A stretch of DNA of 64,000 nucleotides, taken from positions 682,001-746,000 of the forward strand of contig NZ_JACHFZ010000001.1 in NCBI RefSeq assembly GCF_014202075.1, read 5' to 3'. The stretch is from Brevundimonas basaltis. Its GTDB lineage: Bacteria > Pseudomonadota > Alphaproteobacteria > Caulobacterales > Caulobacteraceae. Position numbers and translations under genes: made by a program. The notes beneath the pieces were generated by a model. That model did not search any database. It was given only the letters and a program-made list of their open reading frames with translations, and had not been told where the DNA came from. Shown one piece after another: positions 1-64,000 of this stretch (positions are counted from its first letter, which is position 1; the number at the start of each line of letters is the position of its first letter).

Positions 1-169
1 GGTCGGCCAACGGGCCCAGGTGGTCCAGGCCTTCGTCGACGGCCGGGGTCGGGTGTTCGTCTCGGGCTCCGAATGGATCGCCGAGATCGAGGGCGCCGCG
101 CCGCTGGCGGGCGAAAGCGTGATCGTGGAGGCGATGGACGGGTCCAAGCTGAAGGTGCGAGCCGTTTAG
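1..169 (+). CDS. NfeD family protein, C-terminal fragment
   Basis: This is the last 55 codons of a gene that enters from the left edge, read in the frame beginning at base 2 and ending in TAG at 167-169. The peptide has the pattern G-x-A-x-V, then [14 protein letters not shown], then G-x-x-V-x-V, ending L-K-V. That is the small OB-fold domain closing NfeD membrane proteins, which usually pair with an SPFH/stomatin protein and are thought to scaffold membrane microdomains. The upstream membrane part lies outside the window. Its stop codon overlaps the stop codon of convergent rnhA. The call rests on a short pattern, so it is moderately sure. Confidence 0.6.
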
Positions 170-606
170 CCTCCCATCTCGTCGATCCCGCGATTGGCCA
201 GACCGTCGGCCCGTTCGTTGAGCTCGTGGCCGGCGTGGCCCTTGACCCAGTGCCATTTCACCTCATGGCGGGCGCGGGCGGCGTCGAGGCGTTTCCACAG
301 GTCCTCGTTCTTGACCGGCTTCTTGTCGGCCGTCTTCCAGCCGCGCGCCTTCCAGCCCCGGATCCATTCGGTGATGCCGGTCATGACGTATTTGCTGTCG
401 GTGTGCAGGTCGACGCGGCAGGGCCGGGTCAGGGCCTCCAGCGCCATGATCGCCCCCATCAGCTCCATGCGGTTGTTGGTGGTCAGCGGCTCGCCGCCCC
501 ACAACTCCTTCTCGTGACCGCCGCCGGTTTGCAGCACGGCGCCCCAGCCGCCGGGACCGGGATTGCCACGACAGGCGCCGTCGGTGTGGATGATCACATG
601 GGACAA
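166..606 (-). CDS. rnhA: Ribonuclease HI
   Basis: Degrades the RNA strand of RNA:DNA hybrids (R-loops, Okazaki primers) in the cytoplasm. At 146 residues it has the usual single-domain length. The four acidic catalytic residues are visible at the classical spacing: D9 in HTDGAC, E48 in NNRMEL, D70 in HTDSKYV and D134 in ERADGLA. H124 in VKGHAG is the conserved general base, and a lysine/arginine/tryptophan-rich basic handle lies at about 82-100. It starts with ATG at 606 and its TAA stop overlaps the stop of the convergent NfeD gene. It diverges from the toxin-antitoxin pair, so the 60-bp spacer must serve both. Confidence 0.97.
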
Positions 607-624
607 GATAGGCTCGCTTTGCGT

Positions 625-640
625 TATAACATTTGTTATA
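625..640. promoter_or_regulatory. Perfect inverted repeat, probable antitoxin operator
   Basis: TATAACA and TGTTATA are separated by two bases, giving perfect 7-bp arms. The site is 26 bp upstream of the antitoxin ATG and 19 bp upstream of the divergent rnhA start, in unusually AT-rich DNA. AbrB/MazE-type antitoxins normally bind palindromes in their own promoter and repress it, so autoregulation is the likely role. This is inference from position and symmetry. Confidence 0.6.
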
Positions 641-665
641 TAGCTATCTGAAAGCGAGACCAGCG

Positions 666-893
666 ATGATAGCCGTCAAAGTCACTCAGGTTGGAAATTC
701 CCTTGGGATGCTGTTGCCCAAGGAAGCCGTCGTGGAGCTCGGCGTCGAAAAGGGTTCGACCCTCTACATGACCCGCGCACCAGACGGCAGCATGCGCATC
801 TCTCCGTACGACGACCGCATTCAGGAGCAGATCGCACTCGGCGAGAAGTTGATGGACGAACATCGCGACGTTTTCCGTGCCTTGGCCAAATGA
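666..893 (+). CDS. AbrB/MazE-type antitoxin
   Basis: A 75-residue protein with an N-terminal swapped-hairpin AbrB/MazE/SpoVT fold. Residues 1-45 show the hallmark [17 protein letters not shown], then [11 protein letters not shown]. The C-terminal 30 residues are helical and charged and would be the toxin-neutralising tail. I chose the ATG at 666 because the longer TTG-initiated version would begin inside the palindromic operator and adds residues foreign to the family. The stop overlaps the start of the Doc toxin by four bases (ATGA), the usual arrangement of a translationally coupled toxin-antitoxin operon. The protein probably represses its own promoter. Confidence 0.88.
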
Positions 894-1285
894 GGGACCT
901 TGAGCCTCGGTGGCTCGAGAAGCAGGCGATCATCGCACTACATGACCGTACCTTGGCTCTCCATGGCGGCCCGAGCGGCCTTCGGGACGAGGGATTGCTG
1001 GAGTCTGCGCTCCAACGGCCCATCGATCACTTTGCCTACGAAGGAGAGACGAGCCCTGCCGCGCTCGCCGCGATCTACGCCGTTGGGATCGCAACGAACC
1101 ATCCGTTCGTGGACGGCAACAAACGGGCGGCATTCCAGGCGTTGATCCTGTTTCTGGCGTTGAATGGGACTCCGCTTCGAGCTGACCCGATCGATGCCAT
1201 CAACACCATGCTGGATGTCGCGGCGGGCCAGATCGATATCGAAGCCCTCGCAACCTGGGTTCGGGCCAACAGCACGGCGACCTGA
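890..1285 (+). CDS. doc: Doc (death on curing) Fic-family toxin
   Basis: A 131-residue Doc protein. The Fic-fold active-site loop reads HPFVDGNKRAA at about residues 72-82; the NKR ending is typical of Doc kinases, whereas AMPylating Fic proteins have GNGR. In known Doc proteins the enzyme phosphorylates elongation factor Tu and stops translation until the antitoxin blocks the active site. The N-terminal helix with G-L-R-D-E-G-L-L-E-S-A is also typical of the family. It overlaps the antitoxin by four bases. Doc is classically paired with Phd; an AbrB-type partner is a less common but recurring combination. The locus sits alone between core genes, consistent with acquisition. Confidence 0.92.
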   Translation: MRDLEPRWLEKQAIIALHDRTLALHGGPSGLRDEGLLESALQRPIDHFAYEGETSPAALAAIYAVGIATNHPFVDGNKRAAFQALILFLALNGTPLRADPIDAINTMLDVAAGQIDIEALATWVRANSTAT

Positions 1286-1387
1286 CGCCGCATTCGCTTG
1301 GCGTCGCGCCACTGAACGGCCTATATGCGGGACCATGTTTTCCGTCGGGGCAATACCGCTCCGATCATCGATAGAGATTGAGCCGCC

Positions 1388-1603
1388 ATGCAGCCCGGTA
1401 TCTGGCAAATCCTGATCATCGCCGTCCTCGCCCTCCTGCTGTTCGGCGGGCGCGGCAAGATTTCCGGCCTGATGGGCGACGCCGCCAAGGGCATCCGCGC
1501 CTTCCGCGACGGCCTGAAGGACGGCGACGCCGACAAGCCCCGGGACGAGCGCGCGGGCGCCCTGCCTCGCACCGAGGCCGAAAAAGAAGACCTGAAGTCG
1601 TAA
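1388..1603 (+). CDS. tatA: Sec-independent translocase subunit TatA
   Basis: TatA forms the size-variable pore element that carries folded proteins with twin-arginine signals across the inner membrane. The 71-residue protein begins with one membrane helix (residues 5-20), followed by the conserved [18 protein letters not shown] hinge and amphipathic helix, then a charged soluble tail. It starts with ATG at 1388 and is followed 29 bp later by tatB and then tatC, the standard operon order. A client is encoded in this window: the oligopeptidase B at 13.4 kb carries a twin-arginine leader. Confidence 0.95.
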
Positions 1604-1632
1604 GCCCCGTTTCGCGCCGGAGACTCTGACGG

Positions 1633-2196
1633 ATGGGTGGTCTTGGGCCCGGCATCGGCGGGCTGGAAATCCTCGTCATCGGCCTGCTGGCGCTCATCGT
1701 CGTGGGACCGAAGGACCTGCCGCTGCTGATGCGCAGGGTCGGCAAGGCCGTGGGCAAGGCCCGCGCCATGGCCAACGAATTCCGCGCCAGCTTCGACGAG
1801 ATGGCGCGGCAGTCGGAGCTGGACGAGCTGCGGCAGGAGGTCGAGGCCCTGCGGCGCGGCCAGGGTATGGTTCCGCTCGGCGCCGAGGCCGAGGCGACCT
1901 TCCGCGATATCAGCGATGATCTGAACAGACCGCTGGACGAACCCGCGACCCAGCCCGCGCTGACCGGGCCGGATGAATGGCCCGACGCCGCGCCGGTGAT
2001 GGAGCCGCTTGAAACGAAGCCCACGGCCTCTGCGCCCAAGGCCGCCAAGGCGCGGGCCAAGACGCCCGGGACTCGGGCCGGCGCCGCGAAGCCCGCCGCC
2101 AAGGCCCGCCCGGCCAAGCCGAAAGCCCCATCCGCCGGTCGGAAGGCTGCGGCCGCCAAACCGAAAACCCCGCGCAAGAAGGCGATCGACCTGTGA
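1633..2196 (+). CDS. tatB: Sec-independent translocase subunit TatB
   Basis: TatB works with TatC as the receptor for twin-arginine signal peptides. The 187-residue protein has a short N-terminal membrane helix (about residues 7-22, G-L-E-I-L-V-I-G-L-L-A-L-I-V-V-G), then the PKDLP hinge and amphipathic helix. The C-terminal half, from about residue 110, is a low-complexity tail rich in Ala, Lys and Pro, which is common in alphaproteobacterial TatB. The tail ends at a TGA that overlaps the GTG start of tatC (GTGA), implying coupled translation. Confidence 0.95.
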   Translation: MGGLGPGIGGLEILVIGLLALIVVGPKDLPLLMRRVGKAVGKARAMANEFRASFDEMARQSELDELRQEVEALRRGQGMVPLGAEAEATFRDISDDLNRPLDEPATQPALTGPDEWPDAAPVMEPLETKPTASAPKAAKARAKTPGTRAGAAKPAAKARPAKPKAPSAGRKAAAAKPKTPRKKAIDL

Positions 2197-3071
2197 GCGG
2201 GCCCGAACGCGACGAGGCCGACATCGAGGCGTCGCGCGCCCCGCTAATGGATCACCTGATCGAGCTGCGCACGCGGCTGATGATCTGCGTCGCCGCCTTC
2301 GTGGTGGGCTTTGTCGGCTGTTTCATTGTCGCCGACCCGATCTATGTATTCCTGGTTCAGCCGTTCGTGGTGGCGGCCCAGTTCCACGAAGCGGCCGGGC
2401 CGGGGGGAAGCGTGTCGCCCTTCGATCTGATCCTCGGGACGGCCGGGCTGGTTCCCGTGCCGCGCGGAGACGGCGAGACCGTGAACCTGATCTTCACGGC
2501 GCCGCTGGAGTTCCTGATCACCAAGATGAAGCTGGCGGCGTTCGGCGCCGTGGTGGTGACCTTTCCGGTGTTGGCCTGGCAGTTGTACCGCTTCGTGGCC
2601 CCGGGGCTGTACCGCAACGAACGGGGCGCCTTCCTGCCCTTTCTGATCGCGGCCCCGGCCATGTTCCTGACCGGCGCGGCGATGGTCTATTACGTCATGC
2701 TGCCGTTCGTGATGCTGTTTTCCCTGGGTCAGCAGATCAGCGGCGGCGTCGTCACGGCCGAATTGCTGCCGCGGGTGTCGGACTATCTGAACCTGGTCAT
2801 GGCGCTGCTGCTGGCCTTCGGCCTGTGCTTCCAGCTGCCGGTGGTGATGACCCTGCTGGGCATGGCCGGGATGGTGTCCTCAAGAGCGCTGGCCTCGGGC
2901 CGGAAATACGCCGTGGTCGCCATCGCCGTGGTCGCCGCCTTCGTCACCCCGCCCGATCCGCTGAGCCAGATCATGCTCGGCGTCCCGCTGCTGCTGCTCT
3001 ACGAGATTTCGATCTGGTGCGTGCGGCTGATCGAACTGCGGCGCAGGAAGGCGGACGCGGCCCCGGCCTGA
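2193..3071 (+). CDS. tatC: Sec-independent translocase subunit TatC
   Basis: TatC is the polytopic membrane core of the Tat translocase and recognises the twin-arginine motif. The 292 residues give the expected six membrane segments, with the conserved N-terminal motif M-D-H-L-I-E-L-R-T-R-L before helix 1 and F-V-A-P-G-L-Y-x-N-E-R between helices 2 and 3. A slightly long insert at about residues 65-95 lies in the first periplasmic loop. The GTG start overlaps the tatB stop. A short basic C-terminus follows the last helix. Confidence 0.96.
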   Translation: MSGPERDEADIEASRAPLMDHLIELRTRLMICVAAFVVGFVGCFIVADPIYVFLVQPFVVAAQFHEAAGPGGSVSPFDLILGTAGLVPVPRGDGETVNLIFTAPLEFLITKMKLAAFGAVVVTFPVLAWQLYRFVAPGLYRNERGAFLPFLIAAPAMFLTGAAMVYYVMLPFVMLFSLGQQISGGVVTAELLPRVSDYLNLVMALLLAFGLCFQLPVVMTLLGMAGMVSSRALASGRKYAVVAIAVVAAFVTPPDPLSQIMLGVPLLLLYEISIWCVRLIELRRRKADAAPA

Positions 3072-3127
3072 CGGAACCCCGCGGCAGCGTGGCCGTTTGG
3101 ACCGGGTTCCCATTCAGGAGTCCGACC

Positions 3128-3397
3128 ATGACCAGCCTTTTCCGCCTGACCGCCGTCGCCTCGATCGGCGCCCTCGCCTTCGCCGCCGCCGCCTGCACGC
3201 CCGCCGAAAATGACGCGGACGACGGGACCGACACGACCACGATCGTGGAGCGCGAGGTCCCGGCCGATCCGGTCGTGGTCGAGCGCGAGGTTCCCGTCCC
3301 GACCCCGCCGGTGGTCGTCGAGGATCGCCGCGAAGGCGACAGCACCACCGTCCGCGCCAACCGCGACGGCCTCGAGGTCGAGACCACCAACCGCTGA
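3128..3397 (+). CDS. Small acidic lipoprotein, function unknown
   Basis: An 89-residue protein with a lipoprotein signal peptide: hydrophobic residues 5-20, then a lipobox ending A-A-A-C with Cys23 as the lipidation site. The mature part is short, acidic and low complexity, with the near-repeat VEREVPADPVV and VEREVPVPTPPVV followed by a Thr/Arg-rich end. It probably decorates a membrane face rather than acting as an enzyme. I do not recognise the family. It lies 56 bp after tatC on the same strand and ends before a strong bidirectional terminator. Confidence 0.75.
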   Translation: MTSLFRLTAVASIGALAFAAAACTPAENDADDGTDTTTIVEREVPADPVVVEREVPVPTPPVVVEDRREGDSTTVRANRDGLEVETTNR

Positions 3398-3415
3398 TCC
3401 CCCCGCAGCATGTGA

Positions 3416-3450
3416 AAAGGGCGCCGGCGGTCTCCCGTCCGGCGCCCTTT
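3416..3450. terminator. Bidirectional rho-independent terminator
   Basis: A perfect 12-bp stem (AAAGGGCGCCGG pairing with its complement at 3439-3450) around an 11-nt loop, with A's on one side and T's on the other. It lies between the convergent lipoprotein gene and glnA, so it can stop transcription arriving from both directions. Confidence 0.9.
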
Positions 3451-3472
3451 GATCGTCAGCCCCCGCTGTCGA

Positions 3473-4879
3473 TCAGCAGCTGTAGTACATGTCGAACTCG
3501 ACCGGGTGCGGGTGCAGTTGCAGCCGCATCACTTCTTCCATCTTCAGCTCGATGTAGCTGTCGATGAAGTCGTCATCCATGACGCCGCCCTTCTTGAGGA
3601 AGGCGCGATCCTTGTCGAGACTCTCGAGGGCCTCGCGCAGGCTGCCGCAAACCTCGGGGATGTTGCCGCGCTCTTCCGGCGGCAGGTCGTAGAGGTTCTT
3701 GTCCGCCGCCGCGCCCGGATCGATGCGGTTCTCGATGCCGTCAAGGCCGGCCATCAGCAGGGCCACGAAGGTCAGATAGGGGTTGCCCATCGGATCGGGG
3801 AAGCGCGCCTCGATGCGCTTGGCCTTGGGCGAGTTGACCCACGGAATGCGGATCGAGGCCGAGCGGTTGCGCGCCGAATAGGCGAGCTTGACCGGAGCTT
3901 CGTAGCCCGGGACCAGCCGCTTGTAGGAGTTGGTGGTCGAATTGGCGAAGGCGTTGATGGCCTTGGCGTGTTTGATGATGCCGCCGATGTACCACAGGCA
4001 CATGTCCGACAGTCCGGCATATTTGTCGCCCGCGAACAACGGCTTGCCGTCGCGCCAGATCGACTGGTGGACGTGCATGCCCGAGCCGTTGTCGCCGAAG
4101 GTCGGCTTGGCCATGAAGGTGGCCGACTTGCCGTAGGCGGCGGCGACGTTGTGGATGACGTATTTGTAGAGCTGCAGGCGGTCGGCCATGGTCAGCAGGT
4201 CGCTGAACTTGAGGCCCAGTTCGTGCTGGGCCGGGGCCACTTCGTGGTGGTGCTTCTCGGGCTGCATGCCGAGGTCGCGCATAACGCCCAGCATCTCGCC
4301 GCGCAGGTCCTGGGCGCTGTCGGTCGGATTGACCGGGAAATAGCCGCCCTTGTGCGTCGGGCGGTGACCCATGTTGCCTTCGGAATAATCCGCGCCGGTG
4401 TTGGCCGGCAGCTCGATCGAATCGTAGCTGTAGCCGGTGTCGTGCGAGGCGGTGGACCAGCGCACGTCGTCGAAGATGAAGAATTCGGCTTCCGGTCCGA
4501 AGAAGACGGTGTCGCCGACGCCCGAGGACTGGACATAGGCCAGCGCCTTCTTGGCCATCGAGCGGCTGTCGCGGTTGTAGGGCTCGCCGGTGTCCGGGTT
4601 CAGCACGTCGCAGAACAGGAACAGGGTGGTCTGCTGATAGAAGGGGTCGATCCAGAAATTGGTCAGGTCCGGCTTGAGCAGCATGTCAGACTCGTTGATC
4701 GCCTTCCAGCCGGCGATCGAGGAGCCATCGAACATGGTCCCGTCTTCCAGGAACTCCTCGTCGACCAGATCGATGTCGAAGGTGACGTGCTGCATACGCC
4801 CCTTGGTGTCGGTGAAGCGGAGATCGACGTATTGAACGTCCTTCTCCTTGATCTCTGACAGGATTTTCTTGGCGCTCAT
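3473..4879 (-). CDS. glnA: Type I glutamine synthetase
   Basis: Condenses ammonia with glutamate using ATP and is the main nitrogen-assimilation enzyme; the family forms dodecamers. The 468-residue length is normal for GSI-beta. Visible landmarks are [10 protein letters not shown] (beta-grasp region), [11 protein letters not shown] and [12 protein letters not shown] (metal site), the P-loop-like [19 protein letters not shown], and [10 protein letters not shown] with the adenylylated tyrosine. That tyrosine implies control by GlnE and PII. I chose the ATG at 4879 because upstream codons are in-frame read-through from the glnB region. It lies 70 bp downstream of glnB on the same strand, the classical glnBA operon. 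Confidence 0.97.
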
Positions 4880-4949
4880 GCTCGAGGGTCCGTTTCTTGG
4901 GGAGGATAGTGAAACGGCCGCCTCGAAAGGCGGCCGGTGGTTCAAGCGG

Positions 4950-5306
<357 letters not shown>

Positions 5307-5404
5307 TTACAACGCCGCGCGCTCGGGCGGTAAAGGGACATTGCATTGCACAATAAGGCAAGCCTTTTTCGGTTTCCGGCGCCATCCGTGATCGGAGGAC
5401 CGGC

Positions 5405-6226
5405 GTGACCACCCTGGCCGACTGGCGCACCGGCCTGCCGTGGCCGGAGCGCGAAACCCACAAGCACGCGCGCGGTCGGCTGGGGGTGGTGTCGGGCAAG
5501 GCGACGCAGACGGGCGCGGCGCGGCTGGCGGCCCGGGCGGGGCTGCGCATCGGCGCCGGGCTGGTCCGTATCCTGTGTCCGCCGGACGCCGCCCTGGTCA
5601 TCGCACCGGCGATCGAGGCCGTCATGCTGACCCCGTTCAGCTCCCCCGAGGGGCTGGTCGAGGGCTGCGAGGGGATGGACGCGGTGGTGATCGGCCCGGC
5701 CGCCGGGCTTACCGAGGCGACCCAGGCCAATGTCCGCGCCCTCGCCATGACCGGCGCCGCCCTGGTGGTGGATGCCGACGGGCTGATGGTGTTCGAGGAC
5801 TGGACCGAGGGCCTGTTCGAGGCGCTGGACCGGGACGACGTGCTGACCCCGCACGAGGGCGAGTTCGAGCGGCTGTTTCCCGACCTGCTGGGGGCCGGAC
5901 GCGAGACGGCGGCCGCCGAGGCGGCGGCGCGGGCCGGGGCCGTCGTCGTGCTCAAGGGGCCGGAGACGGTGATCGCGGCTCCGGACGGCCGCGTGGCCGT
6001 CAACGACAACGGCACGCCTTGGCTGGCGACGGCGGGGAGCGGCGACGTGCTGGCCGGCATGATCGGCGGGCTGGTCGCCCAGCGTATGGACAGTTTCGAC
6101 GCGGCCCGGGCGGCGGCGTGGATGCACGCGGAGGCGACGCGGGGGATCGGACCGGGCCTGATCGCCGAGGACCTGCCTGACCGCCTGCCTGCCGTGCTGG
6201 CGGCCCTGCATGCAACGTCGGGCTGA
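5405..6226 (+). CDS. ADP/ATP-dependent NAD(P)H-hydrate dehydratase
   Basis: Repairs hydrated NAD(P)H back to the active cofactor; it has the ribokinase-like fold of the C-terminal half of Nnr/YjeF. Family landmarks in the 273 residues are SGKATQTGAARLAARAG near the start, LTPHEGEFERL in the middle, VVLKGPETVIA, and the GSGDVLAGMIGG anion-hole motif near residue 215. The epimerase (YjeF_N) half found in the fused E. coli enzyme is absent, so this is the stand-alone dehydratase, or the epimerase is elsewhere. The start is a GTG at 5405, divergent from glnB. Confidence 0.9.
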   Translation: MTTLADWRTGLPWPERETHKHARGRLGVVSGKATQTGAARLAARAGLRIGAGLVRILCPPDAALVIAPAIEAVMLTPFSSPEGLVEGCEGMDAVVIGPAAGLTEATQANVRALAMTGAALVVDADGLMVFEDWTEGLFEALDRDDVLTPHEGEFERLFPDLLGAGRETAAAEAAARAGAVVVLKGPETVIAAPDGRVAVNDNGTPWLATAGSGDVLAGMIGGLVAQRMDSFDAARAAAWMHAEATRGIGPGLIAEDLPDRLPAVLAALHATSG

Positions 6227-6301
6227 GGCGCGACGGCGCGTCCGGTTCAAATTGTCGTCGAAGCGGCCTATGCGGAGCGTCCCCGCCGCCGGAGCCTCGC
6301 C

Positions 6302-7072
6302 TTGCTGATCGTCCTGTCCCCGGCCAAGCGGCTGGATTTCACCGAAGCCGACCCCGCCCTGCCCGCCTCCGAGCGGCGATTCCGCGAGGATACGGCGTCG
6401 CTGGCGCGCACGGCGCGGGGTCGCACCGTCGCCGAGCTGCGCGGGCTGATGAGCCTTTCCGACGACCTGGCGCGGCTGAACCGGGCCCGGTTCCAGGCCT
6501 TCGACACCGAATCGGCCGACGGGGTGCAGGCGGCCTTCGCCTTCGCCGGCGACGTCTATGAGGGCCTGAAGGCGCGCGAGCTGGACGCCACCTCGCTGGA
6601 ATGGTCGCAGGACCGCCTGCGCATCCTGTCGGGGCTGTACGGCCTGCTGCGCCCGCTGGACCGGATCCAGCCGTACCGTCTGGAGATGGGGACCCGGCTG
6701 AAGACGCGGCGCGGCGCCAGCCTGTACGACTTCTGGGGCGACCGCATCTCCAAATGCCTGAACCTCGACGCCGAGGGACATGACGATCCGACGCTGGTGA
6801 ACCTGGCCAGCCAGGAATATTTCGGCGCCGTCGATGCGCGGGCGCTCAAGCTGCCGGTGGTGACGCCGCATTTCCGCGAGGAGAAGGATGGCGAGAGCCG
6901 GATCATCTCATTCTTCGCCAAGAAGGCCCGCGGCGGCATGGCCCGTTTCGCCATCGATGAGCGCATCGACCGCGCCGAGGACCTGAAGGGGTTCGACCGC
7001 GACGGCTACCGCTTCGACAAGGCCGCCTCGACCGATGCGGACTGGATATTCATCAGATCAGGAAATTCGTGA
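6302..7072 (+). CDS. yaaA: YaaA family peroxide-stress protein
   Basis: The 256 residues match YaaA/UPF0246 over full length: LIVLSPAKRLDF at the start, the conserved L-Y-G-L-L-R-P-L-D-R-I-Q-P-Y-R-L-E-M-G block in the middle, NLASQEYF, and the FFAKKARGGMARF motif towards the end. In E. coli the protein lowers free iron and protects DNA and proteins during hydrogen peroxide stress; it has a DNA-binding cantaloupe fold. The first codon is TTG at 6302, with family similarity starting at residue 2, so no other start fits. It lies 75 bp after the dehydratase gene, possibly co-transcribed. Confidence 0.93.
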   Translation: MLIVLSPAKRLDFTEADPALPASERRFREDTASLARTARGRTVAELRGLMSLSDDLARLNRARFQAFDTESADGVQAAFAFAGDVYEGLKARELDATSLEWSQDRLRILSGLYGLLRPLDRIQPYRLEMGTRLKTRRGASLYDFWGDRISKCLNLDAEGHDDPTLVNLASQEYFGAVDARALKLPVVTPHFREEKDGESRIISFFAKKARGGMARFAIDERIDRAEDLKGFDRDGYRFDKAASTDADWIFIRSGNS

Positions 7073-7137
7073 GTCCCTGTCGCCTTCGCTGACGCGAGCG
7101 GCTAGGTTGGACCCGAGATTCAGACGGACGACACCCC

Positions 7138-7986
7138 ATGTTCCAATGGCCTAAACGCGGTGACGGCTCGCAAGCCGAGGACGCCCCCTTCCGCGACATC
7201 GGCGACCTGAAGGGGCAGGTGGCGGTGATCTCGGGCTCGACCTCGGGAATCGGCCTGGCCTTCGCCCGCGCCATCGCCTCGCGCGGCGGCGAGGTGGTGC
7301 TGAACGGCCTCGGCGATCCGTCGGAGATCGAGCGGACGCGCGCGGAGATGGAGGCCAGCTGCGGCGTCCGGGTGCGCTATCACGGGGCCGACATGCGGCG
7401 CGGCGACGAGGTCGCCGACATGGTCGCCTACGGCAAGCACCAGTTGGGCCGGGTCGACATCCTGATCAACAACGCCGGCGTCCAGCACGTCGAGGCGGTC
7501 GAGAAATTCCCCGCCGACAAATGGGAGCAAATCATCGCCATCAACCTGTCGTCCACCTTCTATGCGACGCGGGCGGCGATCCCGATCATGAAGGCCCAGG
7601 GCCGCGGACGGATCATCAATGTGGCCTCGGCCCACGGCCTGGTCGCCAGCCCGTTCAAGTCGGCCTATGTCGCCGCCAAGCACGGCGTCATCGGCTTCAC
7701 CAAGACGGTGGCGCTGGAGCTGGCCCAGGACAACATCACCTGCAACGCCCTGTGCCCCGGCTTCGTCGAGACACCCATCGTCGAGAAGCAGATCGCCGAT
7801 CAGGCGCGCACGCGCGGCGTGTCGAAGGAGGCGGTGCTGAAGGACGTCATCCTCGGCTCCCAGCCGACCAAGCGGTTCGTGACCACCGACGAGTTGACCG
7901 GGATGATGCTGTATCTGGTCAGCGACCTCGGCGCCTCGGCCAACGGGGCCAGCTTCTCCATCGACGGCGGCTGGACGGCACAGTAG
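7138..7986 (+). CDS. 3-hydroxybutyrate dehydrogenase (SDR family)
   Basis: A 282-residue short-chain dehydrogenase. It has the NAD-binding SGSTSGIG motif at about residues 32-39, NNAGVQHV in the middle, and the catalytic Ser...Tyr-x-x-x-Lys as ASAHG and YVAAKHG. The segment QARTRGVSKE followed by QPTKRFV is characteristic of D-3-hydroxybutyrate dehydrogenases, which interconvert 3-hydroxybutyrate and acetoacetate in polyhydroxybutyrate turnover. An N-terminal extension of about 25 residues before the Rossmann fold is longer than usual. Specificity is inferred from those motifs; a different SDR activity cannot be excluded. Confidence 0.85.
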   Translation: MFQWPKRGDGSQAEDAPFRDIGDLKGQVAVISGSTSGIGLAFARAIASRGGEVVLNGLGDPSEIERTRAEMEASCGVRVRYHGADMRRGDEVADMVAYGKHQLGRVDILINNAGVQHVEAVEKFPADKWEQIIAINLSSTFYATRAAIPIMKAQGRGRIINVASAHGLVASPFKSAYVAAKHGVIGFTKTVALELAQDNITCNALCPGFVETPIVEKQIADQARTRGVSKEAVLKDVILGSQPTKRFVTTDELTGMMLYLVSDLGASANGASFSIDGGWTAQ

Positions 7987-8002
7987 CGGGACCAGGTCGC
8001 CC

Positions 8003-8515
8003 ATGACCGCGCTGACCTGGATACGTGGCTATACCGCAGCCGAACTCGAACGAGCGCAGGCGCGATTCCGCCTTAACTTCCCCTCTGACCTCATCGAACT
8101 CCTACGGGACCGACGCCCGGTCGGAGGGCCGGATTGGAACAATGAGGAGAAGGTGCGCCGGCTCTTGGCTTGGCCATTTGAAGGCCTGCTCTTCGATGTC
8201 GAGCAGAACGGACTCTGGTGGACCGATTGGGGAGATCGCCCCGCCAAGGCGGAGGAAAGAGCCGAATTACTGAGGCAGGTCGTGGAGCGCGCACCGCGTC
8301 TCATTCCGATCTTCAGCCACCGGTACCTGCCGGCGACCCCCACCGTGGCCGGAAACCCCGTCTTCTCCGTCTACCAGTCCGACGTGATCCACTACGGGGC
8401 GGATCTGGACGACTACATTGATCGTGAAGTGAACGGCTGGGAGACTCGGCCGTGGCCAGAAAATCTTCGGGAGATCGACTTCTGGTCCGAGCTTGTCCGA
8501 CGCAATAACGCCTGA
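8003..8515 (+). CDS. SMI1/KNR4 (SUKH)-like protein
   Basis: A 170-residue protein with no signal peptide or membrane segment. The opening (TAAELERAQARFRLNFPSDL) and the closing block HRYLPATP...GNPVFSVYQSDVIHYGADLDDYI are typical of SMI1/KNR4-like bacterial proteins. That superfamily includes many immunity proteins for contact-dependent toxins, but stand-alone members of unknown role are also common. No toxin gene is adjacent. The gene starts 16 bp after the dehydrogenase stop. Its base composition is a little less GC-rich than its neighbours, which may indicate acquisition. Confidence 0.7.
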   Translation: MTALTWIRGYTAAELERAQARFRLNFPSDLIELLRDRRPVGGPDWNNEEKVRRLLAWPFEGLLFDVEQNGLWWTDWGDRPAKAEERAELLRQVVERAPRLIPIFSHRYLPATPTVAGNPVFSVYQSDVIHYGADLDDYIDREVNGWETRPWPENLREIDFWSELVRRNNA

Positions 8516-8557
8516 GGTCGTGAGGAATTCACCGAGGCGTCGTGACCTCGCCTTCCC

Positions 8558-9535
8558 CTACCCCACAAACCCCGCCGCCCGCTTCAGCCGGTCGTTGATG
8601 GCTTCGCCCAGTCCGTGGCCGGGCACCGGCGACACCGCAATGCCCGCCGGAGTCTCACGGTCGGCTTCGCGCAGCATCCGGAACAGGTTGGCCGCCGCCT
8701 CCCGCAGGTCACCCGTCGGGCTGAGGCTCCAGCGCAGCGCACCCACGCCGGGCCCGAAGCCGAGCAGGATTTCCCCCTCCCCCGCCGCCATGGCGTTGAT
8801 CCGCACCGGGGCGTCCGGGGCGTAGTGAACGGCCGCGCGGCCGGGCGAGCGATGCCCCTCGCCGCCCCGCTCGAGCGGGCCGACCACGGCTTCGATGTCG
8901 GCCCGGGTCACCGAGCCGGGCCGCAACAGGGCGACGCGGCCGTCCAGCACCGAGACCACCGTGCTCTCGACCCCGACGGCGCAGGGGCCGCCGTCCACGG
9001 CGTCGGCGGCGGCGAAGCCGGTCTCCTCCAGCGCGTCCGCGAAGGTGGTGGGGCTGGGCCGGCCCGAGCGGTTGGCCGAGGGGGCCACCACGGGCTTGCC
9101 GAAGGCCGAGATTACGCCGCGGGCGCGGAGGTGGCCGGGAACCCGCACGGCCACGCTGTCCAGCCCGGCGCGGGCGAGGTCGCAGACCCGGTTCCGGTCA
9201 CGCACCGGCGCCACGATGGTCAGGGGGCCGGGCCAGAAGGCTTCGGCCAGGGCGCGGGCGCGGGCGTCGAAGACGGCGATGGCCTCGGCCTCGACCGCGT
9301 CGGCGACATGGGCGATCAGCGGGTTGAAGCGGGGCCGGCCCTTGGCCTCGAAGATGGCGACGACGGCGGCGGCGTTCCCGGCGTCGGCGGCGAGGCCGTA
9401 GACGGTCTCGGTCGGCAGGATGACGAGACCCCCGCGCGCCAGCGCCTCGACGGCCTGGGCGTCGGTCGCGCCTAGAGCCGACGCGCCTGAAGCGCCACCC
9501 GCACGGTTACCTCGCGGCCGACCATCCTGTTCCAC
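8558..9535 (-). CDS. sua5: L-threonylcarbamoyladenylate synthase, Sua5 type
   Basis: Makes threonylcarbamoyl-AMP from threonine, bicarbonate and ATP, the first step of the universal t6A37 tRNA modification. The 325 residues contain the YrdC domain (LPTETVYGLAADA, KGRPRFNPL, WPGPLTI, PSANRSGRPSPT, VESTVVSV, LLRPGSV) and then the extra Sua5 domain (SPGRAAVHYAPDAPV onward). The only plausible start is GTG at 9535, which lies 64 bp inside the end of the yceI gene; no start codon occurs between there and the YrdC domain. It is the last gene of a cytochrome b561-yceI-sua5 run. Confidence 0.93.
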   Translation of the reverse strand: MEQDGRPRGNRAGGASGASALGATDAQAVEALARGGLVILPTETVYGLAADAGNAAAVVAIFEAKGRPRFNPLIAHVADAVEAEAIAVFDARARALAEAFWPGPLTIVAPVRDRNRVCDLARAGLDSVAVRVPGHLRARGVISAFGKPVVAPSANRSGRPSPTTFADALEETGFAAADAVDGGPCAVGVESTVVSVLDGRVALLRPGSVTRADIEAVVGPLERGGEGHRSPGRAAVHYAPDAPVRINAMAAGEGEILLGFGPGVGALRWSLSPTGDLREAAANLFRMLREADRETPAGIAVSPVPGHGLGEAINDRLKRAAGFVG

Positions 9536-10032
9536 GCGCCTGAGGTTCCTATGCCGAAATCCGTGCGGTCGAGAGTGAACGCACCCGTCAGATGCGCCCG
9601 GTCGCCGGTCACGCGCAAGTCTACGGGGAAGGTCACCGGACGGGTTTGCCCCTTCATCGTCACCTCGGCCCGGGCCGTATAGCGGTCGCCGCCGGCCGAT
9701 TCGAGCGACCGGAGCTGGAATCGGATCGTCGGATGTCGCCGGGCGTCGAGGAACCCGGGACCGATCGCCCGCCCGGTCACGGCCGAGGCGTTCATCTTCA
9801 ACGACCCGGCTTGCACCACGATGGTCGCACGGGTCCGCGACGGCGCGTCCGGATCGAAGGCGACGTCGCCGCGCCAGTCCTCAAACCGGCCCCGGTGGGA
9901 GCCGCCGAAGGCGCGCACCGACATCTCAATGGTCGAGGCCTCGCGCAGCACCTCCCACGGCGGCGGCGCGTCGCTCCACGCGCCGAGCCCGAGCAGCGCG
10001 AGACCCGCCAGCAGGACGGCCCGGCGGATCAC
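9472..10032 (-). CDS. YceI family periplasmic protein
   Basis: A 186-residue secreted lipocalin-like protein that binds polyisoprenoid or related amphiphiles in this family. A signal peptide occupies residues 1-20 (I-R-R-A-V-L-L-A-G-L-A-L-L-G-L-G). The rest follows the YceI pattern: MSVRAFGG, G-R-F-E-D-W-R-G-D-V-A-F-D, RRHPTIRFQ, VTMKGQTRPV, RTDFGIG. I chose the GTG at 10032 since it overlaps the cytochrome b561 stop (GTGA) and gives the signal peptide. Cytochrome b561 and YceI are frequent neighbours, suggesting a shared redox or isoprenoid-quinone role. Confidence 0.9.
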   Translation of the reverse strand: MIRRAVLLAGLALLGLGAWSDAPPPWEVLREASTIEMSVRAFGGSHRGRFEDWRGDVAFDPDAPSRTRATIVVQAGSLKMNASAVTGRAIGPGFLDARRHPTIRFQLRSLESAGGDRYTARAEVTMKGQTRPVTFPVDLRVTGDRAHLTGAFTLDRTDFGIGTSGAWNRMVGREVTVRVALQARRL

Positions 10033-10580
10033 GGCCGGCGCGGGATGAAGGGAAGCATACGGTGCAGGACGTTGTCGCGGTCGACGAAGTGGTGCTTCAG
10101 CGCCCCGGCGACATGCAGGAAGAGCAGCACGTAGAGGGCCTTGGCGGCGAGCTCGTGCATGTCCATCAGCTGGCCGGCGGTCTCGCGGCCGCCGCCGATC
10201 GGCAGGGCCGGCCACTCGAACAGGCCGAACCAGAGAATCTCGCGGCCTCCGGCCGAGGAGGCGGCCCATCCGACCAGCGGCATGCCGATCAGGAAGGCGT
10301 AGAACAGGGCCTGGGTGCCGCGCGCCAACAGCTTCTGCCAACGCGGCGTCGTTTCGGGCAGCGGGATGGCCGGATTGGCGATGCGCCAGCCGAGTCGAGC
10401 CAGGGTCAGGACCATAATGCTCAGACCCACCGATTTGTGGACATTGACGAACTCGCGGGAGATTGGCCCATCCGTCACCTCATGCGCCCAGATCAGGCCG
10501 ATCTGGGCCACCACGAGGGCGGCGATCAGCCAGTGCAAGACCAGCGATACGGTCGAATAGCGGTTGCGCGGTTCGGCCAC
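10029..10580 (-). CDS. Cytochrome b561 family protein
   Basis: A 183-residue four-helix membrane protein that binds haem b and passes electrons from quinol. Histidines sit where the family needs them: H16 in SLVLHWLIA (helix 1), H48 in NVHKSVG (helix 2), and H141 in DMHELAAKA with H155 in FLHVAGALKHHF (helices 3-4). It starts with ATG at 10580 and its stop overlaps the yceI start. A 127-bp spacer separates it from the divergent acyl-CoA dehydrogenase gene; that spacer holds an 8-bp stem hairpin (10647-10654 with 10666-10673). Confidence 0.93.
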   Translation of the reverse strand: MAEPRNRYSTVSLVLHWLIAALVVAQIGLIWAHEVTDGPISREFVNVHKSVGLSIMVLTLARLGWRIANPAIPLPETTPRWQKLLARGTQALFYAFLIGMPLVGWAASSAGGREILWFGLFEWPALPIGGGRETAGQLMDMHELAAKALYVLLFLHVAGALKHHFVDRDNVLHRMLPFIPRRP

Positions 10581-10707
10581 GGAGTTGCTCCCTTACCCGG
10601 ATGTCAGACCGTCAGCTTGACCCAGCCGACGCGGTTCGCCAAGCCGCGCCTTGCGTGACCCGGCGGCAAGGCGGCATGAACATGGGCACAGTTTCGAGAG
10701 CGAACCG

Positions 10708-12492
10708 ATGACCTACCGCGCCCCCGTCCGCGATCTGATCTTCACCCTGACCGAGGTGGCCGGGCTCGACGCCGTCGCGGCGACCGGCGCCTTTCCCGAC
10801 TTCGACGCCGATCTGACCGGCGCGGTGCTGGAGGCGGCGGCCCAGTTCTCGGAAGGCGTGCTGGCCCCACTGAACCGCGTCGGCGACCAGAAGGGTTCGC
10901 TCTACGCCAATGGCGCTGTGACGGCGGCCCCGGGCTTCGCCGACGCCTACCGCCAGTTCGCCGAGGGCGGCTGGACCGGCCTGTCCGCCCCGACCCACGC
11001 TGGTGGGCAGCAACTGCCCAAGGCGCTGGAGCTGGCGGCCTATGAGACGGTGCACGCCGCCAATATGGCCTTCGGCCTCTGTCCGATGCTGTCGCTTGCG
11101 GCGATCGAGGCGCTGGAGGCGGTCGGCACCGAGGCGCAGAAGACGACCTATCTGACCAAGCTGGTCTCCGGCGAATGGACCGGGGCCATGGTGCTGACCG
11201 AGCCGCAGGCGGGATCGGACCTCGGCGCCCTGACGGCGACGGCGGTTCCGAACGGCGACGGGACGTATTCCCTGACCGGGCAGAAGATTTTCGTCACCTG
11301 GGGCGACCACGACGCCACCGACAACATCGTCCACATGGTGCTGGCCCGCCTGCCCGACGCGCCTCCGGGGCCGAAGGGGATCAGCCTGTTCCTCGCCTCC
11401 AAATACCGGGTCAAGCCGGACGGCTCGCTGGGCGAGCGCAACGCCTTCCGGCCGGTCGGGGTCGAGCACAAGCTGGGCATCCACGCCTCGCCGACCTGCG
11501 TCATGGCCTATGAGGGGGCGACGGCCGAACTGGTCGGTCAACCCAATCAGGGCCTGGCCCATATGTTCGTGATGATGAACGCGGCCCGGCTGGCGGTCGG
11601 CGTCGAGGGCGTCGGCATCGCCGAAAGGGCCTACCAGCAGGCGCTGGACTACGCCCGCGAGCGGCGTCAGGGCCGCTCGGTCTGGACCGGCGAGGCCAAC
11701 GCCCCGATCATCGACCACCCCGACGTGCGGCGCGCCCTGTCGGTGATGAAGGCCAAGATCGCCGCCGCCCGCGCCCTCTGCCTGTCGACCGGCGTCGCCG
11801 CCGATCTGGCGAAGCACGCCGCGACGGACGAGGAACGGCGCCGCTGGAAGAGCCGCGAGGACCTGTTCACCCCCCTCGCCAAGGCCTGGTCGACCGACGT
11901 CGGCTGCGATGTCGCCTCGATGGGGGTGCAGGTCCACGGCGGCATGGGCTTCATCGAGGAGACCGGCGCGGCCCAGTACTATCGCGACGCCCGCATCGCC
12001 CCGATCTACGAGGGCACCAACGGCATCCAGGCCATGGACCTCGTCGGCCGCAAGCTGGGACAGGACGGAGGCCAGGCGGCCCGCGACCTGATCGCCGATA
12101 TGAAGGCGACCCTGGCGCTTCTGCCGCGGCTGTATTCGGGCAAGCCGCTGGAACGTTTCGCCACCGCCATCGAGGCGGTGCAGGACGCCACCTTCTGGCT
12201 GCTGGACCGCAAGGCGGCGGCGGACGGGGCGGCGGACGTGCTGGCCGGTGCCGACGCCTATCTGACGCTGATGGGCGACGTCGTCGGGGGCTGGATGCTG
12301 GCCAAGGGCGCGCTGGCAGCGCGGGCGACCCTCGACGCGGGCGAGGGCGACCCCGCTTGGCTGGAGGGGCGGATCGCCCTCTACGAAGTCTACGCCGCCA
12401 ATGTGCTGGGCCACGCCTCGAGCCGGCTGGCGGCCGTCGGCCAGGGCGGCGACCTGCTGCAGCGGATGAGCCCGGACGTGCTGGCCGGTTAG
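10708..12492 (+). CDS. Acyl-CoA dehydrogenase, long (DmdC-like) type
   Basis: FAD enzyme that introduces the alpha-beta double bond in an acyl-CoA. The 594-residue form, with N-terminal YRAPVRDLIFTL and a C-terminal extension, matches the subgroup that includes 3-methylmercaptopropionyl-CoA dehydrogenase DmdC and several FadE proteins. Motifs seen are MVLTEPQAGSDLGAL (flavin site), QVHGGMGFIEETG and YEGTNGIQAMDL containing the catalytic glutamate. The true substrate cannot be read from sequence; no dmd or other beta-oxidation genes are adjacent. ATG at 10708 fits the conserved N-terminus better than an upstream alternative at 10651. The TAG stop overlaps the stop of the convergent protease gene. 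Confidence 0.9.
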   Translation: MTYRAPVRDLIFTLTEVAGLDAVAATGAFPDFDADLTGAVLEAAAQFSEGVLAPLNRVGDQKGSLYANGAVTAAPGFADAYRQFAEGGWTGLSAPTHAGGQQLPKALELAAYETVHAANMAFGLCPMLSLAAIEALEAVGTEAQKTTYLTKLVSGEWTGAMVLTEPQAGSDLGALTATAVPNGDGTYSLTGQKIFVTWGDHDATDNIVHMVLARLPDAPPGPKGISLFLASKYRVKPDGSLGERNAFRPVGVEHKLGIHASPTCVMAYEGATAELVGQPNQGLAHMFVMMNAARLAVGVEGVGIAERAYQQALDYARERRQGRSVWTGEANAPIIDHPDVRRALSVMKAKIAAARALCLSTGVAADLAKHAATDEERRRWKSREDLFTPLAKAWSTDVGCDVASMGVQVHGGMGFIEETGAAQYYRDARIAPIYEGTNGIQAMDLVGRKLGQDGGQAARDLIADMKATLALLPRLYSGKPLERFATAIEAVQDATFWLLDRKAAADGAADVLAGADAYLTLMGDVVGGWMLAKGALAARATLDAGEGDPAWLEGRIALYEVYAANVLGHASSRLAAVGQGGDLLQRMSPDVLAG

Positions 12493-13307
12493 GGGCCTTC
12501 AGGGGCGTCCAGCAGGGCGATGGCCTCGCGGACGTAGACCGCGTGGGCGACGATGCCGATGCCCAGACGCCCTTCGCCCGGGCGCACCTCGGAGGTCACC
12601 ACCCCGGCGATGAATGGATGATCCGGCCGGACCGAGCCGGGCAGCTTGCGCGCCGCCGGGGTCCAGAACACCGGCCCGCCGGAGTTGCCGGGGAAGACGG
12701 GGAAGTCGAGCAGAAAGGTCGGGAACGACCCGATCGGCGTCACCGGCCACGACGCCACCCGCCCGGTGCGCAGGATGGGGAAGCCGGCGGTGTTCGCCGA
12801 ATAGCCGTGCGGGTAGCCGAGGGTGAACAGTTCGTCGCCCGGCCCGACCTGCCAGACATCCAGCGCGTCGGCGTCGCCCAGCCAGTCGAGCGGGATGGCG
12901 GCCCGGGCGAAGTCCGCCGGGGCGGACACCTCCATCACGGCGATGTCGCGCTCGGGGTGACGGGTCCAGGCCGGATCGCCGTCCTCATCGCGAATGCGCA
13001 ACGGCTCGGGTGTGAACCGCCAGCGCCCGCCGGGCATCTCGACCCGCCAGCCGATGCGGGCGTCCGGGGCCGACATGTCCCTGAAAACATGGTGCGCGGT
13101 CACCAGCACGGTGCGCGGCGACCCGTCCGGCCGGGGCGCATCGACCAGAAAGCCGGTGCCGACCCGCCGGGTGGTCTGATCGCCGTTGCGTTGGTCGAGT
13201 TGGACCGTGGCCGAGATCAAGCCGACGGTCAGGTCCCAGGCGGGGGCGACGAGGGCCGCGACAGGCGGCTCAGGAACGGGTTCGGGCGGGACTTGCAGAT
13301 CGAACAT
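12489..13307 (-). CDS. Trypsin-like serine protease
   Basis: A 272-residue chymotrypsin-fold protease. All three catalytic residues are visible: His in VTAHHVF, Asp in RDIAVMEV and Ser in FPGNSGGPVFW. There is no recognisable signal peptide, so it would stay cytoplasmic unless exported another way. The N-terminus (PPEPVPEPPVAAL) is proline-rich and probably disordered. It is not a DegP: there is no PDZ domain. The stop overlaps that of the acyl-CoA dehydrogenase. The natural substrate is unknown. Confidence 0.85.
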   Translation of the reverse strand: MFDLQVPPEPVPEPPVAALVAPAWDLTVGLISATVQLDQRNGDQTTRRVGTGFLVDAPRPDGSPRTVLVTAHHVFRDMSAPDARIGWRVEMPGGRWRFTPEPLRIRDEDGDPAWTRHPERDIAVMEVSAPADFARAAIPLDWLGDADALDVWQVGPGDELFTLGYPHGYSANTAGFPILRTGRVASWPVTPIGSFPTFLLDFPVFPGNSGGPVFWTPAARKLPGSVRPDHPFIAGVVTSEVRPGEGRLGIGIVAHAVYVREAIALLDAPEGP

Positions 13308-13399
13308 GGGTTGGATGACGCCGGGGCCTTTTGTTCATTTGACGGCACCGGGCCGGTCGCACAAGGTCCGCGCCCTGTACGCCACGGGGGCCCGACATC

Positions 13400-15580
13400 A
13401 TGAATCGCCGCGACCTGCTCGCCACCGCCTCGGCCGCCCTGGCGGCGACCGCCCTGCCCGCCCACGCCCGCACCACCGGAGCCCCGATGCCTCAGACCGC
13501 CCCCGTCCCGCCCGTCGCGAAGAAGATCCCCGTGCGGATCGAACAGCTGGGCCGGGTGCGGGTCGACGACTATCAGTGGATGAAGGACGACAACTGGCAG
13601 GCGGTGCTGCGCGACCCGACCCTGATAAAGGCCGACGTCAAGGAACACCTGACCGCCGAAAACGCCTATCGCGAGGCGATGATGGCCTCGACCCTGCCCC
13701 TGCAGGTGCAGATGTTCGAGGAGATGAAGGGGCGCATCAAGGAGGACGACAGCTCGGTGCCGTCGCCGGACGGGCCGTGGGCCTATTACGTCGAGTACCG
13801 GACCGGCGACCAACATCCCCGATACATGCGCAAGGCCCGGACCGGCGCGGGCGCCGAGCAACTGCTGCTCGACGCCAACGCCCTTGCCGAGGGCAAGGCC
13901 TATTCCGAGGTGTCGTCGGCCCAGCACAGCCCCGATCACGAGCTCTTCGCCTACGCCGAGGACGCCCAGGGCTCGGAGGTGCACCAGATTTTCGTCAAGG
14001 ACCTGGCTACAGGCGAGGTGCTGCCCGATCCGATCGGCTCGGCGACCGGCAATTTCACCTTCTCGCGGGACAGCCGGTGGATTTTCTGGACCAACCGGGA
14101 CGACAACGGCCGCCCGGACAAGATCTTCCGACGCCCCGCCCGCGGCGGCGAGGCGACGCTGGTCTATGAGGAGGACGACGACGGCATGTTCATCAGCGTC
14201 GGCCGCACCGCCGACGACGCCTTCGTGCTGATCTCCATCGCCAATCAGGAAACCTCGGAGGCCCGGTTCATCCCGGCCGCTACGCCGACCGCCGAGCCCG
14301 CCGTTCTGGAGCCGCGCGAGGTGGCCCGGCTTTATGACGCCGACCACTGGGGCGACCGCTGGGTGATCCGCACCAACGCCGACGACAGCATTGATTTCAA
14401 GATCGTCGAGGCTCCGACCGCGACGCCGGGCAAGGCCCACTGGCAGGACCTCGTCCCGCACACGCCCGGCCGTTACATCGAAGGCGTCGCGCTGGTGAAG
14501 GACTTCATCGGCCGTCAGGAGCGCGCCGACGCCAACACCCGCATCATTATCCGCGACCGGGCCGGGGCCGAGCACGAGATCGCCGTGGACGAGCCCGCCT
14601 ACTCCCTGTCGCTGGGCGGGGCGTCGGAGTTCGACACCACCGTCATGCGCTACGGCTACAACTCGCCGTCGACCCCGACCTCCACCTATGACTACGACCT
14701 GGAGACCCGCGAGCGGACCCTGCGCAAGGTGCAGGAGGTCCCGTCGGGGCACGACCCGGCCGACTATGTGGTCGAGCGGCTGAACGCCCCCGCGCCGGAC
14801 GGCGAATTGGTCCCCGTGACGGTGGTGCGCCGCAAGTCGACGCCAGTCGACGGATCAGCGCCCCTGCTGCTCTACGGCTATGGCAGTTACGGCATTCCGA
14901 TGCCGGCCAGCTTCTCGACCAACCGGCTGTCGCTGGTCGATCGTGGCTGGATCTACGCCATCGCCCATATCCGCGGCGGTTCGGACAAGGGCTGGAACTG
15001 GTTCCTGAGCGCGCGCCGATTCACCAAGAAGAACACCTTCACCGACTTCATCGCGGCGGCCGAGCATCTGATCTCCAGCGGCCACGGCAAAGCCGGGCAT
15101 ATCGTGGCCCAAGGGGGCTCGGCCGGCGGCCTCTTGATGGGGGCGGTCAACAACATGCGGCCGGACCTGTGGGCCGGGATCATCGGTCAGGTGCCCTTCG
15201 TCGATGTGATCAACACGATGAGCGACATCTCGCTGCCGCTGACGCCGCCCGAATGGCCCGAGTGGGGCAATCCGATCGAGGACGCCGAGGCCTACGACTA
15301 CATCATGAGCTACAGCCCCTATGACCAGGTCGAGGCCAAGGCCTATCCGGCCGTGCTGGCCACCGGCGGGCTGTCAGACCCCCGCGTGACCTATTGGGAG
15401 CCGGAAAAGTGGGTAGCCAAACTGCGGCCGGCCACGACCTCGGGCAAGCCGGTGCTGCTGAAGATCAATATGGAGGCCGGGCACGGCGGCGCGTCGGGTC
15501 GGTTCGACTATCTGAAGGAGGTCGCCCACGACTACGCCTTCGCGGTCTGGGCGATCGACAAGGGCTGGGAGCGGCCCTGA
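13400..15580 (+). CDS. ptrB: Oligopeptidase B, Tat-exported
   Basis: Serine peptidase of family S9A that cleaves small peptides after basic residues. The 726 residues comprise a beta-propeller (about 90-440) and an alpha/beta hydrolase domain. The catalytic Ser is in QGGSAGGLLMG and the His in EAGHGGASGRFD; the conserved LLLYGYGSYG and HIRGGSDKGW blocks are also present. An N-terminal twin-arginine leader, MNRRDLLATASAALAATALP, followed by A-H-A, predicts export of the folded enzyme by the TatABC system encoded at 1.4-3.1 kb. Classical oligopeptidase B is cytoplasmic, so this is the periplasmic variant. Confidence 0.94.
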   Translation: MNRRDLLATASAALAATALPAHARTTGAPMPQTAPVPPVAKKIPVRIEQLGRVRVDDYQWMKDDNWQAVLRDPTLIKADVKEHLTAENAYREAMMASTLPLQVQMFEEMKGRIKEDDSSVPSPDGPWAYYVEYRTGDQHPRYMRKARTGAGAEQLLLDANALAEGKAYSEVSSAQHSPDHELFAYAEDAQGSEVHQIFVKDLATGEVLPDPIGSATGNFTFSRDSRWIFWTNRDDNGRPDKIFRRPARGGEATLVYEEDDDGMFISVGRTADDAFVLISIANQETSEARFIPAATPTAEPAVLEPREVARLYDADHWGDRWVIRTNADDSIDFKIVEAPTATPGKAHWQDLVPHTPGRYIEGVALVKDFIGRQERADANTRIIIRDRAGAEHEIAVDEPAYSLSLGGASEFDTTVMRYGYNSPSTPTSTYDYDLETRERTLRKVQEVPSGHDPADYVVERLNAPAPDGELVPVTVVRRKSTPVDGSAPLLLYGYGSYGIPMPASFSTNRLSLVDRGWIYAIAHIRGGSDKGWNWFLSARRFTKKNTFTDFIAAAEHLISSGHGKAGHIVAQGGSAGGLLMGAVNNMRPDLWAGIIGQVPFVDVINTMSDISLPLTPPEWPEWGNPIEDAEAYDYIMSYSPYDQVEAKAYPAVLATGGLSDPRVTYWEPEKWVAKLRPATTSGKPVLLKINMEAGHGGASGRFDYLKEVAHDYAFAVWAIDKGWERP

Positions 15581-15596
15581 CCGCTCCCGGCGCCGC

Positions 15597-16045
15597 CTAC
15601 GGGTCAAGGGTCCAGGTGTAATCGCCGGGTTTATCGGCGTGCATCGGCACGAAATTGGGGGTCTCGTAGCCGCTGGGGCAGGTGTCGCCGCCGTCCGACC
15701 AGAAGGTGTTGGGGGCCAGGGTACTGGACACAAAGCGTATGGTTGCCCGCCCAGGAGCGGTTCGAGCCGTCGGTGGCGTCGGCGTACATGTAGAAATTCG
15801 AATTGTCGGTGCTGACGAGATCAATGCAGGCGGCGTTGTAGACGTCGTACCAGCCGCGGTTGATGAAGCGCCCGGCGCCGACCTCGACATAGGAAATGGC
15901 GACCGTAGCGTTGCGGCCGCTGTTGTTGCAGACCTTGAGTTCAACGGTCGGCGTGTACGATGAATTCGCCGTCTGGGCTGCAACCCGAACCGGCGCGCCC
16001 AGCGTCAAGGCCAAGCGCGGCGGCCGCAATGACAAAGGATTTCAC
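15597..16045 (-). pseudogene. DUF1036 exported protein gene broken by two frameshifts
   Basis: Three reading frames must be joined to recover one protein. From a GTG at 16045, preceded by a good GAGGGGAG ribosome site, frame one gives VKSFVIAAAA, the start of a signal peptide. The peptide continues in another frame as LALTLGAPVRVAAQ, then ELKVCNNSGRNATVAISYVE and NRSWAGNHTLCVQYPGP. The end, NTFWSDGGDTCPSGYETPN to TWTLDP, is in a third frame. The second break coincides with a run of five G (15711-15715); each break is explained by one extra base. Either the gene is recently dead or the assembly has two errors. DUF1036 proteins are small, often membrane-anchored, and of unknown function. Confidence 0.75.
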
Positions 16046-16142
16046 GGTTCTCAGCTCCCCTCGCTCCCTGCGGTAGATTATCAGAGGCGGAGGTCGAATC
16101 CAGTGACGGTTGCCGACGGCCCGGCAGGCAGGGATTGATCCG

Positions 16143-16700
16143 ATGATCCGCACTATCCGCGATGCGACGCAGGACGACCTGGCCGCCGTCGCCAGACTTT
16201 ACGGGCACGAGACGCTGAACGGCACCGCGACATTCGAGCTGGAGCCGCCGACGCGGGACGAGATGGCCCGCCGCTTCGCCGCGGTTCAGCGCCACGGTCT
16301 GCCGTGGCTGGTCGCCGAACTGGACGGCGCCTTCGCGGGCTACGCCCACGCCTCGCCGTTCCGCCCTCGCCCGGCCTATCGCTATGGGGTCGAGGGCTCG
16401 ATCTATGTCGAGCCGGTTGCGCGGGGCCACGGCGTCGGCCGCGCCCTGCTGGAGACGTTGATAGAGCGGGTCCGCGCCATGGGCCTGCGCCATGTGATCG
16501 GGGCGATCAGCGACAGCGACAGCAGCGCCGCCTCGATCGCCCTGCACCGGTCGCTCGGGTTCCGCGAGGCCGGCGTCTACCGGCAGGTGGGCTGGAAATT
16601 CGACCGTTGGCTTGACGTGACGCTGATGCAGCTCGACCTGATCCCGGGTGGCGGCCCGCCTACCGGGCCGGGCCTTGATCTGGGCGGCGGCCTGGCTTGA
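16143..16700 (+). CDS. GNAT acetyltransferase, phosphinothricin acetyltransferase type
   Basis: A 185-residue GNAT enzyme using acetyl-CoA. The pattern IRDATQDDLAAVARLYGHE, GYAHASPFRPRPAYRYGVEGSIYV, the acetyl-CoA loop R-G-H-G-V-G-R-A-L-L, then HRSLGFREAGVYRQVGWKF is that of the Pat/Bar/YncA group, which acetylates phosphinothricin, methionine sulfoximine or similar amino acid analogues. The C-terminal 20 residues are a Gly/Pro tail outside the domain. The ATG at 16143 starts the domain directly, whereas upstream codons add unrelated sequence. The in vivo substrate is unknown. Confidence 0.88.
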   Translation: MIRTIRDATQDDLAAVARLYGHETLNGTATFELEPPTRDEMARRFAAVQRHGLPWLVAELDGAFAGYAHASPFRPRPAYRYGVEGSIYVEPVARGHGVGRALLETLIERVRAMGLRHVIGAISDSDSSAASIALHRSLGFREAGVYRQVGWKFDRWLDVTLMQLDLIPGGGPPTGPGLDLGGGLA

Positions 16701-16862
16701 AGCCGGCCACGTGGCCGGAGCCCTACCCCCACCCGTCGCGATATCTCCTCGACTGATCACGTCCGCCAAGCGGTGACAGGTCGCGCGTCCCTTGTTCATT
16801 CATGCAGCCCTTCATGAGACTGGCTATGATCGCGTGCCGCTCGACCATGGCATGACCACCAG

Positions 16863-17049
16863 ATGGCAACCCGGTCCGTCAAAGCCTGGCGGCCTGCACT
16901 CGGGGCGGTTCACGATTGGCGTCTGGCGGAGAACCTGCGCTTCGGCCTCGGGCCTCCGTACACTTTCACCCGTCCCTGCGGTGCCGTAGCCATCTTGGGG
17001 CGGCGATCTCGACGGCGGCATGGTGTTCGTGCGGCTGAAGATCCACTGA
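16863..17049 (+). pseudogene. Possible decayed 3' end of an outer-membrane-type gene
   Basis: The 376 bp between the acetyltransferase and the response regulator contain no intact gene. On the plus strand 16863-16980 reads as HDWRLAENLRFGLGPPYTFTRP, cut here into RLAENLRFGLG and PYTFTRP, which resembles a beta strand of a barrel. After a frame change, 16990-17049 reads PSWGGDLDGGMVFVRLKIH followed by TGA, which looks like a natural protein C-terminus. Together they suggest the remains of the end of a gene. I cannot name the family and the call is tentative. Confidence 0.35.
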
Positions 17050-17076
17050 TACCCGGAGTCGCGCCGCACGGGCCCG

Positions 17077-17535
17077 TCAGTGCGGCGCGATTTCGTCCGG
17101 CGGGGTCGACAGCCAGGGGGCCAACCGGAAGCGGCGGGGCGGTTCGCCGAGGGTCCGATGCTGGATGAACTGGCGGGCGAAATCGACCACCGCGCGGATG
17201 GTCTGTTCGTCGAAGGGTTTGGACACTGCGCCGAGGGCGCCAGCAAACCCCTCGGGAATCTGCTCTGGATTGGCGGTCAGGAAGACCACCGCCGTCCCGT
17301 GCTCGGCTACCAGCCGCTGGGCGATCCGGGGGCCGGTCATGCCATCCAGAAGGTTCACGTCTATCAGCGCCAGATCGGGATTCTCGCGTCCGGCGATGGC
17401 GAAGGCGCTCAACTGGTCCATCGCGCATCCGACGATGTCACAGCCGGATTCGCCCAACACCAGCTCGAGCTCCATGGCGAGAAGCGCCTGGTCCTCTACG
17501 ATCATGACCCGAAGGTCGGGCGGATTGGACAACAC
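17077..17535 (-). CDS. Stand-alone response-regulator receiver
   Basis: A 152-residue receiver domain with a short tail and no output domain. E14 and D15 form the acidic pocket, D59 in LALIDVNL is the phospho-acceptor, T in FLTANPEQ and K in AVSKPFD complete the switch. The last 35 residues are basic and proline-rich without a known domain. It diverges from the kinase-like gene at 17666; the two are probably partners. Such single-domain receivers in Caulobacterales carry phosphate between proteins or act by protein binding. Confidence 0.92.
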   Translation of the reverse strand: MLSNPPDLRVMIVEDQALLAMELELVLGESGCDIVGCAMDQLSAFAIAGRENPDLALIDVNLLDGMTGPRIAQRLVAEHGTAVVFLTANPEQIPEGFAGALGAVSKPFDEQTIRAVVDFARQFIQHRTLGEPPRRFRLAPWLSTPPDEIAPH

Positions 17536-17577
17536 AACACCCCCGAACGGGACCAGAGGCCGTTTACCACTCCCTGT

Positions 17578-17591
17578 GTCCGCTAGCGGAC
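17578..17591. promoter_or_regulatory. Perfect 14-bp palindrome in a divergent promoter region
   Basis: GTCCGCTAGCGGAC is fully self-complementary. It lies in the 130-bp spacer between the receiver gene (start 17535, minus) and the kinase-like gene (start 17666, plus), 43 bp from the former. It is placed to control both promoters. The binding protein is unknown. Confidence 0.45.
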
Positions 17592-17665
17592 GATAAATGC
17601 CTGATTGGCTAATTGGTTCGGCGTGACGTAAGATTTCTTGGGCTTTTTCAGGGGCTGGGGGATCG

Positions 17666-18268
17666 ATGGCTACCGCTGCCGGAGAGGGCGTTGTCGAACT
17701 TCAGCGCCGGTTGCTGGGCGGCTACCAGTTGCTGCAGACCCTCGTGGGAATTCGGCTGCGGACCGTCACCGATCCGGAAAGCGTGCGGCACCTGACCTGG
17801 CTTAGCGACGTCACCGCCGCGGTGGAACTGATCAGCCGGCGGGTGACCGTCGACGGACCGCTGGACTTCGGCGGCTATCTGGAAGACGTGGCCGCCTTCT
17901 GGACCCGCGCCTGCGGGGGCCGACCGGTACGTCTGGACGTGCGCGGCCATACCGCCCTGCTGCCCGACAGCCATTTGTTGCCGTTGGCCATCATCACCCA
18001 CGAGCTGATCTCCAATGCTTGCCGCCACGCCTTTACGGACGGCCGCCGTGGCTCGATCGCGGTGGCCTTCTCGAGGGCGGTGGGCGGCGTCAGCCTGGTG
18101 GTGCGCGATTCGGGGATCGGGGCGGAGACGCTGGAGCCTGGTGAAGGTCTCGCTCTGGTGCGCGGGCTGGTCGAGCATCTGGGCGGGTCGATGAGCGTCG
18201 AGACCGCACCGGGACAGGGCGTGGGCGTCCGCATCCGAATTGCGCTCGAGCCCTCCCCGATACATTGA
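17666..18268 (+). CDS. Histidine-kinase-like ATPase lacking the phospho-acceptor His
   Basis: A 200-residue protein with a helical N-terminus and a C-terminal HATPase domain. The N-box is HELISNACRHAF (about 112-123) and the G-boxes are RDSGIGAET (about 147) and GEGLALVRGLVEHLGG. The helical part (ELQRRLLGGYQLLQTLVGI) aligns with the HisKA_2/HWE dimerisation helix, where active kinases have E-L-x-H-R-x-K-N; here the histidine position is Gln or Arg. It could be a phosphotransfer or ATP-binding scaffold, or a kinase acting in trans. It is divergent from the receiver at 17077. Confidence 0.75.
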   Translation: MATAAGEGVVELQRRLLGGYQLLQTLVGIRLRTVTDPESVRHLTWLSDVTAAVELISRRVTVDGPLDFGGYLEDVAAFWTRACGGRPVRLDVRGHTALLPDSHLLPLAIITHELISNACRHAFTDGRRGSIAVAFSRAVGGVSLVVRDSGIGAETLEPGEGLALVRGLVEHLGGSMSVETAPGQGVGVRIRIALEPSPIH

Positions 18269-18360
18269 ACATCGCGCAACCTTCAGTCTTTTGGTTCTTG
18301 TGCGAACCTGCCCGTCGAGCTAGGACTACCCCGGTTTTGCAGTTCTTTTGGAGAAGCAAC

Positions 18361-18588
18361 GTGAAGAAGACCATCGCAGCCGTGACGGCTGGTCTGCTGC
18401 TGGTGGCCGGTCAGGCTGCCGCAGCGAACAACAACAATGCTGCGGCTCGTGTGGGTGACCGCGTCGGCGCCGTAGCCGGTGAATCGAGCGAGTTCGCGGG
18501 CGTGCCGCTTCCCGCGGTCCTGCTCACCATCGCCGCCATCACCTTCGTGGTGGTCGGCGTGAGCGAGGACGACTCCGATAGCGACTAA
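18361..18588 (+). CDS. Small exported protein with C-terminal membrane helix
   Basis: A 75-residue protein. From GTG at 18361, behind a GGAGAAG ribosome site, it begins VKKTIAAVTAGLLLVAGQAAA, a clear signal peptide. The short Asn-rich segment ANNNNAAARVGDRVG follows, then a hydrophobic helix (LPAVLLTIAAITFVVVGV) and an acidic tail SEDDSDSD. Short proteins of this layout are common in Caulobacterales but I do not recognise a function. A strong terminator follows immediately. Confidence 0.65.
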   Translation: MKKTIAAVTAGLLLVAGQAAAANNNNAAARVGDRVGAVAGESSEFAGVPLPAVLLTIAAITFVVVGVSEDDSDSD

Positions 18589-18614
18589 GCGTCGTCTTTT
18601 TGACGACTGAAGAG

Positions 18615-18642
18615 CCCCGCCGGGAAACCGGCGGGGTTTTTT
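18615..18642 (+). terminator. Rho-independent terminator
   Basis: A perfect 9-bp GC stem (CCCCGCCGG and CCGGCGGGG) with a GAAA tetraloop, followed by six T. It ends the transcript of the small exported protein. Confidence 0.93.
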
Positions 18643-18699
18643 GTTGCCTGGGACCAGCGCCGGGAAGCGATGAGAGGAGAAGGGGGTTGCGACGGCGGA

Positions 18700-18773
18700 T
18701 GGCTGGGGAACTAGGACTCGAACCTAGAATGACGGTACCAAAAACCGGAGTGTTACCATTACACCATTCCCCA
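18700..18773 (-). tRNA. tRNA-Gln (TTG)
   Basis: On the minus strand the acceptor stem TGGGGAA pairs with TTCCCCA, followed by discriminator G and an encoded CCA. The anticodon loop TTTTGGT gives TTG after T33, and the T-arm GGTTCGAGTCC is intact. The gene is 74 nt including CCA. It lies opposite in strand to the nearby tRNA-Pro. Confidence 0.93.
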
Positions 18774-18929
18774 GCAGGTCCGGCGGTCCCGGGGCCGAAG
18801 CGCCGGAAGGCGTGCGAGATACGACAAGGCCGCGGGGGATGCAAGACGCGGATTTCAGACATTTTCGCGGCAGGGCGTTTCCCGGCTTGCGGGGGGCAAA
18901 CCCCGTCGCTATAAGCCCCCTCCTCAAGT

Positions 18930-19006
18930 CGGAGTGTGGCTCAGCCTGGTAGAGCACTGCGTTCGGGACGCAGGGGTCGGAGGTTCGAATCCTCTCACTC
19001 CGACCA
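18930..19006 (+). tRNA. tRNA-Pro (CGG)
   Basis: The acceptor stem CGGAGTG pairs with CACTCCG, discriminator A and CCA are encoded, the D-arm reads GCTCAGCCTGGTAGAGC, and the anticodon stem CTGCG encloses TTCGGGA, giving anticodon CGG. The T-arm GGTTCGAATCC is intact. Total 77 nt. Confidence 0.96.
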
Positions 19007-19046
19007 TTTTCTTCAGCGCTTCCCGAAAGCGCCGGAGACGAGCTTC

Positions 19047-19070
19047 AAGGGGCGCCTCGCGCCCTTTTTT
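19047..19070 (+). terminator. Terminator after tRNA-Pro
   Basis: A 9-bp stem (AAGGGGCGC with GCGCCCTTT, one G-T pair) with a 3-nt loop leads into TTTTTT. It is placed between tRNA-Pro and the end of the convergent KARI gene. Confidence 0.75.
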
Positions 19071-19082
19071 GTTGCGCGGCGC

Positions 19083-20102
19083 TCAGTCGTCCCGTGCGCG
19101 ACCGGCGACCTCCCCCAGATGACGGCCCACGGCCTCGACAGACCGCTGGCCCAGCGCCTCGCGGCGGGCCAGCAGATCGGGCGAGCCGGCGTCGTAATCG
19201 GCCATCAGCCGTTTGACGAAGGCGCCGGAGCGGACCTCGGCCAGGACCTCATCCATGGCGGCGCGCGAGGCTTCGCCGATGACGCGGGGGCCGGTGAGGT
19301 AGGCGCCGTACTCCGCCGTATTGGAAATGCGGCCGAAGGCGCCGGCCACGCCCATCGAGAACATCAGGTCGGTGACCAGCTTGACCTCGTAGAAGCATTC
19401 GAACCACGCCACCTCGGGCGGATAGCCGGCCTCGACCAGTTTGGTGAAGGCGGCGTCGATCAGTTCGCCGACCCCGCCGCACAGCACCACCTGCTCACCG
19501 AACAGGTCGCTCTCGCATTCGGCGGCGAAGGTGGTCTCGAGGATGCCCTTGCGGCCGCAGCCGAGGGCGGCGGCGTAGGACAGGCCAAGCGCATGGGCCC
19601 CGCCGGAGGCGTCCTGATGCACGCCGAAGAGGGCGAACACCCCCTCCCCTTCGACATAGAGGTCGCGGATGCGCGGCCCGATGCCCTTGGGCGAGGCGAG
19701 GATGACGTCGAGGTCGAGGCCCGGCTCGACCAGACCGAAGCGGACCGACAGGCCGTGGGCGAAGACCAGGGCCGCGCCGGGCTGCATCGCCGGAGCCAGC
19801 TCGTCGCGCCACAGATCGCGATGGGCCTCGTCGGAGACCATGACGGCGACGACGTCGGCGTTCGCGGCGGCCTCGCCGGCGGTGAGGACGGTGAAGCCGT
19901 CCGCCTCGGCTTTCGCCCGCGTCGCCGAACCGGCCTTCAGCCCCACGACGATGTCGGCCACGCCGGAGTCGCGCAGGTTCAGGGCGTGGGTCCGGCCCTG
20001 GCTGCCGTAGCCGATCACGGCGACGCGTTTGCCGCGGACGATCGACAGATCGCAGTCGCGGTCATGGAAGACGGGGAGCGGGGCGCCTAGATTATCGGTC
20101 AT
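19083..20102 (-). CDS. ilvC: Ketol-acid reductoisomerase (class I)
   Basis: Converts acetolactate or acetohydroxybutyrate to the dihydroxy acid in branched-chain amino acid synthesis, using NADPH and Mg2+. The 339-residue protein has the Rossmann start VAVIGYGSQGRTHALNLRDSG, the ASPKGIGPRIR block, ETTFAAECESDLFGEQ with the metal-binding Asp and Glu, WFECFYEVKL, and ISNTAEYG. Several normally invariant positions differ (HGLSVRFG where HGFNIHFG is usual), so it may be a divergent paralogue. The start ATG at 20102 overlaps, on the opposite strand, the ATG of the DUF924 gene. Confidence 0.88.
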   Translation of the reverse strand: MTDNLGAPLPVFHDRDCDLSIVRGKRVAVIGYGSQGRTHALNLRDSGVADIVVGLKAGSATRAKAEADGFTVLTAGEAAANADVVAVMVSDEAHRDLWRDELAPAMQPGAALVFAHGLSVRFGLVEPGLDLDVILASPKGIGPRIRDLYVEGEGVFALFGVHQDASGGAHALGLSYAAALGCGRKGILETTFAAECESDLFGEQVVLCGGVGELIDAAFTKLVEAGYPPEVAWFECFYEVKLVTDLMFSMGVAGAFGRISNTAEYGAYLTGPRVIGEASRAAMDEVLAEVRSGAFVKRLMADYDAGSPDLLARREALGQRSVEAVGRHLGEVAGRARDD

Positions 20103-20652
20103 GAGCACAGACATAGCCCCTTCCGCCGTCGTCGCCTTCTGGAAAGAGGCCGGACCGAAGATGTGGTTCAGGAAGGACGACGCCTTCGACGCCGAATTTC
20201 GCCGCCGTTTCCATGACGCCCATGTCGCCGCCGCCCGGCGCGAGCTGGATCGCTGGGCGGAGACGGCGGAGGGGTCGCTGGCCCTGCTGATCCTGCTGGA
20301 CCAGTTTCCGAGGAACAGCTTTCGCGACACCGGCCACGCCTTCGCCACCGACCCGCTGGCGCGGATGTTCGCCTACCGGGCGCTGGACGCCGGGCACGAT
20401 CTGGAGACGCCGGGCGACCTGCGCCGGTTCTTCTATCTGCCGCTGCAGCATTCCGAGGAGATGGCGGATCAGGACCGTCAGCTGGAATTGTTCCAGACGC
20501 GGATGGAGCGGCCCGACGACGACCGCTGGGCCGAGCATCACCACGACATCATCCGCCGCTTCGGCCGGTTTCCGCACCGCAACCGCCCGCTGGGCCGGGA
20601 GACGACGGCGGAGGAGCAGGCGTTTCTGGACGAGGACGGGTTTCGGGGGTGA
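20101..20652 (+). CDS. DUF924 family protein
   Basis: A 183-residue soluble helical protein. It shows the DUF924 landmarks: VVAFWKEAGPKMWFRKDDAFD near the start, LLILLDQFPRNSFRDTGHAFATD, FFYLPLQHSEEMADQD, and RFPHRNRPLGRETTAEEQAFL at the end. No enzymatic role is established; the fold resembles TPR-like helical proteins. Its ATG shares CATG with the ATG of the divergent ilvC gene, so each gene's promoter must lie in the other's coding region. The 3' end overlaps the next gene on the other strand by about 100 bp. Confidence 0.88.
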   Translation: MSTDIAPSAVVAFWKEAGPKMWFRKDDAFDAEFRRRFHDAHVAAARRELDRWAETAEGSLALLILLDQFPRNSFRDTGHAFATDPLARMFAYRALDAGHDLETPGDLRRFFYLPLQHSEEMADQDRQLELFQTRMERPDDDRWAEHHHDIIRRFGRFPHRNRPLGRETTAEEQAFLDEDGFRG

Positions 20653-21118
20653 GGGTAGACTCCGGGACCGGGAGTCCACCGTCTACTCCGTCTACCTCGT
20701 CGACCGGACAGTCATCGTCCGCCCCAAGTTCGCTGAACCGGGCGAATTCCTGGCAGGACGCCTCATTGAGCCGCAGGTGCAGCCGGAGCCAGGCTTCCGC
20801 CTGACCGACGCAGCCGTTGACGATGGCCTCGCGCAGATGGATGACCGACATGTCCGCGAGATCGGAATAGTCGGCCTCGTTGATATCGCCCTCGATTTCG
20901 AGCGGGCCCGTCGGCATGGCGGCCGGCTGGTCGATGCGGCGCCAGCCGCCGATCGCGGCGCGCTTGCGGAAGGCGGCGAGGCCGAGGCCATAGCGGGCGC
21001 AGACGGCGGGACCGCTGAAGCCGGCCAGATAGTCGTCGCGGGCGCGCTCCCAGGTTTCCGGCGGGTGGATGCGGTGGCCGGGGTGAACGGGCGCACCGGT
21101 GGTGAGCAGGTCTGTCAT
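20549..21118 (-). CDS. Hypothetical protein with HTH-like N-terminus
   Basis: A 189-residue soluble protein. Residues 15-60 (ETWERARDDYLAGFSGPAVC, then ARYGLGLAAFRKRAAIGGWRR) have the look of a helix-turn-helix of the kind in phage terminase small subunits: a module of repeated 'right place, cell-type' helices ending GGWRR. The middle is helical (LADMSVIHLREAIVNG); the last 45 residues are a Pro/Thr/Glu-rich low-complexity tail. ATG at 21118 has GGAG seven bases upstream. The tail's coding sequence runs 104 bp into the DUF924 gene on the other strand, so the true end may be shared or mispredicted. No firm function. Confidence 0.55.
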   Translation of the reverse strand: MTDLLTTGAPVHPGHRIHPPETWERARDDYLAGFSGPAVCARYGLGLAAFRKRAAIGGWRRIDQPAAMPTGPLEIEGDINEADYSDLADMSVIHLREAIVNGCVGQAEAWLRLHLRLNEASCQEFARFSELGADDDCPVDEVDGVDGGLPVPESTLTPETRPRPETPAPPPSSPGPAGGCGAETGRSGG

Positions 21119-21155
21119 GCGTCTCTCCAGCAAAGAGACGGATTGTAAGGGGACG

Positions 21156-21386
21156 CCGCCCTAGGGCGGGTTCAGGACGCTGACGCGGAGGTGATATGCT
21201 GGGAAAACAGAAGGTTATGGCGTCGAAGCACGATGGAAAGACATTAACTTGCAGCGCAGCATTTCCGTTTTCGTCGCATGCCTGGGCTCCGCCCGATGAC
21301 GCTTGAGGCCGCGTCGTCGCAAGGCGGTGCGTCCCTCCTCAACCCCTCCACCGCTTCGCGGTCCCCCTCCCCATTGCATGGGGAGG
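21156..21386. repeat. Intergenic palindromes upstream of thyA
   Basis: The 346-bp stretch between the hypothetical gene and thyA has no gene I can support. It holds a perfect 14-bp palindrome CCGCCCTAGGGCGG (21156-21169) and, at 21366-21386, a 9-bp stem hairpin CCTCCCCAT-TGC-ATGGGGAGG preceded by a CCACCGCTTCGCGGT palindromic stretch. A similar CCTCCC...GGGAGG element lies before miaA near 25830-25849. This looks like a dispersed intergenic repeat family of the genome. Confidence 0.5.
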
Positions 21387-21464
21387 AGACGGGGCGGCCA
21401 CGTTTCTGTGAGCAACCGAATCGATGGTCTGCCCACGAGAGCGAATCGGGGACACTGTGTGCTC

Positions 21465-22322
21465 ATGAACGCCCAGGTCCTTCTCGCAGACGTCCAGACC
21501 CGCTCCGGAGCCGTCGCCGCTGATCACCCCGAGTGGCAGTATCTGAACCTGCTGCGCGACATCCTCGACAACGGGGCGCGGCGGGACGACCGGACGGGGA
21601 CCGGGACGCTGGGGGTGTTCGGGCGGCAGATGCGGTTCGACCTGTCGAAGGGCTTTCCGGTCCTGACCACCAAGAAGCTGCATCTGCGGTCGATCATCGT
21701 CGAGCTGCTGTGGTTCCTGCGCGGCGAGACCAATATCGGCTGGCTGAAGGACAACGGCGTTTCGATCTGGGACGAATGGGCCGACGCCGAGGGCGAGCTG
21801 GGGCCGGTCTACGGCAAGCAGTGGCGGTCGTGGGCGGCGCCCGACGGACGGGTCATCGATCAGATCGAGAAGCTGATCCACGGGCTGAAGACCAATCCGA
21901 ACGGGCGTCGGCACATCGTCAGCGCCTGGAACCCGGCCGATGTCGACGACATGGCCCTGCCGCCGTGCCACTGCCTGTTCCAGTTCTTCGTCGCCGACGG
22001 AAAGCTGAGCTGCCAGCTGTACCAGCGGTCGGCGGACGTCTTCCTGGGGGTGCCGTTCAACATCGCGTCCTATGCCCTGCTGACCCTGATGATGGCGCAG
22101 GTATGCGGGCTGAAGCCGGGCGAGTTCGTGCACACCTTCGGGGATGCGCACCTGTATCTGAACCATGTGGAACAGGCGGAACTGCAACTGAGCCGCGAGC
22201 CCCTGCCCCTGCCGACGATGACTCTCGCGGCGAAGGACGACCTGTTCGCCTACCGGCTGGAGGACTTCGTGCTCGAGGGCTACGCGCCGTGGCCGCACAT
22301 CAAGGCGCCGGTGGCGGTTTAA
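21465..22322 (+). CDS. thyA: Thymidylate synthase
   Basis: Methylates dUMP to dTMP with 5,10-methylene-tetrahydrofolate, producing dihydrofolate that FolA downstream recycles. The 285-residue ThyA starts at ATG 21465; the first 20 residues are an extension before [12 protein letters not shown]. Landmarks are [22 protein letters not shown], the catalytic Cys168 in [24 protein letters not shown] and [12 protein letters not shown]. Upstream in-frame codons run into a GC-rich repeat and are not used. The gene heads a folate/dTMP group with the MazG-like gene and folA. Confidence 0.96.
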
Positions 22323-22326
22323 TGGT

Positions 22327-22495
22327 CTTTCGTCATTCCGGGGCGCTCGCAGAGCGAACCCGGAACCCAGCGGCGCGCGAGAGCGCGAACCTGCCGGGAG
22401 CGTGGCTGCTGAACAGTCGCCTTCGCTTCGCTTCGGCGCCGCTGGGTTCCGGGTCTCCGCCTCGCGATGCGAGGCTGCGCCCGGAATGACGAAAG
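22327..22495. repeat. Long palindromic intergenic repeat (169 bp)
   Basis: The ends CTTTCGTCATTCCGG (22327-22341) and CCGGAATGACGAAAG (22481-22495) are perfect inverted copies. Inside them, GGAACCCAGCGGCGC near 22362-22376 pairs with GCGCCGCTGGGTTCC at 22436-22450. The whole element can fold into one long imperfect hairpin filling the gap between thyA and the MazG-like gene. Such elements recur in intergenic DNA of alphaproteobacteria and may act as transcript ends or be nonautonomous mobile repeats. Confidence 0.85.
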
Positions 22496-22509
22496 TATAG
22501 AAGCCCCCC

Positions 22510-22805
22510 ATGACCCTCTCCGACCTTACCGCGTCCGTCCTGCGCATCTCCGACATCTATGCGGCCGAACACGGCATCGAGCGGTCCGGGGACTGGGCCC
22601 TGCTGAAGCTGCAGGAGGAGCTGGGCGAGCTGACCGCCGAGCATCTGCGCATGAGCGGCCGGGCGCGCGGCGAGGCGGACGCCGGCAAGCTGGGCGACGA
22701 GGCGGCGGACGTGCTGGGCATGCTGCTGATCTATTGCGACCGGGCGGGGATCGACCTGGAGACGGCGATGCAGCGGAAATGGCTGCATTGGCTGGAGGCG
22801 AAGGC

Positions 22806-22809
<4 letters not shown>
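22510..22809 (+). CDS. MazG-like nucleotide pyrophosphohydrolase
   Basis: A 99-residue all-alpha NTP pyrophosphatase. The metal-binding pattern E-E-x-x-E (LQEELGEL) followed by D-E-A-A-D-V-L-G-M is that of the MazG/dUTPase-like superfamily, which hydrolyses non-canonical or excess (d)NTPs to monophosphates. It lies between thyA and folA and its TGA overlaps the GTG of folA, so a role in nucleotide-pool housekeeping, perhaps on dUTP or dCTP, is likely. Substrate is inferred from context only. Confidence 0.82.
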
Positions 22810-23332
<523 letters not shown>

Positions 23333-23336
<4 letters not shown>

Positions 23337-23659
23337 CCATGCTGATCGTGACCACCAACGACGTGCCCGGCCACCGGGTGGTGAAGACGCTGGGGCTGGT
23401 GCGGGGCATCACCGTGCGCTCGCGGAACGCCCTCAGCGACGTGGTCGGCGGCTTTCAGTCGATGCTGGGCGGCCGGGTCGGCGCCTATGTCAAACTGGCC
23501 GAGGCGTCGCGCGAAGAAGCCTATGACGAACTGGTCGCCCATGCGCAGGGCATGGGGGCCAACGCCGTGATCGCCATGCGCTATGAGGCCAATGAGATCA
23601 TGGAAGGCGTCACCGAGGTGCTGGCCTATGGCACAGCGGTGGTGGTCGAGCCCGAATAG
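23333..23659 (+). CDS. YbjQ/UPF0145 family protein
   Basis: A 108-residue protein of the YbjQ family of small homopentamer-forming proteins sometimes called heavy-metal-binding. Typical features are TTNDVPGHRVVKTLGLVRGI near the start, the RSRNALSDVVGGFQSMLGG segment, and GANAVIAMRYE. Function is not established. It overlaps folA by four bases and its 3' end overlaps the convergent hypothetical gene by 34 bp. Confidence 0.9.
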
Positions 23660-24678
23660 CTGTCCAACTCGGCGAGCAGCTGGTCGCGCCAGATCAAATC
23701 CTGGACCGGCCCGCGGAGCTGATGGATCTCGTGTAAAAGCCAGTCACACTCGCCTTCAAGGCGTTCCCTGGCGTGATGGGCGAGCCCCTCGTCCCAGCCG
23801 TCGTTCGGACCGAACAGGGCGCGGTGCAGGTCAAGCGGCGTTTCAGGCGAGGGCTGGAAGCGCCAAGCTGGCGGCGCATCGTATGTCGCGACCTGATGCT
23901 CGGCCATCACTCTGACGAGAACGAACCACCAGAAGGGCGGCGCCTCGTCGGAGGCCGCGATCCGGGTCCGGAGTTCGGCGGCGAGGTCGGCGACGCCGAG
24001 ACCGGTCATCCGCATGGCGCGGCCGGTGGCGGCGGGCTGGTCGCCCCAGATGATCGGATAGTGGTCGGCCCAGAACAGGTCGTGCAGTCGCTGTCGGCCC
24101 GCCGGACCGAGCAGGCCGACACCGAGGATGACCCCGGCAAGGCAGTCGGCCGACGGCAACTCCGTTTTTCCGTCCTCGACGAGGAAGCGGTCGAGCAGTT
24201 CCGCGTCACCGATCCAGCCGGCCAGCGCCGGCGCATATTCCGCGAACAGCGGGCGTCCGACGCAGGCGCCGACGACGGCGCGAACCTCGGCCTCCAGTCC
24301 GTCGGGCGGCAGGTGGACGAGGCCATCGAGGGCGGCGGGGGCGGAGTCCCAGTTCGGCTCGCAGGCGTAGTGGAACAGCATAGGACGGGCCTCTTCGAGA
24401 CCCGCCCAGCCGAAGGCCCACAACAGACGCGGGTCGGCGCCGTCGACCATTCGCCCGCCCTCGACGAAGCGGTCGTACAGGCGCCGGACCATGGCGGCAT
24501 CGCCGTGCCGGGCGATCGGATCGATCAGGTCGCCGTTGACGGCGGGATCAGCCAGCAGGACAGGCAGCAGGGCCTCGGCGTCGGCGGGGCCGCCCCGGAT
24601 GGAGACCAGATCAACGGCGGCGCCGCGCTCCAGCGGATGGAGGGTTTCGGTGAACAGACGGCGAGTCGCATACAGCAT
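23626..24678 (-). CDS. Hypothetical protein, 350 residues
   Basis: A soluble, helix-rich protein with no signal peptide, membrane segment or motif I recognise. It reads like a series of alpha-helical repeats: LLPVLLADPAVNGDLIDPIARHG, LLWAFGWAGLEEARPMLFHYA, DLFWADHYPIIWGDQP, WWFVLVRVMAEHQVATY, which suggests a HEAT-like scaffold without catalytic residues. I chose the ATG at 24678 because the 22 codons before it lie in a spacer with no similarity to a protein start. It follows mrp on the same strand by 62 bp. Its 3' end overlaps ybjQ by 34 bp. Confidence 0.6.
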   Translation of the reverse strand: MLYATRRLFTETLHPLERGAAVDLVSIRGGPADAEALLPVLLADPAVNGDLIDPIARHGDAAMVRRLYDRFVEGGRMVDGADPRLLWAFGWAGLEEARPMLFHYACEPNWDSAPAALDGLVHLPPDGLEAEVRAVVGACVGRPLFAEYAPALAGWIGDAELLDRFLVEDGKTELPSADCLAGVILGVGLLGPAGRQRLHDLFWADHYPIIWGDQPAATGRAMRMTGLGVADLAAELRTRIAASDEAPPFWWFVLVRVMAEHQVATYDAPPAWRFQPSPETPLDLHRALFGPNDGWDEGLAHHARERLEGECDWLLHEIHQLRGPVQDLIWRDQLLAELDSYSGSTTTAVP

Positions 24679-24740
24679 GGCGGCGCAGGCTAGAGGCTGT
24701 TCCGCGCCGGGCAAGCGGCCGTCAGATTTCGAAGGCCGGT

Positions 24741-25811
24741 TCAAATCCCGAGCACGTCTGCCACCCGGGCCGCGACTTCGGCGAACCGGCGGGCCGTGTC
24801 GCCGTCACGGTCGGCGCTGACCAGCGGGGTTCCGGCGTCGCCGGCTTCGCGCAGGGCGGCGTCGAGCGGGAGGTCGCCGAGGAAGGAGACGCCGAGGCGG
24901 GCGGCTTCGGCTTCGGCGCCGCCGCGGCCGAAGACGTCGCCGGACATGTTCTCGATCAGGCCGAGGGTCGGGACCTTGACCTTCTGGAACAGGGCGTGGG
25001 CGCGGCGGGCGTCGGCGAGAGCCACCTCCTGCGGGGTCGAGACGATGACGGCGCCGTCGAGCGGTGTCTTCTGGATCAGGGTCAGCTGGACGTCGCCGGT
25101 GCCGGGCGGCAGGTCGACGACGAGGATGTCGAGGGGCGCGGCTTCTGTTCCCCAGCGGGTCTGGGTCAGCATCTGGGTGATGGCCTGCGAGGCCATCGGA
25201 CCGCGCCAGACCATGGCGTCGTTGGCGCCGGTGAGCAGGCCGACCGACATGACCTTCAGGCTATGGGCCGTGTGCGGCTCGATCATGCCGTCGCGGTATT
25301 CGGGCTTGCCGGAGACGCCGAGCATGGTCGGCATCGAGGGGCCGTAGACGTCGGCGTCGAGCACGCCCACCGACAGGCCGCGCGCGGTCAGGGCGGCGGC
25401 GAGGTTGGCGGCGACGGTGGACTTGCCGACCCCGCCCTTGCCGCTGGCCACGGCAAGGACGCGGCGGACGTGGGCGGGGCGGTCGGTGGGGACCGGGGCC
25501 CCGGCGCGGGTCTGTTCGACGGCCTGGGGCGACAGGGCGGCGGTGCGGGCGGGTTTCGTCGCGGGCGCGGTTTCGGCGGTGAGGACCACGGAGACGCGGG
25601 CCATGCCGGGGATGGCCTTGAGGGCGGCCTCGGCGGCGTCGCGGACCGGGGCGTAGAGGGCGGTGTCGCCGGCCGGGACTTCCATCACGAAGCCGGCCCG
25701 ATCCTCCGTGACCGTCAGGCCCTGCGCCAGACCGGCGGCGACCAGCCCCTGCCCGCTCTTCGGATCGCGGATGGCGTCGAGGGCGGCGATGACGGTGGCG
25801 CGCGTGATCAT
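24741..25811 (-). CDS. mrp: Mrp/NBP35-type Fe-S carrier ATPase, CxxC loop missing
   Basis: P-loop ATPase of the Mrp/ApbC family that delivers Fe-S clusters. The 356 residues include an N-terminal MIP18-like domain (about 1-75), a Pro/Ala linker, then the deviant Walker [17 protein letters not shown] (124-131), [25 protein letters not shown] and the [14 protein letters not shown] switch. The cluster-binding Cys-x-x-Cys expected between ENMS and FGxGGA is absent: the sequence runs directly [13 protein letters not shown] at about 287-299. Without it, bridging a cluster between protomers is not possible in the usual way. It diverges from miaA. Confidence 0.9.
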
Positions 25812-25864
25812 CGCGTCGCTTTACGGCCTTCCCTCCCGCATTGGGAGGGGGATATGGGACATCC

Positions 25865-26749
25865 ATGCCCCCCGCCCCCCTGATCACCCTGCTGGCCGGC
25901 CCGACCGCCTCGGGCAAGTCAGCGCTGGCGCTGGAGCTGGCGGCGCGCACCGGGGCCGTGATCGTCAACGCCGACAGCCAGCAGCTCTACGCCGACCTGC
26001 GTGTGCTGAGCGCCCGACCGTCGGCGGAGGACCAGGCGCGGGCGGCGCACCGGCTGTACGGCGTGGCCGATGCGGCGGAGGCTTGGTCGGTGGGGCGATG
26101 GAGCCGGGCGGCGATGGAGCTGCTGGCCGGACTGGACGGACGACCGGTGCTGTTCGTCGGCGGGACCGGTCTGTATTTCACGGCTCTGACCAAAGGGTTG
26201 GCGGATATTCCTGATATCCCGGTCGAGGCGCGCGATGGGGCGATGCAGGCTTTGGACATCGAGGGCGAGGAGGCGTTCCGGCGGCGTCTGGCGGAGATGG
26301 ACCCCGCGGCGGCGACGCGGATCGAGGCCGGCGACCGGCAGCGGCTGACCCGCGCCATGGCCGTGGCGGAACATACCGGCCGGGCGCTGAGCGACTGGAC
26401 GGCGGAGACCACGCCGCTGCTGCCCCCGGGGTCGTGGACCGGCCGGGTGGTCGAGCCGGAGCGGGCGGCGCTTTACGACAACTGCGACCGGCGCGTCAGC
26501 CAGATGGTCGAGGCCGGGGCCCTGGACGAGGTGCGGGCGCTGGTCGCGCGCGGGCTCGACCCCGCCCTGCCGGCGATGAAGGCCGTCGGGGTGCGCGAGT
26601 TTGCGGCCCATCTGGCCGGCGAGACGACGCTGGAGGCGGCCGTCGAGGCGACCCGGCAGGCGACCCGCCACTACGCCAAACGGCAACTGACCTGGTTCCG
26701 CAACCAGACGCCGCAGTGGCGGAGGGTGGGGCGCGGCGCGGCCCCTTGA
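25865..26749 (+). CDS. miaA: tRNA dimethylallyltransferase
   Basis: Adds the isopentenyl group to A37 of tRNAs reading UNN codons. The 294-residue protein has the P-loop [15 protein letters not shown], the conserved [30 protein letters not shown], and [14 protein letters not shown] and [15 protein letters not shown] towards the end. ATG at 25865 starts directly at the P-loop strand. In front of it, at 25830-25849, lies a short CCCTCCC...GGGAGGG palindrome like the one before thyA. It diverges from mrp, separated by 53 bp. Confidence 0.96.
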
Positions 26750-26797
26750 GCCCGGTCCGGATCGGCGGCAGTGTTTGCTGCGGGACAAGGGGCTGAC

Positions 26798-28300
26798 ATG
26801 CGGACTGCGCCGGACACCGATCTCGCCTTCCTGGAGGGCGGCGGAGAAATGGGCGCCCTGATGCGCGCGCATGACTGGTCGACCTCGCCGGTCGGCCCGC
26901 CCGCAACCTGGCCCCAGCCGCTGCGCACCACCGTCCGGCTGATGCTCAACACCGGCCATCCGATCTTCATCATCTGGGGTTCCGAGGGGGCCTGTTTCTA
27001 CAACGACGCCTTCCGGCCCTCGATCGGCGATGAACGTCATCCCGGAGCCCTCGGGCGACCGGCGATCGAGGTCTGGGAAGAGATCTGGCCGGACATCAGC
27101 CCGCAAATCGAGCAGGTGATGGCCGGGCGTGGCGCGACGTGGCACGAGAACCAGTTGCTGCCGATCACCCGAAACGGCGTGCTGGAGACCGTCTACTGGA
27201 CCTACAGCTACGGCCCGATCGACAATCCGGACGCGCCCGCCGGGGTCGGCGGGGTTCTGGTGATCTGCACCGAGACCACCCAGACGGTGCTGGCCGAACA
27301 GCGCCGGAGCGCAGAGGCGGCCCGACAACGGCGGCTGTTCGAACAGGCCCCGGGCTTCATCATCATCATGCATGGCCCGGACCACGTGGTGGAGTTCGTC
27401 AATGACTCGCACCGGGCGACGTTCAACAGCGAGAGCTGGGTCGGACAGACCATCCGTGACGCCTTTCCCAGCATCGAGGGCCAGGGGTTTTTCGAGGAGC
27501 TGGACGCGGTTTACAGGACCGGCGTGGTCTTCGAGGCGCGGGAGGCGGAGGTCCGGTATCGGCGCGGACCCGACGCGCCCGAGGAAACCCGCTACCTGAC
27601 CTTCACCTACGCGCCCCTGTTCAACGACGCCGGCGAAGTCTCCGGCATTTTCTGTCTCGGCTACGACGTCACCGAGGGGCGCCGGGCGCAACTGGCGGAA
27701 ATCCGCCAGCACCGCCATCTGCAGTTGCTGGTCGACGAGCTGAATCATCGGGTCAAGAACACCCTGGCCATCGTCCAGAGTCTCGCCCAGCAGTCCTTCC
27801 GCGGCGAGGCAGCCGCGGCGAGGCAGGCCTTCGAAGGTCGTCTGGTCGCCCTCGCCAACGCGCACAATGTGCTGACCGCCGAGGGTTGGGAGTCGGCCGA
27901 TCTGGGCGACATCGTGCGCGGCGCCTTGCATGCGCATGCGACGGCGGAAAGCCGCTTCCATCTGGAGGGGCCAGACGTGAGATTGCCGCCCCAGTCAGCG
28001 GTGGCGGTCGCCCTCGTGCTGCACGAGCTGACCACCAATGCGATGAAATACGGCGCGCTGACGCAGGACCAGGGTCGCGTCGAGGTCTCTTGGCGCGTGC
28101 GCCCGGACCCGGAGCCCTGCGTCGATCTGTGCTGGACCGAGAGCGGCGGCCCTCCCGTCTCGGCGCCGGATCACAACGGCTTCGGCAGTCGCATGATCGA
28201 GCGCGCCATGGCTGGAGAAGGCGGCAAGGCCCGCCTCGATTTCCGGCCCGAGGGCGTGGTCTGCGAAATCTCGGTGGGGCTACACGCCGACACCGCATGA
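26798..28300 (+). CDS. HWE-family sensor histidine kinase with PAS domain
   Basis: A 500-residue cytoplasmic sensor kinase with no membrane helix. The N-terminal 170 residues form a PAS/GAF-like region (LMLNTGHPIFIIWG...FYNDAFRPS...VYWTYSYGPI); a second PAS domain spans about 182-296. The kinase core follows: H317 in DELNHRVKNTLAIVQSLA is the phospho-acceptor, HELTTNAMKYGAL the N-box and WTESGGPPV the W-x-E signature that names the HWE family. In alphaproteobacteria these kinases often feed the general stress response or light sensing; no regulator gene is next to it, so the partner is unknown. ATG at 26798 has GGGG seven bases upstream. Confidence 0.9.
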   Translation: MRTAPDTDLAFLEGGGEMGALMRAHDWSTSPVGPPATWPQPLRTTVRLMLNTGHPIFIIWGSEGACFYNDAFRPSIGDERHPGALGRPAIEVWEEIWPDISPQIEQVMAGRGATWHENQLLPITRNGVLETVYWTYSYGPIDNPDAPAGVGGVLVICTETTQTVLAEQRRSAEAARQRRLFEQAPGFIIIMHGPDHVVEFVNDSHRATFNSESWVGQTIRDAFPSIEGQGFFEELDAVYRTGVVFEAREAEVRYRRGPDAPEETRYLTFTYAPLFNDAGEVSGIFCLGYDVTEGRRAQLAEIRQHRHLQLLVDELNHRVKNTLAIVQSLAQQSFRGEAAAARQAFEGRLVALANAHNVLTAEGWESADLGDIVRGALHAHATAESRFHLEGPDVRLPPQSAVAVALVLHELTTNAMKYGALTQDQGRVEVSWRVRPDPEPCVDLCWTESGGPPVSAPDHNGFGSRMIERAMAGEGGKARLDFRPEGVVCEISVGLHADTA

Positions 28301-28334
28301 GCCCGCTTGGAATGCCGCCCCGGAGCGCCTATAT

Positions 28335-28660
28335 TGGGGATGTCCGGGTTCGCCCGGACTATGGCGATAAACGCGCTTGTAATAAGCGGACCGGACCCGG
28401 GTGCGATTCCCGGCGGCTCCACCATTTCCTCCCGTGTATCGGCGGGCGGTGCGGGGCCGACTAGCATCGACGGACGTGTAAAGAAGACTGCTTTCGCCCG
28501 TCCTGGCCCACCGTATCGGGCCTTTATCTAACTGCGAACGATAACTTCGCTGGAGAAGTCCGCCTCGCCGCGTAATGCGGTTCGGTTGATTTCGAACACT
28601 TAAGTCCTGGGGGATCAGTTCCCCAGGCGGGGCCGCCTGGGGGCCTGCCAACAGAACCCC
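28335..28660 (+). ncRNA. ssrA: Permuted two-piece tmRNA
   Basis: The acceptor piece comes first: a hairpin GTCCGGG-TTC-GCCCGGAC (about 28341-28359), TATGGCGATAAACGCG, and the tRNA-like 3' end CGATTCCCGGCGGCTCCACCA, ending at 28424. The coding piece starts at GGGGCCGA (28453), whose first seven bases pair with the CGGCTCC of the acceptor arm, including the G3-U70 pair that specifies alanine. The tag frame, resume codon GCG at 28534 to TAA at 28573-28575, encodes ANDNFAGEVRLAA; with the charged alanine the tag is AANDNFAGEVRLAA. The tagged, stalled proteins are handed to ClpXP via SspB, whose gene is next. Outer ends are approximate. Confidence 0.95.
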
Positions 28661-28747
28661 TGGCACTTTCCCGACTCTTTACCGTCTCCGCGTCTTTCGC
28701 CCGCGCCGCTGCGCGTCTAAACCCTCGACTGCAACGCCGAGGACCCG

Positions 28748-29233
28748 ATGGCCGACGAGACCCCGCCAGTCGACGAGATGCACTACGAGCAGTTGGCGCA
28801 GGACGCCCTGCGCGGCGTCATCCGCTCGGCTCTGGAGCGCGCGGCCCTGCCCGAGGGCATTCCGGGGGCGCACCATTTCTACATCACATTCAAGACCAGG
28901 GCCCCGGGCGTCAGCGTGCCGCCGGACGTGATGGCAAAGTACCCGGACGAGATGACAGTGGTGCTGCAGCACCAGTACTGGGACCTGAAGGTCGAGCAGG
29001 ACCGGTTCTCGGTGATGCTGAAATTCGGCGGCATGCCGAAGGTGCTGTCGATGCCTTATACGGCGGTGACGCGCTTCTATGATCCGTCGGTGCAGTTCCT
29101 GCTGCAGTTCGAGATGCCGGCCGTGGTCGAGGAGATCGCCGACGAACCCGAGGCGGTGGCCGAAACGCCGCCGCCCGCCACCGGCGACGACGGCCCCAAG
29201 GTTGTCTCGCTGGACCAGTTCCGGAAGAAGTAG
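28748..29233 (+). CDS. sspB: ClpXP adaptor SspB (alpha type)
   Basis: Tethers ssrA-tagged proteins to the ClpXP protease. The 161-residue protein has the SspB fold: YITFKTRAPGVSVPPDVMAKYPDEM, VVLQHQYWDLKVEQDRFSVMLKFGGMP, PYTAVTRFYDPSVQFLLQFE. A disordered acidic linker follows at about 120-148 and the C-terminal KVVSLDQFRKK is the ClpX-binding (XB) peptide. It lies about 90 bp downstream of the tmRNA gene, so the tag and its adaptor are encoded side by side. Confidence 0.95.
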   Translation: MADETPPVDEMHYEQLAQDALRGVIRSALERAALPEGIPGAHHFYITFKTRAPGVSVPPDVMAKYPDEMTVVLQHQYWDLKVEQDRFSVMLKFGGMPKVLSMPYTAVTRFYDPSVQFLLQFEMPAVVEEIADEPEAVAETPPPATGDDGPKVVSLDQFRKK

Positions 29234-29294
29234 GCCCCTTTTCCACGGCGTCGCTTGCGTTAACCTGCCCCCCGCGATGAGTGAGGGGTCGCGC

Positions 29295-30050
29295 ATGGGT
29301 CGGGGATTTCTGCTGCTGATGCTGACGGCCGTGTTCGCGTTGGCCGGACCGGCCCGCGCGCAGGGATCAGCGGGCCGCTTTGACGGCTGGGCCACGGTGG
29401 TGATCTCGGCGGACTGGCGCGACGGCGGCAGGCAGCCGATCGAGGCCTTCGACAATGCGCGGCGCGACGTGACCGCCGGTCTGCTGGCCGCGGGTCTGCC
29501 GAGCGGCAGCATGATCGACTTCACCCTGAACCCCGCCGCGTCCCGCACGGCCAGCGCGGAAGTCGTCGCGCGCGCCGTCGGCGATCTGACCCGGCGGGCG
29601 CAGGGCGGCTGCCTGCTGTATTTCACCTCGCACGGGACGCCCGAAGGCATGGTGTTCGGCGACGACGGGCTGGTCACCCCGGCGTCACTGGGGCGGATGG
29701 TGCGCGAATGGTGCGGGGCGCGGCCGACAGTGGTGATCGTCTCGGCCTGCTATTCCGGCGTCTTCGTCAATGCGCTGGCGGCGCCGAACCGTATGGTTCT
29801 GACCGCGACGAGCCGGGAGCGGACGTCGTTCGGCTGCGGGGCGGGAGAAACGTACCCGTGGTTCGACGGCTGCGTCATCGAGAGCCTGCCGGCGGCGAGC
29901 GACTTTCTGGCGCTGGCGGCGGCGGCGCGCGCCTGCGTGGCGCGCAAGGAGCAGGCGGCGGGTATCGCCCTGCCCTCCGAGCCGCAGCTGTTCGTCGGGG
30001 CGGAGATGCAGCTGCGGCTGCCGACGCTCAGGTTCGAGCGCTCACCCTGA
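29295..30050 (+). CDS. Exported C13-type (legumain-like) cysteine peptidase
   Basis: A 251-residue caspase-like fold protein. After a signal peptide (GFLLLMLTAVFALAGPARAQG), the body has the catalytic His in LLYFTSHGTPEGMVFG (about 112) and the catalytic Cys in VVIVSACYSGVFV (about 151), the order and spacing of peptidase family C13. I chose ATG at 29295, with GAGGGG eight bases upstream, over ATG 29277 because it gives the standard signal peptide. Export to the periplasm puts it away from the ClpXP system encoded next door. The substrate is unknown. Confidence 0.82.
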   Translation: MGRGFLLLMLTAVFALAGPARAQGSAGRFDGWATVVISADWRDGGRQPIEAFDNARRDVTAGLLAAGLPSGSMIDFTLNPAASRTASAEVVARAVGDLTRRAQGGCLLYFTSHGTPEGMVFGDDGLVTPASLGRMVREWCGARPTVVIVSACYSGVFVNALAAPNRMVLTATSRERTSFGCGAGETYPWFDGCVIESLPAASDFLALAAAARACVARKEQAAGIALPSEPQLFVGAEMQLRLPTLRFERSP

Positions 30051-30054
30051 CCGA

Positions 30055-30408
30055 TCAGGGCTGCGGAAACACCCGGATGGTGATCCGTTCGCGCTCGCCC
30101 TCGTGGCGCTCGACCAGCAAGCGGGCGACCTGGGCGTCGTCGTGGAACAGATAGCCCTTGATGGCGTCGAGCAGAGCCTTGGCGAGGTTGTCGAGGTCGA
30201 TGTGCGGCGGGTCGCCGACGTGCTCCATGCGGATCTCGACGACGAAATCGCCCCAGGACGGGCGGGAGGCCCACTCCTTTCGCATGAACTCATAGACCAG
30301 CGGCTTGTAGTATTTGGCCTGGGTGGTCAGGCCGTCGATGGCGATCTCGACCCCCTCTCCATGGACGCGGGCGCGGACCTTGCCGATGCCGGTCCAGCCT
30401 GCGGTCAC
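30055..30408 (-). CDS. rusA: RusA-like Holliday junction endonuclease
   Basis: A 117-residue member of the RusA fold. The metal-binding core HIDLDNLAKALLDAIKGYLF, then HDDAQVARL, keeps the Asp residues used for junction cleavage in E. coli RusA. In most genomes RusA is carried by prophages; here it sits in core DNA with the start GTG at 30408 overlapping the stop of the preceding peptidyl-prolyl isomerase gene. Whether it is still active on chromosomal recombination intermediates is unknown. A longer GTG start at 30417 is possible. Confidence 0.8.
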   Translation of the reverse strand: MTAGWTGIGKVRARVHGEGVEIAIDGLTTQAKYYKPLVYEFMRKEWASRPSWGDFVVEIRMEHVGDPPHIDLDNLAKALLDAIKGYLFHDDAQVARLLVERHEGERERITIRVFPQP

Positions 30409-31007
30409 AGGCGGCACCGGGCCGGAACGTCGCTGATCAGGGTCGCCGAGCGGATCACCACCGGCGGCGTCAGTTGCTCTGCGGCGTCGGCGGGGGACAT
30501 CTGGATGCGGCGGGCGACGTCGAGGCCTTCGACCAGACGGCCGAAGGCGGCGAAGCCCTGGCCGTCGGGGTTGCGCCCCCCGCCGAAGTCGAGACTGGGC
30601 GTATCCTGGGTCACGATGAAGAAGCTGGAGGTGGCGGTGTCGGGACCGTCGCGGGCCATGGAGATGACCCCGGCGACGTGGCTGAGGCCGGTGTCGCGGG
30701 TGCGCTCCAGCGGGATCGGCGGGCGCAGGTCATCGTCCGAGCCGCGCGGGGTGGCGGCCTGGATGACGTCGATGGGGTTGGGATTGGCGTTGGTCTCGCG
30801 CACCACGGTGCGGAAGAAGGAGCCGCCCGCGTAGTCGCCGTCGGTGACGTAGCCGAGGAAGTTGCAGACGGTCAGGGGCGCGCGCTCCGGCTCCAGTTCC
30901 ACGACCATGCGGCCCGCGTCGGTGTCGAGGACCACGCGGGGCTGGTCGGCCGCCGAGGCGGCGCAGGCCGAAAGCGCCAGCGCCGCCGCCATCATCATCG
31001 TCCGCAT
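30405..31007 (-). CDS. Cyclophilin-type peptidyl-prolyl isomerase, exported
   Basis: Catalyses cis-trans isomerisation of X-Pro bonds. A signal peptide (MRTMMMAAALALSACAASA) precedes a 180-residue cyclophilin domain: RVVLDTDAGRMVVELEPERAP, CNFLGYVTDGDYAGGSFFRTV, the GVISMARDGPDTATSSFFI block with the core F/Q pocket, and GFAAFGRLVEGLDVAR. The pocket motif S-S-F-F-I replaces the usual S-Q-F-F-I. Its predicted location is periplasmic, and the A-C in the signal could also make it a lipoprotein. The stop overlaps the next gene (rusA) by four bases. Confidence 0.92.
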   Translation of the reverse strand: MRTMMMAAALALSACAASAADQPRVVLDTDAGRMVVELEPERAPLTVCNFLGYVTDGDYAGGSFFRTVVRETNANPNPIDVIQAATPRGSDDDLRPPIPLERTRDTGLSHVAGVISMARDGPDTATSSFFIVTQDTPSLDFGGGRNPDGQGFAAFGRLVEGLDVARRIQMSPADAAEQLTPPVVIRSATLISDVPARCRL

Positions 31008-31088
31008 CGCCGCTCCTCCGCCTTGTCCCCTCGCCCGCCCGTGCTACACCGCCGCGCATCCTCCCGCCACGCCTGAAGAGCCGCCGAC

Positions 31089-32480
31089 ATGAGCAACGTC
31101 CGCACCGAAACCGACACCTTCGGCCCGATCGAGGTCGCCGCCGATCGTTACTGGGGCGCGCAGGCGCAGCGGTCGCTGGGCAATTTCAAGATCGGCTGGG
31201 AGACGCAGCCGCTGCCGATCGTGCGGGCGCTGGGCGTCGTCAAGCGCGCGGCGGCCGAAACCAATATGGCGCTGGGCAAGCTGGACCCGGCGATCGGCAA
31301 GGCCATCGTCGACGCCGCCAATGAGGTGATCGAAGGGAAGCTGAACGACCATTTCCCGCTGGTGGTCTGGCAGACCGGCTCGGGCACCCAGTCGAACATG
31401 AACGCCAATGAGGTGATCTCGAACCGTGCGATCGAGATGCTGGGTGGCGAGATGGGCTCGAAAAAGCCGGTCCATCCCAACGACCACGTCAACATGAGCC
31501 AGTCGTCCAACGACACCTTCCCCACGGCCATGCACGTCGCCTGCGCCGAACAGGTAGTCAACGACCTGATCCCGACGCTGAAGCATCTGCACGCGGCGCT
31601 GGACGCCAAGGCGAAGGCCTGGGCCCACATCATCAAGATCGGCCGGACGCATACCCAGGACGCCACCCCGCTGACGCTGGGTCAGGAGTTCGGCGGCTAT
31701 GCCCAGCAGGTCGCCAACGGCATCGAGCGGATCGAACAGACCCTTCCGAAACTGATGGAACTGGCCCAGGGCGGAACGGCGGTCGGCACCGGGCTGAACG
31801 CCCCGGTCGGCTTCGCCGAACAGGTGGCCGAGCGGATCGCCGCCATCACCGGCCTGCCCTTCACGACGGCGCCGAACAAGTTCGAGGCCCTGGCCGCCCA
31901 TGACGCCATGGTATTCAGCCACGGAGCCATCAACACCGTCGCCGCCTCGCTGTTCAAGATCGCCAACGACATCCGCTTCCTCGGATCGGGCCCGCGTTCG
32001 GGTCTGGGCGAACTGGCCCTGCCCGAGAACGAGCCGGGCTCGTCGATCATGCCGGGCAAGGTCAATCCGACCCAGTCCGAAGCCCTGACCCAGGTCTGCG
32101 TGCAGGTGTTCGGCAACCATGCCGCCGTGACCTTCGCCGGCTCGCAGGGGCATTTCGAGCTGAACGTGTTCAACCCGGTGATGGCCTACAACTTCCTGCA
32201 GTCAGTGCGGTTGATGGCCGATGCGGCGGTGTCGTTCACCGACAACTGCGTGGTCGGCATCGAGCCGCGCGAGGACAACATCAAGCGCGGCCTCGACAAT
32301 TCGCTGATGCTGGTCACGGCCCTGAACGGCAAGCTGGGTTATGACGCCTGCGCCAAGATCGCCAAGACGGCGCACAGGAACGGCACCACCCTGCGCGAGG
32401 AAGCCGTCGGCGGCGGTTATCTGACGAACGAGGAGTTCGACGAGTGGGTGCGGCCGGAGAAGATGATCTCGCCCGGGTGA
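31089..32480 (+). CDS. fumC: Fumarate hydratase class II
   Basis: Tricarboxylic acid cycle enzyme converting fumarate to malate without an Fe-S cluster. The 463-residue protein has the full family signature: [79 protein letters not shown] and the superfamily loop [16 protein letters not shown]. Its stop is only 4 bp from the convergent methyltransferase gene end, so no terminator fits between. The promoter lies in the 81-bp spacer shared with the divergent isomerase gene. Confidence 0.97.
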
Positions 32481-32484
32481 CCCG

Positions 32485-33249
32485 TCAGCTCCGCGTCAAC
32501 ACCATCAGGTCCGCATCGATATACAGGGGCGCGGGTGTGGTCTCCGCCGCCGCATGGGCTTCCAGAGCGGCTTGTCCCGCCAGGATTTCAGCTTCCTGCA
32601 TATGCTCGAAGGTCGAGATGGGTCGCAGTTTCAACCGCGCCGCGGTCTCTGCCCAGCTGTCGGCGATCAGCTCGCGATGGCGCTCCAGCGCGACCGGTTT
32701 CAGCCCGACCGGCCGGAACGCCGCCTCCACCTGATCCGTCGTCGGGAACATGGCCCGTTCGATTGCGCCTGCGCGTGGAAAGAAGCGGTGCCAGTCGATC
32801 ACCGGCATGCGGTCGCTGAACACGCTGCGGACCAACAGACGTCCGTCGGGCTGCAGCGCCCGCGCGATTTCTCGTGCCGCCGCCGCCTGATCGCGTACGT
32901 GATGCCAGGACAGCATCATCAACACCAGGTCGATCGACCCGTCCTCCAGGGGGATCGCCTCGGCCGACCCGGGGAGGTAGCGCACGCGCGCATGGGGATT
33001 CTCGCGCTCGGCGGTCGCACGCATTCGGTCTGACGGTTCAACGCCGATCGCTTCTCCGAAGGCGTCAGCGAGCGGCGGGGTGAACCGGCCAGCGCCGCAG
33101 CCCAGGTCCAGCACACGTAGGGGGCGCCGTTCGGGCGCATGGGCCTCGAACGCCGCAATCCACAGCGCCCGGGCGGCCCCGTGCAGGGGCCGCCCCTTCG
33201 CATAGTTGCGATGTTGGTTGTCGTCGTAGTCGATGTGTCTGAGCGCCAT
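32485..33249 (-). CDS. Class I SAM-dependent methyltransferase
   Basis: A 254-residue methyltransferase. Motif I, LRVLDLGCGAGRFTPPLADA, binds S-adenosylmethionine; GVEPSDRM and LPGSAEAIPLEDGSIDLVLMML follow, with LSWHHVRD in the motif IV region. The C-terminal half has a distinctive set (VIDWHRFFPRAGAIERAMFP, RHRELIADSWAETA) seen in methyltransferases with unknown small-molecule substrates. Nothing next to it indicates the substrate. Confidence 0.85.
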   Translation of the reverse strand: MALRHIDYDDNQHRNYAKGRPLHGAARALWIAAFEAHAPERRPLRVLDLGCGAGRFTPPLADAFGEAIGVEPSDRMRATAERENPHARVRYLPGSAEAIPLEDGSIDLVLMMLSWHHVRDQAAAAREIARALQPDGRLLVRSVFSDRMPVIDWHRFFPRAGAIERAMFPTTDQVEAAFRPVGLKPVALERHRELIADSWAETAARLKLRPISTFEHMQEAEILAGQAALEAHAAAETTPAPLYIDADLMVLTRS

Positions 33250-33329
33250 GGCCCAGTCTATCCCACCAAGCGAACGAGAAAAGCCTCGCTGTTAGCGGGA
33301 CCTCGCCATGGCATCACACCCCGCCGCGG

Positions 33330-33563
33330 TCAGGACTTCTCGGTCCACCGCGCCTTGGCTTCGTCCTTGGTGACGTTGAGGTGGACGTGGGCGTCGACAT
33401 GGTCGACCCAGCTGACCGGGATCAGGTGGTGTTTGAAGCCCGAGCCGAGGTCCAGCTTGGCCAGTTCGATCTGGTCGCCGTGAACGTGATCGACGCGGCC
33501 GACGTGTTCGCCGTCCGATCCGACAACTTCGAGGCTTTCGCGGAGCAGCGAGAGGTCTACCAT
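33330..33563 (-). CDS. DUF2171 (PRC-barrel-like) protein
   Basis: A 77-residue protein. The pattern VDLSLLRESLEVVGSDGEHV, GRVDHVHGDQIELAKLD, then HHLIPVSWVDHVDAHVHLN is typical of DUF2171, a small beta-barrel fold related to PRC-barrels, used as a binding module of unknown purpose. ATG at 33563 has a good CAGGAGTG ribosome site. It diverges from the DUF4169 gene across a 75-bp spacer holding a perfect 16-bp palindrome, CCGGCCGCGCGGCCGG (33605-33620). Confidence 0.85.
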   Translation of the reverse strand: MVDLSLLRESLEVVGSDGEHVGRVDHVHGDQIELAKLDLGSGFKHHLIPVSWVDHVDAHVHLNVTKDEAKARWTEKS

Positions 33564-33638
33564 GGGGGCACTCCTGACGGGTTGAGATGAGTCAGGACAA
33601 CCCGCCGGCCGCGCGGCCGGTTGCATAACGGAGGCGTC

Positions 33639-33815
33639 ATGGGCGAGGTCGTGAACCTGAACCGGGCGCGCAAGGACCGGGCCAGGGCCGAGGCGAAGGC
33701 CGCCGCGTCCGCCAATCGCGCCGCGCATGGCCGCTCGAAGGCGGAGCGAACGACGGCGGAGAAGGAGCAGGCTCGCGCCGACCGGCTCCTCGACGGCTCG
33801 AAACTGGAGGAGTGA
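33639..33815 (+). CDS. DUF4169 small charged protein
   Basis: A 58-residue protein, almost all Ala, Arg, Glu and Lys, starting GEVVNLNRARKDRARAEAKA. That opening motif and the helical charged body fit DUF4169, which occurs in alphaproteobacteria, often near a ribbon-helix-helix gene. Its role is unknown; nucleic acid or ribosome binding is possible from its charge. ATG at 33639 has GGAGG six bases upstream, which decides this start over the upstream ATG at 33621. Confidence 0.75.
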   Translation: MGEVVNLNRARKDRARAEAKAAASANRAAHGRSKAERTTAEKEQARADRLLDGSKLEE

Positions 33816-33824
33816 GACGGTCCG

Positions 33825-34766
33825 TCAGACGGCCGAGACCTTGGGCGCGCGGATCAGCAGCACCTGTCCGGCGAGGACGAGAGCGAGGCCCGCCAGCGCC
33901 AGCCAGCCGAAGCGGGCGTTCTCGAACATCACCGAGACCAGCATGGCGATCGGCGGGGTCAGGGCCGAGATGTAGCTGGCCAAGGCGTAGCCACGCGCAC
34001 GCGCGATGCTGAAATAGACCACGAAGGCGATCACCGAACCAAACACCGCCAGATAGAGCAGCGAGCCGACGTAGGTGAAGGTCGGATCGATCGACCATTC
34101 GACGCCGGTGGCGAGGCCGAACAGGGCGAGGAAGCCTGTCCCGTAGGCCATGGCCCAGGCCGTCGAGGGGATCACCGCCGAGCCCGCCACCTGGCCCCTC
34201 CAGGCGAAGAAATTGCCGAACGCCGCCGCCACCACGGCCGTGATCGCGAACCCGACGCCGATCGCGCTGGCCTCATCGAGCCCGGAGCCCAGCACTTCCG
34301 AGCCGGACAATACCGCCACGCCTACAACGCCGAGAGCCGCTCCGCCCCATGAGAGCCACGCGGCCCGCTGACCGGCGGCGATGCGGAACAGAATCAGGTT
34401 GAGCAGGGCGAGCGAGGCGAAGATCACCGCCACCACCGCCGAAGCGATCCGGCCCTCGGCGGCGTAGGTGAAGCTGTAGCTGATCGAGAAGGCGAAGATC
34501 CCCTGCCCCGCAGCCGCCAGATGCTGGGTCAGCGTCAGCCTCAGCGAGCGGCGCGTCAGCAGGCAGCCGGCGAACAGCAGGACGGCGGCGAGGCCGAAGC
34601 GCCAGACGATCGAGGCCAGGGGCGCGACCTGGCCCAGCTGGAGCGTGATGGCGTACCAGGTCGTGCCCCAGATGATGGCGCACACGGCCACGCCGGCGAT
34701 CGCCCACAGGGTCGCGCGGGACAGTCCGGAGGGCGGCGAAGCAAGAGACTCGGAAGGTGCGGTCAT
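33825..34766 (-). CDS. EamA/DMT family transporter
   Basis: A 313-residue inner-membrane exporter with ten predicted helices formed by two EamA repeats: residues about 17-150 (IIWGTTWYAITLQLG, FGLAAVLLFAGC, AAEGRIASAVVAVIFASLA) and about 170-300 (FGNFFAWRGQ, YLAVFGSVIAFVVYFSI, ASYISALTPPIAMLVSVM). Members export metabolites such as amino acids or purines. The ATG at 34766 lies three codons after a less likely TTG. The substrate cannot be inferred from neighbours. Confidence 0.9.
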   Translation of the reverse strand: MTAPSESLASPPSGLSRATLWAIAGVAVCAIIWGTTWYAITLQLGQVAPLASIVWRFGLAAVLLFAGCLLTRRSLRLTLTQHLAAAGQGIFAFSISYSFTYAAEGRIASAVVAVIFASLALLNLILFRIAAGQRAAWLSWGGAALGVVGVAVLSGSEVLGSGLDEASAIGVGFAITAVVAAAFGNFFAWRGQVAGSAVIPSTAWAMAYGTGFLALFGLATGVEWSIDPTFTYVGSLLYLAVFGSVIAFVVYFSIARARGYALASYISALTPPIAMLVSVMFENARFGWLALAGLALVLAGQVLLIRAPKVSAV

Positions 34767-34855
34767 GTTCGCCAAGTGGAGGAGCTGGAGACCCGGCGCA
34801 AGCCGAGGATCCGCATCCCGTCACAAGTCGGTCTTATGGCGTCCGAAAGGCGCGG

Positions 34856-35602
34856 TCAGGCGCGCAGGCGCAGAGCGGCCCGAACCTCGGTCGGAACCGT
34901 CTCGTAGACGGTGGGTGGGCGCAGGCCGAGACGGGCGCGGGCCGCCTCCAGCGGTTCGGCGAACAGGGCCTCGTAGTCGAGCGCGGGCAGCCAGCGGGCG
35001 GCGCGGCCGATCCGCCACGCCTGGAGAACGGCCCGGCGGGCCGGGACGGTGCGGTTTTCGCGCCGGATTTCCCGCGCCGCGCCCAACCCGATGAAGGCGA
35101 AGCCGAGGTTGCCGGTCTGGGCGTGGGAGAAGGTGACCACGCAGGCCTCGCCCAATGCGTCGGTCTCGTAACCGGTCAGGACGTGCCAGATGTCGTGCAC
35201 GTCGCGCAGGCGGCGCGAATACCAGATCACCGGGTGGGGGGCGTCGGCCTGTGGTGCGACCTTGCGGGCCTCGTCGGCCAGGCCCTCGGCGGTGAAGCCG
35301 CGCGCCTCGCGAAAGTCCCGATAGGCCGCGCCGACCGTGCCGGGACCGAATTGGGCCAGCCACGACGGATCGTCGAGCCTGTGGGCCAGTTCCTCGCGGA
35401 GGAAGGCCTGGCGGCCGCCTTCCATGGTGCCGAGCATCCGGTTGTAGCCGCGTGCGATCGAACGGCCCGAGAGGGCGCGCATGATCTCGAACACCTGGGC
35501 GGTGTCCTCCTTGTCGCGGACCAGTCTGCGAAAGGCGCGGAAGGCCGTCAGCGGCTCCAGCCTCTGGGGGCGGAAACGATCGAAGTCGGCGATCATGGTC
35601 AT
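34856..35602 (-). CDS. Coq4 family ubiquinone biosynthesis protein
   Basis: A 248-residue protein with the Coq4 zinc motif HDxxHxxxxxxxxxxxE: VHDIWHVLTGYETDALGEA at about residues 134-152. In yeast and bacterial homologues Coq4 organises the ubiquinone biosynthetic complex, and recent work assigns it a C1 decarboxylase/hydroxylase role. The N-terminal part (LEPLTAFRAFRRLVRDKEDT, ALSGRSIARGY) also follows the family. It is the only visible ubiquinone gene in the window. Its 113-bp upstream spacer to the divergent ribbon-helix-helix gene holds no motif I can name. Confidence 0.9.
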   Translation of the reverse strand: MTMIADFDRFRPQRLEPLTAFRAFRRLVRDKEDTAQVFEIMRALSGRSIARGYNRMLGTMEGGRQAFLREELAHRLDDPSWLAQFGPGTVGAAYRDFREARGFTAEGLADEARKVAPQADAPHPVIWYSRRLRDVHDIWHVLTGYETDALGEACVVTFSHAQTGNLGFAFIGLGAAREIRRENRTVPARRAVLQAWRIGRAARWLPALDYEALFAEPLEAARARLGLRPPTVYETVPTEVRAALRLRA

Positions 35603-35716
35603 GCGGCGATCCTGTCCGGGGCGAGGTTAACATATCGCGTCCGGCGCTCTGGGTGAACGGCGATCATGAACGGTGGGAGCCTCGCCCCTGGCGACCGGCT
35701 CGGCTAGGCTGGCCCG

Positions 35717-35953
35717 ATGCTCAGAAAACGCTCCGTCTCGCTGTCAGGCCACGCCACCTCGGTGGCGCTGGAAGCCGAGTTCTGGGCGGTTCTGGACGGG
35801 ATCGCGACCGAGCTGGGGCTGACCCATGCCGGGCTCATGAAGCGGATCGACGAGCGGCGGGGACGGACCCCGCTGGCCTCGGCCTGCCGGCTGCTGGCCC
35901 TCGCCTGGACCGGCGGCGACCGGTCGTTCGCGGACCCCGCGGCGCCGGACTGA
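35717..35953 (+). CDS. Ribbon-helix-helix domain protein
   Basis: A 78-residue protein. The sequence KRSVSLSGHATSVALEAEFW, then ATELGLTHAGLMKRIDERR, matches RHH_4 proteins: a beta ribbon (residues 3-9) followed by two helices. Such proteins bind DNA as dimers and often accompany DUF4169 genes like the one 1.9 kb away. No toxin lies beside it, so it is not obviously an antitoxin. Its targets are unknown. Confidence 0.82.
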   Translation: MLRKRSVSLSGHATSVALEAEFWAVLDGIATELGLTHAGLMKRIDERRGRTPLASACRLLALAWTGGDRSFADPAAPD

Positions 35954-36001
35954 CCGCGATCGCATGTCTGCCGCGCGAGGGCTACGGCGGCGCGAGTCTG
36001 C

Positions 36002-36023
36002 CCCCGGACCAGAAGGTCCGGGG
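36002..36023. terminator. Perfect hairpin, possible terminator
   Basis: A 9-bp stem CCCCGGACC-AGAA-GGTCCGGGG lies 49 bp after the ribbon-helix-helix gene and 35 bp before the end of the convergent membrane protein gene. No T-run follows on either strand, so it may instead shield transcript ends. Confidence 0.45.
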
Positions 36024-36057
36024 ACGAACCACGATCATTTGTCGGCTGGATAGCCGA

Positions 36058-36381
36058 TCAGTTGGCCGGAGCGGGCTCCGGAGTCGGCAGCGTCGGCGGC
36101 TCGACCGGCGGCAGGTCCGGCAATTCGGGCGTCGGCAGCGCCGGCGCCTCAGGCAGGTCGATGTCGAGGTCGACATTGGTGTCCGTGGCGCGGTTCAGGC
36201 CGCCGCCCGCGAACACCACGATCGCGATGATGATCAGCACCACCACGATGCCGCCTACGAGGAAGCCGATCCAGCCGGACCCGCCTCCGCCATTCGACGG
36301 GGGGTTGTTGATGGTGGTATGATGCACGACCTCGGGCCGGTCCTCGGGGTCGCGGGGCGGAGGGACGTTGGGATCGGTCAT
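36058..36381 (-). CDS. Small bitopic membrane protein
   Basis: A 107-residue protein: a polar cytoplasmic start with Pro/Arg residues, a glycine-rich linker (NPPSNGGGGSGW), one strong membrane helix (IGFLVGGIVVVLIIIAIVVFA, cut here into IGFLVGGIVVVL and IIIAIVVFA), then an acidic stretch TDTNVDLDIDLPEAP and a proline-rich tail. It is clearly related to the 65-residue protein encoded directly upstream at 36385-36582, which has the same helix and a matching QIDVDVDLPE stretch. Function unknown; the conserved acidic patch would sit on the periplasmic side. Confidence 0.7.
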   Translation of the reverse strand: MTDPNVPPPRDPEDRPEVVHHTTINNPPSNGGGGSGWIGFLVGGIVVVLIIIAIVVFAGGGLNRATDTNVDLDIDLPEAPALPTPELPDLPPVEPPTLPTPEPAPAN

Positions 36382-36384
36382 CGA

Positions 36385-36582
36385 TCAGCCTCCCGTGCCG
36401 GGAACCTGCGGGGCCGAAACCTCGGGCAGATCGACATCGACGTCGATCTGTTTGGTCTCGGGCGCGCCGCCTCGGGCGAAGACGAACCATGCGACAATCA
36501 CGAGCACGACCACGACCGCCCCGACGATGAAGGCGAGGCCGGTGTTTCCGCCGCCGCCCGTGTTGTTTGTGTTCTCAGCCAT
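36385..36582 (-). CDS. Small bitopic membrane protein, paralogue
   Basis: A 65-residue protein with a Gly/Asn start (NTNNTGGGGNTGLAF), a membrane helix (IVGAVVVVLVIVAWFVFA) and then ETKQIDVDVDLPEVSAP. The acidic motif I/V-D-V-D-V-D-L-P-E matches the neighbour's N-V-D-L-D-I-D-L-P-E. The genes are 3 bp apart, so this is a tandem pair in one transcript. I do not recognise the family. The pair would put short acidic segments just outside the inner membrane, for example to bind metals or a partner. Confidence 0.7.
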   Translation of the reverse strand: MAENTNNTGGGGNTGLAFIVGAVVVVLVIVAWFVFARGGAPETKQIDVDVDLPEVSAPQVPGTGG

Positions 36583-36705
36583 GAGGCCGTCCCTTCCTGT
36601 GACCCTGTGTCGGCAAGCGGAACGGAGAACAGGCTTTGCGGTTCCGTGAGCGCGGTCGTCGACGATGGCGCTGACATCGGCGGCCGTGCCCCTTATGTTC
36701 TCCCG

Positions 36706-39045
36706 ATGAGTCTGCCTGAAACCCCCTCCCCGCGCATATCCGATCTCGCCCGCTCACGCGGCCCCGGCGGCGTCGCCCCGTCCGGCGCGCCCGACTATCT
36801 GGCCGGGTTGAATCCCGAACAGCGCGAGGCGGTGGAGACGGTCGACGGGCCGGTGCTGGTGCTGGCCGGCGCGGGCACGGGCAAGACCCGGGTGCTGACC
36901 ACCCGGCTGGCGCACATCCTGGCCACGGGGCGGGCGAAGCCGTGGGAGCTGCTGGCCGTCACCTTCACCAACAAGGCCGCGCGCGAGATGCGCGAGCGGA
37001 TCACTCATCTGATCGGGCCGTCGGCCGAGGGGCTGCGCTGGCTGGGCACCTTCCACTCGGTGGCGGCGCAGATCCTGCGGCGGCACGCGGAGCTGGTCGG
37101 GCTGAAGTCAACCTTCACCATCCTCGACACGGACGATCAGGAGCGGGTGTGCAAGCAGCTGCTCGAGGCGGCCAATCTCGACACCAAGCGTTGGACGCCG
37201 CGCTCGCTGAGCGGGCTGATCGACCACTGGAAGAACCGCGGCTGGACGCCGGAGAAACTGCCGTCGAGCGAGGATTTCGCCAACGGCAAGGGGCACGCCC
37301 TGTATGCGGCCTATCAGGCGCGGCTGGTCAGCCTGAACGCCTGCGACTTCGGCGACCTGCTGCTGCACAACCTGACCATACTGTCGAAACACGCGGATAT
37401 CGCCGAGGAATACCGTCGACGCTTTCGCTACATCCTGGTCGACGAATACCAGGACACCAATGTCGCCCAGTATCTGTGGCTGCGGCTGCTGACGTCCTCG
37501 ACCGGCAATGTCTGCTGCGTCGGCGACGACGACCAGTCGATCTATGGCTGGCGGGGCGCCGAGGTGGACAACATCCTGCGTTTCGAACGCGACTTCCCCG
37601 GCGCCAAGGTGATCCGGCTGGAGCGCAACTATCGCTCGACGCAGCATATCCTCGGCGCCGCGTCGGGCCTGATCGCCTCGAACAAGGGGCGGCTGGGCAA
37701 GACGCTGTGGACCGAGGACGAGAGCGGCGACAAGGTCCGGGTGCGCGGTGTCTGGGACGGCGAGGCCGAGGCCCGGCTGATCGCCGACGAGATCGAGACC
37801 GCCCGGCGCGCGGGCGTGGCGTACAAGGACATGGCGGTGCTGGTCCGGGCCTCTTTCCAGATGCGGGCGTTCGAGGAACGGTTCGTCATGCTCGCCGTGC
37901 CCTATGTAGTCATCGGCGGGCCGCGCTTCTTCGAACGGGCCGAGATCCGCGACGCCCACGCCTATCTCCGGCTGATCCTGTCGGAAGACGACGACCTGGC
38001 CTTCGAGCGGATCGTCAACGTGCCCAAGCGCGGCATCGGCGACACCAGCGTGCAGAAGGTGCTGCAGATCGCCCGGCTCTCGAACCGCTCGGCCATGACG
38101 GCGGTACGCGATCTGATCACGTCGGACGAGCTGCAGGCGCGGACGCGGACGGCCTTGTCCAACTTCGTGCGCGACATCGACCGCTGGCGCGAGTTCGCAC
38201 AGACCTCGACCCATTGGGAACTGACCGAGACGGTGCTGGAGGAGAGCGGCTACACCGACATGCAGAAGGCCGACCGGGCCACCGGCCAGACGCGCCTCGA
38301 CAACCTGAAAGAGCTCATCCAGTCCATGCAGGCCTTCGACAGCCTGACCGCCTATCTGGAGCACGTCTCGCTGGTCATGGACCTCGACCGGGGCGAAAGC
38401 GCGGACTCGGTGCAGGTCATGACCCTGCACGGGGCCAAGGGGCTGGAGTTCCCGCTGGTCTTCCTGCCCGGCTGGGAGGAAGGCGTCTTCCCCAGCCAGC
38501 GCAGCATCGACGAGAAGGGCGAAAAGGGCCTCGAGGAGGAGCGCCGGCTGGCCTATGTCGGGGTGACGCGGGGCAAGTCGGACGTGCGGATATCGTTCGC
38601 GGCCAACCGGCTGGTCTACGGCCGCTGGACCTCGCAGCTGCCGAGCCGGTTCGTCGATGAACTGCCCATCGATCACGTCGAGGCCGAGAGCGACACCGGC
38701 TACTACGGCGTCACGCCCGGCATGAAGGAGGCCAAGAGCCGCTGGGACGAGATGCCGACCTTCGGCAGCGGCTATTCCTCGCCGGGCTGGAAACGGGCGC
38801 AGTCGTTCACGGCGGCGCGGGCTCCGGCGGCGCGGCCGGCGCGGCATGCGCTGATCGAGGGCGACGGACGACTGGTGGCCACCGCCGATCCGAAGTCGGG
38901 CTCGGGCTGGTCGAAGGGCGAGCGGGTGTTTCACCAGAAGTTCGGCTACGGCCGCATCACCGGCATCGAGGGCAACAAGCTGGTGGTGGCCTTCGAGAAG
39001 GCGGGGGAGAAGAAGGTGATCGATACGTTTGTGGAGAAGGCGTAG
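36706..39045 (+). CDS. uvrD: DNA helicase UvrD/PcrA
   Basis: Superfamily 1A 3'-5' helicase that removes the incised strand in nucleotide excision repair and clears stalled complexes. The 779-residue protein carries the Walker A motif AGAGTGKTR (about 54-62), TFTNKAAREM, the DEYQDTN box, DDDQSIYGWRGAE, LERNYRST, VMTLHGAKGLEF and VGVTRGK motifs. The C-terminal VFHQKFGYGRITGIEGNKLVV segment is the PcrA-type RNA polymerase-interacting Tudor-like domain. ATG at 36706 opens the protein; upstream codons belong to another gene's antisense. Confidence 0.96.
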   Translation: MSLPETPSPRISDLARSRGPGGVAPSGAPDYLAGLNPEQREAVETVDGPVLVLAGAGTGKTRVLTTRLAHILATGRAKPWELLAVTFTNKAAREMRERITHLIGPSAEGLRWLGTFHSVAAQILRRHAELVGLKSTFTILDTDDQERVCKQLLEAANLDTKRWTPRSLSGLIDHWKNRGWTPEKLPSSEDFANGKGHALYAAYQARLVSLNACDFGDLLLHNLTILSKHADIAEEYRRRFRYILVDEYQDTNVAQYLWLRLLTSSTGNVCCVGDDDQSIYGWRGAEVDNILRFERDFPGAKVIRLERNYRSTQHILGAASGLIASNKGRLGKTLWTEDESGDKVRVRGVWDGEAEARLIADEIETARRAGVAYKDMAVLVRASFQMRAFEERFVMLAVPYVVIGGPRFFERAEIRDAHAYLRLILSEDDDLAFERIVNVPKRGIGDTSVQKVLQIARLSNRSAMTAVRDLITSDELQARTRTALSNFVRDIDRWREFAQTSTHWELTETVLEESGYTDMQKADRATGQTRLDNLKELIQSMQAFDSLTAYLEHVSLVMDLDRGESADSVQVMTLHGAKGLEFPLVFLPGWEEGVFPSQRSIDEKGEKGLEEERRLAYVGVTRGKSDVRISFAANRLVYGRWTSQLPSRFVDELPIDHVEAESDTGYYGVTPGMKEAKSRWDEMPTFGSGYSSPGWKRAQSFTAARAPAARPARHALIEGDGRLVATADPKSGSGWSKGERVFHQKFGYGRITGIEGNKLVVAFEKAGEKKVIDTFVEKA

Positions 39046-39068
39046 CTCAGTTGAGTACGGGGGAAAAA

Positions 39069-39842
39069 ATGAAGATCGATAATATCAAAACGCATATGAC
39101 TTGGACTATCGTGATACTTGCTGCGCTTCTGATTGGAAGCCTAAGTGTCTCATGGTCAACGCTAGATGAAATACCAACAATTGTTTCCATAGCCTTGGGG
39201 CTATCTTCTTTGGCTGTGGCTTTTATCGCAATTGTTCAGTCGCTGTCTGGCAATAGCACCCTGTTATCTTCTCTATCCAAGATTGAGTCCGCGTCCCAAC
39301 AGGCATTTACCGCAACCAAATCGGTGGAGGCCGCAGCCCTCTCCCTTGCTAGCAAAGTCTCTCTGTTTGATGAGCTGCCGCAGTCTGTTGATGCAATAGG
39401 AAAAAAGATCGATCAGTTCACTCTGTCGGCCAGTGATGCGTCGGTATCAAATAGCGCCCCTGAGAAGCCAGAAGCTAACGCGGATCAAGCCGGGAGGGGG
39501 CTCAACTTGGTTGAGATGTATAACGACGGAACAAACGGTACAGCTATAGCCATGTATATGGCAGCGGTCGGCCACCAGAAAAATAGATCGTTTGACCCAT
39601 TCGAAGCAATGGAAAGCAAATATATATCTGGAATGATCAATGGATATCTAATAGCGCTGAAATCTTCTGGCGCAATTAAGGCCGATTTTGTTGACGGGAA
39701 ATTTCATGTCCGAGACATGCCCATGGATGACCGCGACATTATAATCAAAACAGCTGAGGGTGATGAGAACGAGTTTATTAAAAAGCTCGTGGGCGCAGCA
39801 AACAAACATTTCGCAGAGAGCGCCGTAGAGACACCGCAATAG
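39069..39842 (+). CDS. AT-rich two-helix membrane protein, foreign origin
   Basis: A 257-residue protein unlike its surroundings: its DNA is visibly AT-rich with codons such as ATA, AAA and TTT that the neighbours avoid. Two hydrophobic segments (TWTIVILAALLIGSLSV and IVSIALGLSSLAVAFIAIV) form an N-terminal hairpin. A Ser/Ala-rich coiled-coil-like stretch (LSSLSKIESASQQAFTATKS) and a soluble C-terminal half with GLNLVEMYNDGTNGTAIAMY follow. I chose ATG at 39069 because GGGGG lies six bases upstream; the TTG at 39051 has none. It starts 23 bp after uvrD. No family recognised; a recent horizontal transfer is likely. Confidence 0.65.
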   Translation: MKIDNIKTHMTWTIVILAALLIGSLSVSWSTLDEIPTIVSIALGLSSLAVAFIAIVQSLSGNSTLLSSLSKIESASQQAFTATKSVEAAALSLASKVSLFDELPQSVDAIGKKIDQFTLSASDASVSNSAPEKPEANADQAGRGLNLVEMYNDGTNGTAIAMYMAAVGHQKNRSFDPFEAMESKYISGMINGYLIALKSSGAIKADFVDGKFHVRDMPMDDRDIIIKTAEGDENEFIKKLVGAANKHFAESAVETPQ

Positions 39843-41294
39843 CGCGCATTCAACCGCAATACCCTTCCATGGCTCGAAGATGGGTGAAGGTGAAGCAACA
39901 TGCGACCACCCGACGTCTCGCTGGCCATGATGCATGCCCCAACCCTTCTTTAAGCCCGTTGGCCGACTCTGCGAGGGTGCGCGAATCCCGTCCAGACGGA
40001 GTCCTGATCGAAACCCCGCCCGCCCTGTGGGAGCGGGCGATCTGCGTCGTCATCATCGCCATGCTGACCGGCGCCCTGATCGGGCCGGTGTTCGCCCCGC
40101 TGCAGGAAGAGACGCCGGTGCTGCGGCTGGTCTGGCTGCCGGCCTATGCGGCCATCGCGGGGCTGCTGATCTATCGGATCGACCGGCTGTGGCGGGCGTG
40201 GCCGGCGATGATCGCCATCGCCCTGCTGATCGGGCTGGCCTTCGCCTCGCGCTACTGGTCGATCGATTTTCACACCACCATGCGGCGGGTCATCGCCCTG
40301 GCCATCAGTTCGGCCTTCGCCCTCTATCTGGGGGCGGTGTTCCGGGGGCCGCATCTGCCGCGGCTGCTGATGCATGCGGCCCTGATCATGGCGGTGGGCA
40401 GTCTGGTGATGGTCTTCGCCTTCCCCGCCATCGGGGTGCACCAGTACGAGAACGCCGGCCTGTGGCGCGGCCTCTGGTACGAGAAGAACCAGATGGGGGC
40501 GGTGATGGTGATCGGGGCCACGGCCTCCGCCGCCTGCCTCGCCTCGCCCGACCCGAGACGACTGCTGCCGGCCATCGCCCTGATCCTGTCGTCGATTCTG
40601 GTGCTGGCGACCCAGTCCAAGACTTCGCTGCTGTGCCTGGTGGTCGGACTGGCCTTCGTCGGCGGCTTCTGGACCCTGCGGCGCGGCGGCGCGGCCTTCA
40701 GCGTCGTGGCGATCTGGGCCGCCGTGGTGCTGGCCGGGGCCGGCGTCTGGTTGTGGGAGTCCCACTCCGTGACCGTGCTGGAGGTTCTGGGGAAGGACCC
40801 GTCGCTGACGGGCCGGACCGACATCTGGGACGCCCTGATGCGCAAGGTCGCCGACCGGCCGTGGACGGGCTACGGTTATGGCGCCTTCTGGGGCCGCGAA
40901 GGCGAGTCCGCGCCCGCTGACTGGGTGCGCAAGGAAACCCAGTGGCCGGTGCCCAATGCCCACAACGGCTGGATCGACCTGCTGGTGCAGTTGGGCTGGC
41001 CCGGGGCGATACTGGTCGGGACGCTGATGGCCGGAACCGCCGTCATCACCGTCTTCCGCTCGATGGGCCAGGGCGTGCGCGAGGGCTGGTGGGCGCTGGG
41101 CTTCCTGGCCGCCTTCTTCGTGCTGAGCCTGTCAGAGTCGATCCTGCTGGCGCACCAGGGCCTGCCCTGGGTGCTGTTCCTCGCGGCGATGACCCGGGCG
41201 ATCCTGCCGGCGCCGTCCACGGTGGCGGCGCCGCTTGTGGAGAAGCGCCGCCGGGCCTACCAGACCGGTCCCCGAATCGCAGCACAGTACCGCT

Positions 41295-43397
<2,103 letters not shown>

Positions 43398-43916
43398 TCA
43401 GGCGCAGGTCGACGCTTCGCCGTAGCGGCTGACCACACCATGGGCCCGGCCCTCGCCCATGAGATGCAGGGTGGTCAGCCGGTCGTATTCGCAATCCGGC
43501 ATGTCGGCGGCCCCGGCGTAGCCCAGCGTGCGGGCGATTAGCGGAACCGTGTTGCTGTGGCCGACGATCAGGATGACGGCGTCCGCCGGCGCGGCTTCCA
43601 CGCGGGCGGCGATGGCGGCCAGATGGGCCTGCAGGCCGTCGCTCAGCGGGATCGCTTCGGAGGTCATGCCGTGCAGGTCCGCCGTCGGGGCGGCTGTCAG
43701 GATGGTGCGCTGGAGGGGGCTGGTCAGGATCGCCGAGAGATGATCTCCCGCCAGTTGGGCGGCAAGCGCCTGCGCCCTCACCTGCCCGGCGTCGGACAAC
43801 AGCGGATCGGCGCTGGAGTCGACCTTTTCGGCGTGGCGGACGATGACCACGGTCTGGGCCATGGCGGGCAGGGCGGTCGCGAGCGTCAGGACGGCGGCGA
43901 GCAGAAGGCGTTTCAT
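43398..43916 (-). CDS. Exported histidine phosphatase (SixA-like)
   Basis: A 172-residue histidine phosphatase superfamily member. A signal peptide (KRLLLAAVLTLATALPAMAQ) precedes the catalytic VVIVRHAEKVDSS motif; the second catalytic His lies in LIVGHSNTVPL. Intracellular SixA dephosphorylates phosphohistidine proteins, but the signal peptide here predicts a periplasmic enzyme with another substrate. ATG at 43916 fits the signal peptide. Its stop codon touches the parE stop end to end, so the two genes converge without a terminator. Confidence 0.85.
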   Translation of the reverse strand: MKRLLLAAVLTLATALPAMAQTVVIVRHAEKVDSSADPLLSDAGQVRAQALAAQLAGDHLSAILTSPLQRTILTAAPTADLHGMTSEAIPLSDGLQAHLAAIAARVEAAPADAVILIVGHSNTVPLIARTLGYAGAADMPDCEYDRLTTLHLMGEGRAHGVVSRYGEASTCA

Positions 43917-43971
43917 GGATGATCCCCGTTTCGGCTCAGAGTGACGGGGCGCGCCGTCGCTGTCGAGATCG

Positions 43972-45366
43972 TCAGTGCTCGACCCGGTCACCGCGGGGTT
44001 CGACGAAGGCGCGCTTCCCGCTGACGTCGGCGTAGGTCATGCACAGATCCTCGAACACCCGGCCCCAGGAGAACCGCTCAACCGCCTTGACCCGGGCGGC
44101 GGCGCCGAGGGCCTCGATGTCCCGGGCGAACAGGGCCTCGACGGCGGCGGCGTAGTGGACGGGATTGGCGCTCCTGGCCAGTTGGCCGACGCTGTTGTCG
44201 ACCGTCTCCATGACCCCGCCCGCGTTGACGCCGACCACCGGCCGGCCGCAGGCCATGGCCTCCAGCACGATCAGGCCGAACGGCTCCTTGTCGTTGGCAT
44301 GCACGAAGGCGTCGCACGAGGCGATGATCTTCGACACGGCCTTGGGGTTGGCTTCGTACGGCAGGGAGATGACCCGGTCCTCGGCCGGCAGGCCGGCGCC
44401 CGCGCCGATCAGGATCAGGTGATAGGGATCGCCCAGCTTCTGGACCGCCTGGATCAGCACGTCGATATTCTTCTCCCGGGCGGGCCGACCGGCGAAAACC
44501 AGCAGCCGGGCCGAGCCGGGCAGGTTCAGCTTCTTCAACAGCCAGTCGCGGTCGCGGCGGTCCGGGCGGAAGGTGTCGACCTCAACCCCCAGCGGCTGGA
44601 TGACAATATCCTCGATGCCGGCCTCCTCCAGCCGACGCGCGATATAGCGGCTCGGCGAGATGACCCGGTCGAACTGGCCGAACAGCCGGGCCCAGCGCTT
44701 CTCGACCGGCTTCTTGGCCCATTCGCCGAAATGCAGGGCGGCGAGGCCGGCCGGGTCCGAGTGGCAGAAGCCGACGACGGGGCAGCCGGCGCGCTGCCCG
44801 GCCTCGAGGGCGCCCTGCCCCGGCGTGTAGGGATCGCCCGCCTCGATGAGCGACGGGTTCAGCGATGCCGTCCAGGCCGCCCAGCGGCGCACCGAGGTCG
44901 GCCAGCGATAACCGTCGCCGAACGGCAGCTTGGTCGCATGCAGATGCACAATGCCATCGTCGCCGGCTTTATGGTGCGCGCCGGGCACGACCAGCGAATG
45001 GGCCACGCCGGGACGTTCGGTCTCCAGCCATGCCTTCTTGGACAGCAGATAGCGTTTCACCCCGCCCGAGCGGGGGGCGTAGAGCATGGTGGTGTCGACC
45101 AGCCGGGGGCGGTCGTCGTCGCCGGCGGCTTTGGTCGCCTTCAGGGTCTCCGAAACTTCCTCGTCCCACCCGGGGATCAGACGAAGCTCGCCCTCCTGGA
45201 CCTCCAGTCCGGCCAGGTTCATCAGTTCCTTCTCCGCCGCGCTGATACCGAGCGGACCAACGCGCCGAACCCGCTTCTGGATGCGGCGGGCCTTGCGGAC
45301 CTTGGACATATGCGACTTGACCATCCGCGCGCCGTAGCGCCCGCGACGGCGAAGCTCAAGCGTCAT
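43972..45366 (-). CDS. Glycosyltransferase family 4 protein
   Basis: A 464-residue retaining glycosyltransferase of the GT-B fold. The acceptor half has TMLYAPRSGGVKRYLLSKK and a His-rich loop; the donor half has VFAGRPAREKNIDVLIQAV, PYEANPKAVSKIIASCDAF and the E-x7-E site NDKEPFGLIVLEAMACGRPV. It is likely to build an envelope polysaccharide. The lead MTLELRRRG to KRVRR is basic. ATG at 45366 overlaps the end of the Arc gene by 11 bp (both share ATGACGCTTGA), suggesting an operon with the SPFH-Arc pair. Confidence 0.9.
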   Translation of the reverse strand: MTLELRRRGRYGARMVKSHMSKVRKARRIQKRVRRVGPLGISAAEKELMNLAGLEVQEGELRLIPGWDEEVSETLKATKAAGDDDRPRLVDTTMLYAPRSGGVKRYLLSKKAWLETERPGVAHSLVVPGAHHKAGDDGIVHLHATKLPFGDGYRWPTSVRRWAAWTASLNPSLIEAGDPYTPGQGALEAGQRAGCPVVGFCHSDPAGLAALHFGEWAKKPVEKRWARLFGQFDRVISPSRYIARRLEEAGIEDIVIQPLGVEVDTFRPDRRDRDWLLKKLNLPGSARLLVFAGRPAREKNIDVLIQAVQKLGDPYHLILIGAGAGLPAEDRVISLPYEANPKAVSKIIASCDAFVHANDKEPFGLIVLEAMACGRPVVGVNAGGVMETVDNSVGQLARSANPVHYAAAVEALFARDIEALGAAARVKAVERFSWGRVFEDLCMTYADVSGKRAFVEPRGDRVEH

Positions 45367-45550
45367 CCTTGGTGTCGTCCACCGGCGGAGGGTCTTCCGA
45401 AGGCACGACACCGCGCCGCGCCAACGCCTCGCGCAGCAGGGTCTCGACCTGGGCGTTGACCGAGCGCAGCTCGGCGGCGGCCAGGCGTTCGACCGCCGCC
45501 ATCACCCCGGGTGAGGCCCGCATCAGGAATGGCTTCCTGGTTCGCGCCAT
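45356..45550 (-). CDS. Arc family DNA-binding protein
   Basis: A 64-residue ribbon-helix-helix protein. [20 protein letters not shown] begins the ribbon and first helix, and [21 protein letters not shown] forms the second helix, as in Arc repressors. The tail is acidic and proline-rich. It lies 1 bp from the SPFH gene and overlaps the glycosyltransferase gene; Arc-SPFH gene pairs recur in alphaproteobacteria, suggesting it represses the SPFH operon through the palindrome at 46462-46485. Confidence 0.85.
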
Positions 45551-45551
45551 G

Positions 45552-46442
45552 TCAGCCGTACAGCGTACCGGTGTTGACCACGGGCTGGGCCTCGCGGTCG
45601 GCGCACAGCACCACCAGCAGGTTCGAGACCATGGCCGCCTTGCGGTCCTCGTCGAGTTCGACCACCTCGCGCTCGTTGAGGTCGGCGAGGGCGTTCTCGA
45701 CCATGGCGACCGCTCCCCGCACGATCAGGCGGCGGGCCGACAGTATGGCCTCTGCCTGCTGGCGGCGCAGCATGGCGCCGGCGATCTCCGGCGCGTACGC
45801 CAGATGGGCCAGCCGGGCCTCGTCGACGGCCACGCCGGCCACGCGGACCCGTCCGACCAGCTCGTCCCTCAGCCGGGTCGCCACATCCTCGGCGTCGGCG
45901 CGCAAGGTCATTTCAGGCGCGTCGGACTCCTCGCCATGGTCGTAGGCATAGTGCGAAGCGATGTCGCGCAGGGCGGTGTCGACCTGGATGTTCACGAAAG
46001 CCTGATAGTCATCGACGTCGAACAGAGCCTGGGCCGAATCCTCGACCCGCCACACGACATTGGCGGCGATCTCGATCGGATTGCCGCGCTTGTCGTTCAC
46101 CTTAAGCTTGTCGCTGGTCAGATTGCGGACACGCAGACTGATCTTTTTGCGGCTGTACCACGGCACCACCCAGCGCAGTCCGGCCTTGCGGTCGGTGCCG
46201 CGATAATCCCCGAACAGCAGGATGGCCACGCTCTCGTTCGGCTGCAGCGAATATAGACCGCCGATCAGGAACAGGCCGGTGACGCCCGCGATGACGCCGC
46301 CGACGAGCAGCAGGGTGTTGTCCGGGTCCTGCGCGATTCCGACCGGGCCCCCAATCAGCAGCGCCAGGCCCAGAAGCAGCATGAGAATGCCGTTGGCCGT
46401 CGAGGCGGGGCGTTCTGTGGATTTCGAGTGGGTCGTGGCCAT
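45552..46442 (-). CDS. SPFH/band-7 domain membrane protein
   Basis: A 296-residue flotillin-like protein. Two membrane helices lie at about 18-60 ([19 protein letters not shown], then [21 protein letters not shown]), followed by the SPFH domain: [57 protein letters not shown]. The helical tail has [19 protein letters not shown] proteins organise membrane microdomains; the role here is unknown. ATG at 46442 is preceded by CAGGAGGG, a good ribosome site. Confidence 0.92.
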
Positions 46443-46461
46443 CGGTCCCTCCTGACATCGA

Positions 46462-46485
46462 TATCGTGATGATATCATAATGATA
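46462..46485. promoter_or_regulatory. Imperfect 24-bp AT-rich palindrome upstream of SPFH gene
   Basis: TATCGTGATGATATCATAATGATA reads the same on both strands at 10 of 12 paired positions; the centre ATGATATCAT is perfect. It lies 20 bp above the SPFH start codon, overlapping where RNA polymerase would bind. As the Arc protein is encoded in the same operon, autorepression is plausible, but this is inference. Confidence 0.5.
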
Positions 46486-46641
46486 CCGTTTTTGGCAATG
46501 GCCAAGCTCAACCTGCCCATGGACGGGGCGCCTTCGGCCTTGCATTCGCCTCAAATTCGAGAAACTTGAGGCAGGCTGGCCCGGTCCCTGTTAGAGGATC
46601 GCCGGCGTCTCTGCGTGTCGTCCACAGGGGTTCTTTTCCGA

Positions 46642-49600
46642 ATGCGTATTATGCTCGCGACCGCGGTGGCGATCGCTCCCTTGATGGCGGCCTCGGGCGC
46701 CATGGCCGAGATCGTCATCTCGACGACCCGCACCACGCCGATCACCACGGCGAATGCGACCGGCAGCGGTCCTGACAGCATTCGGCTCGGTACGGGAGGC
46801 TCGATCGTCCTGAACAGCGGCGTCGGCGTCACGGTTAACTCTAGCCACAACTTCACGATGGATGGTGGTTCGATCACCATCGCCAATGCCCCGGCCGGAG
46901 CCACGGGCGTCCTGATCGAGGGCGGGAACACCTCTGACATCAGCATCGCGGGCTCGATCAGCCTGGGCGAAGACACCCCGACCGATCGGGAGCGAGACAC
47001 GGACAAGGACGGCGATATCGACGGTCCGTTCGCGAACGGCTCGGATCGCTATGGGGTTCGGCTCGCCGGCGCCGCGCCCCTGACCGGCAAAATCACCGTG
47101 GCTTCAGGCGCGCAGATCGCCGTCAAGGGCAACAACTCCTACGGCATCCTGCTCGAGGCCCCGCTGAACGGCGGTTTCGACATGTTTGGTTCGGTTCAGG
47201 TCACGGGCGCCAACAGTTTCGGGGTCAGCGTCAACGGAGACATCAGCGGTGATCTTCGGACGGGCGGCAGCATATCAGCCGTCGGCCCGGGCTCGACCGC
47301 GTTTGCCGTAGCCGGCGACGTCGGCGGTGCCCTGGTCATCCACTCCAATATCTCTTCGTCGGGCTACCGCTATACGACCCGGCCGCCCGAGCGGCCCGCC
47401 GGGTTCACCGAGACCGCACAAAACAATCAGGATCTGCTGTTCCTCGACGAACTGGACGCGGAAGACCTTCAGCAGGGCGGGCCGGCTGTCTCCATCCGGG
47501 GCAACGTGGCCCGCGGCGTCGTGTTCGATCGCGGGCCAAGCTACGGGGCGGGCGGCCTTGAAGGCGACGACGATGGCGACGGCATCAAGAACGGCGACGA
47601 GGATGACGACGGCGACGGAATCCCGAACCGGACCGACACCGATCGCGATGGAGACGGCCTTCTCGATTCCACCGAAGCAACCGCCGCTATCAATGCCTAC
47701 GGTTCGGCGCCGGCCGTGGAGGTTGGCTCCGCTTCCCAATCGATCGTGCTCGGAAACGTCGGCACGGGCGATGCGGCCTTCGGCTTCATCAACCGCGGCA
47801 GCATCACGGCCCAAGGCGTGTACGGCAAGATGACCGTGGGCGGCGTGGCGTACGACGGCGTCGCCGCCAATTCCGTAGTAATCGGGGGCAATGCGGGCCA
47901 GACCGTCGACCTCTCGGGCGGCTTCCGCAATGACGGCACGATCGTGTCTCTGTCGTTCGATGCTGATTCCACCGCCATCCGTTTCGGTGAAGGCGCCATC
48001 GCCCCGGCCGTGATCAACACCAACGCCATCACCGCGGGTTCAAACAGCACGATCGCCGCTTCGACCACCGGGATCCGCATCGACGCGGGAGCGGTGGTCA
48101 ACAGCCTTACAAACAGCGGCAACATTCTGGCCACCACAGGCGGCGGCACGGCGAACACCTTCGGAATCCACGATCTCAGCGGGACCCTGACGGCGATCAC
48201 GAACTACCGTTCGATCCAGGCCACGATCAACGCCAACGCCGACAACGACCCGATCACCGGCTCGGCCACGGCCATCGATGTCAGCGCCAACACCACGGGC
48301 GTGACCATCATCCAGGACGGCATCACCGCTACCCCGACTGACGTCAACCCGGACACGGACGGCGACGGCGTTCCCGACAACAACGAACCGAACATGTTCG
48401 GCGCGATCAGACTGGGAAGCGGCGCCGACACGCTGGACGTTCGTAACGGCCTGATCATCGGCGACATCAGCTTCGGCGACGGCGCGGACTCCCTGCTGAT
48501 CAGCGGCGGGGCGCTGGTGCGCGGCGCCCTGTCCGACACCGACGGATTGCTCGACATCGACGTATCGAAAGGCACGCTTGAGGGCCGTCATACGAATGCG
48601 CTGAACCTCACCAACCTCAACGTCGGCGCCGATGGCACCCTCGTGGTGACGCTGGACCCGACAAACAACGCCGCCGGAACCTTCAACGTCTCCGGGACCG
48701 CCACGCTCGCCAACGGCGCCGGTCTGGGCGTTCGCTTCAACTCCCTGCTGACGGCTCCCGACCGCTTCACCCTGATCGACGCGGCGACGCTGAACTACGG
48801 CGACATCGATCTGAGCTCGATCGAGCCGAACTCACCCTACCTGTATGTGGTCGACGTGGGCGCCAACCTTCCCGCTGGCCAGGTGTTCGCCGACGTGCGC
48901 CGCCGAACGGCCGATGAGGCGAACCTGATCGCGGTCGAAGCCCAGATGTTCGACGCCTTCTACGGCGCGCTGGGCGGGGCCAACGCTGGCCTGGTGCGTG
49001 ACGCCTTCCTCGGCCAGACCAACCGCGACGACTTCGTAAACCTCTACGAGCAGTTGCTGCCCGACCACTCCGGCGGACCGCTGCTGTCGCTGGCTTCGGG
49101 CGTCGACGCCGTCACCCGCGCCCTGACCGGCCGCAACGCCTCGGCCGCGCCGGGTGAGACCAGCGCCTGGGTGCAGGAGATCAATTTCTACGCCGACAAG
49201 GACAAGACCGACTCTTACGGCTTCCGTTCGGAAGGCTTCGGGGTCGCGGGGGGCATCGAGCGCGGCTCCGGCCTCGGCGCCGTCGGCCTCAGCCTCGCCT
49301 TCACCTCGTCGGATCTTGAGGATCCCGAAGCCGAGGCGGAGGAAGTCCTGTCCGCCAGCCTGCTGGAGCTCGGCCTCTACTGGCGGGCACAGGGCCAGTA
49401 TTGGACGACCTGGGCGCGGGCCGCGGCGGGCTATGCCTCGTTCTCGTCCGAGCGCCGCTTCGTCGGCGCCGGCCTGAACCTGTCCAACGAATCCGACTGG
49501 AACGGCTTCACCCTGGCCGCCGCCGGCGGCGTGTCCTATGAGCGCAACTACGGCCGGTTCTGGATCCGGCCCGAAGCCTACGCCGAATTCTTCTCGCTCA

Positions 49601-49980
49601 GCGAGGACGGCCACGTCGAGGAAGGCGGGGGCGACGGATTCGATCTCGAGATCGATGATCGCGACGGCCACATGTTCTCCGCCACGGCCGCCATCAATAT
49701 CGGCATGAAGATGGGCGACAACGACTGGCTGCGTCCGGAAGTGCGGCTCGGCTGGCGACAGAACATATCGGTGGATCCGGGCGACACCATCGCCCGTTTC
49801 CGCTCCGGCGGCGGTGACTTCACCCTCGCTCCCGACACCATTGAGGGCGGCGGACCGATCGTCGGCTTCCGCCTCAATGTCGGCAATGAGCTGGGCATGC
49901 TGTCGGTCAGCGCCGATGCCGAGATGATCGAAAACTATGTGCGCTACATGCTGTTCCTGCGGGCCAGCTTCCGGTTCTAG
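46642..49980 (+). CDS. Autotransporter with thrombospondin-type-3-like Ca2+ repeats
   Basis: A type V secretion protein of 1112 residues. The signal peptide is MRIMLATAVAIAPLMAASGAMA. The passenger is a beta-helix rich in short Gly/Ala/Asn/Thr strands. Three acidic Ca-binding-like stretches interrupt it: DTDKDGDIDG (about 113-122), DDDGDGIKNGDEDDDGDGIPNRTDTDRDGDGLLDS (about 311-345, listed as DDDGDGIKNG and DDDGDGIP), and DTDGDGVPDN near 571. The last ~270 residues form the beta-barrel domain (SAWVQEINFYADKD to FLRASFRF, ending in the outer-membrane aromatic F). It has its own promoter region of 199 bp. Confidence 0.93.
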   Translation: MRIMLATAVAIAPLMAASGAMAEIVISTTRTTPITTANATGSGPDSIRLGTGGSIVLNSGVGVTVNSSHNFTMDGGSITIANAPAGATGVLIEGGNTSDISIAGSISLGEDTPTDRERDTDKDGDIDGPFANGSDRYGVRLAGAAPLTGKITVASGAQIAVKGNNSYGILLEAPLNGGFDMFGSVQVTGANSFGVSVNGDISGDLRTGGSISAVGPGSTAFAVAGDVGGALVIHSNISSSGYRYTTRPPERPAGFTETAQNNQDLLFLDELDAEDLQQGGPAVSIRGNVARGVVFDRGPSYGAGGLEGDDDGDGIKNGDEDDDGDGIPNRTDTDRDGDGLLDSTEATAAINAYGSAPAVEVGSASQSIVLGNVGTGDAAFGFINRGSITAQGVYGKMTVGGVAYDGVAANSVVIGGNAGQTVDLSGGFRNDGTIVSLSFDADSTAIRFGEGAIAPAVINTNAITAGSNSTIAASTTGIRIDAGAVVNSLTNSGNILATTGGGTANTFGIHDLSGTLTAITNYRSIQATINANADNDPITGSATAIDVSANTTGVTIIQDGITATPTDVNPDTDGDGVPDNNEPNMFGAIRLGSGADTLDVRNGLIIGDISFGDGADSLLISGGALVRGALSDTDGLLDIDVSKGTLEGRHTNALNLTNLNVGADGTLVVTLDPTNNAAGTFNVSGTATLANGAGLGVRFNSLLTAPDRFTLIDAATLNYGDIDLSSIEPNSPYLYVVDVGANLPAGQVFADVRRRTADEANLIAVEAQMFDAFYGALGGANAGLVRDAFLGQTNRDDFVNLYEQLLPDHSGGPLLSLASGVDAVTRALTGRNASAAPGETSAWVQEINFYADKDKTDSYGFRSEGFGVAGGIERGSGLGAVGLSLAFTSSDLEDPEAEAEEVLSASLLELGLYWRAQGQYWTTWARAAAGYASFSSERRFVGAGLNLSNESDWNGFTLAAAGGVSYERNYGRFWIRPEAYAEFFSLSEDGHVEEGGGDGFDLEIDDRDGHMFSATAAINIGMKMGDNDWLRPEVRLGWRQNISVDPGDTIARFRSGGGDFTLAPDTIEGGGPIVGFRLNVGNELGMLSVSADAEMIENYVRYMLFLRASFRF

Positions 49981-50037
49981 GTCGATTTCATCAAGCAGCG
50001 AGCCGCCGGGCGGCAAGCGGTAGGGCAGGAAAAGATC

Positions 50038-50114
50038 GGGCGGCTAGCTCAGCTGGTCAGAGCACCTCGTTTACACCGAGGGGGTCGGGGGTTCGAACCC
50101 CTCGCCGCCCACCA
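50038..50114 (+). tRNA. tRNA-Val (TAC)
   Basis: The acceptor stem GGGCGGC pairs with GCCGCCC, followed by A and an encoded CCA. The anticodon stem CCTCG/CGAGG encloses TTTACAC, giving TAC after T33. The D-arm (GCTCAGCTGGTCAGAGC) and T-arm (GGGTTCGAACCCC) are complete. Length 77 nt. Confidence 0.97.
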
Positions 50115-50177
50115 TCCTTCCGTGGTCAGGGGCCGTTCACCATTCCTGCCTAAGGATGCGGCAGCAGGAGATTTTCG

Positions 50178-50450
50178 ATGCGCGCCAGGATCACACGCAC
50201 CTCGGCCCTGGCCGCTGTTCTCGGCGCGGCCCTGATGCTGCAGGGATGCCTCGTCGGCGCCGTGGTCGGCACGGGGGCCGCGATCGTCGGCGGCGCGGCC
50301 AAGGTCACCGGGGCCGTTGTCGGCGCGGGCGTCGACGCCGTGACGACCTCGGACGAGGAAACGAAGGCCAAACGCGAGCGCGAGCAGCGGGCTTACGAGC
50401 GCGAGCAGCGCCGCTGCGAACAGCGTCAACGCCAGGGCCGCGACTGCTAG
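50178..50450 (+). CDS. Small glycine-rich lipoprotein
   Basis: A 90-residue protein. The signal ends at a lipobox ALMLQGC, Cys24. The mature start is a Gly/Ala/Val-rich stretch (LVGAVVGTGAAIVGGAAKVTGAVVGAG, cut here after VVGTGAAIVGG) that may associate with membranes. The rest is a strongly charged helix (KAKREREQRAYEREQRRCEQRQRQ). Such lipoproteins are common in Caulobacterales; no function is known. It sits between tRNA-Val and a convergent acetyltransferase gene with which it overlaps by 4 bp. Confidence 0.7.
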   Translation: MRARITRTSALAAVLGAALMLQGCLVGAVVGTGAAIVGGAAKVTGAVVGAGVDAVTTSDEETKAKREREQRAYEREQRRCEQRQRQGRDC

Positions 50451-50917
50451 ATCGGCTTCTCGACCGCCCAGTTATGGATCGGCACGCCGGCGACCTCGAA
50501 ATCGCGGCGAGCGACGACGGAAAAGCCCAGCCGTTCGAACACCGGCCGCGCCGTCTCGCTGGCTTCGGCGTACAGCCGCGCCGCGCCTGAGACCGGCGCC
50601 AGGGCTTCGGCCGTTTCGAGCAGGGTTCGGGCGACGCCCTGACCCGTCGCCGACGGCGCCACGTAGAGCAGATCGATGTGGCCGTCGGGCTCGATGTCGA
50701 TGAAGCCGGCGACGTCTGCGTTCGACTCCGCGACCAGCCGCGACCGCCCGTCCTGCATCCGCGCGGTCAGGGCTTCCGGCGAGGGAGTCAGGGACGCCCA
50801 CGCCTCGATCTGGGCCGGGGTGTAATCCCGCGCGCCGAGGCGCCGCACCGAGGCTTCATACAAGGCCGACAGCGCCCCGGAGTCGGAGGGCCGCCACGGG
50901 CGGATCGACAACATCAA
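50447..50917 (-). CDS. GNAT family acetyltransferase
   Basis: A 156-residue GNAT acetyltransferase: SIRPWRPSDSGALSALYEAS at the start, FIDIEPDGHIDLLYVAPSATGQGVARTLLE with the acetyl-CoA loop, and ARPVFERLGFSVVARRDFEVAGV. It resembles the YafP-type subgroup. The acceptor is unknown. It converges with the lipoprotein gene at 50178 (4 bp overlap). Confidence 0.85.
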   Translation of the reverse strand: MMLSIRPWRPSDSGALSALYEASVRRLGARDYTPAQIEAWASLTPSPEALTARMQDGRSRLVAESNADVAGFIDIEPDGHIDLLYVAPSATGQGVARTLLETAEALAPVSGAARLYAEASETARPVFERLGFSVVARRDFEVAGVPIHNWAVEKPI

Positions 50918-50993
50918 CTTTCAGACTCCGTCAGTCGGACGGGTCGAGTTGACCGCGAATTTGTGGCTGAAAACGTCGCGAACTGGTCGGCTG

Positions 50994-51359
50994 TCACAGC
51001 GTCAGCACGCAGCGCTCGTGGATGGTCGGGCGCGCCACGGCGATGCGGCTGAGGCTTGGCCATTCGGGCTTCAGCCGGTTGGCGAACCACAGGCAGAGAT
51101 GCTCCAGCGTCGGCAGCTCCAGCCCCGGCTTTTCATTCAGCAGGCCATGATCCAGCTCTTCGGCCGCCGCCTTCAGGGCGCGGTCCAGCGCGCCGAGATC
51201 CGCGATCCAGCCGTGACCGTCCAGCGCCTCGCCGCGCACCGTCGCCTCGACCGAAAAGGAATGGCCGTGCATGCGGCGATACGGACTTCCGTCCGGCTCG
51301 TTGGGAAAATGGTGAGCCGCGTCGAATGTGGCCGCCTTGGTGATCTCGAAAACGCTCAT
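50994..51359 (-). CDS. queD: QueD-like 6-carboxytetrahydropterin synthase
   Basis: Converts dihydroneopterin triphosphate to 6-carboxytetrahydropterin, the second step of queuosine synthesis. The 121-residue protein keeps the zinc histidines, FDAAHHF and MHGHSF, and the helical ELDHGLLNE. The catalytic Cys that precedes H-G-H in E. coli QueD (in GHKCGRLHGH) is a Tyr here (PYRRMHGH), and the catalytic Glu near the end (V-K-E-T) is replaced by Pro (A-R-P-T). It overlaps queE by four bases (ATGA). Either the chemistry uses other residues or this is a variant subfamily. Confidence 0.85.
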   Translation of the reverse strand: MSVFEITKAATFDAAHHFPNEPDGSPYRRMHGHSFSVEATVRGEALDGHGWIADLGALDRALKAAAEELDHGLLNEKPGLELPTLEHLCLWFANRLKPEWPSLSRIAVARPTIHERCVLTL

Positions 51360-51991
51360 CTCACGCCGATGTATTTGTGGGTCTGGACGCTGAGCCGCCA
51401 TTTGGGATGGCCCAGGCAATAGTCGATGGCCGCCGCTGTATTGGCCTCACGGTCCGGGCCGTCCATGGGCTGGAGCCAGAAGCGCTCGAAATCGAGGTGC
51501 TCGAAGCGGTCCGGCATGGCGGCGGCCTGCGGATAGACCAGCTTCAGCTCCTGGCCCGAGGTCTGCACCAGCGGCGCGTCGGCCTTGGGACTGACGCAGA
51601 TCCAGTCGATCCCGTTGGCCGCCGCCAGCGTGCCGTTGGATTCGATGGCGACTTCGAAACCGCGCGCGTGCAGGGCGTCGATCAGGCCCCCGTCCAGCTG
51701 CAACAGCGGCTCCCCGCCGGTGCAGACGACCAGCTTTGGGTCCCCCGCCCTGCCCCGCCACATCGCCGCGACGTGATCGGCCAGGGCGTCGGCGGTCGCG
51801 AACTTGCCGCCGCCGTCACCGTCAGTCCCGACGAAATCGGTATCGCAAAAGGTGCAGACGGCCGCCGCGCGGTCCCGCTCCAGGCCGTTCCAGAGATTGC
51901 AGCCGGCGAAACGCAGGAACACCGCCGGCCGCCCGGCCTGACCGCCCTCGCCCTGCACCGTCAGGAAGACCTCTTTCGCGGAATATATCAT
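51356..51991 (-). CDS. queE: 7-carboxy-7-deazaguanine synthase QueE
   Basis: Radical SAM enzyme forming the deazapurine ring of queuosine. The 211-residue protein has [19 protein letters not shown] and a C-x14-C-x2-C cluster motif, starting CNLWNG and ending CTFCDTDF, the long-spaced form known from some QueE proteins rather than the usual C-x3-C-x2-[11 protein letters not shown] and ESNGTLAA complete the radical SAM site. It overlaps queC on one side and queD on the other by four bases, so the operon order is queC-queE-queD. Confidence 0.94.
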
Positions 51992-52707
51992 GGCCGCCCC
52001 GCCCATTCGCCGTACCCGGCGGCCCGCAGTTCGCAGGCCGGACAGTCGCCGCAGCCGTAGCCCCAGGCGTGGCGGTGCTCGCGGTCGCCGCGGTAGCAGG
52101 TGTGCGACGCCTCGACGATCAGTCCGACCAGCGCCTCGCCGCCCAGATCGTGCGCCAGCGCCCAGGTCTCCGCCTTGGTCAGGGCCATCAGCGGCGTCTC
52201 GATGACCACCGGCTGGTCGAGCCCGAGGCCGAGCGCCCTCTCCATCGCGTCGATCGTCTCGCGGCGGCAATCGGGATAGCCGGAAGAGTCGGTCTCGCAC
52301 ATGCCCCCGACCAGCACGCCAAGACCCCTTCGATCCGCCAGGGCGGCGGCGCAGGTCAGAAAGACGAGATTTCGGCCCGGCACGAAGGTCGTCGGCAGGC
52401 CCCGCGCGTCCATCTCGATCGCCCTGTCGGCGGTCAGGGCGCTGTCGGCGATGCGGCCATATCCGGTCAGGTCGACGACATGATCCGGCCCCAGCCGGTC
52501 CGCCAACCCCGGCAACACCTCGGCCAGGCCGTCGCGCACGTCCAGCCTCGCCTGCATCTCGACCGCATGGCGCTGGCCGTAGTCAAAGCCAACCGTCTCG
52601 ACCCGCTCGAAGCGTGCGAGCGCCCACGCCAGACATGTGGCGCTGTCCTGACCTCCGGAGAACAGGACGAGGGCGGAGTTCGCGGGCTTTTCCACTGAAT
52701 CGGACAT
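51988..52707 (-). CDS. queC: 7-cyano-7-deazaguanine synthase QueC
   Basis: Uses ATP and ammonia to convert 7-carboxy-7-deazaguanine to preQ0. The 239-residue protein has the PP-loop [16 protein letters not shown], the conserved [10 protein letters not shown], and the zinc motif [22 protein letters not shown] ending the protein. It heads the queCED operon; the promoter must be in the 182-bp spacer to the divergent kinase gene. Just upstream of the start, at 52722-52735, lies a perfect 14-bp palindrome CGGCCGATCGGCCG. Confidence 0.95.
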
Positions 52708-52889
52708 GGCGAATCTGCGGTCGGCCGATCGGCCGCGCGCATGGACAGGGAGGGATGAGCCGTTCCAGGACGGGCGCGCCTTCTACACCAGCCCGGCGAG
52801 GCGTGCAAAAGCGACCGGATTGCGGCCTTAACCCTTCCGCAAATGGTTCTCGGCAATGTCCATCGGTCGCAGTGGAGTGCCGGTGAGTA

Positions 52890-54527
52890 ATGCCGACCAT
52901 TGAAAGTCTCACCGAGCGCGCCGAGGCGGTGTCGCCTCAGACGTTGGGAAGCGAGGTCTTCGCCCGCTTCGAGAGCGAACCCGACACCCTGGTGATCGCG
53001 GTCGTCGATGGCCAATTCCCGGTCGGCCTGATCGAGCGCAATGACTTCCTGCTGAAGATCGCCTCCCCCTTTGGCCACGCCCTGTACGCCGGTCGGCCAG
53101 TCATCCACGTCATGGACTCCGAGCCCCCCATGGTCGAGGCGGGCGTCGCCATCGGCACCGTCTGCGACGCCCTGATCAAGGGCGGTCCGGGCACCTTCAT
53201 GCGGGGGTTCATCGTCACCCGCGACGGGCGCTATCATGGCATCGGCACCGTCGCCTCGATGCTGCGGGCCGTCAATGAGGATCAACGGGGCCAGAACGCC
53301 GATCTGGCTGAACAGGTGCGGCAGCTAAGCGACACCCGGAACCAGGTCCTCGAGTCGGCCCGGTCCCGCAGCCAGTTCCTGACCATCATGAGCCACGAGT
53401 TGCGCACCCCGATGAACGGCGTGCTCGCCGTGGCCGAACTGCTGCGCCGGCAACCGCTGAACGCCCAGGCCCACGCTCATGTGACTACGATCGTCGAGTC
53501 CTCCGAGACCCTGCTGCGTACCCTGCAGGACGCACTTGACCTGTCGCGGGCGGAAGCCGGTGAACTGGAACTTCGCGCGGCGCCGACGCCGCTTCGGGCC
53601 ATGATGGACGATGTTCAGGCCCAGTGGGCCCCACGCGCCTCGCAGGACAACGTCTCCCTGATGATCAGCTACGAGGGCGACACAGAGTTGGCCGCGGTCA
53701 TCGACGGCGAGCGGCTGAAGCAGGTGTTGAACAACCTGATCGGCAACGCCCTGAAGTTCGCGCGCAACGGCGTCGTCGAAGCCAGCCTGCGAGCCAGGGC
53801 CGCCGGCGACCGGATCACGCTGGAGGCGCGCATCCGCGACGACGGGCCGGGGATCGACGCGGACCGGGTGGATAGGATCTTCGAGCCCTTCGTGCAGGGA
53901 TCGGGTCACGACGGCGCGGGCCTCGGGCTGTCGATCTGCCGCCAGATCGTCGACCGCATGGGCGGACGGATCTGGGCCCGGAACAACGGCGGACAGGGCG
54001 CGACTTTCGGCTTCGACCTTGAGGTCGACCGAACGAAGGCCGAGGCCGCCCCGGCCTCGAACGTCCAGTCCCTGTCGGAACTGGAGATGACCAGCAACCC
54101 GCATATCCTGATTGTCGACGACAACGCCACCAACCGCGTCGTCGCCCAGGCCCTGTGCGAAATGTTCGGCTGCACCTCCGAAACCGCCGAGGACGGGGTC
54201 GAGGCGCTGGAAGCGGTTCAGGAGCGCCAGTTCGATCTGGTGCTGATGGATATCAAGATGCCGCGCATGGACGGGGTGCAGGCGACCCGCGCGATTCGCG
54301 CTCTCGACGGGCCCGCGGGCGCCGTGCCGATCGTGGCCCTGACCGCCAACGCCGATCCCGACGACGCCAGGAAATACCTCGCCTGCGGCATGGCCGCCGT
54401 GGTCGAAAAGCCGATCAAGCCGGAACGCCTGCGCATGGCCATGAACGCGGCGCTTGAACAGGGCGCGACGACGGCGGCGGTTGAGGAAGCGCCTGCCAAA
54501 CGTCGTCGCTCACGCTCGGCCGCCTAG
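52890..54527 (+). CDS. Hybrid sensor histidine kinase with N-terminal CBS-like region
   Basis: A 545-residue cytoplasmic hybrid kinase. Residues 1-130 resemble a degenerate CBS-pair or ligand-binding domain (VIAVVDGQFPVGLIERNDFL). HisKA has the phospho-acceptor H169 in FLTIMSHELRTPMNG; HATPase has the N-box VLNNLIGNALKF and G-boxes DDGPGIDAD and GLGLSICRQ. A C-terminal receiver (HILIVDDNATNRVVAQAL, then LMDIKMPRMDGV) has its own phospho-Asp. The basic tail KRRRSRSAA is unusual. It is possibly linked to cell-cycle or stress signalling; there is no partner nearby. Confidence 0.9.
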   Translation: MPTIESLTERAEAVSPQTLGSEVFARFESEPDTLVIAVVDGQFPVGLIERNDFLLKIASPFGHALYAGRPVIHVMDSEPPMVEAGVAIGTVCDALIKGGPGTFMRGFIVTRDGRYHGIGTVASMLRAVNEDQRGQNADLAEQVRQLSDTRNQVLESARSRSQFLTIMSHELRTPMNGVLAVAELLRRQPLNAQAHAHVTTIVESSETLLRTLQDALDLSRAEAGELELRAAPTPLRAMMDDVQAQWAPRASQDNVSLMISYEGDTELAAVIDGERLKQVLNNLIGNALKFARNGVVEASLRARAAGDRITLEARIRDDGPGIDADRVDRIFEPFVQGSGHDGAGLGLSICRQIVDRMGGRIWARNNGGQGATFGFDLEVDRTKAEAAPASNVQSLSELEMTSNPHILIVDDNATNRVVAQALCEMFGCTSETAEDGVEALEAVQERQFDLVLMDIKMPRMDGVQATRAIRALDGPAGAVPIVALTANADPDDARKYLACGMAAVVEKPIKPERLRMAMNAALEQGATTAAVEEAPAKRRRSRSAA

Positions 54528-55555
54528 CTGGCGTCGGCGAGACCCGCCTCCTCGTCCTCCTCGTCATAGCCGACCAGCCGCAGGGCCCGGGCCTTCTGCC
54601 CCTCCAGTTCGCACCAGCGCAGCAGGCCCTCCTCCCGCCCATGGGTGATCCAGACCTCCTCAGGCCGCAGTTCGGCGAAGGTGGCGGTCAGTTCGGGCCA
54701 ATCGGCATGGTCGGAGAGCACCAGCGGCAGTTCCACGCCGCGCTGCCGGGCGCGGGCGCGGACGCCCATCCAGCCCGAGGCGAAGGCCAGCACCGGATCG
54801 GCGAAGCGGCGGGCCCAGCGGTCCTGGGTCGCTGACGGTGGCGCGATCACCACCTCGCCGCCGAGCGCGTTCGGCTTCAGCCCGGTGGCTGGCTCAAGCG
54901 GGCCGAGATCGACGCCTTCGCGCTCATAGAGGCGGTTCAGCCGCTCCAGCGCGCCGTGGACGTAGATGGGCCGATCCCAGCCCGCCTCGCGCAACAGGCG
55001 GATGACCCGTTGCGCCTTGCCAAGGGCATAGGCGCCGACCAGATGGGCCCGCTCCGGAAACTGCTGCAGCGACTGGACCAGGCGGCCGATCTCCTCGGCG
55101 TCCCGCGGATGGGTGAAGACCGGCAGGCCGAAGGTCGCCTCGGAAATGAACACATCGCACGGCACGGGCTCGAACGGGGCGCAGGTGGGGTCCCGGCGGC
55201 GCTTGTAGTCGCCCGAGACCACCATGGTGACGCCCTTCCAGCGGATCACCGCCTGGGCGGACCCCAGCACGTGCCCGGCGGGGACCAGGGCGATCTCCAC
55301 GCCGTTGTGGGCGGCGGTGTCTCCGTGGCCCACAGGCTGTTCGCGTGCGGCGAAATCCGCGCCATAGCGTTCGGCCATGATGGCGAGGGTCTGCGGTGTG
55401 GCCAGCACCGCGCCGTGGCCGGCCCGGGCGTGGTCGGAATGGCCATGGGTGATCACCGCCCGGTCGACCGGCCGCACCGGGTCGACGTAGAAGTCGCCCG
55501 GCGGGCAGTAAAGGCCGGCCGGGGTCGGCCTGAGCAGGTCCTCGAAACGGATCAT
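54524..55555 (-). CDS. Ligase-associated DNA exonuclease, MBL fold
   Basis: A 343-residue metallo-beta-lactamase-fold nuclease. The motif THGHSDHARAGH supplies the zinc ligands; VSGDYKRRRDPTC, ISEATFGLPVF and LVLSDHADWPEL complete the beta-CASP-like core. In other bacteria this 'ligase-associated DNA exonuclease' is encoded with an ATP-dependent DNA ligase and an Lhr-type helicase, forming a DNA repair cassette. Those partners are not adjacent here. Its stop overlaps the hybrid kinase stop by four bases. Confidence 0.9.
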   Translation of the reverse strand: MIRFEDLLRPTPAGLYCPPGDFYVDPVRPVDRAVITHGHSDHARAGHGAVLATPQTLAIMAERYGADFAAREQPVGHGDTAAHNGVEIALVPAGHVLGSAQAVIRWKGVTMVVSGDYKRRRDPTCAPFEPVPCDVFISEATFGLPVFTHPRDAEEIGRLVQSLQQFPERAHLVGAYALGKAQRVIRLLREAGWDRPIYVHGALERLNRLYEREGVDLGPLEPATGLKPNALGGEVVIAPPSATQDRWARRFADPVLAFASGWMGVRARARQRGVELPLVLSDHADWPELTATFAELRPEEVWITHGREEGLLRWCELEGQKARALRLVGYDEEDEEAGLADAS

Positions 55556-55638
55556 GGGTCGGATATGGGCCCTCGCAGCCGACAGGGAACGCGCGAGCGG
55601 CGCTTGCGTCCCCGCCCTTGCCGGGGTGATAGCAGGGC

Positions 55639-56109
55639 ATGTCGACCTCCCCCCTCGTTTCCCTGCTGCCCCAACTGGCCTCCGGCGCGGCCCATACCCA
55701 CGCCCTGGGCTTCGAATTCGACCGGCTGGAGGGCGACCGGGTGCGCATCCGCGTACCCTGGCGCGAGGATCTGGTCGGCGATCCGAACACCGGCGTGCTG
55801 GCGGGGGGTCTGGTCACCGCCCTGCTGGATCACGTCGGCGGGCTGGCGGTGTGGATCGCGCTAGACCGGTTCGAGCCGATCGCCACCCTCGACCTGCGGG
55901 TCGACTACATGCGGGCGGCCGAGCCGCGGCGCGACCTGATCGCCGAGGCGCGCTGCTATCGTCTGACGAGGTCCATCGCCTTCGTCCGGGCCTGGGCCTT
56001 CGAGAACGAGCCGGACGACCCCGTGGCGGCGGCGCAGGCCACCTATGTGCTCAGCGCCCGCGGCGCGCGCGAGGCGGACAAGGCCCGGGCGGCGGAGACG
56101 GCCCGGTGA
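55639..56109 (+). CDS. PaaI-like acyl-CoA thioesterase
   Basis: A 156-residue hotdog-fold protein. It has the pattern G-V-L-A-G-G-L-V-T-A-L-L-D-H, containing the catalytic Asp, then ATLDLRVDYMRAA. Cleaves acyl-CoA thioesters in the family. A second hotdog protein is encoded directly after it: the GTG start of that gene overlaps this stop (GTGA). Two fused or paired hotdog genes are common where a heterodimer forms. Confidence 0.85.
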   Translation: MSTSPLVSLLPQLASGAAHTHALGFEFDRLEGDRVRIRVPWREDLVGDPNTGVLAGGLVTALLDHVGGLAVWIALDRFEPIATLDLRVDYMRAAEPRRDLIAEARCYRLTRSIAFVRAWAFENEPDDPVAAAQATYVLSARGAREADKARAAETAR

Positions 56110-56504
56110 GCGCCCTGCTGGATCGCGCGCCCTACGCCCGCTTCCTCGGGCTGGAATCCCGGCAGGACGGGGACATCCTGACCGTAACCATGCCGTTCGC
56201 GGACCGTCTGATCGGCAATCCGATGCTGCCCGCCCTGCATGGGGGCGCCACGGCCGCCCTGCTGGAACTGACCGCGGGAGCCCAGGTGGCCCTGACGTGG
56301 CCGCGCCTGCGCCTGCCGCGACCGATCAATGTGACGGTGGCCTATCTGCGCTCGGGGCGCCCCGTCGATGTCCACGCCCGGGCCCGGATCAGCAAGGCCG
56401 GCCGGCGCGTGGCCCATGTGCTGGCCGAGGCGTGGCAGGAGGACGAGGCGCAGCCCATCGCCTCCCTGACCGCCCACTTCCTCGTGGCTGAACACGATCT
56501 CTAG
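56106..56504 (+). CDS. PaaI-like acyl-CoA thioesterase
   Basis: A 132-residue hotdog-fold protein: LPALHGGATAALLELTAGAQ followed by INVTVAYLRSGRPVDVHARA and IASLTAHFLV. It starts with GTG at 56106, overlapping the preceding thioesterase stop. Its sequence is related to, but shorter than, that of its neighbour, so the pair may form a mixed dimer. The substrate is unknown. The catalytic acid is Glu in place of Asp (A-L-L-E-L). Confidence 0.85.
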   Translation: MSALLDRAPYARFLGLESRQDGDILTVTMPFADRLIGNPMLPALHGGATAALLELTAGAQVALTWPRLRLPRPINVTVAYLRSGRPVDVHARARISKAGRRVAHVLAEAWQEDEAQPIASLTAHFLVAEHDL

Positions 56505-56556
56505 TTGTAACACGTTGTAACGTCCGATTGCTTGCTTTACGCGATGGTTAATCGCG
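56504..56556 (+). promoter_or_regulatory. Repeat-rich promoter region of a small helical-protein gene
   Basis: Two exact GTTGTAAC copies (56504-56511 and 56514-56521) are spaced ten bases apart, one helical turn, the layout used by many OmpR-type regulators. Further downstream CGCGAT and ATCGCG flank GGTTA (56540-56556) as a perfect inverted repeat just above the ribosome site GGGAGGAAG. Both elements together suggest strong regulation of the gene at 56567. Confidence 0.5.
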
Positions 56557-56566
56557 GGAGGAAGAC

Positions 56567-56959
56567 ATGACGAGACAGAATATCGGCGAGGCCCTGGCGG
56601 CCCGTCTCTACACCGCCGAAGCGGCCATAGACCGGGCGATGGCGGAAGCCGCCGCCCTCGCCGCCGCGCTTCCGACCGCGCGCACCGAGGCTTGGCTGTC
56701 GGCGGTCACGGGCCAGCGCGCCTTCACCGGCGCGGCGGCCGCGATCAGCGCCCTGGCCGAGGCGCGCGGCCATCTGGTCCAGACCCACAACACCCTCGCG
56801 GCGCTGGCGCGGAAGCTGGGGCTTGAGGCTCTGGCGGTCGGTCCGGTCGACAAACCGGGCGACACGCCGCCGGTCGGTGGCGGGGGCGTATGTCCGGAAG
56901 GCGACACCGGTCGTCGCGTGGTAAACAAATCCCTACCGGATACTGCCGAGCTATGTTAA
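56567..56959 (+). CDS. Small helical protein, paralogue A
   Basis: A 130-residue soluble protein that is nearly all Ala-rich amphipathic helix: LYTAEAAIDRAMAEAAALAA, AAISALAEARGHLVQTHNTL. The C-terminal 40 residues are Gly/Pro-rich and disordered. It has no motif I know. It aligns along about 70 residues with the next protein (see 56993), so the two are tandem paralogues. ATG at 56567 has GGGAGGAAG seven bases upstream. Confidence 0.7.
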   Translation: MTRQNIGEALAARLYTAEAAIDRAMAEAAALAAALPTARTEAWLSAVTGQRAFTGAAAAISALAEARGHLVQTHNTLAALARKLGLEALAVGPVDKPGDTPPVGGGGVCPEGDTGRRVVNKSLPDTAELC

Positions 56960-56992
56960 GACCTCGTTTACTGTTTCAGTTTGGAGGCTTCC

Positions 56993-57334
56993 ATGGATAA
57001 GGCTCAAGTTATCGCCAGCGTCGCCGGCGATCTGAATGCGACGGAGCAATCCGTTGACGAGGCCATCACCCGCGCCACGACCCTTGTTCAGTCGATGATC
57101 GGGGGCCGTGCGGCCATGAACGTGTCGCCCGTCGTCGGCGCCGAGGCTCAGGCCAAGGCGATGGAAGCGATCGCCGCCCTCGCCGCCGCGCGCCAAGCCA
57201 TGGTCGCTTGCCACGAGGAACTGGCAAAGGATCATCGGCGCATGGGCTACGGTGTGTATGCCCAGGGTCTGGACAAGCTGCCCGAGGGTGAGAAGCCCAA
57301 GACCATCGGCGAACACCGACTGCGCGCAGTTTAA
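56993..57334 (+). CDS. Small helical protein, paralogue B
   Basis: A 113-residue soluble protein. The core LNATEQSVDEAITRATTLVQ, EAIAALAAARQAMVACHEEL aligns with paralogue A (TAEAAIDRAMAEAAALAAAL; ISALAEARGHLVQTHNTLA). It ends in a basic tail. ATG at 56993 has GGAGG seven bases upstream, which decides it against the ATG at 56981. It is followed by two hairpins before a membrane protein gene. Family unknown; Caulobacterales have several such small proteins. Confidence 0.75.
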   Translation: MDKAQVIASVAGDLNATEQSVDEAITRATTLVQSMIGGRAAMNVSPVVGAEAQAKAMEAIAALAAARQAMVACHEELAKDHRRMGYGVYAQGLDKLPEGEKPKTIGEHRLRAV

Positions 57335-57345
57335 TTCTAGGTAAT

Positions 57346-57418
57346 GTCAGCGAGCGGTCATTCCCGCCCGCGCTGACTTCAGGCAGTATCGCCCTCATGC
57401 CTATGGCGTGGGGGCGAT
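57346..57418 (+). promoter_or_regulatory. Two consecutive hairpins, the second masking a ribosome site
   Basis: Hairpin 1: GTCAGCG (57346-57352) pairs with CGCTGAC (57371-57377). Hairpin 2: 57388-57401 pairs with 57405-57418 in a continuous 14-bp stem (two G-U pairs) with a 3-nt loop, TAT. It covers the GGGGG Shine-Dalgarno bases and ends three bases before the GTG start at 57422. This could be an attenuator or a translational switch; neither has the T-run of a terminator. Confidence 0.6.
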
Positions 57419-57421
57419 TCC

Positions 57422-57877
57422 GTGTTTGAGACCATCTACTCCCAACTAGTCCTTGCAGCCGCGATTATCGTCGTCGCATTTGTGTTCTGGAAGGGCGACG
57501 AGCCGGAGCGAATGGGCGGCGCGGCGTACGCGATGGTCTTCCTGGCCACAACCATGATCACCGACAGCGGCAGCCATAGCGTTCCTCGATGGGGCGTGAT
57601 GGGTATCGAGATCATACTCTTGATCGTCTTCATCGGTATCGCTTGGAATAGTCGGCGTGCCTGGCCCGTTTGGGCCGCCAGTTTCCAAGCATTGGTTGTC
57701 ACCTCCCACGCTTTGATCGCGGCCAACCTCCGCCCTCCTCACAACGCAGTGGCCGCGGTTATAAACATGTCCAATTACGGCTTGCTGATCGCGCTCGCCG
57801 TCGGAACTTTCTGGGCTTGGCAGGAGCGGCGGGCTGCCTCAATGGGATTCGACAACGCCCGGCCGCCACGCCTGTAG
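57422..57877 (+). CDS. Four-helix membrane protein, paralogue A
   Basis: A 151-residue inner-membrane protein with four helices: YSQLVLAAAIIVVAFVFW, GVMGIEIILLIVFIGIAW, SFQALVVTSHALIAANL, and MSNYGLLIALAVGTFWAW. The conserved loop KGDEPERMGGAAYA follows helix 1 and SRRAWPVWAASFQ precedes helix 3. It is a tandem copy of the following gene. The GTG start sits just beyond a hairpin that masks the ribosome site. I do not recognise a function. Confidence 0.72.
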   Translation: MFETIYSQLVLAAAIIVVAFVFWKGDEPERMGGAAYAMVFLATTMITDSGSHSVPRWGVMGIEIILLIVFIGIAWNSRRAWPVWAASFQALVVTSHALIAANLRPPHNAVAAVINMSNYGLLIALAVGTFWAWQERRAASMGFDNARPPRL

Positions 57878-57903
57878 AGGCGCGGCCCCTGCGGAGGTTC
57901 CAC

Positions 57904-58332
57904 GTGTTCGACACCCTCTACTCCCAGATCGGCGCGGCGGTCGGCGTGGTCGTGGTGACCTTCGCCTTCCTCAAGGGCGATGAGCCGGAGCGGGTCGGAG
58001 CGGGAATCTACGCCCTCGGTTCGCTCGCGGCCCTGCTGGTTCAGAACGACATCCAGTTGTACGGCCCGCAATGGGGGCTTCTGATCGTTGAGCTGGTGGT
58101 GCTGGCGGCCTACGCCGGCGTGGCGTGGAAAAGCCGCCGGTCGTGGCCGATCTGGGCCGGCGCGCTGCAATCGGTGATCGTCGTGAGCCTTGTCCTGCCC
58201 GCCATCGATGTCCGCCCCCCGATCGCGGCCTTCTACGCCGTCGGCAATGCGGCCAGCTACGGCATTCTGCTCGTCCTCGCCCTCGGCGTTCTCCAGGCCT
58301 GGCGGGACCGCCGGGCGCTGGGGTTTGAGTAG
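57904..58332 (+). CDS. Four-helix membrane protein, paralogue B
   Basis: A 142-residue protein with the same plan as its neighbour: FDTLYSQIGAAVGVVVVTFA, FLKGDEPERVGAGIYALG, WGLLIVELVVLAAYAGVAWK, SRRSWPIWAGALQSVIVV, YGILLVLALGVLQAWRDRR. The shared KGDEPER and SRR-W-P-W-A motifs show a duplication. It starts with GTG at 57904 behind GGAGG, an accessible ribosome site, unlike paralogue A. It is probably co-transcribed with it. Confidence 0.75.
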   Translation: MFDTLYSQIGAAVGVVVVTFAFLKGDEPERVGAGIYALGSLAALLVQNDIQLYGPQWGLLIVELVVLAAYAGVAWKSRRSWPIWAGALQSVIVVSLVLPAIDVRPPIAAFYAVGNAASYGILLVLALGVLQAWRDRRALGFE

Positions 58333-58421
58333 TCCGGCAGGGTCCTAGGTGGATATTCCTATCCTGACGCGGTAGTCTTGGACGAGTCGGCCGCCCTGTG
58401 CCGGCGCGGACCCCTGCCCTC

Positions 58422-59057
58422 ATGCCCCTGTCCCATGCCCAGTTGTGGAAGGCGATCGACGGACTGGCGCGGCGCGAGGGGATCAGCGTCTCGGCGCTGG
58501 CGCGGCGCGCGGGGCTGGACGCAACCAGCTTCAATCCGTCGAAACGGTTCGGGCCGGGGGATCCGCCTCGCCCGCGCTGGCCGTCGACCGAAAGCCTGAC
58601 GCAGGTGCTTCGCGCCACCGGCCTGTCGCTGGGCGAGTTCGCGGATCTGGCCCGGGATGCACCCGAGCGGCCGTCGACTGTTCCGATGCTGGGCATGGCC
58701 CAGGCGGGTCAGGACGGGTTCTTCGACGACGCCGGCCTGCCCGTCGGCGACGGCTGGGACCAGACGGAGCTGCCGCGCCCGACCGAGACGCTGCTCAGCC
58801 TGCGCGTCACCGGCGATTCCATGGCCCCGGTTTATCGCGAGGGGGACCGGATCATCGTCGACCGCGAGGCTTCGGACGTGCGCAAGGGCGACCGGGTGGT
58901 GGTGCGCACAACGGGCGGAGAGACGCTCGCCAAGGAGGTCGCGGCGCTGACCGTCCAAACGGTAACCCTGGCCTCCATCAATCCGGCCTTTGAGCCGCGC
59001 CTCGTGCCGCGCAAGGACATCGTCTGGATGGGCCGCATCCTCTGGGTCAGTCAGTAG
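58422..59057 (+). CDS. XRE/S24 (LexA-like) regulator
   Basis: A 211-residue repressor of the CI/LexA type. The N-terminal helix-turn-helix (ISVSALARRAGLDATSFNPS) is followed by the S24 self-cleaving peptidase domain: VTGDSMAPVYREGDRIIVD with the nucleophile Ser and GGETLAKEVAAL with the Lys. LexA-type proteins cut themselves when RecA filaments form. The gene is not phage-borne and its regulon is unknown; it may control stress or metabolic genes. ATG at 58422 is preferred because it begins the HTH domain. Confidence 0.88.
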   Translation: MPLSHAQLWKAIDGLARREGISVSALARRAGLDATSFNPSKRFGPGDPPRPRWPSTESLTQVLRATGLSLGEFADLARDAPERPSTVPMLGMAQAGQDGFFDDAGLPVGDGWDQTELPRPTETLLSLRVTGDSMAPVYREGDRIIVDREASDVRKGDRVVVRTTGGETLAKEVAALTVQTVTLASINPAFEPRLVPRKDIVWMGRILWVSQ

Positions 59058-59080
59058 CGCCCCGTGCGGTATCGCCCACG

Positions 59081-59108
59081 AAAAAGGCCGCCCCGGACGG
59101 GACGGCCT
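59081..59108 (-). terminator. Rho-independent terminator of the SH3 gene
   Basis: Read on the minus strand, AGGCCG and CGGCCT, with a further CCC/GGG pair inside, enclose a short loop and are followed by TTTTT. It lies 21 bp beyond the stop of the SH3 protein gene and 24 bp beyond the stop of the convergent regulator gene. Confidence 0.75.
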
Positions 59109-59128
59109 CTCCATTCGACGGGATGTCG

Positions 59129-59626
59129 TTAGCGACTGACGTAGTGGGCGCTGACCCATCCGCCATTGGCGAGCTGGACCCATTCGCCCTGCGAACCGAC
59201 GGCCGAGAAGGATTGACCGGCCGAGAGGCTGCCGACCTGGCGGTAGTTGGTGCCCGGACCCGAGCGGACGCGCAGGTTGGTGGTCGCGCGGAAGGTGTCG
59301 GCATTGCTGGCGTTACTGTAGCCGTAGTCCGAATTGTACGACCGGGCCCGCTGCTGGTTGCAGCCGATGTAGGAGCCGGCCGCAGCGCCGGCGCCCGCGC
59401 CGACGACGGCGCCGAGGGCGCGTTCATTGCTGGAAATCCGGCTGCCGGCCAAGCCGCCGATCACGGCGCCGATGGCGGCGCCGACTTGCTGGCGACCGCC
59501 GGGGGCGTCGCAGTTGGTGATTCCGTTGGCCTGTTGCGCCACGGCTGCGGTGGGAAGCGCCATCGGGGCCAGTCCACCCAGCAGGGCGGCGGCGGCGGCG
59601 ACGGCGGTGATCTTGTTCTTCGACAT
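59129..59626 (-). CDS. Exported glycine-zipper/SH3 domain protein
   Basis: A 165-residue periplasmic or envelope protein. A signal peptide (AAAAALLGGLAPMALPTAAVA) is followed by a glycine-zipper motif (GAAIGAVIGGLAGSRI, AVVGAGAGAAAGSYIG) that can insert in membranes, and a C-terminal SH3b domain, TTNLRVRSGPGTNYRQVGSL to WVQLANGGWVSAHYVSR. Similar proteins occur in cell-envelope stress. ATG at 59626 begins the signal peptide. Confidence 0.85.
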   Translation of the reverse strand: MSKNKITAVAAAAALLGGLAPMALPTAAVAQQANGITNCDAPGGRQQVGAAIGAVIGGLAGSRISSNERALGAVVGAGAGAAAGSYIGCNQQRARSYNSDYGYSNASNADTFRATTNLRVRSGPGTNYRQVGSLSAGQSFSAVGSQGEWVQLANGGWVSAHYVSR

Positions 59627-59745
59627 GGCTCAGTCTCCTGTCATCGAGTTGGTCGATGCAGGGCACAATGCGCCGCGTCAGGTGAAGGCTCCCGGAGGCC
59701 TGTCGTTATATTCGGTTCATCTAGTCCTCCCCGTCGGGAGACGAC

Positions 59746-61416
59746 TTATCCCGCCAACTTTCCGTTGGCCCCGTCCTCAATCAGCTGGATGGTCTGCGGC
59801 AGGCCGTAGATCGCCGCGAACGAGCCGAAGCGCGGGCCCTGGGACGCGCCCAGCAGCACTTCGTACAGGGCGCCGAACCAGCCGCGCAGGGGTTCAAAGG
59901 CGTGCTCCTTGCCTGCGGCATAGACCTCGGCCTGGATCAGCTCACCGTCGGTCGTATCGGCCGGCAGGGCCTTCAACCGCGCCGCCAGGTCCAGCAGGGC
60001 CGCTTTTTCGCGCGGATCCGGCAGGCGGTAGGTCTTCGTCGGCTTCACGAAGTCCTCGTAGTAGTTCAGCGCCCGGTCCATCAGCCGATCCAGCAGCGGC
60101 TCGCTGTCCGGCGTGGCGTCCGGCAGGTATTTGGCGAAATAGGCCCACAGCTGCGCCTTCGACGAGGCGTTGGCGACGCCGACGAGATTGAGCAGCAGGG
60201 CGAAGGAGACCGGCGAGGTGTGCGTCGGCGGATCCCCGGCATGGATCGACCAGACGGCGTTGTCGATCCGCTTGGCCGGCTCCTGGGTCTTGTAGGCCTC
60301 GATGAAGGCCATCCAGTCGTCGATGGCGCGCGGAATGACGTTGAAATGCAGCGACTTGGCCGACTTGGGCGACTGGAACATGTACCAACTCAGCGACTCC
60401 GGCGTGCCGTAGCGCAGCCACTCATCCATGGTCAGGCCGTTGCCCTTGGATTTGGAGATCTTCTTGCCCTCGACGTCCAGGAAGAGCTCGTAGTTGAAGC
60501 CCTCGGGGGGCGTACCGCCCAGCGCGCGGCAAACCTTGGAGCTCTCGCGTACGCTCTCGATCAGGTCCTTGCCCGACATCTCGTAGTCAACGTCCAGGGC
60601 CGTCCAGCGCATGGCCCAGTCCGGCTTCCACTGCAGCTTCACATGGCCGCCGGTGACCGGAACCTCGGTGCGCCCGCCCGCGGGGTCGTCGAAGACGATC
60701 GTGCCCTTGTCGACGTTGCGCTCAAGGGTCGGGACCTGCAGCACATGGCCGGTGACGGGACTGATCGGCAGGAAGGGCGAATAGGTCGCGCGCCGCTCCT
60801 CTCCGAGGGTCGGCAGCATGATGGCCTGCACCGCGTCGAACCGCTCCAGCAGGGTCAACAGCGTCGCGTCGAACCGGCCGGATTTGTACTGTTCCGTCGA
60901 GGACAGGAATTCGTAGTCGAAGCCGAAGCCGTCAAGGAAGGCGCGCAGGCGGGCGTTGTTGTGGGCTCCGAAGCTGTCGTGCGTGCCAAAGGGGTCGCGC
61001 ACCACGGTCAGCGGCTTGTGCAGGTCCTCGGTCAATATCTCCGGATTGGGGATGCCCTCGGGAACCTTGCGCAGCCCGTCCATGTCGTCGCTGAACGCCA
61101 CCAGCCGCGTCGGCCAGTGGTCGCCGGTCAGGGCGCGAAAGGCGTTGCGCACCATGGTCGTGCGCGCCACCTCGCCGAAGGTGCCCATATGCGGCAGGCC
61201 GGACGGGCCGTAGCCGGTCTCGAGGATCACCGGCCGCTGCAAGGCCTCGAAGGTCGCCAGCGCCTCGTCCGCCTTGCCGGCGTCGATCAGCAGTTTCGCC
61301 GCATTCCGATCCGCGTCAGGCAGCCGCTTCTTCAGCACATGGGCGAGAAGGTTGCGGGCCTGTTCGAACGGCCACGACCTGGCGTCGCGCGCGAGGGTTT
61401 CGAGGTTCTGCAGCAT
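59746..61416 (-). CDS. lysK: Lysyl-tRNA synthetase, class I
   Basis: Charges tRNA-Lys using the rare class I enzyme, typical of Alphaproteobacteria, Archaea and some others. The 556 residues have the HIGH-like [34 protein letters not shown] and the KMSKS-like [12 protein letters not shown] motifs. The start is ATG at 61416. The divergent queA gene starts 91 bp away with a strong hairpin between them. Confidence 0.95.
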
Positions 61417-61439
61417 GGAACGGGCTTTGGCGCTTGATT

Positions 61440-61481
61440 GGAGCGGGGTCAAGGAATGCCGCTATCGCTTGACCCCGCTCC
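61440..61481. repeat. Perfect 14-bp stem hairpin between lysK and queA
   Basis: GGAGCGGGGTCAAG (61440-61453) is perfectly complementary to CTTGACCCCGCTCC (61468-61481), with a 14-nt loop. It lies in the divergent promoter region of lysK and queA, 25 bp upstream of queA. It could be an operator, or a copy of a dispersed intergenic palindrome. Confidence 0.6.
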
Positions 61482-61506
61482 TTCCCCGTGGCCTTTGCCC
61501 CGGCCC

Positions 61507-62592
61507 ATGAAGACCGCCGATTTCGACTTTGACCTGCCGGACGACCGGATTGCGCTCCGCCCCGCGGAGCCGCGGGATTCCGCGCGCCTTCTGGTGGTGC
61601 GCGACGGCGGGCAGGAGGATCGGATCATCCGCGACCTGCCGGACTTCCTGCGCCCCGGCGACGCCCTGGTGTTCAACGACACCCGCGTGATTCCGGCGCG
61701 GCTGTCGGGCGTGCGGGAACGGATCGGGCCGGAGGGCGAGACCCTGACGGTCGAGGTCGAGGCCACCCTGCATCACCGCGACGCTCCAGACATCTGGTCG
61801 GCCTTCATGAAGCCGGGCAAGCGGATCAAGGTCGGGGACCGGGTGCGGTTCGGTGCACAGGGGGACGCGGCCTGCGAACTCGGTCGCCTTGATGCCAACG
61901 TTGAAGCCAAGGGCGAGGCCGGGCTCGTCACCCTGCGCTTCGACCTGTCGGGCCCCTTCCTCGACGAGGCGATCCGCGATGTCGGCGTCATGCCCCTGCC
62001 CCCCTACATCGCGGCGAAGCGGGCCGAGGACGACCGCGACCGGTCGGACTATCAGACCATGTTCGCGCACTGGGACGGATCGGTCGCGGCGCCCACGGCG
62101 GGTCTGCATTTCACCCCGGCGCTGATGGCGGCGATCGAGGCGAAGGGCGTCTCGACCCACGCCGTCACCCTGCACGTCGGGGCCGGCACCTTCCTGCCGG
62201 TCAAGGCCGAGGACACCGCCGACCACAAGATGCATTCCGAATGGGGCGAGGTGTCTCCGGAGACCGCGGAGGCCCTGAACGCCGTTCGAGCCGTCGGGGG
62301 CCGCATCGTCTGCGTCGGCACCACCTCGCTGAGGCTGCTGGAGAGCGCAACGACCGAAGAGGGGGTCGTCCAGCCCTTCCACGGCGACACGGCCATCTTC
62401 ATCACGCCCGGATACCGCTTTCGCGCCGCCGATGTGCTGATGACCAATTTCCACCTGCCGAAGTCGACCCTGTTCATGCTGGTCAGCGCCTTCGCCGGGC
62501 TGGAGACGATGAAGGCCGCCTATGCCCATGCCGTGGCGGAGGGATACCGGTTCTATTCCTACGGGGATGGCAGCCTGCTATTCCGTCGCTAG
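61507..62592 (+). CDS. queA: S-adenosylmethionine:tRNA ribosyltransferase-isomerase
   Basis: Transfers and isomerises ribose from S-adenosylmethionine onto preQ1 in tRNA, forming epoxyqueuosine. The 361 residues match Que[96 protein letters not shown], and [19 protein letters not shown]. The ATG at 61507 begins the family sequence. Together with tgt downstream it completes the queuosine route started by queCED at 51-52.7 kb. Confidence 0.96.
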
Positions 62593-63031
62593 TTTGCGGC
62601 CCATAGCCGACCTCCAGCAACGGTCATTCTTGGCACATCCGTTCTCAACACCAGGTTCGAGACCCGCCCTTCGCTGGTTCCTTTTTGTGTGCGTCGCGGG
62701 GGGACTGCTTGTCCTGTATGGAATCGCCCTCAATCGTGCCCCGGCCTGGCTTCTCGGTGTCCTGTCTGGCGTTCTTGGACTGGCCGCCGCCTTCTTCGGC
62801 CTGCGCTGGGCGGATAGACGGCTCAGATCACGCGGCAAGCACGCGGGCTGGATGTTTCTCTTCTTCGGCCCTCACGTCCTGGGAGCGTTGGCTCTTGAGC
62901 ATTTGGGACCGGACTTGTCGGAGAAGGGAGAAGTACTGCTTTTTCTGATCGTTGTCTTGGTCGCAGCACCCTTCAGCGTCTGGGGTTTGGTTGAGCTGAC
63001 GTCAAAGCCGCACGACGGACCGGAGCCGTGA
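62567..63031 (+). CDS. Hypothetical membrane protein
   Basis: A 154-residue protein with three hydrophobic segments: [55 protein letters not shown], plus a fourth, [19 protein letters not shown]. The ATG at 62567 starts inside the queA end (26 bp overlap), so an operon with queA is likely. I do not recognise the family. The start is uncertain; a later internal start would remove the first 40 non-membrane residues. Confidence 0.55.
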
Positions 63032-63128
63032 CGCGTTGCGGATCGGCCGCAGGCGGCTGAGGAAGGACCGGCCATTTGGTCGTTCTCCACCACACCATCA
63101 ACTCCCCTCTCTCACCGTCAGGGCACCG

Positions 63129-64000
63129 TTTGACCTTCCCCCTCGACATCTCCGCCACCGACGGCCGCGCGCGCACCGGCGTGCTCAGGACCCCGCGCGG
63201 CGATATCCGCACGCCCGCCTTCATGCCCGTCGGCACGGCGGCGACAGTCAAGGCGCTGACCGTGGATCAGGTGGCGCAGACGGGCGCGGACATCCTGCTG
63301 GGGAACACCTACCACCTGATGCTCCGGCCCGGACCGGAGCGGATGGAGCGGCTGGGCGGCTTGCACAAATTCATGCGCTGGGACCGGCCGATCCTGACCG
63401 ATAGCGGCGGCTTTCAGGTCATGTCCCTGTCGGGGATTTCGAAGCTGACCGAGGAGGCGGTGACCTTCTCCAGCCATATCGACGGCTCGAAACATGTGCT
63501 GACGCCGGAGCGGTCGATCGAGATCCAAGCCGACCGGTTGGGCTCTGACATCGTCATGCAGCTGGACGAATGCGTCGCCTGGCCGGCCGAGGAGGCTCGC
63601 GCCCGCTCGGGGATGGAGCTGTCGGCGCGCTGGGCGAAGCGGTCCAAGGACGCGTTCGGCACGCGGGACCTGCAGGCCTTGTTCGGCATCCAGCAGGGCT
63701 CGACCTTCGAGACCCTGCGCCGGGAGTCCTCCGAGCGCCTGCAGGAGATCGGCTTCGACGGTTACGCCATCGGCGGCCTCGCTGTCGGCGAGGGCCATCA
63801 GGCCATGTGCGAGGTGCTGGACTATGCGCCGGACATGCTGCCCGCCGACCGGCCGCGCTATCTGATGGGGGTCGGCAAGCCGGTCGATCTGGTCGAGGCG
63901 GTGTGGCGCGGCATCGACATGTTCGACTGCGTCCTGCCGACCCGGGCCGGTCGCCACGGGCAGGCCTGGACCTGGGATGGGCCGATCAATCTCAGGAACG
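63129..64000 (+). CDS. tgt: tRNA-guanine transglycosylase, partial
   Basis: Exchanges guanine 34 for preQ1 in tRNAs with GUN anticodons. The 3' end runs past the window. The visible 290 residues have [30 protein letters not shown], the catalytic Asp in [38 protein letters not shown] and [16 protein letters not shown]. The only family-compatible start is TTG at 63129. It lies 97 bp after the small membrane gene. Together with queA it forms the second queuosine locus. Confidence 0.95.

Follow-up and report, generated by a model that had tools for sequence, protein, structure and literature searches.

A candidate sensorless pseudo-histidine kinase of the HisKA2 lineage paired with a single-domain receiver in Brevundimonas

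Introduction

What does a histidine kinase-like protein do when its ATP site is intact and the histidine that should accept the phosphate is gone? The question is raised by two divergent genes of Brevundimonas basaltis, which lie in the 64,000-nucleotide stretch of DNA analysed here (the window; contig NZ_JACHFZ010000001.1, positions 682,001 to 746,000). A first-pass annotation of the window described a kinase-like protein with a complete ATPase domain and Gln or Arg at the phospho-acceptor position, encoded opposite a stand-alone receiver with a perfect 14-bp palindrome between the two genes, and suggested a pseudo-kinase, a phosphotransferase or a trans-acting kinase in a circuit not described. 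The descriptive part of that proposal was confirmed throughout: the coordinates of both genes were exact, D59 was the phosphorylation site of the receiver, the palindrome was present at its reported position, the window protein contained the N, G1 and G2 boxes, and the acceptor position was occupied by Arg14. The features of the locus are collected in Table 1.

Table 1. Coordinates of the features of the receiver and kinase-like gene pair in the window
Feature	Position	Strand	Residues	Remarks
Receiver gene	17077-17535	(-)	152 aa	GTG start
Receiver C-terminal tail APWLSTPPDEIAPH	17080..17121	(-)	139-152	APWLxTPPxxIAPH or close form
Intergenic gap, receiver / kinase-like ORF	130 bp			Divergent genes; holds GTCCGCTAGCGGAC at 17578-17591
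Conserved imperfect dyad TGTCSGnTAsCGGACA	17577..17592	(.)		Contains the perfect 14-bp palindrome 17578-17591
Promoter-like box GAACC-N15-CATT	17596..17619	(-)		Toward receiver; GAACC-N14..16-CGTT in 58/62 loci
Kinase-like ORF (putative pseudo-histidine kinase)	17666-18268	(+)	200 aa	ATG start
DHp-like helix pair		(+)	2-33 and 37-57	AlphaFold model
Degenerate H-box ELQRRLLGGY	17696..17725	(+)	11-20	Canonical HRxxN absent
Best-conserved stretch QLLQTLVGIRLRTVTDPESVRHLTWLSDVTAAVELISRRV	17726..17845	(+)	21-60	R30, L31, D36, R41, H42, W45, D48, L55, R59 invariant
HATPase (Bergerat) domain	Within 17666-18268	(+)	After helix pair	Pfam HATPase_c and AlphaFold model
N box HELISNACRHAF	17999..18034	(+)	112-123	Asn to Glu or Ala in six orthologs
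G1 box DSGIG	18107..18121	(+)	148-152	Lost in six orthologs
G2-like GEGLALV	18140..18160	(+)	159-165	AESMALV or similar in the clade without ATP site

Results

Distribution and setting of the gene pair

Orthologs of the kinase-like protein, collected at an E value of 1e-20 or better, were present in 46 of 131 Brevundimonas genomes, and the divergent receiver adjoined the kinase-like gene in every one of them. The receiver was found at 62 loci, one per genome, and thus also stood alone at 16, most of which were otherwise syntenic on the tRNA and ilvC side. A search of plasmids returned distant matches only, with less than 60% identity.

Other genes of the window were noted in passing. The ORF downstream of the kinase-like gene (18265-18588, + strand) encodes a small hydrophobic product, probably a membrane or exported protein, that had no family match. 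A search with the PhyR family located a second receiver domain (54063-54458, + strand) inside a 545-aa ORF (52890-54527). A secreted-protein gene at 15590-16060 (- strand), whose product we take to be DUF1036-like, is split over frames, with the signal peptide in one, the body in a second and the C-terminus in a third; it looks either twice frameshifted or affected by sequence errors.

Fold and ancestry of the kinase-like protein

Pfam recognised the ATPase half of the kinase-like protein (HATPase_c, 5e-10; HATPase_c_2, 2e-8), and the HisKA_2 and HWE DHp models gave no match at E values up to 1. The best NCBIfam model was PhyK, below the family cut-off, and a sensor domain was absent. The AlphaFold model (pLDDT 86.5, pTM 0.82) predicted a DHp-CA histidine-kinase fold, which matched best the HWE/HisKA2 kinase EL346 (4R39; Z 20.6 over 174 residues) and also the CA domains of many kinases and DivL (4Q20), these matches covering mostly the CA domain and so giving little information on the helix pair alone. 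Alignment of the ortholog profile with EL346 placed E-x-Q-H-R opposite E-L-Q-R-R, with Arg14 at the phospho-His position and Gln13 before it.

Conservation among the 46 orthologs was unevenly distributed: mean entropy was 1.61 bits for the highly variable residues 11-20, compared with 0.73 for residues 21-40 and 0.94 for residues 41-60, making residues 21-60 the most conserved region of the protein. Invariant positions beyond those of Table 1 were I29, V34, A52, Y71, F78 and W79. Position 14 was Arg in 26 orthologs, Pro in six, Gly in four, His in three and Lys in two, with Gln among the remainder, and residue 18, the Asn of HRxxN, was Gly in 36 of 46, Asn not being among its five commonest residues. 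Of the three His residues at position 14, only that of L034 both belongs to the main clade and has ExxHR around it; its codon, CAC, is one base from the CGC (Arg) of its neighbours, and we rejected it as a functional retention because it amounts to one changed base in a sequence surrounded on the tree by Arg-bearing ones. In L061 the aligned column also holds a His, but in a different and inserted context.

Relatives that retain the histidine indicated the direction of change. In a metagenome-derived genome, SZAS-4 (L126), the two genes form the same divergent arrangement and the kinase-like protein still has its His (E-L-R-H-R). Other genera of the Caulobacteraceae encode short stand-alone kinases (L143-L148) with both His and HRxxN, and a search of about 2.5 kb around them did not find this receiver. 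In a kinase tree rooted on these stand-alone proteins, L126 and L063, both paired and both with the His, branched near the base, and the next branch (support 97/98) led to 21 representatives without the His, L034 excepted. Pairwise dN/dS among correctly aligned close pairs, with L003/L005 left out because the comparison ran across an indel, was 0.07-0.29 and mostly about 0.1, including in the clade without ATP motifs, which indicates that the gene is functional and that its function needs no phospho-His. Judged from these sequences, the phospho-acceptor was lost once within the paired family and then stayed lost under purifying selection, and the derivation of the protein, as a putative pseudo-histidine kinase, from a small stand-alone HisKA2-type kinase is supported.

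The low dN/dS also opposes a pseudogene reading. In favour of decay without any remaining function, the receiver tree implied at least seven independent losses of the kinase-like gene in the genus, which point to an accessory role, and recognisable remnants of its 5' end (TAEVRIA...) left after deletion at two loci (L088 and L095) show that the loss there was recent. Nevertheless, the constraint on the surviving copies and the residues invariant across 46 species make decay highly improbable.

Fate of the ATP site

The N, G1 and G2 boxes were present in about 40 of the 46 orthologs. The remaining six (L064-L069), which fall at two separate points of the tree (L066 on a long, unsure branch), no longer have the N-box Asn, DxGxG or the G2 motif, and still are paired with the receiver. 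The first-pass suggestion of a pseudo-kinase is therefore strengthened by the single loss of the His under purifying selection and by the further loss of the ATP site in two parts of the tree.

An intact CA domain could serve a different purpose if the protein paired with a complete HWE/HisKA2 kinase and phosphorylated the His of its partner. The ATP motifs of most orthologs, the window protein included, and the confident CA domain of the fold model are what such a trans-acting kinase would show, and this part of the earlier proposal holds as a possibility for the window protein. It does not describe a general function of the family, since some members have no ATP motifs and keep their receiver, and what is conserved beside the gene encodes a receiver, not a kinase; we consider this reading unlikely. 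The suggestion of an ordinary phosphotransferase found no support. The degenerate-kinase phosphotransferases PhyT (formerly PhyP), ChpT and Spo0B (PMC5898713) likewise descend from the histidine kinase type and act together with receivers; in them, however, the His is retained and the ATPase has degenerated, the reverse of the window protein.

A phosphotransferase of another kind would arise if the old site had been replaced by His42, which belongs to the RRHLxW motif where the second helix begins. His42 is invariant in the 46 orthologs and in L126, and is Gln (RRQ) in the nearest His-bearing outgroup kinases (L143-L147), from which we infer that His42 arose with receiver pairing; moreover, a phosphotransferase would tolerate loss of the ATPase. 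Against relocation, His42 is predicted to lie near the end of the hairpin, at a distance from the usual site, L126 and L063 have both His42 and the old His, and a structural or docking role would explain its invariance equally well, so that phosphotransfer through His42 appears decidedly unlikely. A His is also the last residue (residue 200) of the protein, 38 of the 46 orthologs having it in the final alignment column, and the receiver too tends to end in His, at nearly all loci with the partner.

The receiver and its C-terminal tail

The receiver matched Response_reg in Pfam (1.7e-15) and, in NCBIfam, best matched PRK13435 models (down to 2e-31, below their own cut-offs). Residues E14, D15, D59, T87 and K106 were invariant in the 62 loci. 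Its structure model showed a receiver fold (pLDDT 88) with lower confidence in the tail, about 60-73. The FATGUY motif of MrrA and SdrG was absent after beta4, FLTANP occupying residues 85-90 instead.

The C-terminal tail followed the presence of the kinase-like gene. It was intact at all 45 readable loci with that gene (L054 was unreadable because of an N run) and degenerate or gone at 12 (lenient scoring) to 14 (strict scoring) of the 16 loci without it. Independent comparisons of tail loss with partner loss numbered three to five in agreement and none in opposition; the sign test had too little power for significance (median p 0.25 with lenient and 0.125 with strict scoring), and scoring of the tail began only after it had been noticed. 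Three distant receiver orthologs without the kinase-like gene (L081, L087 and L094) adjoin a CcrM-like DNA methyltransferase outside the tRNA/ilvC locus, and L087 retains the same promoter block.

The intergenic palindrome and promoter-like box

The palindrome block, GTC[CGA]G..[ATC][CGA]CG[GAC]AC, was found at 54 of 62 loci, mostly 38-40 bp from the GGTTC element of an AACG-N14..16-GGTTC box present at 58 of 62. The perfect 14-bp dyad occurs in some species only; elsewhere five to seven of eight half-site positions pair, and since at least five paired positions arise by chance in about 42% of shuffles, the evidence for function of the palindrome lies in its sequence conservation and not in its symmetry. 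Both block and box persist at receiver-only loci, indicating that they belong to the receiver. The palindrome thus does not form part of a two-gene circuit, and we rejected the idea that the two genes share it because it remains where the partner has been deleted. It was also rejected as a regulon site, there being no second copy with up to one mismatch in the 2.65-Mb genome.

Read toward the receiver, the box resembles an ECF promoter. Compared with the EcfG (sigma-T) consensus, GGAAC-N16/17-CGTT, the first G was found at none of the 58 loci, whereas the nepR upstream region of this genome has GGAAC-N16-CGTT, first G included. The window box has CATT where CGTT is usual. These patterns suggest that a conserved promoter-like box and an operator-like dyad serve the receiver by itself.

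Discussion

We propose, with moderate confidence, that the kinase-like protein is a pseudo-kinase of HisKA2 descent that works in the manner of DivL, docking the receiver and neither adding nor removing phosphate; its part is probably to bind the receiver, not to phosphorylate it. DivL of Caulobacter crescentus is a pseudo-histidine kinase that reads DivK~P and has no kinase or phosphatase activity (PMC4211667). The two proteins share the order, a single-domain receiver partner, a replaced phospho-His and, by prediction here, the DHp-CA fold. DivL differs in being large, with PAS domains and a Tyr at the site, whereas the window protein has 200 residues, no sensor, HisKA2 ancestry and an unconserved site residue (Arg in the window), and is not an ortholog of DivL.

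Several results argue for a docking function: the acceptor position is unconserved, in contrast to residues 21-60, where conservation is highest; the outgroup and basal members keep the His and a single well-supported branch loses it; dN/dS is low; orthologs that lost the ATP motifs remain paired, and the clade tested is still constrained; the kinase-like gene always accompanies the receiver in the genomes searched, while the receiver also occurs alone; the tail is degenerate in most loci without the partner and in none with it; and the predicted fold matches both EL346 and DivL. The clean ATP motifs of most orthologs, superfluous in a pure adaptor, the weak power of the tail comparison and the repeated loss of the gene count against it.

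In the mechanism that we envisage, the pseudo-kinase would dimerise through its helix pair, and the receiver, by means of its own C-terminal tail as well, would dock on the conserved half of the two helices, residues 21-60 being the putative receiver-docking and dimer half. The receiver, with its phosphorylation site intact, would probably be charged by the ordinary HWE/HisKA2 kinases of the cell, and the pseudo-kinase would either sequester one receiver state or turn receiver phosphorylation into contact with a third protein. A more elaborate scheme, which we put forward tentatively and regard as somewhat improbable, makes the sensorless pseudo-kinase the effector of the receiver, with input through the private tail, possibly with His42 as a relocated phospho-acceptor, and with loss of the His followed by loss of the ATPase.

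The alphaproteobacterial general stress response offers further comparisons. LovK-LovR and MrrA/PhyK-PhyR (PMC5964349) also combine HWE/HisKA2 kinases with single-domain receivers; their kinases, however, have sensor domains and the His, and the window receiver differs from theirs in FLTANP in place of FATGUY and in its private tail. LovK is a phosphatase of LovR (PMC5964349), so that the window protein might analogously bind the phosphorylated receiver and speed its dephosphorylation; the Asn of HRxxN has nevertheless been lost along with the His, position 18 being mostly Gly, and a phosphatase role seems very doubtful. EL346 (4R39, 4R3A), the closest solved fold, is a LOV-sensing kinase that has the His and autophosphorylates. 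The stand-alone kinases L143-L148 are the nearest His-bearing relatives outside the pair, of the same size and likewise sensorless, and differ in keeping His and HRxxN and in having mostly Gln at position 42.

The description of the circuit as new stands as regards this family, for which no published account was found in the literature searched, and holds only in part as regards the principle, since receiver-reading pseudo-kinases are known in the same order (DivL). DivL, PhyT and ChpT were known already; what is new here is a sensorless pseudo-kinase of HisKA2 lineage tied to one receiver, which would add such a case beside DivL. Single-domain receivers are common, often without a known output, and a small pseudo-kinase that accompanies a single receiver is a candidate for that role. 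Within the genus the stages follow in order, with the His kept, the His lost, the ATP site lost and the gene lost, so that natural variants offer a way to test how a kinase becomes a binding protein.

Follow-up and report, generated by a model that had tools for sequence, protein, structure and literature searches.

A leader hairpin between two Brevundimonas genes as a candidate mask against read-through translation

Introduction

The question raised by this locus is why a membrane protein gene carries a stem over its own ribosome site, whereas the second copy of the gene, located directly downstream, does not. The window, i.e., the whole stretch of 64,000 nt analysed here, belongs to the 2.65 Mb genome of Brevundimonas basaltis, and all positions refer to it. 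From the letters alone, the original prediction had described a 14-bp stem covering the Shine-Dalgarno bases of the first of two tandem four-helix membrane genes and had suggested a thermometer, a ligand switch or an attenuation device.

Results and Discussion

Genes of the locus and position of the hairpin

Table 1. Positions of genes, hairpins and promoter-like elements in the window.
Feature	Position	Strand	Remarks
up1, 113 aa	56993..57334	+	no known family
TAATGT, second conserved TAANNT-type element	57342..57347	+	
Upstream dyad/hairpin H1	57346..57377	+	57346-57352 / 57371-57377, inner 57354-57357 / 57364-57367
TTCCCG, -35-like hexamer	57361..57366	+	genus consensus TTYCGG; 17-nt spacer to CAGTAT
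GACTT in promoter spacer	57375..57379	+	GANTC (CcrM methylation site) here in other lineages
CAGTAT, -10-like hexamer touching 5' arm	57384..57389	+	
Main hairpin H2	57388..57418	+	14-bp stem 57388-57401 / 57405-57418, loop 57402-57404; masks gene 1 Shine-Dalgarno
Putative start of gene 1's own promoter, inside 5' arm	57396..57397	+	placed from -10 position
GGGGG, Shine-Dalgarno candidate within H2 3' arm	57410..57414	+	7 nt before GTG 57422
Gene 1, 151-aa membrane protein	57422..57877	+	GTG start
Gene 2, tandem second copy	57904..58332	+	no hairpin; open GGAGG 57893-57897

The proteins of gene 1 and gene 2 are 44% identical, and the gene 2 start, corrected from the first reading, is GTG 57904. 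According to the computed energies, freeing the ribosome site requires 22.1 kcal/mol for gene 1 versus 8.9 kcal/mol for gene 2, which upholds the predicted open site at the second copy. Instead of four helices, the predicted fold of the gene 1 protein contains five helical segments (residues 2-24, 27-47, 57-76, 81-100, and 107-146). Neither a Pfam or NCBIfam match above cut-off for this protein family nor a PDB match of the fold at E <= 0.001 was obtained. The protein is present in 127 of 131 Brevundimonas genomes, and up1 adjoins gene 1 in all 119 distinct loci of the genus. As to the neighbourhood, the region 56567-56959 and up1 encode tandem small proteins with 31% identity and no known family. 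At 58422-59057, an S24/LexA-like regulator with a putative GDSM serine and LAKE lysine is encoded; in 110 of the 119 loci it is located 3' of gene 1.

The uninterrupted stem over the gene 1 Shine-Dalgarno sequence is real. H2 consists of 14 pairs, two of which are G-U, closed by a UAU loop, and its 3' arm covers the GGGGG that represents the sole Shine-Dalgarno candidate in the leader. The 106-nt leader folds with a minimum free energy of -53.2 kcal/mol (z = -5.25), equalled by none of 200 shuffles, and in the wider minimum free energy structure 57378-57385 additionally pairs with 57423-57430 adjoining the start codon. Existence of H2 and burial of the gene 1 ribosome site are thus confirmed. 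H1, situated 5' of H2, is weaker and variable and overlaps the -35 region; no weight was given to its count of G-U and A-C pairs, since the finder used favours G-U.

Several further candidates were set aside. The motif is not a repeat element, as its full score (54.2 bits) is reached only once in the own genome and the next match (26.7 bits) is an ordinary terminator. An upstream ORF in the window hairpin (ATG 57397, with a stop overlapping the gene 1 start) was rejected because its ATG is not conserved among relatives, and translational coupling of gene 1 to up1 because the up1 stop lies 87 nt ahead of the gene 1 start. A leaderless mRNA was judged unlikely due to the many GTG and TTG starts and the position of the -10-like element far upstream of the start. 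In open-licence PMC articles, searched for read-through masks and for leader RNAs of Brevundimonas or Caulobacterales, no paper on this element was found.

Conservation within Brevundimonas

A strong stem (score >= 17) whose end lies no more than 9 nt upstream of the start codon was observed for 117 of the 119 distinct gene 1 leaders, which were derived from 148 loci. Among control starts of these loci, the same criterion was passed by none of 21 second copies, by one of 110 S24 genes, and by one of 111 up1 genes. Except for L150 and L221, which contain only four G each and were left out, all leaders could be anchored (117/119), and their Shine-Dalgarno candidates read GGGGG (108 leaders), GAGGG (6), GGGAG (2), and GGAGG (1).

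The first alignment comprised 55 distinct leaders, with duplicates and loci lacking a usable leader excluded. RNAalifold predicted 12 pairs, 10 of which show changes on both sides. For the named structure, 95.7% of cells are paired, and covariation amounts to 0.363 compared to 0.184 in shuffles; none of the five conservation measures was reached by any of 500 shuffles, and slid versions all scored far lower. Covariation in homologues, by which the original prediction had proposed to check the stem, was therefore found, with 10 of the 12 pairs showing compensatory changes and none of the 500 shuffles giving an equal result.

A covariance model matches 119 of 131 genomes of the genus, and among the matches listed most adjoin the gene. 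Nine of the 12 genomes without a match nevertheless contain the gene; eight of these were fetched, and in all eight a diverged hairpin is situated before the start. In other Brevundimonas genomes, side matches of the model at L125, L126, and L131 display the order -10-like hexamer, hairpin, ATG; the respective ORFs are unrelated and have signal-peptide-like starts; the hairpin device may recur.

In the fixed register, 139 G-U pairs were counted versus 11 A-C pairs, and the first 55 leaders gave 69 versus 5. The better test is provided by the upper stem alone (87 versus 10), since the lower 3' arm is also constrained as ribosome site. This excess of G-U over A-C indicates that selection has acted on a gene-strand RNA which holds both arms.

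Promoter-like elements at the 5' arm

At one offset from the 5' arm, 102 of 117 leaders carry a hexamer with A at its second and T at its sixth position, compared to at most 8 leaders at any of 12 other offsets. The commonest forms of this -10-like element in the genus are CATTAT, CATTGT, and CATGAT. In the -35-like element, T occupies the first two positions in 103 and 88 of the 117 leaders, respectively, but the match to TTGAC is poor. According to Zhou et al. (PMC4287350), Caulobacter housekeeping promoters consist of a -35 site (TTG) and a -10 site (A/T). For B. subvibrioides, a statement in PMC7987155 has it that start-site data are lacking. Given the usual distance from the -10-like hexamer, transcription would start around 57396-57397; with the promoter directly before the 5' arm, this start is expected inside the arm.

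On the long leaders, opening of the ribosome site together with the start codon costs a median of 23.3 kcal/mol (n = 117; 24.3 kcal/mol in the window). On a short transcript lacking the 5' arm, the median drops to 9.4 kcal/mol (9.0 kcal/mol in the window), which compares to 8.9 kcal/mol for gene 2 and 9.3 and 9.5 kcal/mol for the S24 and up1 genes of the same loci. The predicted probability of an unpaired site is still low on the short transcript (median 0.28; 0.04 in the window), and this is probably caused by early codons pairing with the G run, so that the gain of the short transcript is one of energy and not a fully open site.

In addition, 40 of 117 leaders harbour GANTC at one position of the spacer between the hexamers; the next commonest position has a count of 7. 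This resembles a class of Caulobacter cell-cycle promoters, reported by Zhou et al. (PMC4287350), in which GANTC is situated between the -35 and -10 sites. Unlike those promoters, the clade of the window carries GACTT, so the window itself lacks the GANTC looked for in its spacer as a mark of a GcrA/CcrM promoter. Two minor observations concern the same region. Counted by locus, the spacer carries GANTC in 44 of the 96 loci with a single copy and in none of the 21 with two copies, while GANTC between stem and start (window 57416-57420) was found in 18 of the 21 loci with two copies and in one of the 96 with a single copy, a shift that probably reflects a single clade-level change. Furthermore, a conserved block TAATTC..GTAANNT (57331-57347) is located at the stop codon of up1 and immediately 5' of H1.

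Occurrence in other genera

A search across the family gave a match in 253 of 299 genomes, Brevundimonas included. Outside the genus, 20 high-scoring loci were sampled. In 17 of these a hairpin (score >= 17) ends 0-9 nt before the start, mostly with quite different sequence; a stricter cut (score 19, end at most 8 nt before the start) is passed by 8 of 20. All 17 hairpin-bearing loci have an up1-like gene upstream and 12 of them the -10-like hexamer. In the remaining three loci, neither a hairpin nor an up1-like gene was found; instead, a co-directional thioesterase-like gene ends 68 nt upstream. As a co-directional upstream gene is retained in these loci, the hairpin tracks up1 and not upstream transcription in general. 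The three loci probably constitute one lineage and would then represent one event.

A read-through barrier and its alternatives

Both the promoter-like elements and the joint loss of hairpin and up1 in one lineage point to a barrier against read-through. Of the explanations considered, we regard the best-supported one, with moderate confidence, to be that the hairpin at the boundary of up1 and gene 1 masks the ribosome site on read-through transcripts. RNA coming from up1 would contain both arms, so that the hairpin would bury the Shine-Dalgarno sequence and no membrane protein would result; where a lineage has a U tract, the hairpin probably also ends many of the transcripts derived from upstream. 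The putative promoter of gene 1 itself (-35-like TTYCGG, 17 nt, -10-like YANNNT) is situated directly 5' of the 5' arm of H2, and a transcript from this promoter would start within that arm, lack the closing strand and be translatable. As a consequence, gene 1 would be read solely from its own promoter and be deaf to upstream transcription. Sequence analysis shows the hairpin with its conservation as RNA, the buried ribosome site, the conserved promoter-like elements with their spacing and the computed difference in energy; that transcription starts within the arm, that read-through RNA exists and that translation differs is inferred. Several points speak against the mask: the -35-like element is weak, the site on the short transcript is predicted to be unpaired with a probability of only 0.04 in the window, some 3' arms outside the genus are devoid of a Shine-Dalgarno sequence (L276, L286, L289, and L290), and the -10-like hexamer occurs in 12 of 17 loci only.

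The main rival, ranked below the mask and considered unlikely, is that H2 chiefly serves up1, as its intrinsic terminator or as a stabiliser of its 3' end, and that the masking is a by-product. It agrees with the hairpin's presence following that of up1, with at least five T within the 8 nt 3' of the stem in 46 of 117 leaders (near-textbook tails in L211, L213, L215, L218, and L219), with the tails TTTTTC and TTTTTTC of L282 and L287 in other genera, and with the side matches of the covariance model, most of which, among those inspected in the own genome and in those of relatives, are ordinary terminators. The tails are nevertheless weak in the window (3 T in 8 nt) and in the two-copy clade (mostly 4), and L276, L286, L289, and L290 have no T tail at all. 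Moreover, a terminator leaves unexplained why the stem directly adjoins the start codon and why the G run is spaced 5-9 nt from it (mode 7, 64/117). Compared to intrinsic terminators of the Caulobacteraceae, the element is alike in its GC-rich, perfect stem behind up1, at times followed by a U tract, but differs in that the stem abuts a start codon and usually holds the Shine-Dalgarno sequence, and in the weak U tract of the window.

Less probable still is a switch in trans, in which a protein (possibly the up1 product), an sRNA or a helicase opens or binds the hairpin on a long leader RNA and thereby controls translation of gene 1. Such a switch would fit the RNA-level conservation of the hairpin and the strict linkage to up1 (119/119 loci in the genus, 17/17 outside). 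However, loop and upper-stem sequence of H2 vary freely among the Brevundimonas leaders and the whole hairpin varies in other genera, so that a conserved binding motif is not apparent; up1 belongs to no recognised RNA-binding family, and the conserved promoter-like elements would be left without explanation.

A ligand riboswitch or a transcription attenuator with mutually exclusive structures, both put forward in the original prediction, appears very improbable, even though the leader holds two hairpins and the second one is terminator-like in some lineages. For neither arm of H2 was a competing partner found upstream in the leader that is clearly better than in shuffled sequence, and the same applies to the 3' arm within the first 60 nt of gene 1; mutually exclusive pairing of an expression platform was thus not observed. 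Likewise, the leader matches no Rfam family above gathering score, H1 is too variable for an aptamer, neither a known nor a conserved aptamer was detected, and only 3 T follow the window stem within 8 nt.

That the dyad acts in the DNA, as operator or cruciform, is highly improbable: a perfect inverted repeat beside a promoter-like element would suit this reading, but it predicts G-U and A-C pairs in equal numbers, which the 139 to 11 ratio contradicts, and symmetry is not kept alike on both strands. The weakest candidate is the thermometer of the original prediction, for which we see practically no chance and which, in its ordinary form, is excluded in silico: a buried ribosome site ahead of a membrane gene is what it would need, but the stem is uninterrupted and GC-rich, the computed energies leave the site closed (unpaired probability 0.0003 at 37 C, 0.0006 at 50 C, and 0.0056 at 80 C), and no opening was seen within the physiological range.

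In sum, the hidden ribosome site before a duplicated gene and the covariation hold up from the original prediction, its thermometer, ligand and attenuation proposals are not supported, and the read-through barrier had not been considered there. Masking of a ribosome site by a hairpin does not in itself make a thermometer or a riboswitch; it is the position of the promoter that decides.

Comparison with known systems

The read-through mask has a counterpart in phage T4. For gene e (lysozyme), PMC3014915 describes an inhibitory structure in the longer early transcripts by which synthesis is lowered 100-fold, whereas transcripts from late promoters lack the 5' portion of this structure. The leader hairpins of T4 e, soc, 49, and I-TevI, as presented there, share with H2 the location of Shine-Dalgarno sequence and/or start codon in an RNA helix. 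One mark of the T4 type is found in silico at our locus: Shine-Dalgarno sequence and start are buried on the long transcript (24.3 kcal/mol in the window). As to a promoter whose start would remove the 5' strand, conserved -10- and -35-like elements are situated at the fitting place and make it a candidate. In contrast to the T4 cases, the hairpin resides on a bacterial chromosome, its putative promoter is of sigma70 and not of phage late type, it occurs genus-wide and in most sampled loci of the family's other genera, and it is terminator-like in some lineages.

By analogy, it is tempting to speculate, though quite tentatively, that the element is a chromosomal, family-wide version of the gene e device, in which a promoter on the 5' arm insulates the membrane gene and which is kept or lost together with up1. 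With a CcrM site in the promoter spacer, as in many Brevundimonas, the protein could appear in one phase of the cell cycle while constant read-through stays silent. A read-through mask at this locus would provide a conserved cellular example of the mechanism known from phage T4, and it would account for the independence of adjacent genes in compact genomes without the need for a separate terminator.

Elsewhere in the window, an alphaproteobacterial tmRNA gene is located at 28303-28667, which is matched by the permuted-tmRNA model as well.
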